Assembly (NCBI GenBank): GCA_017506865.1
Contig: JAFCMP010000074.1
Location: 186,001-250,000 of the forward strand
Direction: 5' to 3'
DNA from: Tribonema minus
Taxonomy: Eukaryota > Sar > Xanthophyceae > Tribonematales > Tribonemataceae
DNA: 64,000 nucleotides
In this document: in pieces, positions 1-64,000 of the stretch
How positions within the stretch are numbered: the first letter of the stretch is position 1
How the letters are laid out: every line of letters starts with the position of its first letter
The notes under the pieces: generated by a model
Told to the model about the DNA's origin: nothing
Database searches by the model: none
The model's input: the letters and a program-made list of their open reading frames with translations, nothing else
Translations under genes and position numbers: made by a program

Positions 1-3000
1 ACTGCACGCAATTGATTGCCCTAATGGCAATTGAACACCAGGGTGTGCAAATGTCTGTTTCACAATCATGCCTAGTGCTGGTGTTTAGCCATGCTTGCAC
101 AACAGCTTGGCATCGCGACAGGTGTACTTTGGTGACAGCCTAACCTCTGAAATATGCAAAGTGCCTACCTGTGTTGTCTTTCCACAGCCTGTCTCGCCGG
201 ATATGACCACCACCTGGGCAGGAGGAACACAAATAGCAACATGATGTATGAATGTAAGTCGAGAGATGATGAGTATGAATGAATGTGGAGAGATGCGGCA
301 ATAGTGTGGCATGCAGGCATGCACATGCACGCGCTTCACTTTGTGCACGATGATTATGGTGAAGTTAATATTTGCATCCATCACACGAGCGGGTACCGCC
401 AGGCTGAAGCCAGGCATAACGAGCAAGCGAGGAGCAAACGTGAGCTAATGCGAGTGTACTGACGCAGTTACACTAGCACAAAATGAAACACGTATGACAT
501 CGAAGTTACATGTATCAGAAGGGGTACAATAATGCTCAATGCACAGGTAGATGGGCACCACAGGTGTGCTACAGGGCAGCGTTTGTGAAATCCTATGCCG
601 TTATGCGCTGATGGCTTCAAGGCTTATCGACTTGCCATACAGGCGGTCATGCATCACGCAACAGGACTGGCGCACATGCAAGAGAGATGCGCAATTACAG
701 AGCGAAGACATGTGGCGCCAGAATATCCTGCAAGGGTTGAAAGTTCTTGTGAATAAGAAAAGAGCCTTACAGTCTGTGTCTTGTATGCGAGTCCTGCAGC
801 AGCAGCAACGGCAGAACAAGACGTACCTGATTCTGAGAGATGGCCTTGACAATGCCATCTGCCATCTGGTACGCCGGCAGCTGCTCGCGCTTGGCTTGCA
901 TCACTCTGGCAGGCAGGGGGACGCGGCGATAGAGCATGGCGTCAAGGACGTGGTGGCGAGGCACCATGCATTTCCGCAATGAGGAAATCAATGAGCCATG
1001 CATTGCACTGCTCCTGGTCAGTGGCATCTCAACAGCTGAACCTACGGCGGGCACTGGCGGCCTGGACACGTCCTGATGTGACGACACAGACTTGCAGTTG
1101 TTCAGTGAACTTGCAGACGCAGCAGAGGTTGCACTTGATGCTGGTTGCGTTGAAATTGCTGAGAACTGCACAGCACAATCAGGCTGTGCCAGACTAAATC
1201 TCACTGATTATCAATCGGCATCATCATCTAGCATACATGAACCCATTGTCTGCTGCGCCAGTAAATATTGATTGCATGCGCTCCAGCGATCGACTTCTCT
1301 TCTGCAAGCGTTCATATGCCATGTTCAAGCAGAAATGGTCAGCCCCACGAGTGATTTACCACACTTTGGCATCACCGTGGTCAGTCCATCATCAAAGGTA
1401 CAGTGGTGGACTTGCCTGTACTCATATGTACCCTGCGCACGTGCCAGCTCATCCCGCAGGCTCTGGCTCACAAGGCGCTCCCTGTCGCTAAGAGGCCCAT
1501 CACGCACCACCCCCTCCGTGCCAGATTTTGATTGGTCTGGAGGCTGGCTGGGGGCTTGCTGATTGGCTGATGGCTTGGAGGACAGGGCTGCTGTTTCGTT
1601 GGCGACCAGCCAGGGCTGCTGCTGCGTGGTGTCAGCGAGCAGCTGCGGGCACAGCAGAGAAGTGGCGGTCGCTGCGTGAGCAAAGCAACGAGCATCTGCA
1701 CAGCACTCAGCATCGGTGATGATGATAACCCATTCACGACATGCCTTACAGTTAACCTAGGTGGCATCAGACTCCGCCAAATTCATCACAGATATGCTTG
1801 TACATGCATTGATGACTTGTACACCATGCTAGGTCCTCCCAACAGCGCCACACCCCACGAATCAAGTGCACAAGAAGCCCACATATAGCACTCCGCAACA
1901 GCTCATGCAAGCAACTGTCATCGACAAACACGTATTACGATCATCTTGAACGCCTCACCTGAGCAATGTCTGCGAGGTGTGGTGCAGGCTTTGCATCCAG
2001 CTGAACAGTGAGAGAGGCTGCAGACTGCGCGCCCGCAGCGCCGCCTGTCTCTGCAGTGGTGGAGGCCAGATGGAGCTGCGCCATGCTTGCTGGCAGCAGG
2101 GCAGGTGGCGGCGAAACCTGTGACAGCGGCAGTTCACAAAGCAGTTAATGTGTGTGTGTGTGTGTGTGTGTGTGTGTCGGTTGTTGTGCGATGAACACCG
2201 AACACATGGTGTGCCATTCTATAATATACACTCCTTGACGCGATGCACAAGCGAGTGGAGCATCACAATGAGCTGCAGCACGCATCTTCTCTGGCACCAA
2301 AACATTGCGAGAAAGTGGTGCAAAACACATTCACTGTGCCTTCCATACACTGCATGCGCAGTCAATACGATAGGCGTACCCCTTTTGTGACACGAGCTGC
2401 TGTGCGTCTGCCTGACAGCGAGGCCTGACGCGCTCCTGCGTGTCTTACCTGCTTGGGCTCATCTGCGACGCGCTTCTGTCTGCTGCCCCTCTTGCCGCCC
2501 CCCTCAGGTGCGGTCTGGCCACTGGGGGGTCTGCCGCTGTCGCCGCTCTGGCTGTCTCGCTTGCCCTTGCTGCCGCCTTGCTCGGGCTGTGTGAAAGGAG
2601 TTTGGAACGGCATGTATTAATTCATTGCGGCTTGCTTACAAAACAGGTCCAACAGTGTTGGCCACCTTCTTGCAAACCAACTGCCAATCGCTCGGGCTGT
2701 GCGAAAGAGAATTTAGAACGGCAAGTGTTAATTGAATGCGGCAGATTCTGCTAGTTATCTACAACCCAAGTTCGAACAATGCTGACCACCTTACTGCAAT
2801 CCAACTGCCCAGGCATTGCTACTTTATGGGTGCTTTGCATACCATGCAGTCAACGTGGAACACCAAATTCAGCGCAACGGTTGACCATTGGTTGAGTGAC
2901 TCATGCTACAAAGAGAGGTTCATACTCCAAAACTGTAGCACAGGCAGGCATGTCCTGAGCACTGCTGCAGCAACTCATCCCTTTTGCACCTGCACTCAAC

Positions 3001-6000
3001 AAACAAGATTAATGCATCGTAACATGGCATCATTACCTTTTGCGTGGGCTGCTCTTCAGGCGCGTCATCGACTGCAGTCGGAGCAGCAGCACCATCTTCA
3101 TCCTGCGCAGTTGCTGCCTCAGCCTGTTCTGGCACCGCTGCCTGCAAAGACAAGGCAACGTTGTTTCAGGCCAACGTTGCTTCAGGCCACGTTGAAAGCG
3201 GCGGCCCTCGCACTGGGCACAACGTGACACATAACGCCAAAAGCTGCCCGCCCTTCGTAGTCTTGTCGCTGTGCAGCACAGGACATCGTCATAAATGCAT
3301 CAACCTCTTGCACTGACAGTCACGTGGCACAGGTGATGTGGCACGCCACCAACAGCCTACCCGACTGCGAAAGCCGCAGCCATGACAACTTTTGCAAGCG
3401 GCAGAGTCAAACCTTTTGCCCGCGCCCTGAGAGTTACTGCTTATTTCTGCAAACCTTTTGCCCGCGCCCTGAGAGTCACTGCTTATTTCTGCAACAAACA
3501 ATTGTCGACAGTAATCGAGTTCATGTCACACTCTTGACCTTAAAAAGACCGTATTGCCGTACACAAGCCGCAAACACATGACATCCACATTTGCAAACGC
3601 CTCATATGCGTCATGCGCCGCATTACCAATTGCAATCGGAAACACCCACGCACCGCTGTCGTGCGCCCCTCATGCATCATACGCCGCATCACCGATTGCA
3701 ATCGCAATCGCAATCGCAAACACCCACGCACACGCACCATTGTAGTGTGCCCCCTCTCGCGCTCCTCCGCCTCGTGCAGGAACTGCGCGCGAATCGGCGC
3801 GGCGCTCTCCTGCAGGAAGGACACCAGCTCGAACACCATGGGCTCGCCGCGGCCGCTCTACAATTTGACATCAAACACGGGGGTGCAGTGAGGTCAGCTC
3901 GGTGTGTTGAAGCAGTGAGGTCAGCTCTGCGTGTTGAAGCAGTGAGGTCAGCTCTGCGTATTGAAGCAGTGAGGCCAGCTCAGCGTGTAGAAGCGTCTTT
4001 GGCTTGGTGCACATTGCGCTCCTCGTCTCAGGCGGCGACTGGTAGCTGTTTGACAGGCAGCAGCGCTCTGCAAAGACTGGAAGTGCATGGCTGAGCGCGC
4101 AGGGATTTCGCACGCCACGCAGGCTTGTGACCTGCACACGCCTGCGCCAAGCCCCTGATGATGTATTTGTCAGGTTGAGCACGTTGCTTGGCCGTGTGCC
4201 AAAAACTGACTGGACGCAGTGTGGTCCTGAGGGTGCCTGAGGACTGCTATTGAATGCTGCAGACACGCTTGGAGTCGATCAATAGAGGTGTCACTGCGCA
4301 AAGGACAACACCAATTAGACTTAGGATAATTGTGACGTATGCTCACCAGTTCATTGGCCTTCCGCGCTATGCCGACCATCAGCGCTCGCGCCAGACCGGG
4401 GGGCAGGCCTTCACCCCGCACAAGCACCTGCACAAGGGCAGTGCAGCACAAAGATCAAATGGAGCTCACACCTGATTTTTTCAGGATGCCGTTGCTGCTG
4501 CTGCTGAAAAACAGGAACATGCAGAGTACACATGTATACTTCTGCCTCAAAGTATGCCAGTCACAATCTGTGTGCAGCAAGAATTTCACGACACGGCACT
4601 TGCAGCCATCGTAACCATGTCATTATACTGCCAAGACGGGCTCACAACGCATGAAAATAAAACCTAGTATTTTCTGCAAAGTTCACAGCATGAGGTGCCA
4701 TAAGAAAAGCAAGGCCAGGTCAAATGTGAATGCTGCAAAGCACTGGAAACATCGAGCACACGACAGTCGACATTTAGGATGGCACCCACAAGCAGTGCCT
4801 GCCCAACGTTAAGCACTCGCTTGGTCACTTGACTTCAGTTCAGGAACAAGATATATATTCGCTCCGAGTAGCTTTATGTGTAGACGGGCACTGCTGACGC
4901 AAGCGGACATCAACTGATCAGAGGCACTTCACAGGGGCGAAAACGCGCTCCTGCGCCACTCCATGCATCAGAGTACAGTCTATGAACACAGACGGTACAT
5001 AATAAGTGCTTACCAGTGGCGCTTGCTTCGGGTACGGCACGTAGTTCCACATGCGCGCCATCGGGCTGCGCCCCCCGCCCAGAGGGGGAAACAGAACCGT
5101 CAGCTGGACCTCACAGGCGGGGGCCACCGCCTGAGCGCGGCTGTCGCTGCTCGCTGCTGCCGCCAGCGCGGCGTCCAGCTTGGAGCTGAGCTCCAGCTCG
5201 ATGGTGAGCTCGTAGCGGCGCGAGTGCACGCGCTTGAAGCGCTCCGCGTAGATGGCCTCCAGCGCCGTGCGCTGCGACGAAGGCACACGTTGGTAAGAGT
5301 GGAGGTATCTTATTGCATGACAGCAGGACCCTAACCCTAACCCTAACCCTGACCCAGCGCCGTACACTGCGGCGGGAGGCGCGTGGGACAGGGTGCAGAG
5401 TTTCGGATCTTGCAGAACCATTCGTTGCGGCGAAGGTGCGCGCGGGACAGGGAGTGCGCCGCTTGGAAAATTGTAGGACTGTGGGGTTCTAATTGCGGAA
5501 CGGCAGGAAATGCAGCGTCACGGTGATAACGGGAGCAACAACTGGTGCGGTCCCTTGTCTGATATACTACACTCGCATCACATCTACTTGGTTGCTCGTG
5601 ATGTTGTCCGCCCCGCACCCGGGCTCATGGCAGCGAACATAGAGTCCTGGTGATCCATCATTGATGAATGAGGGATCTGCTTACTCACGATCTCATTTCA
5701 TCAACTCAGCGCAGAGTAAATGATTGCCAGGGTGGACGGAACGTTCAAGGATTCTCTTGTCGTATACCATATCCATGCCAGCCCATCAAACTCAAACATA
5801 AAACCTTGTGAAATTTTGGGACCGACACAAAGTCACCTCACCTCTTCTGCCATCACTTCCTTCTCTGACGCTGCCCCTTCACCATAGTCCTTTTCTTGCA
5901 GATCCTGCTGCTCAGCGGCACCCTCGAGCGCGCTCTGCAGAGAACAGGGCAAACTGTCAGCCAACAGTACTTCTGATGACGGAGCACAAGCCATGCACTT

Positions 6001-9000
6001 GAACTGACAGGTGGTGCTGCCAAATCTGTGATAGTGTGATATGTATTGCAGGTCATGATGTGCAATTCAGTACTGCGTTCCAATGTCTTTCCACATTGCA
6101 AACAGTGTCTTGTGAAAGTAGGCCTGCCAAGTGCGCAAGTGCTCAGCTCCCAGACAAGCCGCGTACTTTACGTCTGTAGAGTGATGCATGTGGGTTGATC
6201 GCATCGACTCGCACGGCAACACACAGCAAGTCACTTGAAGGAACTCCATGCCGTCAGCATGCAAAAATTGCACACGAAGGCCTGAAACTCGCCAAGTCAT
6301 TGGTTGAATGAAGGCGTCGGCGTCAATGCTTGTTTGCTGGCAGAATGCCTCGAGACACATTGTGGGTGCAACGCAGTAACGCCAAGATGCGAAATGGCTG
6401 CATATGACGCAAGGCTGGCTGCACATATTGTGACACCAGCAGCACCAGCAACTTCGGCTGCTGGGCGTGAGTGCATCACCTACTGGCCTGATTTAACTGA
6501 TGCGTGCTTTTGGTTGAAGATGAGATGAACGTGCTGCCGTGACCGATGTATCCGATACAGTAATGCTTGGCAATGGATGATGTTTGTTAGGAGAGGTGGC
6601 ACACCAATCGTGTGCCTGCCACCAAGGGGCCAACACAACATTGAGTGGTCACCAGCAGCACATCAGACAAGTGTGAGCAGGGCGCTCTCACAATAAGCTA
6701 GCCATCTTTACCTCAAATAAAAAATACTGGTGGCTTCTATTGCGATCAGAATGACAAAGATGCCGACAACAGCGATACGATACCCTCAGAGTACTTATTT
6801 ATGTGATGGTGGCTTCTATTTTTCAAAAAGCGACAATAACGCCGCTACATACAGCAACAGCAATACGATACCCTGAAATACAGGTTAAGTCACGAACCTG
6901 CACCAAGTGTGTGAGGGCGGCGGCCAGCGTGTCATCAGCAGTGGCGGAGGGGGGTTTGGGGGAGCCCCTGGACTCTCGTGGGCCCTTGCGCAGTGCCGCT
7001 TCCGCCTCCGACTGCAACATCAAAATACAAGCCAGGAAGACGTTGTGAGAGAAGTTGAACATTCAAAAGCAGCAAAGTAGTGGCCTGATAACCCTGAGCG
7101 GTGCTGGTATATGGTTGAACTACCATCGTGTGCCTGCTTCTTTTGACTCCATACGACCTATCAACGCCAAGAAGTGAGGCCTCAGAGCTGGCGAAATGTC
7201 GACAGCTGCTGATGTAACGCCAGTGCTGCGGCAGGACCTTCACGAAAGCGCATGATAACGCAAAATGTTGAACCATCAGCAACCCCATCATTATCGCTAA
7301 TGCAATGCGACAAGCAGCAGGTACTGACCTGGATAAACCCCATCCGCACAAGCTGCAGCAGAGCGCTGTCACGCGCCCAGTCGGCCTTGCTGACCACCTC
7401 CAAACTGCCTGCCGCATCCGGTCTGACACACATGTGAGAGACGATGGCAGCAGCACATTCTCAAGCCACTGGTGGAAGCCGGAAGCCACATGTACATGCA
7501 TATATCGGCAGATGCAAGGGCGTTACGAAGGCGTTGCATCATCGGCAACGCTTGCGATGGCTTCGGCGTTGCTTGACAGTACCGTATTATCTATAATTAA
7601 GCCCATGGGGCGAGTTTTTCATGAGTTTCCGAGCCCTCATAAAATGGCGCCCCACCCTTAATTTTCGCTCATATAAATGTGCCCCCCCCCTTTATGCTCA
7701 CATGCATACGCAGCATGTACCCTCTGCGTACGTGTACTATGCACACTCAGTGACTCATGCTACATCACCACATTATTTGTGCGCCTGCATGCGCTGTCAG
7801 CAGCGTGCAGAGCAGACAGAGAGGCAGCTAACAATGTAGCCAAACCCACAAAAATGCCCGGAAGGCAGCAGCTGCCTATCCGAAAGTTGAACTGGTTTCA
7901 GGAGCGGCGTAGAAGCATGCTGGCACCTCATGATGGTGTTAGATGAGCTAAAATGGCTCAAACGTTAATGCACCCCACCCTTTGTTTCTCCAAATATTAA
8001 TGGCGCCCCACCCCCCTTTTTTTGCTCTCATAAAAAACTCGCCCCATGGGCTTAATTATAGATAATACGGTATCGCATGTGGCAGCAACCGCTGCTCTTG
8101 AAGCATGTGTGATACCGTCTTTTTGTAGAACACAACGCCCTGACCAGAAGGGGCGCTGCGGTTGTCGTCTCTATCTCACACTTTGCTCTGCCTCCTACCC
8201 TACTGCGCTCGACCAGATTGAGTAGAGGCGATCAAATGCATCAACTTGAAGTAATGCAGCGCTGCAATACAATTCACATCTGCACGTGCTGCAAAGCAAG
8301 ACGCGCTTGGGCACACACATGAAAAAACTGCTGCAGCAGCGCGTACTGTCAAAGGCATCAGGCACTCTCTGACCGACACCAGAAGCGCGTGAACCGAAAT
8401 GCGCACCCCACTCACGTCTGTGAGCCTAGGGCGGAGGCGGCAAGCGCCGATGCGTCGCCAGATGTTCTGTTGGCATTGGAGCCTGCACACAGCGGATGGC
8501 GCAAGAGGGCAGGTAGCAACAGCACAGGTTCGCAATTTTAGCCATTGTGTGCGCAAGTGCTGACATGCGCCAAGACAATATGATGGTTTGTTGGAGAGTG
8601 CTGAGAAGGAAAAGAGCAGCCAACAAAGGCCAATGAGACAACAATGGTTGGTCGGTCGTTGGCGTTGGAGCCTGCTCACAGCGGGTGGCGCGAAGAGAGC
8701 GCAAGTTCAAAACTCTAGCAGTCGTGGGGGCGAGTGCTGACGTGCGCCAAGATAGTGTGGTGTGTTGAGGAGTGCTGGGAAGGCAAAGAGCACCCGACAG
8801 AGGCCAGTGAACTGACTATGGTCGGTCGGCGCTGACACAATGTTGTTTGCAGATGTGAGACAAGAGCTGAGCTGATTTTGCAGAGCTTCTTGATGTCACG
8901 TCGTGACACATAGCGATGGGAATAGATGGAATCGCTGTGAGGCACCCTCGAAGATGTGCATCTGCATGAGCAGACAAGCTATTATTGCAATGTATGATTG

Positions 9001-12000
9001 TTGACCAGGCATCAATGTGATGCCATCGAGTGCCAAGAGTCAAATCGGATCTTACACAGAAATGCCACGGTTGTGACATTGCAGCATAGCGAGCTTTGGC
9101 TGGAAATTCTCATATGATTAAGCTGTTGTATTTTCCACAATGTAGCTTTGTCGAAGCATACGCAAGCCACACGTCAGTGCTGTCCCGGTGCACTGACCTC
9201 GTTTGAAGCCCTCTTTGAGCACTGACTCAGGCAAATGCAGGCACAGGTAGTCCAATGCCTGCCCCAAGTCATCTCCTCCTGGTATGACAAGAAGTGATGA
9301 GCATGATGCCTAGATCAGTGACTGCAGCACATATGCACCAACTGCGTATCTTGTCACTGCCGTTGCAGCGGCATTCTACTGTGGAACACTGCTTGACTGC
9401 TGATCAGCGCTATGTTCAGGATGCACTTTCCATCTGCTTTCAGAAGGTTTTGCAATCAGATTTGAGGAAATCTTGCAATCAACTTTCAGGAGATCTTGCT
9501 ATCAGGTTCCAGGATGTCATTTGATCACGTCTACATGACCGCCTTTTTCCAAGAAGGAAAATGTGACAAGCAGCAGATTTCATGATGCCCTTTCCACCCG
9601 GTTCAAGCGACCTTGCAACCACATTTCAGGAAATCTTGCAATCAAAGTTCAGGAGACCTTGCAATCAGGTTCCAGGATGTTGTTAAACCAGACTTTGTGG
9701 CCACGCTTTCAAGGCAGTTGAAGAAATACACAATCACAGATACAGCACATTCAGCGCCTAGTGTTGGAGATAGTGGCGTATTTGACGTTTAAAACCCAGC
9801 TTCCAAACAATATTGGCACAATGGACGGAGCGGGTTGCAAATGCTGACCACAACTTCACTAATGCTGAGAAGACTCCCACCTCAGGGTCCTCCCTGACAT
9901 CACTCGCTTTCATATCTCATTCAAAACTAGCCCAACTGTGCATGACTGCTGCTGCAAAAGTTTGAAAGAGATCCAACATTAGCAATTCTGCCCTTGACGC
10001 TTTCATTGTAATTTACTGGAAGTATGACCAAGGAGACAACGACATGTGAGCCAGGCCATTGAAGTATCATGGAATACCGAAGTTGTGGAATCACAGTGTC
10101 TGACATGAGTTCACCTGGTCTTGACAGCTTCTTCTCTTGTGCTCAGTCATTGAAGGAGTGGCCATAAAGCGTGCTACATACGTGCTATACGAAGCATGCA
10201 CGCAAAACCATAGGCCTGCATCAAGTTGCCAGGTGCAGACATCATTGTGCCCACTACTGTACACTTTGTGCAAGCAGCATATTTCTGACATTATTTCAGC
10301 AGCGTGCCTCACCGGTGGCTGCCAGTGCCGTCATGGCATCCGCATCTGAGAAACTGAGCCGCTGCGTCAGGTACTTGACGAAGGTGCTGTTGAGCTCCTT
10401 GCTCTCCTGCTGCTGCTGATCCTCCTCCCCTTCGTCGCTATCGGAATCTCCAGATTCGTCATCGCCGCTGTTCTCATCTGCGACCTCTGTCATCGTCGCT
10501 TCAGCTGATCTCAAGCTGGACTCCGCGTCTGTTGGAAGCCGATGGCATTGCAGACACAGGGTCATTGGGGTGCTGCAAATCTGCAGCGAGTATGAGGTTG
10601 AGCCATGCCACATATCCGACTGCCAGTACCGTGCAGGCGGCACAAAGCACCATACATGCTGACACCATGCATACATGGGTTGGCTGAACTGAGACTTTTA
10701 CAAGAAGGTTGGCCCAAAGAGAGATGAGTAATGTGCTGTCAATGTAACACCATACATGCTGACATGGGTGGCTCATCATGCATACATAGGGTTGGCCGAA
10801 CCGCAACTCTTACAAACGAGATGGGCCCAAACAACAGGGACCTGAGTATTGTGCTGTCAGTGTCAGGAGGGTTTGCTGTCTCGGTGTTCCATCTGCATCC
10901 TCAAAGGTGCGATTGCTCTTCACGCTACAACTGCCACTATTCATTGCTGGCACCCTTAACCCGGTGCAACGGCAGCTGACTGCAAAGCGCCCCTCCCACA
11001 AACATCGACGCCACCTACCCGGCAAACAACTGGTGCTTACATCACCAGCAATGGGAAGTATGCGCCGATGGCACAACGGCACATCAACCTCATTGAGAAT
11101 TAAGCAGTCCCACGTGCCTGCCTCAAGTCGCTGTGCGCATGTCGAGAAGCCTGCACTATTCTTGTCAACAACAGCGCCACCATGCATGCAAGTGCCGAAC
11201 ATACATACATACCTAGTTGCTGCAGCAACTGGTACACCCCGGCCCACTCATCCTCAGGTATGTATATTTCCTCCAGCACAGACAGGTCGATGCCCTTGAG
11301 CACTGCTGCGGACTGCCCTGAGGCTGCCGCGCTCACACCGCCGCCGGGCCCGGCTGCTGCTAGCCTCGCAGCCACCTGCTACACAGCGTCAATTGCAACA
11401 TGCACATGGTACAGAAGAGCGTCACATGAGCTGGTAAACATTCATAAAGCATGTAACCGTACGTCACGAGGCCACTGGTAGCAGAAGGTGGATGTACGTG
11501 ATCTAACGACTGCAGCTTGGTGGCCTGATGATGGTGTGATGGCACTGCGCCAGGCAACAGTGGCTAGCAGGCACATGGCCATCTGGAGGTCGTTTAGGAC
11601 ACCACGCACACCGAAGGGTCCAGCGAAACACGCCCACACTGCGGCGATTGTGGTTTCCCAGAAATAGGTGCAGCACAGGTGTGGTGTGTGTGTGCATCAA
11701 ACGCTCGTGCTCGCAGGCATGCTTCTGAAGGTGCTGCATGAGCAAAGGCCTTCTCCGTGCGCGCTGCTCAGCGCTGCGACTGCCGCCAGCATGCTGCACT
11801 TGTCAGCTAGCGCTCTACACAGTTGCAATATGGGCTGGCGTGCCACCCCCCCCCGGCACTTGCGCAGCATCGACATCAAAAGGCAAACAGACGCTTCAAT
11901 CTCTGAGCCCTGCTGCTGATGCCATGTAATTAGCGTACCTGCGCTGCAGCAGGAGCACTGTTACGCCTCCGGGCATCGCCCCCCCCGCCGCCGCCTCGGC

Positions 12001-12112
12001 CACCACCACCGCCGCTGCTGCTGCTGCCCCGTCCGCCGCCGCCACGACCGCCGCCGCCGCCGCCGCTCCCCCCATCACTCCCAGCTGTGCCACCCTTCCC
12101 CTTCTTCTTGGC
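1..12112 (-). CDS. DHX29/DHX57-like DExH-box RNA helicase, N-terminal part (runs off left edge)
   Basis: Predicted ATP-dependent RNA helicase of the DHX29/DHX57 and plant DExH4/DExH7 group, enzymes that remodel RNA, in some members on the ribosome. Resolved exons, in transcription order: 12112-11939, 11375-11213, 10504-10313, 9278-9198, 7408-7329, 7011-6898, 5934-5842, 5271-5014, 4427-4347, 3857-3738, 3141-3037, 2586-2449, 2117-1959, 1621-1416, 905-827, 213-169; all phases agree (696 codons). The N-terminus is Lys/Gly-rich, followed by an acidic stretch and the family motif ALDYLCLHLPE. A UBA-like segment is split over two exons (LLQLVRMGF, then SEAEAALRK). An RWD domain lies at residues 300-385 (ALEAIYAERF, VQLTVLFPP), then a pre-helicase linker ending REQLPAYQM, then Walker A GETGCGKTTQ (about 687-696). 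The start codon is unresolved; the first resolved exon opens AKKKGKGG and may follow a tiny first exon. One donor is GC type. DEAH and later helicase motifs lie outside the window. Confidence 0.9.
2149..2177. repeat. (TG)n microsatellite
   Basis: About 14 uninterrupted TG units in a helicase intron, 32 bp from the acceptor side of the exon 2117-1959. This is a simple repeat with no coding content. Confidence 0.95.
2581..2810. repeat. Two-copy tandem duplication spanning a 3' splice site
   Basis: Two diverged copies with a period of about 110 bp, starting at 2581 and 2691 (both open with CTCGGGCTGTG). On the minus strand the first copy contains the acceptor CACACAG and the first exon bases CCCGAG of the helicase exon 2586-2449. 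The second, intronic copy repeats the same acceptor and exon start. Confidence 0.8.
3408..3493. repeat. Two-copy short tandem repeat in helicase intron
   Basis: A unit of about 40 bp reading AAACCTTTTGCCCGCGCCC, then a GAGAGT and CTGCTTATTTCTGC tail, occurs twice in a row with one or two differences. It lies in the intron between exons 3857-3738 and 3141-3037. Confidence 0.75.
3885..3993. repeat. 27-bp minisatellite, four copies
   Basis: Four consecutive units of about 27 bp (GCAGTGAGGTCAGCTC core plus a GTGTTGAA tail) lie 28 bp upstream, in the sense of the minus-strand gene, of helicase exon 3857-3738. A small CAATCG repeat lies nearby at about 3694-3720. Confidence 0.85.
5329..5350. repeat. 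Interstitial telomere-type repeat (CCCTAA)n
   Basis: Three CCCTAA units followed by a diverged CCCTGA unit, within the intron upstream of the RWD exon of the helicase gene. The unit matches the TTAGGG telomere type. It is far too short to be a telomere; it is probably a relic of break repair or a chance expansion. Confidence 0.75.
7580..8072. mobile_element. MITE with about 40-bp terminal inverted repeats and TA target site
   Basis: The ends are inverted repeats: left TACCGTATTATCTATAATTA continuing through AGCCCATGGGGCGAGTTTTT, right its reverse complement, matching over about 40 bp with no mismatch seen. If the outer TA is the duplicated target, the element proper is 7582-8070. The interior has no long reading frame and contains GC-box-like GGCGCCCCACCC segments near both ends. 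It sits in the helicase intron between exons 9278-9198 and 7408-7329. It is non-autonomous; a Tc1/mariner-type origin is suggested only by the TA site. Confidence 0.85.
8470..8834. repeat. Two-copy tandem duplication (about 185 bp)
   Basis: Copies at about 8470-8656 and 8659-8834 share GGAGCCTGC, GTGCTGAC(A/G)TGCGCCAAGA and GGTCGGTCG blocks in the same order, with roughly 20 per cent divergence by eye. It is intronic and non-coding. Confidence 0.8.
9430..9685. repeat. Diverged tandem repeat of CTTGCAATCA units
   Basis: Short units reading CTTGCAATCAG followed by TTTCAGGA or TTCCAGGATG recur at least six times in two blocks (about 9436-9522 and 9610-9680). They lie in the helicase intron between exons 10504-10313 and 9278-9198. 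No gene is seen. Confidence 0.7.
10649..10858. repeat. Two-copy tandem duplication (about 105 bp)
   Basis: Copies begin at 10649 and 10749 with ACCATACATGCTGACA. Both carry GGGTTGGC(T/C)GAAC, a CTTTTACAA or CTCTTACAA block, GGCCCAAA and a TGTGCTGTCA(A/G)TG tail. It lies in a helicase intron. Confidence 0.8.
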
Positions 12113-13830
12113 CTGCAAGACGGTTGTCGGCACGCTCGTGAGCTGCCGTGGCATGTGACGCGCAGATGGTGTACATGATGCATTTGGCAATGTTGTTGCG
12201 CCTGCTGCTGCTGATAGGAGGAAAGCGGCTGCTGACTCTGACTGCGTGTTTCCTACTGTGGCTTTCACAAGTGCCATTCTGACATTCCAGTGACGACAAC
12301 ATGGGATTGCCACTGTAGTTCATGTGCAGGACAAGGTCATTGGGCCGGCGTGACATGGTGATGGACCGGCTTGGGTCTTTGTGCTGCAGTGGTCCTGAAA
12401 GGGCATGGTTTGGATATTTCCCTTGATGGCATCAAGTTGCACAATACCTGCAAGATCCCAGGGCAATCCGAGCCTATCTGCGAACATCAGGTGCTACTTG
12501 AACAGTTGCAACCCGTTCATGACAAACTTGGACGCGCCGATGAGCCTAGCCTGCATTTTTTGTTTCTATTGCGTTGCTCAATGTACGGTGCTCAAGACTT
12601 CAGCAGCGACCTCTTTTTACTCCGGTGAACACGGCGGCAGGCAGCAAACAGCTCTTGAGCAAGATCGGTGATGTGTCGCGCGTTTTTGCCACTTTGCTCG
12701 GGTTTGGCCTCACTAGCGATCACTACCAAGTACAGAAGCGATTCTGTGCTGCATCAACGCCATACCTCAGTTGGGGGCTTCCAATTGCTGAAGCGAGCTC
12801 TTGCAGGACCAGAACCGGTAGAAGATCGATTCCCTTTGCCCCCACCTCGGTTGGGCCCCATGCTGCACCACTAGTGCTCTGCTAAGCCGTCACATCTCCC
12901 ACCGATGACAACAACGGTGAACGCTTACGCAGGGCCTCTGGGGAGAGTTGAAGTTTTTTCAGCAACCTGAAGTTGGGATATTCTCAAGAAAAGAGAGTGC
13001 ACTAGTGTGTCGTACTCGCCGATGTCTCTGAGAGCAGAAAAAACCCAGAGTGTGAGGGCATGCAACATAGGGTGGTCTTGACCGAGCAACATGAGCAAGG
13101 CGTTTTGGGGTCAAACATACATCAGTGACAGACTCAAACAAGATACCAAAGACAATGTACACTCAGTTGTGTATGTACAGCACTTGATCATTTGTCCCTG
13201 CATGCGTGCAAGTCGCACATGCGTCGTGGGCCTTGGTTCTGGGCAGAATCGAAGCGTGCTGTTGGCATGTACCTATCAGTCCACCATCAGACTGATCAGG
13301 GCTTAGCTGTAATGCTGCAGGCTTGCAAACTCAAAACTCCTCCCCTCATGCATGCTTAGCTTAACGCCCTGCCATACACATCCTCCTCTTCACGTTGTCA
13401 CTCACTCCGACGCAACGGTAACTGCATTTGACTGTGATTGCATACATAGTGAACATCACCCGTAACTTGCCATCTCCCCCCCACCCCCCACCAGCCCAGG
13501 GCCACAAGGAGAAGCTGGCACGACGACAGAGTGCTATGGCAGCCAGCGCGATCATCAAATGCAGTGGCTGAGGTATGTGCGCGTAGCCCATCTGCACAGC
13601 CACAGTCGCGAAACCGCGCACGCTCGCAATTAGAAAGCCAAAAGGCGCGCAGTGCGCCCTCAGCCATGAGTCTGCGGGGGATGCCCCTATGCAGGCGACA
13701 TTGAGGCACGCCGATGACCATCACTTCCGGCCAAGCCACGCCTAGACCGCAATCTGCACACACTCCGTCAACTCTGCAGCGCGCGCAGACGGCCAGAGCT
13801 GAACGCTGCCTTCGTAAGATGGCACGTCAC
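12113..13830. other. Intergenic or untranslated stretch between helicase start and METTL18 end
   Basis: No recognisable gene. It should contain the helicase promoter, 5' UTR and start codon (nearest the left side; an open frame upstream of 12112 has ATGs at 12356 and 12313 that cannot be confirmed) and the METTL18 3' UTR (right side). Small open frames here have no family resemblance. Confidence 0.5.
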
Positions 13831-16800
13831 CTACTCTTGAACGTCCTCCTCTTCGTCCTCGTGCATCGCCTCCGTCAGGCCCGCGCCCCCCCCTGCGGTG
13901 GCAGTTACAGCGCCCCCCCCTCCCCCCCCCCACGACACCAGCAGCACCTCGCGGATGTTGGCGACGCCCGTGTCGATGACGCACGCCGTCTCGCACGCCA
14001 TGGGCGGCGCGACGAGCTGCTTGAAGTGCGCGCAGCTGCCGCCGCAGCCAAAGTAGTAGCGCTTGGCGGCGACGAGCGCGTGGCCGCCGGGCGCTAGGAG
14101 CGTCTCGATGAGGCGGTGGATCTGCAGGGGGGGGGGTTATGGGCGATTTTCAGCGGAGCGCCAATCGAGCATTGCGGTGGGGGAAGTGATGCCATGTTGA
14201 GATTTGGGGGCTACTCGCCGCGGGCGAGGAGGGACAACTTGAAGTTGAGGTTGATGAGGTGTCCTTGCAGCAGTGCGGACAGGAGTGGCGTAATGCACGA
14301 TGATTTGGACAGTTGGCACAGAAGATCCCCAGGTGCTGAGCTGAGCGTCATCACCTGCTGAAGAAGATCGCAATACCCATAGCTTGAGAGAAGAGCGGAT
14401 TTCACTCACAGAAGCACCATAGTTGCAGCATCTGGTCCCTACCGAGCTTGCTGCGGAGGATAGTATACCAGGCTCCACAAGGGTCCGTTGCCCTCCAGTC
14501 AAACTTAGCACAAAGCTGGTGCAGCGCGCAACGCTCCGGCCAGAGAGGTGCATCACATACATACCATAACATCAAGTACTTGAAGTTCATGCTCAACTGC
14601 CAGTTCCTGTCCCGACCCCACGCGCACGCGTGCACGCGTGCCGAGCGCACTCACCTGCACAGTCGCGGTCGCCGTGTACAGCGTCTCCGCCGTGAGTATC
14701 AGGTCAAAGCGCTCCTCCCCATCGTCCGCCAGCATCTCAGGCAGCCCGCCCCAATCGCCGAAGTAGAACGCCGCGCGCCCCCCCGCATTCACCACCCCCT
14801 GCGCGCTGCCTTGCCCGGCACTCATACCCCCCCCCCTCCCCCCGCTGGTGTCGATGCTGAGCGACGAGGGGAGCGCCTCGGGGCAGTTGGCGCGCACGTT
14901 GGGTATGGTGGCGTGCTCCAGGACCTCGCGGTTGTAGTCGGTAAAGACGACGTGCGCGCCTGCGGCGGCGACGCGGCGCGCGCACATGCGGCGAGCTGAG
15001 CACTGCTGCACGCAATGATAATGCGTTTCGAGCGCCAAGCAACGGGTAGCCAGGCGTCGCATTGAACCAGGCGTTTGCATTTGTATTTCAACAACTTCAA
15101 GTGCTGGTATATTGAAGAATGAAGGAGTGGCGACGACGTGCGCGCCTGCGGCGGCGCACACGCAGTGAGCTGAGCACTGCTGCACGAGCAAGCTACAGGA
15201 GCCTGAGTGTACAGACAGCCAGCGAGCCTGCCGTTTGCTGTTGCTACGGGAGCCTGAGTGCAAAGACATGCTGCACGTGCTGACAATGAGTTTTGAGCGC
15301 CAGGCGACCAGTGACCGGGCTTTCGCATTCGGACATGAAAACTTAAAGTGCTGGTATACTGAAGAATGAAGGAGTGAAGACGACGTGCGCGCCTGCACGA
15401 CGCGCGGCGGCGGCGCGCGACGCAGCGAGCTGAGCGCTGCTGCACGAGGTAGCGAGCCTGCTGTTGCTGTTCCTACGGGAGTCCGAGTGTACAGAGAGCA
15501 AGCGAGCCTCCTGTTGCTGTTGCTACAGAAGCCTCAGTGTACAGACGTGCTGCACGCGATGAACATTGTTTTTCCAAGTGGCAAGCAACCAGTGACCGGG
15601 CTTTTGCGACTGTACGTCAAAAACTTCAAGCGATGGTACATTGAAGAATGAAGGAGTATGTAGAACGAGTCACCATAATAGTATGATAGTACAGTAGAAT
15701 GTACCAGTTGTGCTCTTTTGACACAACACTCGACAACAGCTGAAGCAGTTTCACCAATTGAAAGAGCAGACGCATGCACAGACGTTTGTGCATGAGTCAA
15801 ATGTGCCAATTCTCAGAGGCCAGGGTGCTGGTATCTGAATTATCATCTGCATACGCCTTCCATGTGTAACTGCGCATGCTCTTACCTTGTCGCAGGGCAT
15901 ATACGCCTGGCAGACCGTGCCCACATCCCAGCTGCAACTCACGAACAGTCATGGATGAGGGCACAAATGAGTGCAACCAAGACATTCTCCTCTAAGCTGA
16001 GCTCAAATATAAATATCCAGTCGCAAAAATGTGACCAGTTGCGACCACACCGCACAAGCGCCAGCTGCCCGCAAGAAGCAGGAGCAAAGAGCCATTCTAC
16101 ACCAATTTGCTAGTCTGCAAACATAAGGCCAATGCGGTTAACCTGATATCAATCACAGCTGCCTAGGCGAACAAGTGGGCGAATCAGGTAATGAGCCAAC
16201 AGCGCACAACAGCACCACGCTGAACATGACAGCATATGTGTAGCGCATGCCATGTTTCTTGCGCCTAGCGGTTTCCGCATATAAATGCTGCATGGGGGTC
16301 AAGCTTACATAGACTGCGGCAAAAGCAAAGTTGTCATACATCAACCAGGGCTAGCGTCTAAACTAAACTCTTGCGCCAAACACGTTGCGCCAGTGTGTTG
16401 CGCCAGTTGCGCCAGCTGCCCCGGCAAGTGACTCGTGGCGCAACTGGCGATACTCGCACGTTTACTCACGAGTATTACTCATTACTCGCGAGCTTGCTCG
16501 CGAGTTTACTCGCGAGTCTTGCCTAGGGTTAGTGTTTTAACTAGGGTTAGCCATGCCCGTAACCCTAACCCTAGTCCTTATGTAAGCTGTATGGGCCTTA
16601 ATAGTGACTGTAGAAGCACTAGAAGCCTTAAGAGAGTTGCGCCAGTTGCGCCATGGCTAAACTAGTTTAGCCGGGGCTCAAAACCCAAAGTCAGTTGCGC
16701 CAAGGCCGTCTGAGTTTAGACGCTGGCCCTGACATCAACTCATGCTGATCGACTTCACAAAGTAATGTGTGACATCCCCATAGGACGTACGTACCTCTAT

Positions 16801-18599
16801 CACACGCTTTCCAGCCATTTTCTCAGGTCCGTATACCTCCGGCCTGTCCAGCATGTACTCAATCAAGTCCACGCTGCACTCCCAGACCTGCAACGAGTCC
16901 AGGCAAGCAGACCAGCGCATTGGCAGTGTGCAGGGACTATGTAAACGCGGTCAATATCAGAGGCAAGCGCGCATGTCGCAGAGAAAAGATGAGAGGTCTG
17001 CCCCAGTTCCTGCTGGCAGTCACATAACTCTGATGACCATGCGTAACAGCTTCAGCGACACAGTCATTGAGTGAGATTGTTGGGGCGATGATGTATGGAG
17101 TGGCACACGTATTTGCGCATTGAAATCAGCTGAGAACATCTGCATTCGGACGTTACCACCCCTGGTGACCGGCGACCTGCCCTCACCACTTCTCAGCACG
17201 TTGTAAGTCGGTACACAGACACGCATGAAACAACAGCTGCCACGAACGTGAGCACGTGAGCAGCAGCCTGCTAAACTGCAGTGCTCACCTTGAGCCCCCC
17301 TTCGTACACCCCAGGCACCAAGTCCGTCTCCTCGTCCACCACCGCAGCTGCACAGAGACAGGCACGGGGCGGCCATTGCGCATCAGCACTGACGCAGCAT
17401 TGACGAAGCATGCTGTGCAAGGTGCTGGGGTGGCGCTTGCCCAATGAGCAGGTCTGACAGCGGCAAGTTGTGTATTAATAAGTATATTCCCTGCATACAA
17501 TGGTGGCTGATGATATCGATCGAGCGCCCCTGATGGCGCGGTAAGCGTGATGGACCATGCAAAAAGTGCAATCAGCATGTTCTGTCCAAAGGTGATGCAA
17601 AATGATGCCCACCCCTGCGTACAACGTGAGCTTAGTGCATCCAGAGCTGATGCAAACGATACCCACTCCTGCTGTACACAAGGCAAGCTAAGTGCATTCA
17701 CCTTCTGGCGGCGGTACCGCTCGCAGCAGCATGGTGGTCTTGGGCGGCTTGGAGCCCGTAACAATGGCCGCCTGCTCCATCGCCGGCGTCGGCAGGTTGG
17801 CCGTGCTGACGAGGTGCAGGCGCTCCGTGCGCACAGACCTGCGGCAGCAGGGGAATGGAGAAGATTGTGATGAGGTGGTGACGTGCCAACTGTGAACAAT
17901 GTTCAACATGCAGTAAAGCAACAGGTTGAGCAATTACTCAACGGTTGGTGGGCACTGCTCCCTGCACCCAGTCTGGCCATGAAGCATGCAGTTGCGCTGC
18001 TGTCAGTGAGTAGTTACAAGCGCTGCGCATGCCGGTGCTGCTGGACATTGACGTGTCACTTATGCTGACCAATGCTGCAATTTGCCTGACTGTGATGCTG
18101 CCTTTCCAAGCATAAGCACGAGGTCTACGAATCACATCAACTCTTGTACAGCTTGAGAATGCACAACATACACATCAGTTGTCACTGGCAGTAACTGCTG
18201 CGCTCACCTGACCCGCTTCAGTGTTTTCGACGCAAATTCGTCCATCACCACATCCTCATGCTGCGCCACAGTGTTGGCTGGGGCAAATGCCTCTGGTGCC
18301 GATGCCGCTGCACGAGCAGACGCCTGCGGCACGGCAACTGATGCCACTGAGCTGCGCTGCGCCACCGGCACAGCTGGCGATTTATCAAGAGGTGCTGCCG
18401 CAGCGGCGGCAGAAGAGGGTGCTGGCACGGTAGAAGGAGCTGGCGACGCTGCGGCAGCCGGACCAGTAGACTTTGCGGGTACAGCGGAGGTTTTTGGTGC
18501 TGCTGCTGCAGTCGAAGGTGCTGCGGCAGACTCCTTATTCTCATCAATGCTGGGGAATGTAAAATTAAACCAGAAGCTACTGCTGCCAAACAGGGACAT
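13831..18599 (-). CDS. METTL18: METTL18/HPM1-type protein-histidine N-methyltransferase
   Basis: SAM-dependent methyltransferase of the METTL18 (yeast Hpm1) family, known to methylate a histidine in ribosomal protein uL3/Rpl3. Exons: 18599-18208, 17838-17702, 17347-17289, 16887-16795, 15931-15886, 14959-14655, 14121-13831; total 1323 bp, 440 aa, phases all consistent. The start is at 18599 (MSLFGSS, then FWFNFTFPSIDE), matching the FNF start of the family. An Ala/Pro-rich low-complexity linker follows. Then LVPGVYEGGLK and VWECSVDLIEYM, SAM motif I VIELGCGHGLPG (about 226-237), VVFTDYNREVLEHATIPNV, the FDLILTAETLY motif, and the C-terminal KRYYFGCGG motif (about 364-372). The protein ends in a Gly run and an acidic tail. 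The gene is divergent from the F-box gene, and its introns hold a hAT MITE and a tandem duplication. Methyltransferase family membership is secure; the rRNA-protein substrate is inferred. Confidence 0.95.
14945..15660. repeat. Three-copy tandem duplication at the METTL18 exon 6 acceptor
   Basis: Three units (about 14945-15127, 15128-15376, 15377-15657) share a GACGACGTGCGCGCCTGC block, the GCGAGCTGAGC(A/G)CTGCTGCA block, an (A/C)AGTGACCGGG block in the two outer units, and a CTTCAAGTGCTGG plus GAAGAATGAAGGAGT tail. The first block, read on the minus strand, is the real acceptor and the start of exon 6 (14959-14655), so the intronic copies repeat a splice site and about 14 exon bases. Confidence 0.85.
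16346..16731. mobile_element. hAT-type MITE with 8-bp target duplication
   Basis: The ends are CAGGGCTAGCGTCTAAACT and, reverse complemented, CAGGGCCAGCGTCTAAACT. They are flanked on both sides by ACATCAAC (16338-16345 and 16732-16739), an 8-bp target duplication. CAGGG ends with 8-bp duplications are the signature of hAT transposons. The 386-bp interior has no transposase. It consists of TTGCGCCA repeats, CTCGCGAGT palindromes and telomere-like TAGGGTTAG/CTAACCCTA pieces. It sits in METTL18 intron 4. Confidence 0.93.
16524..16575. repeat. Telomere-like repeats in opposed orientation inside the hAT MITE
   Basis: Two CTAGGGTTAG blocks are followed by one AACCCTAACCCTAG block within 52 bp. This gives an inverted arrangement of TTAGGG-type units near the centre of the MITE. 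Confidence 0.8.
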
Positions 18600-18842
18600 G
18601 CTCCCTTGTGCTCGCTGCGCAGTCAGCGGTTCAGTCGAGTTGAGTCGAACTTTGCAGCATCCCCGCCCCGCCCGCTGCTATCCCCTCATTGACCAACCTT
18701 GAGGTCGCAGCAGGTATTTGCTGCTTTACGATCGCCTGTCCTCGCCTGTCAGGTCGCGCACAACACACTGCACGATATGAACTTCAACTCATTATGCGGC
18801 ACCAGAAAAAAAAAAGAAAAAGGCGAAGGGAGACAGCAGCAG
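18600..18842. promoter_or_regulatory. Presumed bidirectional promoter between METTL18 and the F-box gene
   Basis: METTL18 starts leftward at 18599 and the F-box gene is read rightward from about 18843 (in-frame ATGs also exist further upstream, at 18777 and 18699). No more than about 240 bp separates the two coding regions, so promoters and both 5' UTRs must share this interval. No clear TATA box is seen. The inference is positional. Confidence 0.5.
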
Positions 18843-21800
18843 ATGGAAGCGACAGCAATGACGATGGGAGCGCTTGCCAAGCTCAGCAACCTCGAGCTGC
18901 AGCATATGTTCAGGTGAGCCCAAGTTACCCAACGATCACTGACTTGAAGTTGAAAATGCTACGGTGTGGCATGTTTCGCAGATGCCCGTGTTGGTCAAAA
19001 GCAGCAGACTTTTTTGACTCTAACAAAAGTGCACGATCACTTTACCCGCCCCGCTCGGCTGCGTTCTGGATTGGCACCGCAACTCGACAGGATCTTTCTG
19101 GATCGCTCATCTTGGTGCTGCCATGCATGTCCGTGCTCAGGTTCATGGAACCGGAGTCGCTACTACAGGTGATGTGTGCCAGCAATGGGCTCAAGAATGC
19201 GGTAGGCAAGGAAGATGTGTGGGAGGTCCTGTGCGAGCGCAGCTGGGGATTCACAGAACCAGTTGGGTGAGTTCCGTTTGCGTGAACGAAGCGTTAAGTG
19301 CATACCATCATTGTGTGCATGCTTCATGTATGCCATACTTGAATGATTGCGATGACCCTGTTGCGGCATTTCACTGCTCTCAAAATGGTGGAGACCTTAG
19401 GAAGTTGCCCGGCAGCAAACTGGCGCGTGCCTAGCTGACAGAGCAACCGAGCAAAGACACCGTATGCACACATCGACCGCTGCGCACCCCGCGTTCGTCT
19501 TTCATGTGAGGGCTGTTTTTGCAAAACAACAGCTGTGCAACCCTGTCTGACCTAGCATGATGTTGCTGCCGACATGTACAGCGCGGCAGCGCAAGGTTTG
19601 CCAAGCATCACAATGGTATCGCCAGTCAAAAGATGCCCCTGCTGCAGATGACGCTGTGCAGGGCCGTGGTATTACTGGTCACCTTATGAATCCCGCACCC
19701 ACAACATGGATGTTTTACTACTCAAACTGTCCGCTGCTTCAGGACTTCAATCCAGCTTGAGTGCTGACACTTGACACCTGCCCATTCCTCATGTGGACTT
19801 GCACTTTGACGAAAACACCCACTACGGCGCAACTGGAGCAGACCAGCTGTGCAGCTCTCTCACCATGACAGCTACATGTACATTGTCAACATTTACAGTC
19901 GGCTGCGTTGCAGCGTGTCTGAGGAACGGCCTTGCCAGAGGGCGCACCATACTGTGCCAGCCACACAGCCTCTGATCAGTACTCATCGAGCCTTTGCCAG
20001 AATGCACAGCATGTGGCCGAGTTGTTGCTATCTGTCACACTGTGTGGCATGCTCACCTTTTAGTGCATGGTGCTGGGCACTGCGGTACAATACAAGCATG
20101 TTGTACTTTGCTTTATGCATAACACAGCGCTGCTGGTGCTCAAAAGCCAATTGCGCCCTTCCTGTGTCATGATCACATCAGACCCACACACAAACTCTGC
20201 GATTCACTTGGATCACTTTCACAGTGTCCCTCATACTAGAACACGCCCGCTCCTGTCCTGGTTCATTACCTTCCTTGCAGGCCAGACAAAGCTACACGGA
20301 CCTCCTCGCTGCCAGCAGCATGGGCACTTTGGGCGCGCACTTTTGCTGGCTATGACAGTAAGTGCCACTACAGATAACTCGCTGCCGCTGCTATGCTTTG
20401 ATGATGCTCATGCCCATTGCTGTGCATACACGGTATTGCTGAAGGGTCAACATATCCACTGAGAACATGCATTCATTCACTAGTGTTACTGCCTGGTGCT
20501 GGCTAATTTCCGTTACCTTATTGGCACTTGCTGATGTGATCCTTGCTCACATGCAGTTGGTACCGGCCAGTTTCCATTACCGTATTGGCACTTGCCCATG
20601 TGATCCTTGGTCACATGCCATGTTCGGGTTCAGTTGCATTCTATTGATGCCTCAGCCACCTAAAGCAATGTAGCCGGCATTGCTGTCCACCGCAGCCGGT
20701 GCTTGCGTCTCTGTGTGCCAACCGCCAGTAGGCTGACGCGCGTTTTGTCTGTCATTAATTGTCGATGGCGCGCAGAGGCCGTGGTGAGACGCGTGTTTCT
20801 GTGGTGGCGCGGCATGGAGCGCTGGCTCGAGACGAACGCACCTGAGGTAAATAGGGCCTATGTATACATATATGAAACACGAATCAAAAGATCGTTGAGC
20901 TCTAGGAGATAAGGGATGGTTAGCCGCGAGTGCCTTCCACCAATAACCGTGATCGCCGTATATATGCACATGGGAATATGTAGGCATGCAGCGTGATGGA
21001 TGCTTTGCGATATGACGCCGTGACTAGCGGCAGGCAGCAGCGCATCATGTGCACTGCGACATGCCACCAGAAGCCTCAAACGTTACATACATTGTTGATC
21101 ATTGGGGGCTCTGGTACCGCTCGCATCTGGGAGTCACCTTGTGTGGGGGCCGCATGTATGAGCTTGCGTACACATGATAGCATTTGGTAGCTCAGACAAT
21201 GCTTTGATGTGTGACGTACAACGCACCGTCGTGAACAGCAGAGGCAGCAGAGCGGCTGACACGCTATGAAAATGTAGGGAGCCATCGCTTTGCAACCAAC
21301 AATGCATCAGCATCCGGAGCAGCGCGAATTTCACCGGGATCTGGAAATTGCTTTAGGAATCTGCTGGCCTCTTCACAGTGGCCTTCTGTGCAGGAATCTT
21401 CTCGGCGCACAGAGGCTACGCCGTGTGCTTTGCTCAGTGCAGTGGTGTTATTTATGGAGATTTAGGGAAGGTTTTTGCTGCAAGGTGCGCCACTTCGGCA
21501 GAGTTCTCCAGTTGTGATTGTGGTTGTTGACACCTCTTTGGCCCAACGAGCTGACATAAACCGCCTTTGATGTTGCATTCGTTGCGTACGCTCGGTGTGA
21601 GAGCAGATACTGACAAGGCTAGCCCCTGTTGCGCTTGTTGCATTCGCTCGGTGTGAGAGCAGATTCTAACAAGGCTAGCTCCTGCGTTCGTTGCATACGC
21701 TCGGTGTGAGAGCAGATTCTAACAATGCTATTTCTCACAAGAGCAAATTCTCACAAGGCTAGCCCCTGTTGCGCTTGTTGCATACGCTCGGTGTGAGAGC

Positions 21801-24800
21801 AGATCCTCACAAGGCTAGCCCCTGGCGCCAGCGAGAAGCTGATTGTGGAGTGTGAGACCAAGCTGGGATTTGCCTTACCCGCGGTCCTGCGCGCAGTGTA
21901 CAGGTAGTACATACATACATACCGTATGTGCATACACTCATTGCATGTCCATCTCATCATGCGTGTGCAGTACGTACATACTTCACAAAGTCAGATGTGC
22001 ATGTACACACATGCACACGCGCATGCGTACAGATACGCATACCAACTAGACACATCGCCATGCACGAACACACTTGTATCATGCTTATTCCTTGCAGCGC
22101 TTTGGCAAATCAGGGCTGCATGTCGCATGCCTCAGATTGTTCTCACTGACGTAACGTAAGCACGCCCCACCACCGCCCAGGCGTACAGGTTGGCAGGTAG
22201 CGTGAGGTGCGCAAGCCAGATGGTCATCACGTCATCTGCTGAGCCTGGCTTGCACTTTGAAGATGTGCCTGCAATGTTGACGCATGAGTGTTTGTTGTAA
22301 ACAGGCCTTCTGCAGTCGTCTGCACCGCACACTACATCCACTCCAGTTTGCGACGCGATGTGCCTTGCAGCTTGAATCCGTGTTGACTTGGACCTTTGCG
22401 GTGACAACAGCTTGGTTTTGGCGCACGCCTTTGACGTGGAGCAAGCCTGATGTTTGTCAAAGCATGCATCCGGTAATGCCTAATACATCAAGTAATACCA
22501 GTCGCATGCGGCGGCCAGCATTGATTAAAGTCCACAGTGGAGCGCAGGTCTATCTGTGTGGATTTTGGCAGCCGCCAAGCTCGTGGTGCGCAGCATAATA
22601 TGTAGAGGTGTAGCCGGTAGTATTTGTCGCCTGCTGCTGTCGAAACATAACCATACATACCTATAACCTTGAAGTATTGAGCTTTGCTGGTGTTGACCAT
22701 TTGCGTGCACATCACGGGTGTGTCAAATTGCGAAATAATCACCAACGCTTCTCGGTCCTGCGCAGGTTTCACAATGGACAGAACCTCGGCACCAGAAGCA
22801 GCATGAGGGAAATAAGTGTTTTTGAGTATGCCCATGAGCACGAGGGGCTGTTTGGGGGGTACAGGTCAGTGCTCAGAGGCGCTAGTGCCGCTCATTTGAA
22901 GTATTTACCTCAAGTTGGTCCAGCGTGAGGCTGTGTGTGTGATGCCCTAGTCTAGGGGTCAGTAGGAGTTAAGCAGCGACGACAACAGAGACTGCAAGCG
23001 CAGCTGCATGACAAAGTCGTCTCATCAGTGGAGCAGGCTTACAGGCAGCTTGGTGTGTCAAAGCTGCTTGAAGCAACACTTCCTGCGCTGCAGCACTGAC
23101 AATACGTCGATCAGCATGCACAGACTGTGCTGTCAATAAGTACAGCATACGAATGTATGTTTACACACAAGTGTGTGTAAACATGTATACTGAGAAGTAT
23201 GTACATATCTCCTTGATCAGATGTCTGCAGGCTGCAGTTTCTTTAAAGCTGAAGGGGTTGCGCATTCCTTATCTGCCTGCCTAGTGTCACATGTTTATTT
23301 AAGAGTGCTTCGAGTCGCGCTCGCGTCCCATTCGTGGCAGGTACTCAAAAAACCATACTCCAATGTGCACATCGCGTCAACATCACGTAATCCGGTGCAA
23401 CGACTCGAGTTCTTAGTAGCTCACACATTGTGCCAGCTTTAAGGGTTGAGCAGTGGTGGAGATATCAAGGACCCGCAGCCACTTGTGCGCGTCTTTTGTC
23501 CTAGGTAACCCTCGTGCAACACGTGCAGATCCTTTTTTTACAGCAGCCGTCTCATAGCTACCCTCTGCGCTCCCTGCTGTGCTCTCGCCCCCCCAGCTTC
23601 TACACGTATTACTACTGCACGACGCTGCTTTCAGTGGAGGAGGCCACATTCATCACTGCCCGCAAACCTCTGGTCAGTGACGCCGAGTACGCCTCTCTGA
23701 GCATGCAAGTGACTGAAGTTAGCCCTCAGCACATCAAGTTTAGTACCTGACTGATGGATGCAGCAAAGCTGTATATACTTCGAAGTATAGAAACATGCTC
23801 CTGGGTGCGTGCCTGGTAAGCACGCCCTGCTGCTGATTTTTTAGCTGCGGCCTCTGAGGCTCTGAGCCTTGCGTCTCCTCTGGACCGTCCCTTTTATGGC
23901 AACACGCGAAGCCCATGCTACTGCGAGAGCAGTGCTACAGCACACAAGCCCACCACAGTGCCGCGTGCGCTGGTTGCTGATACTCCAACGCATAACGTAG
24001 CATCACCCGCAACCATTCGTCGCGCGCATTGCTCGTGCAGGCACTCGGCGAGCGCCGTTTCCAGTTTGGCGCCAACACGCTGCCCATGATGAACAAGGCG
24101 CTGTTCGCTCACGACAGCGCTGCCGGCGGCGAAATTACCCTAGAGTGCCCCCAGTTCGAGGAGAGCATGCGGTTTGTGCCGCTGGCGTGCCTGCCAGGTG
24201 AGGACTCAGCGCTTTAATGGCTTGAGCGTATTGTTGTGAGCCGGCATAGCTGTGCAGCTTGGAGTTAATATGTCCTTCTGCATGCTGCCGCGGGAGGCCG
24301 CAGCGCAAGCACGGTTGTATGGACACCTCGCCTCCGACATGCGTTCCAGGTGCATGTGTTGCTGTGGTTGTCCCTGTAGAGGTGATGGGTACCCGTACCT
24401 GCCACGCAGGCGCAATCGTGCGTCTATCTTGTTTCTGAAAGATTGATATTGAAGATGCAACCCCCCCCCCCCCCCCCCCCTTCCTCCCCCCACACACACT
24501 GCATTCGAGATCAGCATTATGCGAACTACAGTGTCCGCTGTGGGGTACACCGTGGCTGTCTCCTGCCATGTCGCATGCACCTTGATGCCTGCCGCATGTT
24601 AGATTCATGTGCGGTCAGTACCTGCACCGCCTTTGGGCATATGCAGGCGGTGTGCCGGCACGCTCAAAGGAGCACAAAAATGCTTACGTGAATCAGATCA
24701 CATTGTTCACCAGCGACATTCATGCTTGGTTTCAAGCTCTGACGCTAGATCCTACTCCTGTGTGCCATGCTGCAGGCAGTCTGATGGCATGGCTGGAAGA

Positions 24801-27800
24801 ATACTTGGGTCGACTGCAGGCTGGCTGCTACCGCAGGTCCATGCTGTGGGACCAGCCAGACTCAGGTTGGTCACCGCTGCTGCGCCTGTTGCAACAACGT
24901 TTTCAGCTGCAGCGCAGCACGTATGCTTGTGCTGCCTGCTGATGGGGAGGGCTTGTCTGAAAAGGGAAAAAAAATGGAAGCATAAGCATTAGTTTTGGGG
25001 GCCAGATTTGGTGAAGGCTCTGTTGCAGCTGGCCTTGCGTGCAGAGGTGTCAGTGAGGGGGCGGCCGGGTGGCCGTGCAGGCATCTTTGGGCACTTCAAA
25101 CCAGCCAAATGTGCGCGCCGTACCAACCAATGATGCTGTTTGCACATCAGGCAGCCAGTAAGGGCAGGTATCATTCGTGCACAGCACGTGCGTGTCATCA
25201 TCAGCAACTGTACCTGCTTTTGTGAGTAGATGCACCCGCGCTGTAATTGCATCAGCAACGCCACCGCATCCAGTGCTGACACGGGGTCATGGAAACGAAT
25301 CAAAAGATTGTAGAACTCTAGGTGACAAACGTGTGGTCAGCCATCAAATTGAATGCCTTTCACCAATAACCGTGGTCGCCGCTGCTGCGGCAATCATATC
25401 AGGTGCAATCCGCAGACAGGTTGGCCTTGCCATGACCGCGGTGCTGCCTTTGTCATGCATGCAGACGGCGTCCCTGCACTGGGCATCAGCCTTTTCCCGA
25501 GGGCACCACGCAACCCAGACAACGCCAATCTGAGTAGGTGAGCTTATTAGTCACTACAGTCGTCTGGCAGACGCAATGTCTCCTTGCCTGATGCATCAGA
25601 GCAATACTTCAAGGTATATGCTTATCTTTGCTTTACGCGCCCCAGGTGACAGGCAGTGGTGGAGGTGGCGAAGGGCGCACTGGTTACGTGATGTTGTTCA
25701 TACCAGGCGCACAGAGTGCACAGAGGGGCGTTGCTGTTAGTGCTGCTGCTGCTGTTGCTGCCGTGTATCACAGTTGCCTGCAGCTGGAGATGGGGCAGCA
25801 GTGCACAACACAATTGTCCACGTCTTGCCAGTGCTGACTGGGGTGTACATGCAGCCTTTTCCTAGTTGTTGTTGCGGAACTTAAATGAGCTGACGTAATA
25901 TCTGGCGGAATCGCTCTTTGCCACAAATCTCATAAATCTGCAGCTGGAGGCTATGTAGCATCAGGGGTTTAAAGACAGTGCGGCCTGTGTCACCTGCGGT
26001 TGTACCTCGATTAGCCAAACGGAAGTATGCAGATGAAACAAAGTCCAAAGTCACTGTGGCAAAGCTGCCTTTGCTTTCCCTGCCAATTGCACAGCGGCGT
26101 TCAAACTCAAAGTTGACGTGATGGCCTGCTTGACTCTCTGATGCGCATGGCTGCAACTGCTCTTCTCTGCCACACGCTCCCGTGCAATTGCACTCTTGGT
26201 GGTGCGCTGACATGCGTTTCTCTGCTATCGCCACTACTGCTCGTGTGCATGTCAGGCTGTTCAGTGAAGCGGTCACCAATGGCGTCAGGGTGCGCTTCTC
26301 AGCGGTCATGTGCCCTCAAGTCGCCCCTGCGTGAGTATGCACTTAGAAGTATGTGTGTATCGCATGCACTGCGCTCAAAGTAACTGCCCTGCAAGCACAA
26401 ATGGTGAGTCAGTTGCAGGACATCTTGTTTTAATATTGTACATGCGTACATGCGTGAGCGCGTTCAAGCAGTGCAAGGACAGGTGAGCGTCACAGTCGAA
26501 TATGTGTGTCACAGTTCAAGTAAGCATATGAGCGTGCGAGCGCGAGCAGCAGTGCTTCGACACCATGTTGATGCCCTGCATGGATGCAACACATGCAGCT
26601 GACATGCTGGCCAGCACTGCACTTGAACTGACGCTCCTGCCATGCTCAGGCGAACATGCTGTGCGGCACATGTGTTCGTGCTTGTCACTTGCTCTGGTGC
26701 CCCCTGACGGCAGATGTAATTACTGTAGTCTTTGCATACTTCAAGTACATGTGAATCAATAGCACTTCTCGAAATGATGACAGGCACGATCCCAGCACCG
26801 CCAGGGCCTTGTTGACTCTCTGGCAAACGTCTGTGCCACCTCCCTTGGACATTCTCACAATTTCACACTTTTTGAAAACCTTTGATTCGCCTACGCTGGC
26901 AACTGTTGCCTGTGCGCCAGAACCACTGCGCGACATATGGTGATCGAGTAACGCCTGCAAAGGAAACGTGCCACTCACTTCATCTCTTCATTTGTTTAGC
27001 GGATGCCCGTCCAAGTCCCTCCTCACTGTGTGCCCACTGCGTGCTCTCATGCTGCATTGACAGGGGCCAGATAGTGTGGGCCTACCGCCTTGGCCTGAGG
27101 CTGCTTCGGCGCCATCCCACCAACATGCGCGCGCTGGAGTGCTGTCAGCTGACGCGGCGCCACTGGAACATCACCGACGACAGCGTGCGTGAGACGCAGC
27201 AGGTGAACTCAGTCGACTACAAGCGAGTGGACGATGATCTCACATGGAGGGGTACACTCTTGGCTCTTACTCATGTTGCGGGTTCTGCTGTCAGTCATGA
27301 CATGGTCGTCATTGCAAGTCGATGGACTTAGCAGTCACAAGCTGATACTCAAAAATTCGAGCCAGTTGGGTGGGTGTGCTGCTGTGCTTGCGCGTCTCGT
27401 GAAGCGCAGCGGCAGAGCTTGGCGCTGCAGGTACATGAGTGTTGTGTGGAGCATGTGCTCGGCGTGCAAGCCACTTTGAAGTACTGCAAGTATATACATT
27501 GACGAATGTGCATCCCCCTCAAGCACCCAACAGCTCACCACCATGCCATCTCAGTGAATCAGATATCAACCTTGGCTTTGCGCGAATGCATGCGTGCCGT
27601 CCTTGCTGGATATTATTCCTTGATCTTGAGCTGACGCGCATGTGAAATTACTGTCAGCTCGAACTGTGTCAGCGCAGGTAAGACAGCCATAGCGTCAACA
27701 TATACACTGTGTTGCTGCGACTGATGATATCCGTCATAATTTGGGGAAACCGTGTCGAAGTATTTGAAGTATCATGATTGTTGACCTGCCGGTTTTCCGC

Positions 27801-30800
27801 ATTTCGCTGCTTTCTTGCATTGCAAATTGTATCTGCTGAAATCACATTATGGTAACGTGGTTTGGTGTGCGGTGTTGTCATGCACATTCGCTTTGTCGTG
27901 CTGTCCAATGTGAGGCCGTGTGAACATTATCATGAACTCCGCATCTGCTCTGCCAGCAGCAGATGTGCTTGAACACATTGTAGTGCACGTGACGCTGCAC
28001 ATGGCGGAGTTCGCAGGGGCTGACAACGGGACGAGGATGGAGTGGGGAAAGGGATGCCATTTGGCGATGTCGTATAGGAGTGATCGTCAATGTGCATTCA
28101 GACACTTTTTCACAAGATACATGTTAACTGTAGTAGCATGTTTGATGTCAACCATGTGGGCTTTTTTGTTCCTTGAGCGAGAACTAATGAAAATGACATA
28201 TGCTTTAAACGTATACTTCGAAGAAGTAGTCTACTTGTGGAGACAAATTGCTGTTTAAATGGTCACCTCTCTTACATCACATGGCATTCGCAATCATCGT
28301 GTGCCCTAACTGCCTCTGCTGCACGACTGCTGTTCTTGATGCTGCTTGTAGGTTGATGGAGAGGCCGTAGTTGGCCTCTATCCCATTCTTTCGGGTCTGC
28401 CGAGCACCGACCAGGTGACGCGTTGGTGTGCTTGCTGATGTGATTGACACTTGAACGTCAGACACTGTGAGGCTTTGCGCCATCGTCAGACACTGCGAGG
28501 CTGTTGCTCAAGCTCAAGCAAGAAAAATTGTTTTTTTCCAAAATGGTCAAGATCTCACGCTACGCATACCACAGCATATGCCCTTGTCAGCACAGCCACC
28601 CCTTTGAAAATCATGTGATGGATTGGTTATTGAACAACCGAGTACTTTCCTCCTTTTTTGACTTGATGATTTGGGCTGTAGGTTGCTCAAAGTTTACAGA
28701 GACTCGACGGGAACTACCAAAATTATAATTTTAGGTAAAGAGAGAGTCCAACCTTCAATCATTATGAGAAGTGAAAACTTCAAGAAGGTGAAAATCCGTT
28801 GACTGAAAATAGTCGTGGGGGTTCAAGTCCCCCCGCCCCCAATTAAGGTAAACTTCTCAATTCCATATGGCTGCTTATTAATATAATTTTAATTTTATTA
28901 ACAGAGAGAGAGATGAAAGTGGGTGACATTATTCAACCTACTTGCAGCACTTTTTTAAATGGCAAAATTGAAAATTTGAGGGAACTGGTGCCTTGACATG
29001 TTGGTGACGTTGTGTCAAACGAGCAAAATGCCTGCATTGCACATGTGGCATCAGTGCCACCAGTGGATGCTGCGCCACCAGGGTGTGTGGGTGGATGCCA
29101 GCAACACATCTGCAGCAAAAAAATATTGGCTACTCTTGCAGCACAGGCATGTTCAGTATTGTAACTTCATCAAGAAAAGCATCCTGCTCCCTTGTAAGGC
29201 CACCAGTACTGTGCCCAACACATGCACCGCCAAGAGGTGAAAGTCAACAACTCAAAGCGGCAAGTAAGTCGAAGCTGTGCACAGAAAGAGTCGAGGCTGT
29301 GAAATCATCGAACATTGGCGTCGCTGTTGTTGGAGGGCACGGTTTGGTCAGCGAAAGATCCTGGCGTCAAACGCTAATGTTGTCAAGCCTTCCAATCTTG
29401 GGCCGATGCAGCTATGCTTGTGTGGTGCCACCGGTGAGCACTGCTTTTGATAGTACGGCAATGGACACGAAGTTATGCACGCAATACGCTTCCCGGCTCA
29501 TGAGCAGCGTGGTTGCAATATTTGAGTGCCCCAGACCGCGGCCGTTCGAGCTGGTTTGTGCTTTAGCCTTGATGTCTGGCAGGACTCTTGCTGAAGTGCT
29601 TGTTACAGGCGTATTCACGTTTGCAGAGCTACATAGTGGTTCTGCCACCCACCACTGTATGTTTAAAGATGCTAGCACCGCCAACGGCACCGGCAGCGTC
29701 ATATCTCTCCTGTGTGAGACCAAGGCGTACCTGACTGCGCTTGCAAAGCTAAGAGCGACAAAGCAAGCGACAGCTGCAGCTTCTCTTTCCACTAGAGCCA
29801 TCCACAGCAGCCACTGCAAGAGTGCCAACGCCTCTGCAAAGGCGCTGCTTGGCGGCGAGCACTTTGTCTTTGGTGATCTCAGAGTGGCATATGCTGCATT
29901 TACATTTACTGTTTACCGCAATGCTGGTGGCCACCAGTGGCAGCAGCAGGAACTGGTTGCATGGCTGCAGCACTCCTTGCCCGGTACCCGCATTGCAACC
30001 TCCGCAGGTTTCGTAGCCGAAGTACGACAGCTGGTGCGTTCATCCTGAGGAAATAAAAATGTCGACTATTACTTGTCGGCTATTACATGTACATGACAAA
30101 ACACAAAACAGCTTGGCCGGAGCAGCAATAGCAGCAGCGCCCATATGCTCCCGCCACACATGTTCTCAAGCTGCTGCAACCAATGTTCTCACGTTGCGCT
30201 GCAGCAGCAGCAGCAGCCGCACACAACACAACCACTGCCCACAACAACAACACTCAGCAAAAAAGGCCGACCCTCGGTTCAAGTGAGTTCGAAGCTCGTT
30301 CGAAGTCCTCAAAGGTCAAAGGATTTAAAGTTCGAGCGTCCTGGAAACTCAGAAGCAGAGTACCAGTAGCAGCACTAGTGGAGCAGACATGATGGCGTCG
30401 CCACTGTCGCCGAGCACACGCACCAATAGCAGGGATGGCCGTGTCCCTTCTCCAGACCCCACTCCTGCTGCCAAGCCGAAGAATCTTCTCAGCTTCTTCA
30501 CCAAAACTAGCAGCAGCAGCAGCGGTGGCGGTGGTGGCGGCAGCGCCAGCAGCACCTCAGCCAAGAGGAAGGCCAATTCAATCGATGCTGGTGACGGCGG
30601 TGGCAGCAGTGGTGGCGATGGCAGCAGCAGCTTCCCGGATCCTGCTGCTGTTGCTGCCAAAGTTGAAGCTGAGGCACGTCTGCAAACCACGCTGAGGGAC
30701 CAGAACACCACCAACGCCCTCTTCCACACCCGCTTTGACCCCTGTGCTCCACCTCCTGCAACCCTCAACCTCGGGCGATGGGCAGAGGAGCTGGTGCCGG

Positions 30801-33800
30801 TGAACGACTTCATCGGTGGCAAATTCGAGGACAGCCCCATCGCATTCATCCGCATGCCGAGGAAGGGAGCCCCCAAACCTCGGGAGCAAAGCGGAGGCAA
30901 GCGGCCCGTACCACGCACTTTCACTAGCGAGGTCGCCAGAACTGCTCGTGCTGTGAACATCACTGCAGATCTATTCACGGTGCCCGACGCAGTCTTCATC
31001 AAGCTCCAGGGCACGTCTTTCAACCTGCCCAGCACACCAGCGGCCACCAACATGGCTGCTGGGGCAGCATGCATCTAAGCTGCCATAAGTGACCTAGACC
31101 AGCTTTACCCCAACAGGATCGAGGTTGTGCTGGCAAAGCTGGAGATGCTGGGGGAAGAGTCGGCGAGGCCACAGCGTGTCGATGCCCATGGCATCGTGGT
31201 CATCAAGGGGATGAAGGAGGCTATGGAGATGGCAAGTGACCTCAAGATGCGGCTGGTGGCCCGTGGCGCGATGTGCCCTGCCATGCACGCCACCGACCGC
31301 ACCAGGGTGGCGGTAGAGGGCACAGGGGACACGGCACAGGGGGTATATGAATGGATCCAGTACATCATCAAGGCCAACGGTACCACCAGCAGCACATCGA
31401 TAGGCAGCGCACCAAGGCCACTCTGCAGATGGCCAACATCCCTATCATTGGCAACGTAGACGACATGCTCTTCCTCTACCACTCTCGCCAGGGTTAGGCC
31501 GTTTGTTTTACACAGCTTTGATATGCAAGGATGATGAGTTTGTCAGCAGCAGCACTGCGACTCCTTTTGGCTCTGCAGATTTGAAAGATGTGACCGCACA
31601 CAACACACATTCGAAGTGGGTTTAAACACGAAGACTTGGCATGCTACTACTGTCTCTCTGTGTCCCACTTCTGCTAGAGTTCTTGGCTTGCTGTGTACCT
31701 GTGCACGCATGCTCACATGGCTGCAGATGTGTTGCTGGCATCCACCCACACACCCTGGTGGCGCAGCATCCACTGGTGGCACTGATGCCACATGTGCAAT
31801 GCAGGCATTTTGCTCGTTTGACACAACGTCACCAACATGTCAAGGCACCAGTTCCCTCAAATTTTCAATTTTGCCATTTAAAAAAGTGCTGCAAGTAGGT
31901 TGAATAATGTCACCCACTTTCATCTCTCTCTATTAATAAGAAATCCAAATGAACAAAGTTTTCAGGAAACTATCAGTCCTTTAAAGCTTTTTGATAGCTC
32001 AGGTAGTGCGGAAAAAGTAAAATTTATAGGTTTTAAGTTAAAACCTAAAAAAAAAAAAAGCTAAAATTATGAGTAAGATTTTCAACAAAAGAAAATTTAT
32101 TATAATATGTTATTTGTTAAAACCCATAAGGAAGTTAGTGTAAAGATCCACCGATGATGGATTCAAAAAAGGAACCGAAACATTATCAGCCTTGTTAGGC
32201 AATCGTGTAAAATGTTTCCAGAGAATATCTATGGGCGTAGGTTTTTTCATATTTATATAGTGAAAAAAAAAATATTGACTATATTACATTAACAACATGG
32301 CTTCAAGATAATAAACTTAATGATTATATTGAAGATTTCCTTCTTCTAATGAAATAATTCCGTCTCTTCCTACTTTTTCTAGTGCTCCCGCTATCATTTC
32401 ACCAACTTCAATATCATTTCCGGCAGAAATTGAAGCAACTTGTGCAATTGCCTGGTTATGATCAAAACTTAAAACAGAAATATTAGGACATATTGGCGAA
32501 ATTGTTGAAGTAACTTTAGCAAATTCAGGACAAAACTTAAAACAGAAATATTAGGACATATTGGCGAAATTGTTGAAGTAACTTTAGCAAATTCAGGTAA
32601 AAAAACAGCAAAAGAATTATTTTTACTTAATGATGATGAGGATGAACTTAAAACACCGACCCTTGAAGAGTATACAACAAACTTAACCGAAGCCGCTTCA
32701 AAAGGAAAACTTGATCCTGCGAGGCTGTTGCTCAAGCTCAAGCAAGAAAAATTGTTTTTTTTCCAAAATGGTGATGATCTCACGCTACGCATACCACAGC
32801 ATATGCCCTTGTCAGCACAGCCACCCCTTTGAAAATCATGTGATGGATTGGTTATTGAACAGCCGAGTACTTTCCTCCTTTTTTGACTTGATGATTTTGG
32901 CTGTAGGTTGCTCAAAGTTGCAGCAGAGTGCAGCGCATCAATGGCAGCATTCAGTGCATCTATAGTGACAATTAGGATAGCAATTGCCATCATTTGGGCC
33001 CTTGCGCCTGCGCTGCTCAACAGTCGCAGAAGCGCATGAGCGGTGAAAAAATATAAGTTGAGCGTCGCGTTGCGGTCACTTTCCGTCAACACTGAGAGTT
33101 TGCGCGAGCACAGCAGAGAGTCCTGGCAACAAGACTTCATCTTAGTCTGATGCAGAATGTGCTCTAGCTGACCTGCGCTGTGGCTGCGCTGAATTGTTGC
33201 GCAGGCCTCAGCTGGTGGTGGAGATGTCAGCAGTGCTCATACCGGCACCCTACACGACTCCCCTGATGAGGATGAAGACGAGTTTGTGTATGAAAGCTGC
33301 ACCAGTCTGTTCCGTCAGCCCAGCGGGCGAGCCAGTGGCACCATGTCTGGCTACTTCACTTTTGTACCCGGGTAAGCGTGCAAGTCCATGGCGTCATCAT
33401 ACATTCCCTGTAATGGATTTTTTGGAACACGTGCCTGTTCCCCATCAACAACGGTGGTGTGACAACTGCACATGTGATGCTGATGCTTGCCCTTCTTGAA
33501 CGGTCCAATACATACTCTCTCTTCAAAAAACTTCCTCCGTTTCACTTTATTAGGCTGTTCACATTGCACAGAACATTTGACGAGCAAAACAGCTCCAGTG
33601 GCGCACACATCCCTTATGTCAGCAACAGACAATTTCAAGGGCTTTCACATGCACCCATCAGTTTCGAAATCGGTTCACATAACAGGAAGTTATCAATCTG
33701 CAAACACGAGGGTTAGGGTTTGGGCGACTGAAAAAAAACGGCAAAACTGCAAGTTTGAACTTGCGCGATTTCGAACATCGAAGACATGTAGCACCACACG

Positions 33801-35210
33801 CGCTATGGGCCATTGAAGCGATGGCAGTCTTAAGGAGGAATGTGGTAAAGCAGTGCAGCTAGCAGTTGTGAAGCGCACTGGCGACAGGCTGCCTCGTGGT
33901 GCGTGATCAGCGGTGGCAAAGGAGCATGATGTGTTTCCCAGGATCTGTGCCAGAATACAGAGGATGCGCGTGCTGCCTGCCTAGCTGGCGGTGCTGGTGA
34001 GCTGTGTCGCACGTTCATATGTAGCAGCAAGGCTGACAAGCCTCCAACCATCGCTGGCGCAATGCTGGAGGCAGTGTCGATTGTGTCTGTGCACAGTGCT
34101 AAATCTGCTGTGTTTGGGCTCATGCGATCTGCCTCAGCTGCAGCGCCTCGTAACACTAAATCAAGGCCATTTATGCAAGCCTTTCAGTCAGACACATGTA
34201 GGCAAGGTTTCCTTACTAGCACTATGCTCCACGGGGTGCTGTGTTCACCCCCAAAAGGCAGACATCTGTAGCTACAACGACTGTACAGCAGCGTGAACTT
34301 CAACATGAAGTGACGTTTTTGTTGAGAAAACGGCCAGGATGGCTAAGCGCTTTTTATTGTCAAGCTGTCATGGGTGGCAATTAGTGCCCCAGCATCAAAG
34401 GTGACACAAATACACACAACATTTGTGTGCTTGCGTGTGCGCTGCATGCTCAGGCTTCAGACGCACACAGGGTGTCGAAATTGACTGCAACTGGCAGCCC
34501 ATAGAATGAGCCCTATATGCTGTGTTTGGTGTCTACGACCTCATTCTGGAGCGTCAGTGGGACAACGAACACAAAGTGCACCGCCATGGGGTGCACAACC
34601 AGCAATGAGCGGGCATACTGCCATGGAACGTAGCTGTTGAAGCGCACATGTGCACGCGGACGGTGCGGTTTCGAGTTCCGATCGCGTCCGCGTGTAGGTT
34701 GCGCACAAAAGCGTGGAAGCAATGAAGTGGCATGTTTGTTACCCTATTTCAAGGGTGCTGATCACTTTTGCTTATTGAACTTTGCTGCTGCAGTGCCATC
34801 TTTACCCTCAAAACACCGTTTCAAAGTGAACAGCCTAATAAAATGAAACAGAGGAAGTATGTGATAGGCAGTACACGCTTGTGCAGGCTTTCATCATGAA
34901 CAACTGCACTGCTGCCAGCTCTACACCCTGGTCTGCAGCTTTCTCTTTGTCGGTCCCGTTGTGCGTGTGTGCTACCACCTCAGTCTGCAGCACAAATCGT
35001 TCAGGTTAACATGCACAAAGCCTGCTGCTCACTCTGGTGCGCTGATGTGACTTTTGCGTCTCTGTGTTGTGCAGGACTATTCGCCACCCTGAGGGCCCCC
35101 CCTTTCAGGCCACGGTTGCAGAACTCTTCATGTCCACGCCGGAATTTTTTGAGCCCGCCAAAGCGTCGACGTGGACCGAGAACAACCGCGCAGTTGGCTA
35201 TGTGCACTGA
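18843..35210 (+). CDS. FBXO3: F-box + SUKH/KNR4 + ApaG domain protein (FBXO3/SKIP16 type)
   Basis: Substrate receptor of an SCF ubiquitin ligase by homology to FBXO3 and plant SKIP16. Exons: 18843-18913, 19141-19266, 20281-20357, 20776-20846, 21803-21903, 22766-22864, 23597-23672, 24041-24197, 24776-24865, 25465-25537, 26256-26330, 27064-27202, 28352-28414, 33205-33371, 35075-35210; 1521 bp, 506 aa, every phase agrees and all introns are GT-AG. The F-box is at residues 10-55 ([26 protein letters not shown]). The SUKH domain is at about 116-285 ([31 protein letters not shown], then [14 protein letters not shown] and GISLFPR). The ApaG domain runs from about 315 ([14 protein letters not shown]) through [33 protein letters not shown] and GYFTFVPG, ending [10 protein letters not shown]. 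The C-terminal tail after ApaG is longer than usual. Start choice: 18843 is the first ATG giving a plain F-box N-terminus; upstream in-frame ATGs are possible. Intron 13 (4.8 kb) carries the plastid insert and the TIR element. Confidence 0.93.
20873..20957 (+). repeat. Dispersed repeat copy A (about 85 bp)
   Basis: Begins GAAACACGAATCAAAAGATC, continues with GAGCTCTAGG and GGATGGTTAGCCGC, and ends CACCAATAACCGTG. It resembles copies at 25291-25380 and 44121-44178. It lies in an intron of the F-box gene. Family unknown. Confidence 0.75.
21580..21830. repeat. Tandem repeat copying the F-box gene exon 5 acceptor
   Basis: About four units of roughly 60-65 bp carry GCTCGGTGTGAGAGCAGAT followed by CTNACAAGGCTAGC and CCTGTTGCGCTTGTTGCAT. 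The last unit is the genuine acceptor (GTGAGAGCAG) and the first 20 or so bases of exon 5 (from 21803). The intronic units therefore duplicate a splice acceptor plus exon start. Confidence 0.85.
24461..24480. repeat. Poly-C tract (20 C)
   Basis: A homopolymer of 20 C, followed by more C-rich sequence, in an F-box gene intron. Assembly length may be unreliable here. Confidence 0.95.
25291..25380 (+). repeat. Dispersed repeat copy B (about 90 bp)
   Basis: GGAAACGAATCAAAAGATTG, then GAACTCTAGGTGACAAA and a TTTCACCAATAACCGTGGTC end, matching copy A (20873-20957) and, for its first half, copy C (44121-44178). It is intronic in the F-box gene. Confidence 0.75.
28493..28694 (+). repeat. Left 202-bp direct repeat flanking the plastid insert
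   Basis: Nearly identical (only a few differences) and in the same orientation as 32717-32919. It begins CTGCGAGGCTGTTGCTCAAG and ends GTAGGTTGCTCAAAGTT. The two copies bracket plastid-like DNA on both sides exactly, so they behave as a long target duplication. Confidence 0.88.
28695..28841 (+). pseudogene. trnL-UAA: Plastid trnL(UAA) 3' fragment: end of group I intron plus 3' exon
   Basis: 28695-28790 matches the 3' core of the plastid/cyanobacterial trnL group I intron (GAGACTCGACGGGAACTACC, then GGTAAAGAGAGAGTCC). 28791-28841 is the 3' half of tRNA-Leu(UAA): AAAATCCGTTGACTG, a variable arm, the T-arm GGGGGTTCAAGTCCCCC and the acceptor GCCCCCA. The 5' half and most of the intron are absent, so this is a nuclear fossil of plastid DNA, not a working tRNA gene. 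Confidence 0.85.
28842..28904. other. AT-rich plastid-derived spacer, left of the TIR element
   Basis: AT-rich DNA (TTAATATAATTTTAATTTTA) follows the trnL fragment and reaches the element end. Its last bases, ATTAA at 28897-28901, recur at 31932-31936 beyond the other end, a candidate 5-bp target duplication (three extra bases CAG precede the left repeat). Confidence 0.65.
28905..29116. repeat. Left terminal inverted repeat (212 bp)
   Basis: From AGAGAGAGATGAAAGTGGG to GCAACACATCTGCAGC. Its reverse complement is found at 31720-31931 over the full length. Confidence 0.95.
29083..30048 (+). CDS. Protelomerase (telomere resolvase)-like tyrosine recombinase
   Basis: 321-aa frame that opens inside the left inverted repeat, so the true start may be downstream (candidate ATGs exist before residue 130). 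The recombinase resemblance is in the C-terminal 200 residues: [17 protein letters not shown] (about 160-176) fits the helix with the first catalytic Arg of TelK/TelN-type enzymes. FKDAS (about 194) falls where the beta-hairpin Lys motif is expected. [16 protein letters not shown] fits the segment before the second box, [13 protein letters not shown] (about 263-275) the second Arg box, and [10 protein letters not shown] (about 294-303) the LGH-like box. Such enzymes cut and rejoin DNA through a covalent intermediate, and protelomerases make hairpin ends. The tyrosine nucleophile is not assigned. The call rests on motif order, not on a database match. Confidence 0.45.
   Translation: MCGWMPATHLQQKNIGYSCSTGMFSIVTSSRKASCSLVRPPVLCPTHAPPRGESQQLKAASKSKLCTERVEAVKSSNIGVAVVGGHGLVSERSWRQTLMLSSLPILGRCSYACVVPPVSTAFDSTAMDTKLCTQYASRLMSSVVAIFECPRPRPFELVCALALMSGRTLAEVLVTGVFTFAELHSGSATHHCMFKDASTANGTGSVISLLCETKAYLTALAKLRATKQATAAASLSTRAIHSSHCKSANASAKALLGGEHFVFGDLRVAYAAFTFTVYRNAGGHQWQQQELVAWLQHSLPGTRIATSAGFVAEVRQLVRSS
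30389..31078 (+). CDS. Unrecognised protein of the TIR element
   Basis: A 229-aa frame beginning [12 protein letters not shown]. The N-terminal third is Ser/Pro/Gly-rich and looks disordered (a [14 protein letters not shown] stretch, a Gly run, then [10 protein letters not shown], which resembles a nuclear localisation signal). The rest appears folded: [33 protein letters not shown], and a segment rich in small and hydrophobic residues ending near AAGAACI. No family recognised. Same strand as and downstream of the recombinase frame; probably an accessory DNA-binding or structural protein, but that is a guess. Confidence 0.5.
   Translation: MMASPLSPSTRTNSRDGRVPSPDPTPAAKPKNLLSFFTKTSSSSSGGGGGGSASSTSAKRKANSIDAGDGGGSSGGDGSSSFPDPAAVAAKVEAEARLQTTLRDQNTTNALFHTRFDPCAPPPATLNLGRWAEELVPVNDFIGGKFEDSPIAFIRMPRKGAPKPREQSGGKRPVPRTFTSEVARTARAVNITADLFTVPDAVFIKLQGTSFNLPSTPAATNMAAGAACI
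31127..31459 (+). CDS. Short downstream frame of the TIR element
   Basis: 110-aa frame ([48 protein letters not shown]) with normal-looking amino-acid use and predicted helices. No family recognised. It lies between the 229-aa frame and the right inverted repeat on the same strand. Confidence 0.4.
   Translation: MLAKLEMLGEESARPQRVDAHGIVVIKGMKEAMEMASDLKMRLVARGAMCPAMHATDRTRVAVEGTGDTAQGVYEWIQYIIKANGTTSSTSIGSAPRPLCRWPTSLSLAT
31720..31931. repeat. Right terminal inverted repeat (212 bp)
   Basis: Reverse complement of 28905-29116. It is followed by ATTAA, the candidate target duplication. Confidence 0.95.
31932..32337. other. AT-rich plastid-derived segment without identified gene
   Basis: Strongly AT-rich, unlike the rest of the window. 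A short plus frame ([19 protein letters not shown]) and a short minus frame ([17 protein letters not shown], then [15 protein letters not shown]) look like plastid proteins but could not be named. A fragment of plastid genome joined to the groEL piece. Confidence 0.6.
32338..32464 (-). pseudogene. groEL: Plastid groEL (cpn60) fragment
   Basis: Minus-strand translation gives about 42 residues including [32 protein letters not shown] and IISLEEG, the apical/intermediate-domain border of chaperonin GroEL, with AT-rich plastid codon use. It is truncated on both sides and abuts a clpC piece in the opposite orientation. groEL is plastid-encoded in red-derived plastids and not in green algae. A nuclear copy of plastid DNA; not functional. 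Confidence 0.88.
32463..32716 (+). pseudogene. clpC: Plastid clpC fragment with 68-bp internal tandem duplication
   Basis: Plus-strand translation gives [18 protein letters not shown] followed by [20 protein letters not shown] and DP. This is the linker and start of the first AAA module of ClpC, which normally continues VVGR. It is cut off exactly where the right 202-bp direct repeat begins. A 68-bp unit (CAAAACTTAAAACAG through TTAGCAAATTCAGG) is present twice in tandem (32463-32530, 32531-32598). Plastid origin is clear from composition and gene content. Confidence 0.85.
32717..32919 (+). repeat. Right 202-bp direct repeat flanking the plastid insert
   Basis: Second copy of 28493-28694 with a few substitutions and one extra T. 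After it the intron resumes ordinary composition and leads to exon 14 of the F-box gene at 33205. Confidence 0.88.
33529..34858. repeat. Widely spaced inverted repeat in F-box gene intron 14
   Basis: ACTTCCTCCGTTTCACTTTA (33529 on, continuing TTAGGCTGTTCAC) is matched by its reverse complement at 34823-34858 with about two differences. The 1.3 kb between has no recognisable gene. It may be the ends of an old DNA transposon; no target duplication could be identified. Confidence 0.4.
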
Positions 35211-37549
35211 ACAGGCAGGCACACGCGTACAAAAAGACCACGCTGTATGTAGCTGGCGGCGCATGTCAGTTGAATCATGCATGTAAGCCGCTCCAGCAGA
35301 AGTTATTGCAGCACTGAGGTGCACGAGCAGTGGCAGTAGGCAATAACCGTCGAGGGTAAGGCCATCTTTCATGCACAGACCAGAATGCTAGTGCATGCAA
35401 TGTTTCAGCCTGAGGTGTTGACCATAGAACCGGGATGGGATGCGCCACACACATATGAGGTGCAGATACAATCTGAGCGGTCAAGCACTTCACCTGGTCA
35501 GACTGCACAATAGCAGATAGGCAGGCAGGCTTTCAGCCACAGGTCGCACGCAAGTCTCATACGATAATGGCATGAGCGCTCATTGCTGGGTATGGCCACT
35601 GTAACGATGCACGCGTTTCTATAAAATTTGCAGGGTGCTTGTAAACTGCAGGGCCAGGCAGCACAGAGGCAGGTGTGCCGTGCACATGTTTCAAAAAATA
35701 CCAAGCTATGGGTGCTGGCTGCCAGTGGCTGTTGTGCAATATGTACCAGCTAGCTGATGGTAATATACTTGAAGTGCTCAAAGCAACCTCTAGACTATGT
35801 GCTCGACGCACCTCAGCATCCCTGCACTTCTACCACGACGTCACCTCACAATGTTTGGCCAAGTGCCTCGCATGCTACACGCACCGAGGAGTGTTGCACA
35901 AGGCAAAGGCTGATACTCGCAGTGCTGCTGCATGGATAAATGCGCTTGCAGCTTGGGTGCTATGTAGTCAAACTACAAGTATATGTGGGATGTGTAATGC
36001 AGAAGCGTGCTCCCTTGTGTTGCCTGTTGACAGCCACCATGCACAGACACATATTGAACGCCGTCCAAGCGCATTATCACAGCCACCACACATGCACAGG
36101 CAAGCATGGCGGTGCTGTAGAAAACACATGCTTTCATCGACTTTAGCTGTGCTTGAATATGGCGACCTGGGTGGCATCTGCAGTGTTACTTTGTTACGGG
36201 ACATGTCATGCATAATGGCCGCCTGTGAATCGCACTGACACGCCTTCTTATGGGCAGGATCGCCAACTTGCCATGTGCCTGTGGGGCGCCATACTGTCAA
36301 TATTGCAGGCTGTTGCATCAGCCGTCAAGACACAAACACACCATGCAAAGGCAAACGCATCAGGCAGACACCAGAAAAAAAAATCATCTCTCACGCACAC
36401 AGCTGGTCCAGCAAAGAGAGCAGTGCTGGAGCATGGGGGGATTCTGAAGACAGGCCAGAGACCGCATGGCCTATGTGCATCACCGTTGTGTGTCCATGAA
36501 TGCGCTTTGGACGTGCTGAGAATGCAGCCTCATTTTGCGAAGAGGACGCACTGGCGTGTCTGAACTTGCAAAAACAACACGACACATCAAGCAAAACTAC
36601 TGGCAAGCATGTGCTGCTACATACAAAGTGTCAGCACGCAAACAAAAAACACGGCAGGGCGATGCAAATATTTCTAGTGGCACAAGAGAGGAGCGGAAAG
36701 ACACACGAGCATGTCACCTTGTCACGGACAGTCCGCTGTGCGCCCAAATTTGGCATTTACACCTGCAGTGTCAGCAGTGACCTACAACAAAATGGCATGA
36801 CTGAAGTACTCTTGCGAACACAGCGCCCAACAGTGTGACAAGCCGCCAAAGGGTCACACAACTGAAAGCACCATAGTACCTATAGCTATAGGCCAGCCGC
36901 CCTTTGTCCTGCTAGGTGCTTCCGTGCGCTGCAGCGGCTGCAGCGCCACCAGCAGAAGACTGTGTGCCATGCAAAGAGCGGCCGTTGAGCAAACAGCCCT
37001 CGTCACCTAGCCGCACACACTGCCCAGGCTTGTTTGTTTCAACAACATAGCATGAGCCCCAAAATAACAAAAAGCAATCGCGCTTATGCCAATGCTGCAC
37101 GTGGGGGCCGACCTCATCGTGTGCTGATCTGCCGCAATGAAGCACTGCTGCTGCTGCCAGTGCGTTGCCCAGCTCATACAGCTTGTGACGACCTAACGCA
37201 TCACATGGACATGTGGTGCGCACCCGGCAGATCACATGTGTGTACAAGCCACAGCAGCAGCTGTGTGTCATATCGACATATGTCGACATCGCTTCTCGAT
37301 TGTCGCTTTTAAAAAGAGAAAAACATGGCGATCTGGCCACACCGCACGGGCATGCAATGTGCACGCACGGAATCAAAAACCTCTACAAGCCGGCAGGCAG
37401 CGGCTGTAACGTACATCAGCACCGTCGTGGTGATCAAGTCACCGCTGTCGCGCATCCCGCGACAGTTGCCGTGCGCACACGCCAGATGACTAAGGTGTAC
37501 ATGACCATCGGCAGCAGGTATGACCCACATGCAGCCACTAACCAATGCA
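35211..37549. other. Intergenic region between two convergent genes
   Basis: Holds the 3' ends of the F-box gene (plus) and of the helical/beta gene (minus). No convincing gene. Scattered frames of 60-190 residues lack family motifs. At about 37385-37470 a short segment resembles part of the last exon of the minus-strand gene, probably a decayed duplicate. Confidence 0.5.
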
Positions 37550-38028
37550 TTACATGGGCACTGCTTTGGTGATGAAGTCGCCGTTGTCGCGCACCGTGAG
37601 GCGGTACTTCGCCGCAGTACCAGCGGCCGCCACCAACGTTACGGCCTCAGACATCTTGTTGGACGACTGGTTGGAGGTCCCGTTTGAGTGCGTGTTGCTG
37701 TGCTTGAGTTTGTTCTCGAATGCAGCAGCGGCCGAGGGCTGAAGCCTGACACCAGGAACTATGCGAATGTTGGCCTCCATTCCCAACTTGGTGGTGGTGT
37801 TGTGCTCATCGGTGTAGGTCTCGCTGGCGGAACTGTCAGCGTGAGTGGCAAGCACCTGCTCCATTGTCACAATCTTGGTCATGACGCCTGTGCCGTGGGT
37901 GTTGTCCATGACAATCTCCGTGTACACCTCCTCTGGCACCTGCGGACAAGCAACGGCAGGGGTCAGGAGTGTCGTGTTGTTTTGATGATGAGTGTCTTTG
38001 CTTTTGGTGAGTTGTACTCATGAATGTA

Positions 38029-38794
38029 GGCGAGGTGTGCCCATGGCGGTGCAGTGACGTGAGCCCCACCTCCACGCATGCGATCAGCTGCCCCAGCCAG
38101 CACATACGGGGGCACAACGCGACACACACTGCCCAAAAGCGGTGCCTACAGCGCATCTTGAGACAGCACCATGTCTCTATTGTCCGCAATGAGGACGCTA
38201 GCGTCTTCAAGGTACCGGGGTATCGGGCGGACACAGTCATTGACCCAGGGTGTCTGCACTTTAGCAGTGCATACCGTAACAAGGGAATAGTGCTAGACAC
38301 AAGTGTGCGCGCACCCACAGCGAGCTCGTACCTGACAGGCAAAACAAATGCCTCGAACACGGACGGCTATGCTGCTGGGGTGGGGGAGGACGCGAAGGTC
38401 AAGCACCACACCGGCACCTTGACGTCATCTTGGGCTTTTGTGCCATTCGTGCAGGAGTCGTACGGACGGCTGGGCAAGCAGACAAGCCTTTTTGTTAAGG
38501 AATTGGCAATGCACTCAGCACTGTGCTCAGGGGGGGGGAAGGCAGATGTGTTACGCAAGGCCGGGTTAGCTAAGCGTCAGATCCACATTGAGCTGAGCAT
38601 ATCGCTGGCGCGGGAGTTGGCGGAGCGCGTCATGGCATACACACGTGGAGCGCGAATGCTGGGCTGTGTTGCGGCGCCGGTATCCAAACTCCTAGGGCAC
38701 AGCGCAGACTAGGCTGCTGCGTTGACGCAAGCTTTTCGATTGCATAGGCAACCCGGCCTCCCTTGGGCCTTTATAAATACAAGTCCATACGTAC
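38029..38794 (+). mobile_element. 5'-truncated LINE, copy 1 (C-terminal endonuclease region and 3' end)
   Basis: Encodes the end of a non-LTR retrotransposon ORF2 (stop at 38710-38712): a zinc knuckle-like VCPWRCSD with THAISC, RGHNATH, then PGYRADTVI and IVLDTSV, which fit the PD-(D/E)XK restriction-like endonuclease that follows the RT in R2/NeSL-type LINEs. The 3' UTR is about 80 bp and ends near GTCCATACGTAC. The RT domain is missing. It lies in the last intron of the minus-strand gene, antisense to it. Confidence 0.82.
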
Positions 38795-39599
38795 TCATGA
38801 ATTGAGCAATCAGGAGTTGCCGCGCTGCACCTATGCAGCAGTAAATGACATGCAAAGATGCAAAGACAGGAGGGCGTACTGATATTTGAGCACTGAGCTG
38901 CTGATATGCTCAGTTGGGAGTTGAAAACTTTGCTACCTCCTGCAGGGCCTTTGGAGCTTCTTCCACTGCAGGCCCCGCACCTACTAAAAGTACACCTGCT
39001 CTGCCCTCTGCTACAGTAGTGTCGCTTTGAGTGCCGACCATACTTCATGCACCTCAGCAGGAGGGGCAGACACCCTATGCACTGCAACGATGGCAAGCAC
39101 GCATGAGCGCACACCCACAAACTTGCTGGCAACTTCTAGACCCCTGGCAAATCTAGACCCTGGCAAATAAACTCGCAGTGCATAAACGTCTGCATATTTC
39201 CTATGGCCCGGGGGTGACTTGACTTTAAATATAAAGAAGTATTGGACCTGCGTGATGGCATGTACCTAAACGTCGATGCCACACACATACATGTGATCAC
39301 CCCTAAATGCACCAGTACAGGATCCCATTGCTTTCGTGAGTTCAGATTGTTGCATAGCCTGAGCTCCTTGTTAACGCCATCTCTAGGCATGCTAGGAAAT
39401 CAGCGGAAATCGTGCAAACCGGAGATTATGGAGCAGAACACTGGCGGTCTTGACGGCTGCAATTGCAGGCACCATTGGCTGAGATAAAGAAACAGGTGGT
39501 TTAAAAATAATTTTCTGGTGGTGGTTTCCTTTCCTTGTAAAACGACAATCACTGTGTACGGAACTCTCCTAGGTTTACGACTGATCATGCTTCTTGCAC

Positions 39600-39684
39600 A
39601 CGCAAACCTCTGACTGACCTATTAAGATTGAAAGCGGCAAAAATGGCCACTAAGCTCAGCAACAACGAAGCACAATTATCTCAC
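39600..39684. other. Non-coding intron sequence beside exon 39783-39685
   Basis: Intron sequence after the donor at 39684 (GTGAGATA). Nothing else is recognised in this stretch or in most of the intron to 38794. Confidence 0.4.
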
Positions 39685-42600
39685 CTTGACAGCGGGGCAA
39701 GTCCCTTCCAGCAGCTTCCAGCCGGTGGTTTCCCCAATGGCCCTGGACAACTGCAGCTCCTGATCCTTGGCAGCGAGCCAGTCCTGACGTGTCAAAAATG
39801 GCATGCAAGGCAGCACCGCAAATACACACATCAATACAGGGGATCAACTGGGCACACATGGTGTCATGCCGCCATTGCTTGATTGGGTCCGCGCTCGGTC
39901 GGGTCCGCGTGCTGGCCGGCACCCGTGAAGGTGAATGCTAGCATGCATGCTACAAGCATACGTTTGTGTCGTTAATACGGGAATCGTTCAGGCGGCTGGG
40001 GCAGCTGCCAGCATGCCCGGCCGTCTGTGGGGGGGTAGTGATGCAGTCATCAGGCGAAGGGCACGGGAGCCCTCTGAGCAAGTGCACATGGAGCCATGAG
40101 GGCCAGGAGGGACACAGACCTTGGTCGCTCTAGCGAGAGAGGCGGCATACGCTATTTGGGTCATATGGGTGATAGTTGTTGCTGGACTTGCTGACTTCAA
40201 GTTGCAAGATTCGCGCGCAGTATCCTCTGCAGCGACGAGCGCACATCGCATTTCTGAACACTTTCTTGTACTTTTTATCAATTCTCGCCCAGGGCGCGAA
40301 AAAGCCCAGATGAATGGCATCTAACTTGAAGCTTGCTGCACGGAATCTACATGTCGTGTGACAGTCTGAAAGTGTCTCAATTTCTTGTACTTCTGGTTTT
40401 TACTAGTAGATGAGTACAACACACAGAGCTGTCGACACAAACGATTCCTCTGCAGTCGCTTGCCTGGATGTACGATGTGTTGTGCTTTGCGTTCTCCAGC
40501 TTCAGACGCGCCATCTGGCCCTCAATCAGCGGCAGCACCGCCTAGAAGTCGGAGCACAGCTCGAAGAGCTCGTGTGCAGGCCTCTTCATCTTGGCAATGT
40601 GCATCTTCAGCCTGCGACCGCAGGAGTCAGCGCTTGCAGTGTGAGGCGGCTTGACAGAGGTAAAACGCAACTTGTTGCAGGAGAGTAGTACTGCCGTCCC
40701 CATCTCACTAAGCCTGCGCCAGCCCATCTGCAGTGCAAGTATAATGTGACTTCTGCCTGAGTACATACCAGCTCCATTCTTGTACAAACAACAGAGCGAT
40801 CTGGGGTGTAGGTGAAGGAACGTATGACATGCGTGCTCTTGCAGGCCTTTGTACAGGAGTGACTGCCAGCCCGGTACAGCTGCATCAGCAGCAGCACCGC
40901 TCCAGTCAAGCTGTACATCCTGCGCAAAGCGGCGGCCTACCGCATTTGTGGTGTCAATCACCTAAGTTTAACCACATTTCATTCATCAGGCATTTCTGTC
41001 AGCAAAGCAAGTGAAGGGCCTGCCGCATCTGTCGTACCTGCTCATATTGGGGGTCTTCGAGGCTGCGTCCGCCTTCATTGTGCCCTCGTGGAACTCAACA
41101 GCAGACGTGGCGACGCGGCAGAAGTACTGCGTCGCCTTCTGATTGGCATTGGTGAAGTCGTTGATGCACGTCAGGACGGTCCCTGAGATGGTCTCAGCGG
41201 CCAGCTTGGCGTTCTTGAAGTTCTCGTTTGCAGCAATGCGGGTCGTCCGAGCTGCCACCTGCATTGCAGAAAACGCCAAAGCAACCGGGGTATACCTTCT
41301 GAATCGTATATATGTTCGCCTCTTGATGAACCCCCCTATGAATGACATGAAAAGAGGGGCTGTGGAAATAAAAACTTTATTAAAAAGCAGTATGTGCAGC
41401 AGCGATCCAAGTTTTCAGAGGCTACTAACAACAACAGGACCTCAGTCAAGTCTAGCTGCGTGCTGTGGTTGTGTGCAGGACCAGAAATCTTTGGCATACG
41501 CCTCACAAACGCTATGCTGACATGCACTCACATACACAGAAACGCTCATAACCTACTGCAGTCTACGTCATATTCACATCGCCTTCCTGCTGTGTGGCGC
41601 TGTGTTGCAGCTCACTTCCACTAATAGTGCTATGCCATGATGCCATGGCATTGCAACGACACATCATGCTTTTACAAAGCTGCATGTATTGTCTGCGGCC
41701 AGTACGGCATTGCTTACCTAGCAACATCCTGAAATTTTGATATACTTGAAGTACGGTAGAGTACACTGTGCAGCCTATGGTAACGGCTTGGTGTTGCGTG
41801 TGCCTCATAGCGCGAACTTCTGCGGGCAGCTTAGCACCATTGCTCACATCACACTCCATGTGCTGCCAAGTAGCATCTACAAGAACCGGAAGGGGGCGTT
41901 GCCTGGAGCTGCTCACACTCAGTAGGCTACTGCAGCTGTGCATGGCAAGCTCATTCACCCTGTATGTCTCTGAAGGTGTATGCATGCATGCATGCGATGG
42001 CAAAATGCGTGGCTGAAGTGGCAAGGCGGGAGCGTGCACAGCAGTGGTGCCAGACGCCACCACAGCAGGCGCTTGGGCTGATGTTCCTTGCCTCTCTCTT
42101 TTGTTTCACAACTGCCACTCACCTGCTTCTTCTTGAAGTAGCGGTCGACCGACACGCCCATGAGACCACAGGCAACCGCTGTTGCAGCTGCCGGTAGCAG
42201 AACTGCACCGAGAGTAGCCGTTGTGAAGATGCATATAATGCTGCCTGCTACCACTGAACCCCCCAAAACAGTTGCGCCGCTTGTGACGACTGCTGCGCCA
42301 ACGCGCGAACCGGCGGCGAGGTGAGAATCTTTCCTTGCTGCCTTGGCCTCGGCCTGCTGCGCCCTGTGCAGTAGATGAGTAGAGTCACAGTCGCATCAGG
42401 GCCGAGAGTCCATGAAGTATATGCATCAGAAACTGAGCAGTGCCTGAGGACTCGCTGCGGTTAGGAGGCATTGCACAATGAAATTCACGAGTAGCGCTAT
42501 GTCAGAACGTACACCATCGATATGGCAGATGTGTCATAAGCCTCTCAAGTCAGAACCAAGATATATCGCCAATCAAGGTGAATAGCACATTACAGCAGTC

Positions 42601-44120
42601 TCGCAATGATCTGTCGGCAGAGAACCTGCACTTTCAAATAATCTGCCGGTTTTCTGGGGAGGGGGCTTACTGCATAAATCGAGCCACAGATACCTGCCGG
42701 TTTCTGGATTACCTCACCGGGTTTTCTGGTGGTGGGGCCGTGTATGGTCCAGATAGTGGGCAAACGCCCTCCCAGGTGCCACACGTTGGTGCGCCAAGAA
42801 TATGTGCGACTTCAGTTGTAAGATAGAAGTAGTAAGTAAGCATTGCTGACAATCTGCGCCACGTTTCTCAGTTTGCAAGAGAACGCACACAGGTTCAGCT
42901 GCTATGGTTGATAGCCCTCCTTTCCTGTTTCAACGTCTCCTTCCTTGCAGCACCAGCGTGCGTGTGGGCAGTTGCCTTTGCTTGTCAGGTGCAGAGCCAG
43001 CAATGGTATTATGTGCCCTTCGTCTTCATAAAGTTGCCGTGCCAGCATACATGAAGAACGCAACTAAACTCAGCTGAGATCCAGGGCTGGCTACATGTAG
43101 TACAATTGATGTACAAGTGTACTTGCTTGGCCTCCAGCTCGAGCTTTTGCAACGACACGGCTGCGTCTTGCGCCAGGCTGTTGATGTCGTCATAGAGCGT
43201 CAGGTGCAGCGACTTTACGAGCTCCGCCTGTTCGCAGTACTCCTTGGCTGCCTCCACAATGTACTCTACGTTCTCCTGTAACGCAGGCAGAAAAAGGCTC
43301 TGTGTTAGGTGACCCGTTGCTTGCTGTCAACAATTGTGTCATTGATGGATTGTAGTTGATGGCCTCCTGGGAGGTACAGCAATACTAAGCGGGGAACTTC
43401 CACAAGCTTACTAGTGCAGCACTTTGCCACTGGCACTTGCTTCTGATACAATCGTGATGCCTGGGATAGTATACAAAGCTCAAATTATCCTAAAAAAAGC
43501 AATCAAGTACATAATACTAAATTGCATTGTTCAATTTGGGCTGTAACAGTTTCGTACAAGAACCTCCTAGACTACACCCCCCCATACATGCTGACTGTGC
43601 CAGGCTTCATGCAAGCGGTGGCTCGCCAACACACTTTCTGGCAAAGTCTTGGGTTACAGCAACTGCTTATGGAGTACTGAGGAGTTGTGAGGATGCTGAT
43701 CGGGTTGTGCCGCAGAGCGTGCGTACCCAGAGGGCTAAGCGAGCCCAAAGGACACGCAATTGGTGCCCACAACACTACCTTGGTGGTGCCATCACTTCCC
43801 TGCAAATCACGGATTGAGACATGGAGGGGTCTAGCTGATGGCACAGGCTGCGTCCACTAGTAGTACTAACCTGAAGACGGGGGTCTTGTTCGGGAGGGGG
43901 GGGGACGTACACAGCATTGTGTAATATGACATTCATTTACTTGAGTAAATCAATTTGTTGATCTACTCCAGGACCTGTTCCTCAGGCTGTCAATCAGGAC
44001 CCCCGCGGCTCCACTGTTAGTGGCTCAGAGACCGGGGGTGGGTTGGATAAAAAGCGCATAACATGGGGGGTCTGACACAACCATTATCAAAATGGTAGGG
44101 GTTTTATGATCCACAAGTTT

Positions 44121-44178
44121 ATGGAAACAAATCGAAAGATCGTAGAGCTCTAGGTGACAAAGGATGGTTAGCCGCAAG
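44121..44178 (+). repeat. Dispersed repeat copy C (about 58 bp, partial)
   Basis: GGAAACAAATCGAAAGATCG with GAGCTCTAGGTGACAAAGG and ATGGTTAGCCGC, matching copies A (20873) and B (25291). It is in an intron of the minus-strand gene. Confidence 0.75.
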
Positions 44179-44264
44179 TATGGTACTTATATGACTTGAA
44201 TGCACTGGCTGCATGAGCTTCAGTTTTCTGAAGGCATGTCATGCTCAGCCAACTGGTTGCTGCT

Positions 44265-45250
44265 GTACGTATGGACTTGTATTTATAAAGGCCCAAGGGA
44301 GGCCGGGTTGCCTATGCAATCGAAAAGCTTGCGTCAACGCAGCAGCCTAGTCTGCGCTGTGCCCTAGGAGCTTGGATACCGGCGCCGCAACACAGCCCAG
44401 CATTCGCGCTCCACGTGTGTACGCCATGACGCGCTCCGCCAACTCCCGCGCCAGCGATATGCTCAGCTCAATGAGGATCTTACGCTTAGCTAACCCGGCC
44501 TTGCGTAACACATCTGCCTTCCCCCCCCCTGAGCACAGTGCTGAGTGCATTGCCAACTCCTTAACAAAAAGGCTTGTCTGCTTGCCCAGCCGTCCGTACG
44601 ACTCCTGCACGAATGGCACAAAAGCCCAAGATGACGTCAAGGTGCCGGTGTGGTGCTTGACCTTCGCGTCCTCCCCCACCCCAGCAGCATAGCCGTCCGT
44701 GTTCGAGGCATTTGTTTTGCCTGTCAGGTACGAGCTCGCTGTGGGCGCGCGCACACTTGTGTCTAGCACTATTCCCTTGTTACGGTATGCACTGCTAAAG
44801 TGCAGACACCCTGGGTCAATGACTGTGTCCGCCCGATACCCCGGTACCTTGAAGACGCTAGCGTCCTCATTGCGGACAATAGAGACATGGTGCTGTCTCA
44901 AGATGCGCTGCAGGCACCGCTTTTGGGCAGTGTGTGTCGCGTTGTGCCCCCGTATGTGCTGGCTGGGGCAGCTGATCGCATGCGTGGAGGTGGGGCTCAC
45001 ATCACTGCACCGCCATGGGCACACCTCGCCCTGTATGCCCCACCCGTCTATGAAGATCGCAATCAAAATCATCGTGGCTGCTGCCATACTGGACATGGGC
45101 GCCGCACCCGGGCGGTCATTGGCAGTGGGTGGCACGCTCATCCACGCCATTGCCCCGGACGCACGCTGGCTGCGCAGCTGCGCCAGGACCCGTGCGCTAG
45201 CCTGTTGGCGTTGCTGCTGTACTGTACTACTTCTAGTTAGCAGTACCATA
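44265..45250 (-). mobile_element. 5'-truncated LINE, copy 2, inverted relative to copy 1
   Basis: 44265-45030 is nearly identical to copy 1 (38029-38794) in opposite orientation and equal in length (766 bp). It extends further 5' to about 45250, adding the pre-knuckle LINE segment (RASGAMAWMSVPPTANDRP). Stop at 44349-44347. It lies in the intron between exons 45528-45373 and 43275-43123, in the same sense as the host gene. The 5' junction is set from the end of the coding similarity and is approximate. Confidence 0.82.
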
Positions 45251-46351
45251 GCGGAATGTCAAGGTGTCCGACCAGAGTCTGCTAAATTTCACAGAAAATA
45301 GCGGACGTTACAACACGCATCAGAAGCTTGACAATTATCAGGGGCACTGTTACAACATAATGCGTTGCGCACCTGAAAGAGCTCAGCATCAAGCTCAAGG
45401 TAGTTGCTGAGGAAGTCCTTGAGGTTCGCAATGAAGGCCTTGGACATCCTCAGCTGCAGCTGCTGGTAGAGCATTGCGTACGTGATGATGAGGCTGCGCA
45501 GCATCGTGACGTCCTCATGGTGGTTGTCCTGCATTTGCGAAGGTAAGCAGCGGGCAACAGCCTGAGAGGTCAGCTGTAGCGGGTTATCGATGACTCAAAC
45601 CTGGATGTATTGTTTCTTGATTAACTTGAAGCGGCTATTATATGACTCAGAGGCTCAGTAGAGCATGCATTGTGCGTGGCTTTGTGGGTGCAGGTCTTGG
45701 GATCATGAAGTGCCAATTGAAAGCAACACGATAATCATTGCGCATGTTTGAAACAGGCATCTGCAGGTGTCCCTGTGTCAAAGTGAACCCACCTTTAACA
45801 CTGCTCACCCTGACTTAACTGCCTGTTTCGCTAAAAGTTACTTCAAAGTGTATTTATAGATACTCTTAGTAATGTGCATAACTTGAACTCTCTTTTCTGG
45901 TCTTGCAGCTGTCAGCAGTGCTTCCAGCCAAGTGTGGCAAATCAGGACCTGTGCAATTGTGTCTCCAAGGAGGGTGTGATCTGGTCCAACAACGTAGTGT
46001 AGCAGCCTTAGGCGACATCTTAGACGCGCGAGCATTCAAGTTGCAGCGCATCCAGCCTGCTGAGCATGTGTGATCAGCAACTCGTAATGGTGACCGCTTT
46101 GCTGCAACACTCCGATGACACGAAAGTGCTGCACTCTAGTCATGATGGCACACAAGTGCTGATTCAGCGGTGTTCACCTGCGTAGAGAACAGGCCCGCAA
46201 AACTGTCTGCAAACGTGCACAGAGCATCCTGAAAGCTCTGGATCTCGGGCCCAATCGCGCTGACATCAGCCTCCACGGGCTGACCGACTGCACATAAAGG
46301 TATGTCGCCCGGCCGTGCCATCATCTCGTCGACCTTGGACACGGGAGGCAT

Positions 46352-46820
46352 TTTGCTGCGGTCTGGGCTGTGGTGTGCGATAGGGAGTGCCAAATGAGGG
46401 ACCACAGCAGACGTGACATGCTCACACACACGTGCGTGCAGGTCTCAGCCAGGGATGCTGCGTTTGCTGCTTGGCAAGTCAGCAAGTGCGCGTGTAGGAT
46501 CATGCAACTGGCCAAGCGCGTCAGCAGTCAAGTCACATGCCTTTAGCGAACGCTTCAGCATGACTGTACATGATACTCAGTCTGACTGTCGGGCGCCGGC
46601 GCGCATAAGGAGTGCAGGGATCAGAGAGTTCTACGTAGGACGGGCAGCCGCTTCATTGCAAAACGGGATCCAAATCTAAGCCGGAGGCTGCGCATTCGTT
46701 GTCGCCCTTACCTGCGTTCAGCTGCGTTACTTGCTGCCTGCTCATGCTGTGCCGTCCCCGTAGTATATTTACTGCTCTGCCGGTGTACTGCCGATGGTGT
46801 GTGGTGCTTGGCTTGGAGAG
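46352..46820. other. Presumed promoter and 5' region of the minus-strand gene
   Basis: Upstream of the chosen start at 46351 and before a candidate plus-strand exon. No motif of known type was identified. Confidence 0.4.
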
Positions 46821-46822
46821 CA

Positions 46823-47071
46823 GACGAGCCGACCTGAAGAAAATTCTTGCAACCCCGAGCAGCCTGATATACAGCATCAAGGTCGGAGACCCCCCTCTGG
46901 TGCTGCAGTCAGAGCAAGCAAGCATGCAGGGCCTTGTAGATTTCAAGACCAAGGCCCTGGTCAAAGGGCAGCAGCTGAAGACAACGTTTGAGGAAAACGG
47001 CGCAAGCGGTGTTGCCAGCGATGCTGCGAAGGCGGCCGACTCCGCTGCAGCTACCTTGGCTGCCAAGCTAG
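46823..47071 (+). CDS. Candidate coding exon(s) of an unknown plus-strand gene
   Basis: Open frame with coding-like amino-acid composition: ADLKKILATPSSLIYSIKVG, then VLQSEQASMQGLVDFKTKAL, QLKTTFEENG and an Ala-rich helix AAKAADSAAATLAAKL. A possible acceptor (GAGAGCAG) precedes it and a donor-like GTGATC follows at about 47072. Downstream exons are not found before the LINE, which may have cut the gene off. No family recognised; it could also be a conserved non-coding frame. Confidence 0.35.
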
Positions 47072-47593
47072 GTGATCCATTTGCTGTTGCTGCGTGCTGG
47101 CAACGCCGCTGCTGCCGGCGCTGTTGCTCGCGCTGCTGCTGCTGCTGCTGCTACTGCCGTGCACGGCTGTCTTCGTTCTCTCGAAAACCCTTTTTTGAAA
47201 TGTTTGCTCCGTGCTCTTTTGCCTTCGCTAACAGGCTGCACTCGTGAATATGCAAAGCTGCGTTCTCGTATTCGAAGGGCTCCAGCGGAGCCAGACGCGA
47301 AGCCTGAAGCGCCGGCCTCCGGCCTTTGCATGCGATTGAAGCACACTCAAAGTGAGACCTCTCGCTCACTGAGAGTGACATCATGCATGAGGGTATTGGA
47401 CCTTCTTGATGTTTCGTCACTGAGGAAAGTGTCAGGCTTAGTAAATGTAAAGACAGGCACTGCATATCGCAGTATAATGTCACAACGTTCATGTGCGACA
47501 CCTGATTTGCCTCACGCCGCACTTGAAGTTGTATATTATGTCCTGGACCGCATGGGCTGCGCGCACGATAAATCGGGCTTGCAATAACTAAAT

Positions 47594-50500
47594 CTACGGA
47601 GGAGCCGGCGGTTCGGCGCTGGCCGGCGAGGGCCGCGGCACTTGCAACAGTGCGATGCGGCGGTAAGCGCTGACGTCGCCATCAGGGGCAATGACTGCGT
47701 TCCAGTTGTCGATCACGACACGTGTGAGCGCGCGCTGTAGCGCGAGGGAGGTGCGGCGGCGCCAGAAGGCAACGCGCTGCGCGAGATTGTAGCTGCCCTG
47801 CGAGCTCTGCTCGGCGAGTGCGTGTAGCAGCGCTTGGGTGTCGCGTGACATAGCGCCGAAGTGGTCAAAGGCTGCGGAAAATAGGGTGTGTGTAGTGGGG
47901 TCCAGGGCCCCTGAGACTACGTATGTGTCTATCTTTTCCTGCGAAGCCGATTCAAGCACGCGCTGCACATCGCGCGCGCCCCCCTGAGCCTGACGGAGGC
48001 GGGAGGGGCATGAGCTGTCACGTATGGTGACGTCTATGCAACAAGCTACTTCAAAGCCGCCGCGCAGTTTAGTGCACCGGCCTGCTGCTACCGCGTCGGC
48101 GCTCGGCTGCACTTTAGGGACTGGAAGGCAGACCTGGTTGCTGCCAAAGACGATGTCCATGAACTTGTTGAACCCGTGGCGCGCCGCGTAGCGGCGGAAG
48201 GGGGCAAGGGTGTCCCGGTCGAGACCGCGGAGGTGGGCCACCTGCTTGAGCAGCTGAAAGAGCGCGTCTGCGAGCAAGTTGTGTCGCGTGACGTTAAGCC
48301 CTTGTGTGCAGCGGCGCAGGTGGGCACCCGAGTCCACTGGTCTATGGCACTTGGGGCACCGCGCCGCAGCGGGGGCGGGGCGCTCCACGCCCAGGTGGCG
48401 CCGCAGCGTCTCGCGGAATTCCGGCGGGGACATGGTCTCCGCTGGGTCAGTGCTCGGCAATTGCGCCAAGAAACCCATGGCCCCCTTAGAGGCGCCGCTG
48501 CGCCACGCCGCGACTGCTTCCAACGCATTTGCTGCTTCAAGCCGACGCAGCTGCGTGGCGGCGAGCGCTGCGTCTAGCACCCGTGATAGCGCCGCTTGAC
48601 GCCGCGGCAGCACGGCGGCCGGCGGGGCCTGGGCAGAGCCTGGCTCGCGCGCCACCGCTGGCGCAGCAGCGCGGCGCGCGCCGGCGCGAGTCCGCATGCC
48701 CGGCCCCGCAGCTCCGCCTGCCCGTTGCAGCAGATCGCGCAGCGCCCGCCATGCGCCGTCGTCCTGGCGCCAGTCCTGGTACCAGACCGTGGGCAGGAGC
48801 AGTGCGAGGGCCGCTGCAGCCTCATCGCTGCCGCTGCGCAGCTGCTGCAGGCAGGTAGCTATCTGGGTGAAGGTGAAGCCATAGCGGGCATGCTCTAGGA
48901 CGCGGCTGCGTGCCGCGACTGGAAATGCCGCCAGTGCCGGCCCCATGCACTCGAGGGAACGTGCAGCAAATGCGGCACATGCACGGGGCGCCGCGCCCAG
49001 CACGCCAAAGCCACCACTCCCCAGCCGCAGATGCACGCGTACCTGCTGATGTGCTGGTAGCGTCACTGGGGCCTCGCCACCCCAGTCGGCGCCGCGTACC
49101 CATGCCACTGCCGCCGCCCACAGAGAGGGCGGCGCCGCCGCCGCCGAAACCGCCGGCGGGCCGCGGCAATCGTCACCCGCCGCCGGCGCGCGCTGGTGGG
49201 CCGGCGGCGTAAGACCCGCCGATGGCTCCTGCGCCAGCGCGGCCACGGCCGCTAGCGTGATGGCGTCGAAGCGCCGTAGCTCCTCGTGCGTGAGGGATGG
49301 CGCTGTATTGCGCGAGACATGCCCTGCGCGGGCGGGGACGGCAAGACGCAGAATGGAGAAGGCAGCCTGCACATCCTCCATCTGCACAAGCTCCGCAACC
49401 AGGCGGTCGGTGCCGGGGGCACGAAGGGTCGCCGCCACTTGCGCGCGCACGAAGCCCTCGGTGCCGACCGGCACCCCCATCAGCGTGATGCCGTCGTCAC
49501 ATACTGGTACGGGGACATTGGCGGCGGCAAAGACGGCGGCGGCGCGCTCGCGGGCGCCGCCTGAGGCCGGCACCACCGCCGCGCATTTCGTGACGTTGAC
49601 CTGAATGTTGAGCTCGCTCAGCGCCTGTTGTATGAAGCAGAACGCGCGGCCAACGTGGTCGAGCACCGGCGCGTCACAGCTGGGCGTCATGATGGTGAGG
49701 TCATCGAGGTAGCCCGGAAGCGCCAGTTGCGGGAACTTGGCGCGGGCAGCCACCATGGTGCCGCGCAGTGCCAGCGCGAACAGCAGCGGCCCCAATGGGT
49801 CGCCCTGCTGCACGCCCTGTTGGGAGAGGATGATGGCGGCGTCGGCGTGCCCATCTAGGCCAAATTGTAGCCAAGGGGCCCGGCCGGGGCCGTAGATGTG
49901 CTCGACGTAGCCGTACAGGCCAGGCAGATGCTCGGCCACCGCGGTGAGGACTGCCGAGCGCGACAGCGCGTTGAAGGCATTACTGCCGTCAATGGCAAGG
50001 AGCACGCCGCCGCACTCATGCGTGAGCTGCGCCATGAGCGCCACTCTCTCTGCGCCCCCCCGCGCGCCGACCCCAAACTGGCCAATTGGTTCCAGCAGCG
50101 CGGAGACGCGGTCCCGGGTGTCCGTGCAGAAGGTGCGGGCGAACAGGCGGCGGATGGTGTCGCCGCACGCGATGGGGCGCGCCTTCTCGCCCACAGCGCT
50201 GAGGCGCGCGGCCGCGTGAAGGCGCCAAAAGGGGGCGGGCAGCGCGGCGGGGGTGGAGTACACCGCGGTACCCAGCCACGCCAGCAGCTCAAGGAGCCAG
50301 TCAACCGTGCGCCCCGACGTGTGCGCCGTGTGCCGGACGCACTGCTGGAGGTGGGAGTTGCGCAGCCCAGAGGGACCGGCGGCCGAGCCAGGGTTGGCGG
50401 CGAGGATGGCCTCGCGTAGCCCGTCCGCCGTGAATGAAGCGCAGTTGAGTGGTGCCGGCGCCGCCAGCGCCGCCGCCGCCACCAAGCTGCGCGCCCGCGA

Positions 50501-51760
50501 TGCCGCGGCATCCAGCTTCGCAGACGCATCGCCAGCTGGGTGTTTAGCCTGCAGTTTATGCAAGGTAGCAGAGTCGCGGGGGGCAGATGTGTCAGCACCC
50601 TCCGCCAGCAGCCGCGCGGCGCGCCCGACGCCGCCCGGCTGCCGCGCCGTCGCCGCCGCGCGTTCCCGCACTGCCGCCGCCGCCTCCGTCATAGACCTAG
50701 CGCGGCGCGTGCACGCACGGGCGGCGCCGCGGCGGCAGAAGGCCAGCGCTGTGCGCGTGAGCAGGTCCAGGTCGCCTGCCACGAAGGCCGCAAAACGGTG
50801 CGCCCGCGGCAGGGAGCCGTCGGGTACAAGCAGCAGGCACGGCAGCAGATGCAGCAGCTTGCACCATGCACCGGCTGTGGCGGACGCCTGTGCCGCTGCC
50901 TCAACCCCGTGTGCCTGCGCTACCGCCGTCTGCGCTTCCCGGAGGCCCGCCAGCGTGGCCGTCAAGGCGGCTGTGAAGTCCGAGCGGTGCTCCAGGCGAA
51001 TGCGGCGGCCGACCACCAGTTGCTGCTGCAGAACATAGTCAAAGGAGAGGTCGTCAAGCGCTGCGCGCGCGGGCGAGAGCGGCGCCAGCGTCCAGAGCGG
51101 AAGCGCGCTGCGCCATGTTGGCCCTGCCGCAGCCACAGCGGCAGCTGCGCGGGCGCCGGGGCCGCGCGCGCCGCCGCTGGCTGTAGAGAGGGGGAGGATG
51201 GGGGGCAGAGGCGCGACGCGGGGCCCGTGTGGCCGCTGCGTTGCGGCCGCCCCCCGGGACTTGTACAGGTGGTCGCGCTGGTGCAATTTCGTGCGCACGC
51301 ACCCTGGCTCGCCGCACGAGGCGCATGCGCAGAGTAGCAGCTCGGGTTCCACGGCGTAGTAGGTGCCCGCGCCGGCTCGGTGGAGAGTCAAACACTCATC
51401 GTCGACCGCCTGCATACGCGCGAGAAAGTCGGCAGGCACATTCGGATGCTCGCGGCGCTGGTGATCCGCCAGCGTCGTGGCGATGCGGCGCGCCAGCGCC
51501 AGCGACGCCGACGTCTGCGCCGTGAGCGTGTTCGCCTCCCCGTTCCGGCGGAGGCGCGGTTTGGGCACTGGCACCCGAAAGAGGCAGCCAGTGTCATATA
51601 AAGGGCAGCGCGGATAGATGGCAGCTGTTGCAGGCTGAGCGGGCGCCTGCACTGCCTCAGGCTGCGCAGGGTCTATGCCCGCCGCGGCAGCCGCTGCTGC
51701 AGCAGCAGCTGCCGCAATGGCCGCCGGTGCGGCTCCCCCTGAAGTAGAGTCAGACATCAT
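47594..51760 (-). CDS. LINE ORF2: reverse transcriptase with N-terminal zinc fingers and C-terminal endonuclease
   Basis: 1388 aa. N-terminus: CCHH-type finger (CPLYDTGC with HQRREHP, residues about 53-105) and a second Cys/His cluster (CACASCGEPGCVRTKLHQRD, about 147-166). RT domain about 450-800: PSGLRNSHLQQC, ARPIACGDTIRRLFAR, motif A LLAIDGSNAFNALSR (about 588-602), motif B QQGVQQGDPLGPLLF (about 645-659), motif C GYLDDLTIM (about 683-691), which has YLDD instead of the common YADD. Then a zinc knuckle CPKCHRPVDSGAHLRRC (about 1140-1156) and a PD-(D/E)XK-like region (CCIDVTIRDSSCPSRLR, about 1240) with AASQEK-like Lys/Tyr residues after it. This order is that of R2/NeSL-type LINEs, which nick their target with the C-terminal endonuclease. 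No interruption of the frame. Confidence 0.92.
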   Translation of the reverse strand: MMSDSTSGGAAPAAIAAAAAAAAAAAAGIDPAQPEAVQAPAQPATAAIYPRCPLYDTGCLFRVPVPKPRLRRNGEANTLTAQTSASLALARRIATTLADHQRREHPNVPADFLARMQAVDDECLTLHRAGAGTYYAVEPELLLCACASCGEPGCVRTKLHQRDHLYKSRGAAATQRPHGPRVAPLPPILPLSTASGGARGPGARAAAAVAAAGPTWRSALPLWTLAPLSPARAALDDLSFDYVLQQQLVVGRRIRLEHRSDFTAALTATLAGLREAQTAVAQAHGVEAAAQASATAGAWCKLLHLLPCLLLVPDGSLPRAHRFAAFVAGDLDLLTRTALAFCRRGAARACTRRARSMTEAAAAVRERAAATARQPGGVGRAARLLAEGADTSAPRDSATLHKLQAKHPAGDASAKLDAAASRARSLVAAAALAAPAPLNCASFTADGLREAILAANPGSAAGPSGLRNSHLQQCVRHTAHTSGRTVDWLLELLAWLGTAVYSTPAALPAPFWRLHAAARLSAVGEKARPIACGDTIRRLFARTFCTDTRDRVSALLEPIGQFGVGARGGAERVALMAQLTHECGGVLLAIDGSNAFNALSRSAVLTAVAEHLPGLYGYVEHIYGPGRAPWLQFGLDGHADAAIILSQQGVQQGDPLGPLLFALALRGTMVAARAKFPQLALPGYLDDLTIMTPSCDAPVLDHVGRAFCFIQQALSELNIQVNVTKCAAVVPASGGARERAAAVFAAANVPVPVCDDGITLMGVPVGTEGFVRAQVAATLRAPGTDRLVAELVQMEDVQAAFSILRLAVPARAGHVSRNTAPSLTHEELRRFDAITLAAVAALAQEPSAGLTPPAHQRAPAAGDDCRGPPAVSAAAAPPSLWAAAVAWVRGADWGGEAPVTLPAHQQVRVHLRLGSGGFGVLGAAPRACAAFAARSLECMGPALAAFPVAARSRVLEHARYGFTFTQIATCLQQLRSGSDEAAAALALLLPTVWYQDWRQDDGAWRALRDLLQRAGGAAGPGMRTRAGARRAAAPAVAREPGSAQAPPAAVLPRRQAALSRVLDAALAATQLRRLEAANALEAVAAWRSGASKGAMGFLAQLPSTDPAETMSPPEFRETLRRHLGVERPAPAAARCPKCHRPVDSGAHLRRCTQGLNVTRHNLLADALFQLLKQVAHLRGLDRDTLAPFRRYAARHGFNKFMDIVFGSNQVCLPVPKVQPSADAVAAGRCTKLRGGFEVACCIDVTIRDSSCPSRLRQAQGGARDVQRVLESASQEKIDTYVVSGALDPTTHTLFSAAFDHFGAMSRDTQALLHALAEQSSQGSYNLAQRVAFWRRRTSLALQRALTRVVIDNWNAVIAPDGDVSAYRRIALLQVPRPSPASAEPPAPP

Positions 51761-51793
51761 TACGGTGGATGAGGGGAGCGCCGCACCGGCGGC

Positions 51794-54448
51794 TTACAGG
51801 CCCGAGGCGCCGCCGCCTCCCTCCGATGCCGGCGGCTGGGCCGTCGAGGTGGAGAGGAAGCGGTCGGCGGCGGACTGACCTTGGGGCAGCCCGCGCGCGG
51901 GGCGTGCAGCGGGGGGTTCCGCCGCCGAGCCCGGCGTGCGCTCAGCAGCCGTGCGCTTGCGGCTGGCGCGGGGTGTGCCACTGTCGGACATAAGCGCGCT
52001 GCTGTCACTGGCAGGCATGGGGGGCTGCCTACTGCGCGAGGGGGAGGCGCTGCAGTCGCTGCCGTGCCGAGCCGCTGGCGACGATGCGCGCCGACACCGC
52101 GAGCGCCCGCGTGAGCAAGAGCGCGGCGGCTGCCGCGGCGCCGCCGCTGCCTCCAGTGCCACCGCGGGGTCCGCTGCCGCGCTTGCGGCCGCTGCCGCTG
52201 CCGCGCTGGCAGCGCCTACAGCAGGCGGCGGCGCGCCCGCCGCCGCCGCGCCTGCCGCCGCCGCGCCCGCCGCCGTTGCCCCGTCCGCCGCCACCGCCGC
52301 CGCAGCGCCAGCCGCTGCAGAGCTAGCCTCAAGGTCTCCCGCCACGGGCGTGGTGGCCACCGCGCCGGCGGCGTCCGCCGCCGGCACCGCCACGCTCGCA
52401 GCGCGCGCCGCTTCCGCTGTCAGCTGCGCCTCGAGTCGAGCGGTCGCCGCAGCGTTGCGCACCTGCTCTCCTTCGCGCAGGCTCCGTTGCTGCGCCGCCA
52501 GCCGCTCCGCACGAACTTGCTCTGCCAGAGACCGGTCGCGATCGGCCTCAGCAGCCCGCTTTCCCGCCTCGGAGGCTGCCAGCAGCTTTGTCAGTGCCTT
52601 GACCTGCTGCTGCAGCCCCTTCCGCGCGGTCCTCCCCTCCAGGATGCCCCCCTGCAGCTGCTGAATGCGCTGCTCCTGGCCCAGCTGCGCAGGGTCCGCG
52701 TCGGCCGCCGGCGGCGGCGGCGAGGCGCCCGGCGACGCGCTCGCCAGCGCGGGCGTCGAGGCGGCGGCAGCGTCCGTCGCGGCGGCGCCGGTCGCCGCCG
52801 GCGCTGGGGGGTGCGAGGCGGCGGCGCCGGTGGGCGCACGCTGCGTCGCGGCGGCTGCCGCCGCGGCGGCTGCAGCCGTGGCTACCGCAGGGGCACCGGC
52901 GGCTGTGCCAGTGGCGGCGGCTGGCGTGGTGCAGGCCGCGGGGAGCGTGGTGTGCGCGCAGCGCGTTGCCCGGCACTGCTGACCCGGGCGCGTGAAGTGC
53001 CGTCGCAAGCAGGACGGGCACGCTGTCAGATTGTCAGGGCCCAGCAGCCGCAGCGCTACTTCCGTGCCGTCCACCGCGCATAGGACCGAGTGCGCGAGTC
53101 GCCGCGCAACGCCGCGGACCACTGTTAGCTCCCAAACACCCGCGGCGCCTGGCGATGCCGCCGACGCCGGCGCCGCGGATGAGGCCGCACCGTTAATGCC
53201 TACGCCGCAGGTCTTCAGAGCGCTGGCCAGCAGCAGAAAGGCGGCGGAAGTGCCGCCGCCGCCCGCCCGCAAGCGCACCGGCGCGATGGGCATGCCAGGA
53301 GCTGCGAGTGCGGGCGCAAGCAGCATTGCAAGCTGCGCTGCAGACCACGCCGCCGGCGCGCCGCGCACGGTGACCGTGACCGGGGCGCTCATGTCACCAG
53401 CGCGGGTGATGCGCAGGCGGAAGCCGCTGAAGCTGAAGTCAGCGGAGTCGCCGACCGTTCCGAGCGCCGCGTCAACGAGCGCGGCCGGCGCCCGCAAGCA
53501 TAGCGTGCGGAAGTCATCGCGAGGCGACAGAGGCCCCAGCGTCTCTGCACCCTTGAATAGGGACGCAAGTGAGGCAGCGTCTCCAGCGCCGGCCCTCGCC
53601 GCGTCGTGCATGTGCGTGAGCGCCGCCGCTAGCAGCTGCTGGCGCCCCCGCGTGAGTCGGGCGCGGCGCTGTGCAGCCGCCGCAGGGGTGCTGCGCTCGC
53701 GCTCGTGAGGCTGACGGGCCGGCGCGAGCTCTGCTAACAGTGCGCGGACGCTGGCCGGCAAGGCAGCCAAGTGCTCCTGGGTGTAGCAGGTGACTGGATC
53801 CACCGTAAACGAGACTAGGTCTGTGCCGGCTGCCGCCGCCGGCGGCACAAATGGCTGTCCCTCCGCTGTCGGACGGCCCTGCACGCGCGCCGCCATCGCC
53901 ATGAGGCGGCCCGCAGCGGCTCCACCCTGGCGCCCCACCGCCGCGACAGCGGGGGGCACGAAGAAGTACTGCTCCTGTTCCGCGGCGTGGAACATCTCGC
54001 TCGCCTGTTGGTATAGCTGCCCTGGAGTGAGGGCGGATGGGGCTGGGGTTGGCGTGTAGCTGCCTCGGGGAGTGAAGTAGGCTCCATCGTGGCCGTGCAG
54101 CAGCCGTGCCTCCTCCCGAAGCAGGTTGCTCTTCGCTGTAAGCGACGGGGGTGTTGTCGCAGTTTTGGCGGCTTTGGCCGCCCACGAGGCAGCAGCAGCA
54201 GGAGGGGTGGCCGCGCGACCATTTGGGCCAGCTGGCGTGTCGCCAGTCGCCGCTGGCAGCACCACCTCCATCGCTTCGGATGGCATGAAACGACTTGAAG
54301 TTGAAATGGGGCGGGCCCTGCCCCGCCCCTGGGACACGGTGGCGGCTGCCCCTCGTGGAGGGTGCCGAGCGTTGGCTGAACAGCAGGCACACAGGGTGGG
54401 AGTCACCAACGTGGCGCCAGCAAAATCCACCCAGAAACGTTTTGTCAC
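51794..54448 (-). CDS. LINE ORF1: coiled-coil, Ala-rich nucleic-acid-binding protein
   Basis: 884 aa from the first ATG at 54448; an ATG at 54286 (MPSEAMEVVLPAATG) is an alternative start. The N-terminal half has a globular region of unknown fold (FTVDPVTCYTQEHLAALP, LRITRAGDMSAPVTVTVRG). A Cys/His cluster (ACPSCLRRHFTRPGQQC, with C and H after it) could bind zinc and RNA. A long coiled coil follows (QRIQQLQGGILEGRTARKGL through LRAERLAAQQ-like heptads), then long Ala-rich tracts and an Arg/Ser-rich stretch (RSCSRGRSRCRR). ORF1 proteins of LINEs coat the RNA as oligomers. Stop at 51794, just before ORF2, which suggests coupled or reinitiated translation. Confidence 0.8.
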   Translation of the reverse strand: MTKRFWVDFAGATLVTPTLCACCSANARHPPRGAAATVSQGRGRARPISTSSRFMPSEAMEVVLPAATGDTPAGPNGRAATPPAAAASWAAKAAKTATTPPSLTAKSNLLREEARLLHGHDGAYFTPRGSYTPTPAPSALTPGQLYQQASEMFHAAEQEQYFFVPPAVAAVGRQGGAAAGRLMAMAARVQGRPTAEGQPFVPPAAAAGTDLVSFTVDPVTCYTQEHLAALPASVRALLAELAPARQPHERERSTPAAAAQRRARLTRGRQQLLAAALTHMHDAARAGAGDAASLASLFKGAETLGPLSPRDDFRTLCLRAPAALVDAALGTVGDSADFSFSGFRLRITRAGDMSAPVTVTVRGAPAAWSAAQLAMLLAPALAAPGMPIAPVRLRAGGGGTSAAFLLLASALKTCGVGINGAASSAAPASAASPGAAGVWELTVVRGVARRLAHSVLCAVDGTEVALRLLGPDNLTACPSCLRRHFTRPGQQCRATRCAHTTLPAACTTPAAATGTAAGAPAVATAAAAAAAAAATQRAPTGAAASHPPAPAATGAAATDAAAASTPALASASPGASPPPPAADADPAQLGQEQRIQQLQGGILEGRTARKGLQQQVKALTKLLAASEAGKRAAEADRDRSLAEQVRAERLAAQQRSLREGEQVRNAAATARLEAQLTAEAARAASVAVPAADAAGAVATTPVAGDLEASSAAAGAAAAVAADGATAAGAAAAGAAAAGAPPPAVGAASAAAAAAASAAADPAVALEAAAAPRQPPRSCSRGRSRCRRASSPAARHGSDCSASPSRSRQPPMPASDSSALMSDSGTPRASRKRTAAERTPGSAAEPPAARPARGLPQGQSAADRFLSTSTAQPPASEGGGGASGL

Positions 54449-54470
54449 TTGAAGTTCTAAGAATTCAACT

Positions 54471-54982
54471 TCAAGTTGAGGTTCTCACTCGACGAAACAT
54501 GTCAAATTTTAGAGTCATCTGTTGAAGACACTGGGATGCACAGTGGGACACAGTCCAAGCACTTCCTTACAACCTGCCCTGGAATAATTCTATGAAGTGC
54601 ACTGCTGGCAGGCGAAACGTTTTTGTCACACGGTGTCGCCTGACCCATTCGCTGCAGCTTTCCGTATTGAAGCTGCACTGCATTTAATTGCCAGTCATTC
54701 AGGAGACACAGGCTTCACCCAGCAACTTGAAGCCCATGTAATTACGGATTTGAGCGAGTGCCACGTGCTGCCAAACTCTCGAATGTCTGCAGATATGACA
54801 GGCACATTTGATGCATATACTATGCATGTACATATGTAGCTTCTGCATCAGATATCATAATGGTACGGGTCGGATGATATAGCTGCTGCAACAGAACTCA
54901 GTCTAGTACCGTACATAATGTAAGCATCAATTGTCAATAATGATGCCCATAAGGCGAATTAATTTGTAAATTTAACTGCACT
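54471..54982. other. Unassigned sequence between LINE and LTR element
   Basis: About 0.5 kb of ordinary AT/GC composition with ACTTGAAG motifs; no gene recognised. Confidence 0.5.
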
Positions 54983-55373
54983 TGTTACAGTTTTGGGTAT
55001 GCACCTTGGTTAGCAAGGGTGCATACCACCAGGGAGTTCTGAGTACCAGGGGGTGCTTTATGATGTCACAACTTGGGTGTTCTAAGGGATTGTCAAACCC
55101 TAGCCCTAGGAGCTTCTAGTCACTCAGATTCACTTGTCTGGCTGGCTGGAAATCAAGACTGAGAGCATCCTCCCACCCACACTCTGGGGTGTCTACATAG
55201 GCTGGCTAGGGTCACCAGCATCAGGTAATCTATGCATGACATTCTGTGTGACATTCATCCAGTATATCTTTTGTTGTGCTTCTTTCTGTCTCAGCTGTTC
55301 CAAGACCATACATATCACTCCTACATGAATCATTCCCCGCGCTTATGATTGGCATCTTTGTTGTATGTAAAAC
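54983..55373 (+). repeat. 5' LTR (391 bp)
   Basis: Begins TGTTACAGTTTTGGG and ends TTGTATGTAAAAC. It contains the uninterrupted version of the site where the 3' LTR carries a MITE (CTAC at 55321-55324). Confidence 0.8.
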
Positions 55374-56519
55374 TTGTCAACCCAAAGGTCTATTACTACC
55401 ACACGTACCCCGCACTCGCTATCACGGCCATGCCCTGTTGCTCTGCTTGCTTTGGAACGAGCCAAATTCAACTACCAGTTCAACTTCGACTCCTACCTAG
55501 CCTTGCCCGCGTGTGCGTTGACTGGGCTAGGCTGGCTGGCCGCTGTGCTCCCGCGGCAGCCACATCGCTGTGCCTAGGCAGCGGTGCCAGTGCAACCCTA
55601 CGGAAGTCCGCCTGGGGGCACACTCACACTAGCACCTAGCTCTAGCACTAGAAGGCATCAAAACCCCCAGGCCCGGGCACTAGAAAGGACGTGGTTGCAC
55701 TTGGTGGTCAACACGTACCTAACTGGGGGCACTCTCCAGTGAAAGTGGCCGACAGTGGACTTCAGCGCTTCGGGAAAGACGGGGGTAGGTTGAGTGCATG
55801 CTTGGAGCGCTTCAGTCCACCATGAGCTCTCTTCGTCGATGGGCAAGTGTGCCCAGTTGGCGGAAACAGCTCTGTTGCCATCGCGCGCGGCATAGACGGC
55901 TTGGGAAGCCAGCCAGCGGATGCCGCTTAGACAGGCTAGTGATGCCTAGCGGACGCCTACGTGAGGCGGGCAACGGAGAAGCATGTACTCAGCCTGCAAG
56001 ACGCTGGGCGTCCAGTGTGCGTGCGAGTGGGCGTGCGTGCACTGGGAGGGCCGCCTCTCGTCACCCCTTCTAACTAGTACTAGCTACATAGCCTAGACAG
56101 GCCAGAAGTGCCTTGAGAGCAAACCCACCATATAGGAGAGTGTGCCCAAGCGGAGAGCCTCTGCCAAGCGTTAGACACGATTACGGATCGTAGCTGGCAT
56201 GCTCAATGGCTAGAGCCTCAATGAGATGGCTTGACTCCTCAATTACTAGACCTCAACACTGAACTGACCAGCAGCTGCATGGCGCCGCCTGATGCACTGT
56301 GAGCCCTATCTCGTGCAATGTTTCGCACGGGTGTGGCGCGGCGCTTTTAACATCGTGTCCTCCTCAGCCTGCAAGATGGGAACGAAAGCCGTTTCAAGCG
56401 CGCCAGCAAGAGCTTCAACCCATCTGGCCGTGTATGGCCCCACCAAGCCACTGACGCGCAGGAGTGGCAAGTCCAGGCTGGACTACTGCCGGTTTGCCAG
56501 CTATGACCAAGGGCCACGG

Positions 56520-57035
56520 CAGTGCGCGGCACTGATCAAGGATCCGGCGCTAGCAGCGCACGCGGACGCGCCAGTGGCGCAGGTGCTGGCGCTGGCGGCG
56601 CGCGCAGAAGCTTCTAGTGCCTTCGGCGCAGGTTCTGGCGCTGGCGGCGCGCGCGGAAACGCCATCGGCGCAGGTGCTGACGCTAGCGGCGCGGGCAGTG
56701 TTGGCGCTAGCGTCGCAGGCGATGGCGCCAACGGCGCAGGCACGGCACAAGTGGCGCGCGTGGAAGCGCCATCGGTGCGAGTGGCACTGGCGGTGGCGCC
56801 GCGACGCCGACGCCGGTGGCGGCGGTGCGCACTGCCGTGCAGCGGATCTCCAGCGGCACAGACAGCGGCGCTAGTGGCACATGCGGGAGCGCCATCGGCG
56901 CAGGTGATGGCGCTAGTGGCGCGGACGGTGGTGCCAACGGCGCAGGCAGCGGCGCTAGTAGCGCGAGCGTTGGCACTGGCGGCGCTGACGGTGATGCTGG
57001 CGGCACGCGCGGCGGCGCAAGTGGCAATGGTGTGA
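56520..57035. repeat. GCG-rich coding-like minisatellite (42-45 bp period)
   Basis: Imperfect units of GCGCAGGTGCTGGCGCTGG and GGCGCGCGCG(C/G)A recur about eleven times. They yield long open frames on both strands (for example 56292-57035) only because the repeat lacks stop codons. Part of the interior of the LTR element. Confidence 0.75.
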
Positions 57036-58039
57036 CCATGTGGAGCCAGCAACAGGGTGCCGCAGCGACAGCGGCGCACTCATCGCCAACCAATGGGCCA
57101 AAGGTGTTTGGCAGCGGCCATCATTGCGCCGGCGAGGAGCTCTGCGGCACGCAACAACGACCAGCAAACAAAGCAATTACTGGTGGCGCATGGTGGGCGG
57201 CGCTCTTGAGAGGAGACTCAAGCGGAGCTTAAGCGGCAGCTGTGATGAAAGTAAGTGCGCGTTTAGCTTGCTGACAACAGTGGCGGAGCTGGCAATCATG
57301 ATGGCAGCAGTGTGACACTGCCTACATGTGCTGATGGCTTTACACGTGTTGATGGCATTACATCACGTGCGATTGGCTCAAAAAATGGCTTTCTGGCCTG
57401 GACCGTGTCATTCGGCGCTTGCATCTCAACCTCAACCAGGTTGGCAGCGGCGCTCAACCATCCTGAGTTGCATGGCTCTGCTCCCTGCACACATTGACCT
57501 TTGGTAGCTGGAAGACTCCGCGATCCTCGACTGATATCAAGTGTCACAACGTACTTCAACTGGCTCAACTTCAACCAGCAAGCGCACCTCGTATACAAGT
57601 TTGGTGTCATGATGCGATCACACATGAACCTGGCAGCGGGTGGTGAACGCATGCAGTTGCTCTGCGTGCAATTACTGACATGTGCCATCATGAACAGATT
57701 TGTCAGTGCGCAACAGACTTCAACTTCAAATCGGCACAGCACCTGCATGTTGCCACCTGCGTTCAATGGATGCGCTACATACCGGCTGTTGGCAGCGCTC
57801 AACCCAGCGTCACTGGGTCAGCAGGCGACATTCAGTTGACATGGGCTCAATGCCATGACACAACCGTCACGTGTCGCATCACTAACACCTTATTAACACT
57901 ACTATAGACAAGCACATCCAGCTGCTATTTGCCCACGACTATCTACAAAAATTGCACGTAACAGCACATGGATGACAGTCACAACAAAAGGTGTGCGCCA
58001 GCGCTCGTGCGTGGTGGTGCTGCGCGTGGAGAGGACAGC

Positions 58040-58770
58040 AGCAATCATGGCTTGATAGAACGCAACTTGCAGCAGCGCTCAACTGCAGGGAGCGTTGACG
58101 CGCATGAAGGCGCGGTGACAGCGTGCAATTGGGGCCGCATGCGTCAGCAGTTGACAAGCGGCGGCGCGGCGCGGCACTTGACAGCAATGGTGTGCAGCAG
58201 CGCATTGTTTGGGAACGCATGGCAGCGCTCAGTTGGCATGCAGCAGCAGTCAGCATGACTGGCGTACAGCAGCCCTCTGCTAGGGCTCCTCTGTGGCTGT
58301 GCAGCAGCAGCGCCATCATGAACTACTCACAACTGACCACCTCAGCAATCATTATGGCATGGCATCGTCAGCGAGCCGAACAGCAGCTTTGAGTTTGGAG
58401 TGACATATCGCGCACCAGCGAGCATCTTGCCCATGCCTACTCTCAGCATTGTGCTCCACTCGGCAGGTGACGCAGCGGACGATGTGATGCTCACAATGCT
58501 TAAGCCTTTGCTACAGGCATGCAGCAGCGCTCAGCCATCGCAATTGGAGGAGGGTGACGTGCAGCAGCGTTTAGACGGCGATGGTGCGCGTGAGCATCAC
58601 TGCTCAGATGGCGGTGGCGCGCGAACAGCAGCGCTCAAGGTGGCGCTCGCGAGCATCAGATGGCAATGGCAGTGGCGCGAGTGTGCAGCAGCGCTCAGAC
58701 GATGGTGGCGCACGGCTGCGCGCTGTGGGGGCTGGCAGCAGCGCTCATCTCATGCAGTGGCGATGGTGCA
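58040..58770. repeat. Diverged AGCAGCGCTCA-type repeat region
   Basis: The words GCAGCAGCGCTCA and GGTGGCGC recur many times in irregular spacing, producing spurious short frames. Interior of the LTR element; no gene named. Confidence 0.6.
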
Positions 58771-58977
58771 GGTGCACTACCGTAGCATCATTGCATAGCC
58801 TATTCATAGCTCTTCATCAAGCTGCCCGGCTGCGCCTGCCTTGACGCGGCTGGCAACAACATGATACTCACATCGCCTTCGCCGCGGCCCAATCGTTCCG
58901 CCTGCCCCTCCACCGCTCGAGTCGCTGCTCCCTCCATTGCAGAGCAACAGCATCAGACAGAGAACGGGCCAGTATGG

Positions 58978-59600
58978 GCGATGCGCCATGCGTCGCTCTT
59001 CAGCGGCATCGGCGTCCGAGGGCGGGGTTTGCGCAAGCTCAAGTTCAACCTGGCGACGTGCTTTTATTGGGACAGGATTGGCGGTGGCCACCTGATTGTC
59101 GCGGGGGTGCGCACATTTTTACGGACGAGAGGGACTAGAGTGGTCGCGGCCAGCGCTGGCGACTCCAAGTTCAACGTCGAAGTTCACCAAGACTGCCGGC
59201 GGTGCGGCTTGTGCCGCGCACCGACTACAGGAGCCACGACGGTGTTTGTGCGGGCGAGGCTGCCGAGCGTGCGATGGCGGCATTCAGCGACATCATGGCG
59301 TGTCAACCGGCGCTTCTAACCTGACGTCATGGGGCCCAGCACATCTTCATTGGCAAGGGCTACGCCGGCTTCACGTCGCCTTGGCCGGGCAAGCTTATAG
59401 GGTGCCTTGTCAGCGCACGCGCGTCTACTGTGTCATCGCCAAGGTTCGGGAGGGAACTAGATCGGCGTTGCAGCGCTGTGGCGCATTTCTCAATGCATAC
59501 ATGCGGCTCTGCGAGCCAGTCACCTTGATCGATGCGGTACCTGATCTTGGTCACCTGCTGTTCCTCAAGCTCCGCGTCAAAGGCAAGAAAGGCGTGTAAA
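58978..59600 (+). other. Cytosine-methyltransferase-like motifs inside the LTR element
   Basis: MRHASLFSGIG (about 58978-59010) resembles motif I of C5 DNA methyltransferases (DLFSGIGG), followed by LRKLKFNLATCFYWDR. About 400 bp on, YRVPCQRTRVYCVIAKV resembles the later conserved block (GVPQxRxRVYxV). The pieces are not in one continuous frame. The assignment is tentative and the region is treated as part of a fossil element. Confidence 0.35.
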
Positions 59601-60179
59601 CTGCTGGCCTGCTTCATAGCCCTGTAAGCGTAACCCTGGCGTTTTCTCGGCAAGCGTGTTCGCAGTGCTCAGTATGACGGTCCAGTAGAGGATGCTGTGC
59701 CCACGCATGATCAATCAGCCAGGGTCATGACGAATGACAGCACTTTGCCTTTAAAAGTGCTTTAAAGCAAGCTCAGCCTCATGATTGCTATTCTAGTCAT
59801 GTCAAAAGCAGCACAGCTGGTGCTACGAGCAGCAGCAACGGTTGGCATGCCCGATCTTTTGAGCCTAGTTGGGATGCCCATGGCTGCAGTGCGAAATATC
59901 AAGCTTACCCTAGACCTACATGCGCCGCCACCAGAGTGAATAACTGCTGCATGGATAGAACATCTTGTCACATGTGCCAGAGCACAATAAAGTCGTAACA
60001 ATCGCGCAGCAACTGTTACCATGCGTTGGGCGCGGCTGCAGTTCCAGCTTCAACTTCAACTTCCACACGAGAGACAGTGAGACACCAGGCCCGAGAGGGA
60101 GAGGGGCCATACTGGGCATCAACGAGATACCAGGCCCGAGAGGGGCCACAGGCGTCATTGAGACAGCAGAGCGCGGAGT

Positions 60180-60650
60180 ATGCAGTCACCACTCAAAACA
60201 CGCATTGCGAGGCGCGTCGGCGAGCGCGCTGTTACACGAATGTGGGCAACACGCATCTAGGCAGTGCGCTCTGCACAAGGGTTTGCACAAGCACTTTCGA
60301 CAGTCCGATCACGATTGCGTGCAATGCCGGCGGCATTGCGGCGCGTGACAAAGGAAGAAGCGCGGCGCGCAATGCTGGCGGCAACACTGCATGCGATGCT
60401 CGCAGCAGCGCAGCACGGACAGTGGCTGCGCGGTGCGCGATGCAAGCAGTGGCGCATCACTCAGCGGCGGCGGCACGCATGGGTGCGCGACGCGCGCAGG
60501 GCGCAGCAGCAACAGCGTGGCGCATGACGCTGGCAGCAACGAGGCGCGTGGTGTGCGTGCGGCATTAAACGGCGAAAGCAACGACGCAGTGCGCTGCCAC
60601 AGCAAGTGGCCGTGGCCGTGGCGGCAACGCCAGCGGCGCTAGCAACGGCA
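60180..60650. repeat. GCGC-rich low-complexity region
   Basis: Repeats of GCGCGCAATGC, GCATGCGATGC and GGCGGCAAC type with no recognisable product. It lies where a reverse transcriptase would be expected in an LTR element. Confidence 0.6.
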
Positions 60651-60877
60651 GCGCATCGGCATTCGCGCCAATGGTCTGCTGTGATGAGGAGCTACATGAG
60701 ATGCGCCGGCTAGACGGGGCGGTAACCCCATGCTGCGCTGTGATGCGCGAGGTGGCGCTGGATGGTGAATGACTTCAGCAAGATTGCGGCGCCAATCATA
60801 GATCTGATCACGACACGTACGTGCATTTAGGATGGGACGCAACGTAGCAGAGAGCGTGCTAGCAACTCAAGGAGGCG

Positions 60878-61950
60878 ATGTGTGGCGCCAGCATGGTCAT
60901 GCACCCGAACTTCACGTTGCCCTTCGTGCTCTACGCTGCCGCGTCAAACACAGTTGTAGCCGGCGTGCCAACGCAGTTCCCACCTCTTAGTGAGATAGAC
61001 ACCACCATCAGATGCCGTGCGCGACGACGGGGCGTCGCCAACTTTGAGAAGGGGAGGAGGTGCGCCTAGATGTACTTGGCTACTTCAGCAAGCTAAATTC
61101 TGAGCTAAACTCAAACATGGGCGCAGCAGCGCTGGAGAGCCTGGTGGTCGTATTCATCCCTTCAGACCCTATGCATGGGGCAATTCGGACAGTGGTTTCG
61201 GATGCAGCAGCGCTCAGGTGATTGTTGACACTTCAGCAAACTACTGCGCTGGGCCATGCGCATAATGGAGTACGATGTCAACACAGAGCGGGCAAGTGGA
61301 ATGGCAACGCCGATGGGCCATCGAGACTGCCCACGAAGGAGGACCTTGACGCGCTGTGGCGTTACTGGCATGCCGACGAGGGCTGGTCCGACGCGGTGCC
61401 CTGCTTCAACGCACCGCACATGAGCCTGAGGGTGCGTATCGACGGCTACCTCAAGCCGAATTGGCGCACGCTACGACGACGGCATCTGGGAGGACATGAA
61501 CCAGACGGAGGTGCGCAGAGCAATCGAGCTTGCGGAGGCCGTCAAGCAGCGCGCGCAGCGCAGTGGCGTGACGGACGACAGGCCCGCATTGACGCTCGTC
61601 ACTAGCCCGGTGATTCCATCAGACTTTGGCGCCAACTACGAAGGCGAAGTGGTCAGATATCACTCGGAGCGACTGGTTGGTCGCGCGGCAAGCTGCTCAA
61701 GTATATGCCGCGGCGGAGCAAGCACACGTTTGATGTGTTGTTCAACGGAGAATCACGGCCGCGCACGGTGCTTTTGCGGCCTGGCTACTACACAGCGGGC
61801 GCCGGCGAGTCGCAACCTCAACTCACGGCAACCAAGAATTCGACTTGGAACAATTTCGTCGTCAAACAAGTACTACTAGTAGACGGCGAGCTTGCGGCGG
61901 CCACAAGTCACTGGAAGTGAGGTGGAGCCGGTGGAGCAGGACGGCTCCGA
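60878..61950 (+). pseudogene. Gypsy-type pol remnant (RNase H region and downstream)
   Basis: Short blocks resembling Gypsy RNase H: HPNFTLPFVLY with ASNT near the start, and HRAGKWNGNADGPSRLP, the usual end-of-RNase H signature (HRPGxxNxNADxLSR). Downstream blocks (RSKHTFDVLFNGESRPRTVL) suggest a small Tudor/chromo-like fold but are unassigned. Broken; treated as a fossil. Confidence 0.6.
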
Positions 61951-62232
61951 TGACGACGCGGCGTAGGCGGTGCGGTGCGTCATGTGGCGGTAGAGGTTCG
62001 CTATGCTGCGCGGGATGCAGGCGCAGGTAGCAAGAGCTGTTGTAGCAGGCGGTGGTCAGCAGCTGGTCCAGCACGGCCCATCCATTCGTTAGCCGTCATA
62101 GTTAGCGTCGGTTTTGGCACCAGGGGCGTTGGGTGGGCTCAGAACATTGATCTGGTCTGTTTCTTCCTTTCCATGTAAAGACCTTGAGCAACTCCAGGGG
62201 CGGAGTTGTGTCTTGGTAGGGGGGGTTCAACT

Positions 62233-64000: not shown

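Follow-up and report, generated by a model that had tools for sequence, protein, structure and literature searches.

An element bounded by long inverted repeats

The DNA analysed here (the window) is a 64,000-nucleotide stretch of the nuclear genome of Tribonema minus, which is assembled as 158 Mb in 554 contigs. A repeat search located two arms, at positions 28886-29116 and 31720-31950, that are 96% complementary when inverted. Within them lies a 212-bp stretch without any difference, as a preliminary description of this DNA had reported, giving a left terminal inverted repeat (TIR) at 28905..29116 on the forward strand and a right TIR at 31720..31931 on the reverse strand; the inner 205 bp were also identical on separate comparison. 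The terminal motif of the left TIR is GAGATGAAAGTGGGTGACATT. The left junction, TTATTAAC (28895..28902, forward strand), contains TA and includes TTATTAA. The inverted counterpart of TTATTAA lies in the right junction, ATTAATAA (31932..31939, forward strand), where TA is a candidate target duplication.

Two coding regions lie on the forward strand between the repeats of this 3-kb element. ORF1 (29149..30048) encodes a 299-aa homologue of telomere resolvases (PF16684), characterised by Pfam search, predicted fold, catalytic columns and dN/dS. The ORF2 region (30389..31497) has no known domain, and its frame is open from 30389 to 31078 and then broken. Searches of the window with Rfam (at the gathering score) and ARAGORN gave no match.

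Dispersed copies with homogenised ends

The 16-base terminal motif matches the window twice and not once in 100 shuffled sequences. Genome-wide, the 21-base motif GAGRKGAAAGTGGGTGACRTT occurs at 53 places with at most two mismatches, compared with 3 for the reversed pattern. Searching with the TIR, as had been proposed, recovered relatives on several other contigs, whose names we use for the copies (W denotes the window copy). C51 has both ends, 86% identical to those of W, while C33 has the right end only, C185 is rearranged and C434 has one end. C533 is 3.4 kb long with 325-bp TIRs that are 98% alike, and shares only the outer ~75 bp. Inverted ends together with several dispersed copies are the marks of a TIR DNA transposon, and the suggestion that a mobile element of this kind resides in a eukaryote thus holds.

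Both ends could be read in ten copies, the window's included. The two ends within a copy agree at 98-100% in seven of these (W, C51, C533, C55, C64, C101 and C89), and ends from different copies of one subfamily agree at 70-95%. Over 205 bp, C526 and C257 score 85% and 79%, lower values that arise because their TIRs are shorter; over 143 bp and 134 bp, respectively, their ends agree at 98% and 99%. In C1, agreement between the ends is confined to the outermost bases (57% over 194 columns). Judged from these sequences, the ends of each copy are homogenised and evolve in concert, and end identity therefore does not date an insertion. The element had been called young on the strength of its identical ends, which does not follow, as ends are homogenised within a copy; moreover, ORF2 of the window copy is broken. 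One two-ended copy, of ~340 bp, leaves no room for ORF1.

The preliminary description also proposed to look for a palindrome resembling a telRL site at the ends. No long palindrome of this type was seen in the three TIRs scanned, where only palindromes with 6-8-bp arms are present (hairpin ends would be invisible in an assembly). Immediately beyond the shared end, W and C51 do have 7-bp inverted flanks specific to each copy (TTATTAA and ACTTGAA), a feature not shown by C533 or by a set of copies designated group B (C55, C64, C89, C101 and C526). Such flanks hint at a palindromic target or at conversion running outwards.

Insertion sites and target duplication

Insertion into a site that also exists unoccupied is evident for two copies other than W, in one case from a paralogue and in the other from a repeat. 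The unoccupied paralogue of the C533 site is ~75% alike, and the aligned flanks of the element lie 2 nt apart there, with some element-adjacent bases on either side remaining unaligned. The C101 element is near the edge of a high-copy repeat, and 25 of the 42 matches listed span its insertion point, reaching ~17-31 bases into the left flank. When six matches were aligned, unoccupied CTTG-TA-TTTATAAAGG compared with CTTGTA/ATACTTC...GAAGTAC/TATTTATAAAGG. The most parsimonious duplication at C101 is probably TA, with a variant unoccupied copy leaving 3-4 bp possible.

A TA duplication is likewise compatible with W, C51 and the group-B copies. In every group-B copy, TACTTC adjoins the motif on its outer side at each end. 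No single strict TA frame serves every copy; for example, a purine before TACTTC fits C101 and does not fit C55 or C64. For the insertion in the window, a search for an unoccupied plastid site gave no spanning match, and a short match at C157 did not settle the site.

Homology of ORF1 to telomere resolvases

The frame originally noted, 29083-30048, is present with all four of its named boxes and is open from 29083. Translation likely starts at ATG 29149 (MFSIVTSSR...), yielding 299 aa, because distant relatives share M[FY]SI[MV]T. The frame had been said to resemble resolvases of the TelK/TelN type, and both checks suggested for this claim, a Pfam profile search and structure prediction with fold comparison, came out in its favour. 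The PF16684 profile matches window ORF1 at 24.9-25.1 bits (E 1.4-1.7e-5), just below the cutoff of 27. At E<=0.1 it matches 16 of 16 members of the clade to which ORF1 belongs (clade II, below), and some other copies in this clade exceed the cutoff, such as C46 with 34.3 bits.

The predicted structure of window ORF1 has a protelomerase fold, although confidence in the model is low towards the C-terminus (pLDDT 56-73, residues 251-299), the part with a phenylalanine that is important below. Profile and predicted fold together indicate that ORF1 is homologous to TelK, TelA and ResT, the similarity covering the catalytic domain. Seven residues (E134, E149, C189, K224, N227, K231 and D243) are invariant in a 16-member alignment.

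Loss of the active site throughout one clade

Catalytic residues were counted, and a tree was built, with 49 rows. Clade I contributes 17 (12 loci of our own, P0007 and P0009-P0012) and clade II 32 (30 loci of our own, P0001 and P0014). The rows do not include fragments (L065, L073, one extra piece of L045 and two of L032), proteins that repeat our own loci (P0002-P0006, P0008 and P0013), the partial P0015, and L059 (C522), which scores 28 bits with PF16684 but has no BLASTP match at 1e-4. Two genome-wide searches returned 78 and 52 matches, with loci given for 30 each and the rest unclassed, such that locus counts are minima. The clades split with 100/100 support, and W, C51 and C33 are placed beside C101, C526 and C257 (80/67). 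The tree is unrooted and gives no direction between the clades.

The active site of TelA is formed by Arg255, Lys286, Tyr363, Arg366, His394 and Tyr405 (PMC3558466, in excerpt). In clade I the corresponding R, K, H, R, H and Y are intact in 17 of 17 rows, and such canonical resolvases are present at at least 12 loci in the Tribonema genome. In clade II, where many of the 32 rows are close copies and the counts therefore do not represent independent events, Arg I and Arg II are each kept in 31 of 32, and the His before Arg II is replaced by G, S or T in all 32. Each of the 30 rows extending to the catalytic Tyr column has Phe there (L012 and L016 stop short of it). At the LGH column a letter is present in 30 rows, and two of these (C101 and C526) have His, from CLPHT. 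The losses are stable over three MAFFT modes, save for small shifts in single rows.

The catalytic Lys is less clear. Its column holds Lys in 0 of 32 clade II rows in three MAFFT core alignments, whereas the Lys of FKDAS in the window sits on this column in a 12-row alignment (A2). Across clade II (n=32), the FKDAS Lys spot is occupied by K in 6, R in 6, Q in 14, N in 4 and others in 2. The alignments suggest that the catalytic Lys is not conserved in clade II, while its loss in the window copy itself is not certain. The case for a dead ORF1 holds despite this uncertainty, because the change of Tyr to Phe carries the argument.

The catalytic columns of the window copy thus read R, K or gap, G, R, G, F. 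Compared with the Arg-Lys-His/Tyr-Arg-His-Tyr site of telomere resolvases, both Arg stay, and the His/Tyr before Arg II, the LGH His and the Tyr nucleophile are gone, the last replaced by Phe. Among the boxes put forward in the preliminary description as catalytic segments, the first and third do hold the two active-site arginines. However, the standing of FKDAS is uncertain, and WLQHSL occupies the expected place of LGH..Y and has neither that His nor the Tyr.

Nei-Gojobori dN/dS ratios for clade II ORF1 are 0.31-0.54 in nine pairs, which include some partial frames and share copies, and those for ORF2 are 0.33-0.40 in three pairs; both clade I pairs tried are saturated at silent sites. These ratios indicate purifying selection on both ORF1 and ORF2, either still acting or only recently ended; the loss of the ORF1 active site is not a matter of recent decay.

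Genomic surroundings of the two clades

The TIR motif is absent from ~1.5 kb on either side at 24 of our 30 clade II loci in the tree; either their ends are more distant, or clade II also occurs outside TIR elements of this kind. With up to nine mismatches allowed, the motif was not found in the stretches around clade I loci, which contain three palindromes, all G+C-rich. Three pairs of clade I loci (L039/L040, L046/L047 and L049/L050) are alike over the whole 3.5 kb compared, and we infer that these stretches are endogenous viruses. Scans of IMG/VR confirmed no relatives. Besides Tribonema P0015, a protein search for the dead clade found only P0001 (JGI) and P0014 (ENA), in a procedure that needed shared short words and scored 7999 candidates in one search.

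ORF2 and the search for a transposase

The window ORF2 is interrupted by an early stop and later loses its frame, and its counterparts in C51 and C33 are open for 365-366 aa from a start codon. ORF2 sequences of three subfamilies gave no known domain at a useful score, and no transposase domain. A relationship was found between the C101 and C533 sequences (hhalign P 7.6e-5), and neither has a detectable relation to ORF2 of the window's subfamily, so that the idea of ORF2 as one conserved transposase is not supported. ORF1 is the sole gene found in all three subfamilies, being open in C533 only in its N-terminal part.

A Pfam search of the element itself found no transposase domain. PF13358 (DDE_3, Tc1/mariner) has 0 matches in the entire Tribonema genome compared with matches in 3 of 14 control genomes. 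A Tc1/mariner DDE_3 enzyme was rejected as the mover on this basis, the genome-wide search for DDE enzymes covering DDE_3 alone.

Possible roles of an inactive resolvase relative

The locus is one copy of a TIR-bounded DNA transposon family, and we give about an even chance to the explanation that ORF1, a dead resolvase relative, has an end-binding or regulatory role and that cleavage is the work of another protein. Since the active site of ORF1, when tested, proved to differ from that of telomere resolvases, we class the element with the TIR transposons instead. On this explanation, ORF1 has lost its chemistry and kept the DNA-clamping fold and two phosphate-binding arginines. By analogy with MrpR (see below), it may bind the TIRs and there recognise the ends, mediate synapsis or act as a repressor, while another protein, either a subfamily-specific ORF2 or a factor in trans, would cut and join at what are probably TA targets. 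Gene conversion or the mode of replication could homogenise the ends within a copy. This role is favoured because ORF1 is the only gene common to the subfamilies, ORF2 of the window's group has no detectable relation to that of C101 and C533, no ORF2 has a known domain at a useful score, and PF13358 was not found in the genome. Counting against it are the chance that ORF1 is a passenger, the lack of a domain match in ORF2, the 24 clade II loci with no TIR motif nearby, a TA duplication that is only probable, the uncertain loss of Lys in the window copy and the low pLDDT around the Phe.

It is possible, though doubtful, that the elements form a new superfamily of eukaryotic DNA transposons around an inactivated telomere resolvase of viral type, with ORF1 clamping the ends and an unrecognised enzyme cutting. 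Perhaps palindromic targets would be clamped as well, as the inverted flanks of two copies hint. The cutter could possibly be the active telomere resolvase of an endogenous giant virus, acting in trans, or a new chemistry of ORF1 or ORF2. With the virus's enzyme as the cutter, the elements would be viral satellites.

We think it unlikely that ORF1 is a captured passenger or anti-viral decoy. Its source would then be an endogenous giant virus or a relative, and it would benefit the element or the host as a dominant negative that sits on viral telomere sites, with no part in transposition. Canonical clade I resolvases do coexist with it in the genome, and most clade II loci have no TIR motif in the stretch examined. 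Brown algae are related to Tribonema. Phaeoviruses infect these algae and encode telomere resolvases, and phaeovirus-like tyrosine recombinases are present in Tribonema (PMC13236599, in excerpt), which also speaks for such a capture. However, all three TIR subfamilies have ORF1 although their second genes differ, as would be expected if ORF1 serves the element itself, and the TIR motif was not found in the clade I stretches with up to nine mismatches allowed.

A non-autonomous element whose AGAGAG...GAAAGTGGGTGAC ends are recognised by an unrelated, TA-targeting transposase in trans, with ORF1 as irrelevant cargo, is quite improbable. The copies can be reconciled with a TA beside each end, the ~340 bp copy is too short for ORF1, and the window ORF2 is broken, but the lack of PF13358 matches in the genome and the conservation of ORF1 across divergent subfamilies argue otherwise. 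It is also hard to credit that clade II proteins are retooled enzymes, cutting with the Cys/Ser of a C-terminal x-[CS]-[LMV]-P motif or with K224/K231/D243 while the arginines hold the phosphate. The retained arginine pair, the seven invariant residues and purifying selection would agree with this, but no member of the fold is known to use residues of either sort. In addition, K231 and D243 may be structural, because an alignment by eye matches them with Arg and with Asp/Glu in most clade I proteins, and the motif Cys is Ser in the window's subfamily. Least credible by far is the original proposal of an active protelomerase-like recombinase that moves the element by resolving hairpins or recombining at its ends: homology, predicted fold, the FKDAS Lys in one alignment, homogenised TIRs and the inverted flanks of W and C51 would fit, but the Tyr nucleophile and the His before Arg II are gone and the TIRs scanned lack a long palindrome.

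In the PMC open-access literature, the scope of our search, no transposon with a telomere-resolvase-derived gene was found, and the main text of PMC12477816, in excerpt, has neither 'telomere resolvase' nor 'crypton'. The Tribonema data show a eukaryotic genome in which telomere-resolvase genes have increased in number as part of small TIR elements; loss of the nucleophile is fixed across a clade while selection kept the protein. They raise the questions of how TIR elements are mobilised when no transposase can be recognised and whether a dead recombinase binds their ends, and Tribonema, a harmless yellow-green alga, offers a system with canonical and dead telomere-resolvase genes in one genome.

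Comparison with known systems

ORF1 shares a homologous core, both active-site arginines and the same predicted fold with TelA, TelK and ResT (PF16684) and with the telomere resolvases of phaeoviruses. In TelA numbering (PMC3558466, in excerpt), it lacks equivalents of Tyr363, His394 and Tyr405, and Lys286 is not conserved; the Tyr363 position is His in algal clade I. Unlike these resolvases, ORF1 sits in a 3-kb TIR element of a eukaryote.

The ciliate elements Tec, Sardine and Thon are Tc1/mariner TIR elements with an extra tyrosine recombinase and TA boundaries (PMC3464196, in excerpt). The Tribonema element resembles them in joining TIRs, a tyrosine-recombinase-type gene and probable TA boundaries. 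However, the ciliate elements carry a DDE transposase, whereas no transposase domain was detected in the Tribonema element and DDE_3 was not found in its genome; moreover, its recombinase is dead and of the telomere-resolvase family. The element thus lacks the pairing of an IS630/Tc1 DDE gene with a tyrosine recombinase that would place it among them.

Cryptons are tyrosine-recombinase transposons known in stramenopiles, and MarCry-1_FO is a TIR/TA composite whose movement is attributed to its mariner transposase (PMC3212892, in excerpt). Cryptons lack TIRs and have an active recombinase with R-H-R-Y, whereas the Tribonema element has 212-bp TIRs and has lost the Tyr, and it does not belong with them. 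Similar in state are MrpR (YopR) of SPbeta, a DNA-binding repressor with a tyrosine-recombinase fold whose catalysis is lost (PMC10516654), and DUF3504, a domesticated Crypton recombinase that has also lost catalysis (PMC3212892, in excerpt). Like ORF1, these proteins have a dead tyrosine-recombinase fold, and MrpR provides a precedent for a dead recombinase that binds DNA.

Flanks and surroundings of the window element

Immediately beyond the ends that the window element (the transposon at 28905-31931) and its relative on contig C51 have in common lie 7-bp inverted flanks that differ by copy, at 28895-28902 and 31932-31939 in the window and at about 3160-3170 and 6196-6210 of L069 for the C51 copy. 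The window element is contained in an A+T-rich stretch bounded by a 172-bp direct repeat (96%; 28523-28694 and 32748-32919). The left part resembles the group I intron and tRNA end of plastid trnL, although the Rfam group I intron match reached an E-value of 0.09 only; the element may therefore lie within plastid DNA in the nucleus. The same A+T-rich stretch carries a 68-bp tandem duplication (99%; 32463-32598).

Elsewhere in the window, two long frames, 38020-38712 (+) and 44347-45249 (-), appear by eye to be near-identical and inverted to each other, and neither has a Pfam match. In the Tribonema gene model P0008, part of their sequence appears, again by eye, fused to a stretch of telomere resolvase. 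Two long G+C-rich frames, 47597-51760 (-) and 51797-54448 (-), form a LINE-like retrotransposon, the former frame encoding a reverse transcriptase (RVT_1, E 1.4e-8).

Resolvase-like genes elsewhere in the genome

At L035 (2576-3622 (-)) and L093 (3-1100 (-) and 1437-2201 (-); C224:1076987-1080100), a clade II gene, a relative of the element's ORF1, adjoins a second telomere-resolvase-like frame (ITGRRHKEIV; by eye, LNH..Y is present too) and an rve integrase-like frame (PF00665, E 0.0015, below cutoff) on the opposite strand. This may be a larger mobile element. R-motif matches also adjoin clade II genes on C1, C536 and C157. Among the neighbours of other clade II genes (L014 2-457 (+); L017 3107-3571 (-) and 294-1268 (+)) are frames in which an HNH-like cysteine pattern was seen by eye, without Pfam support, and one with a cysteine-rich motif of the EsV-1-7 type (PF19114; E 3e-4, short of the cutoff).

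Twelve canonical (clade I) telomere-resolvase genes, L039-L050, retain R-K-H-R-H-Y intact; they lie on contigs C179, C90, C445, C59, C524, C112, C21, C181, C223 (twice), C1 and C346. Three pairs among them are alike across the full 3.5 kb compared. These loci probably represent endogenous phaeovirus-like (xanthovirus) genomes.
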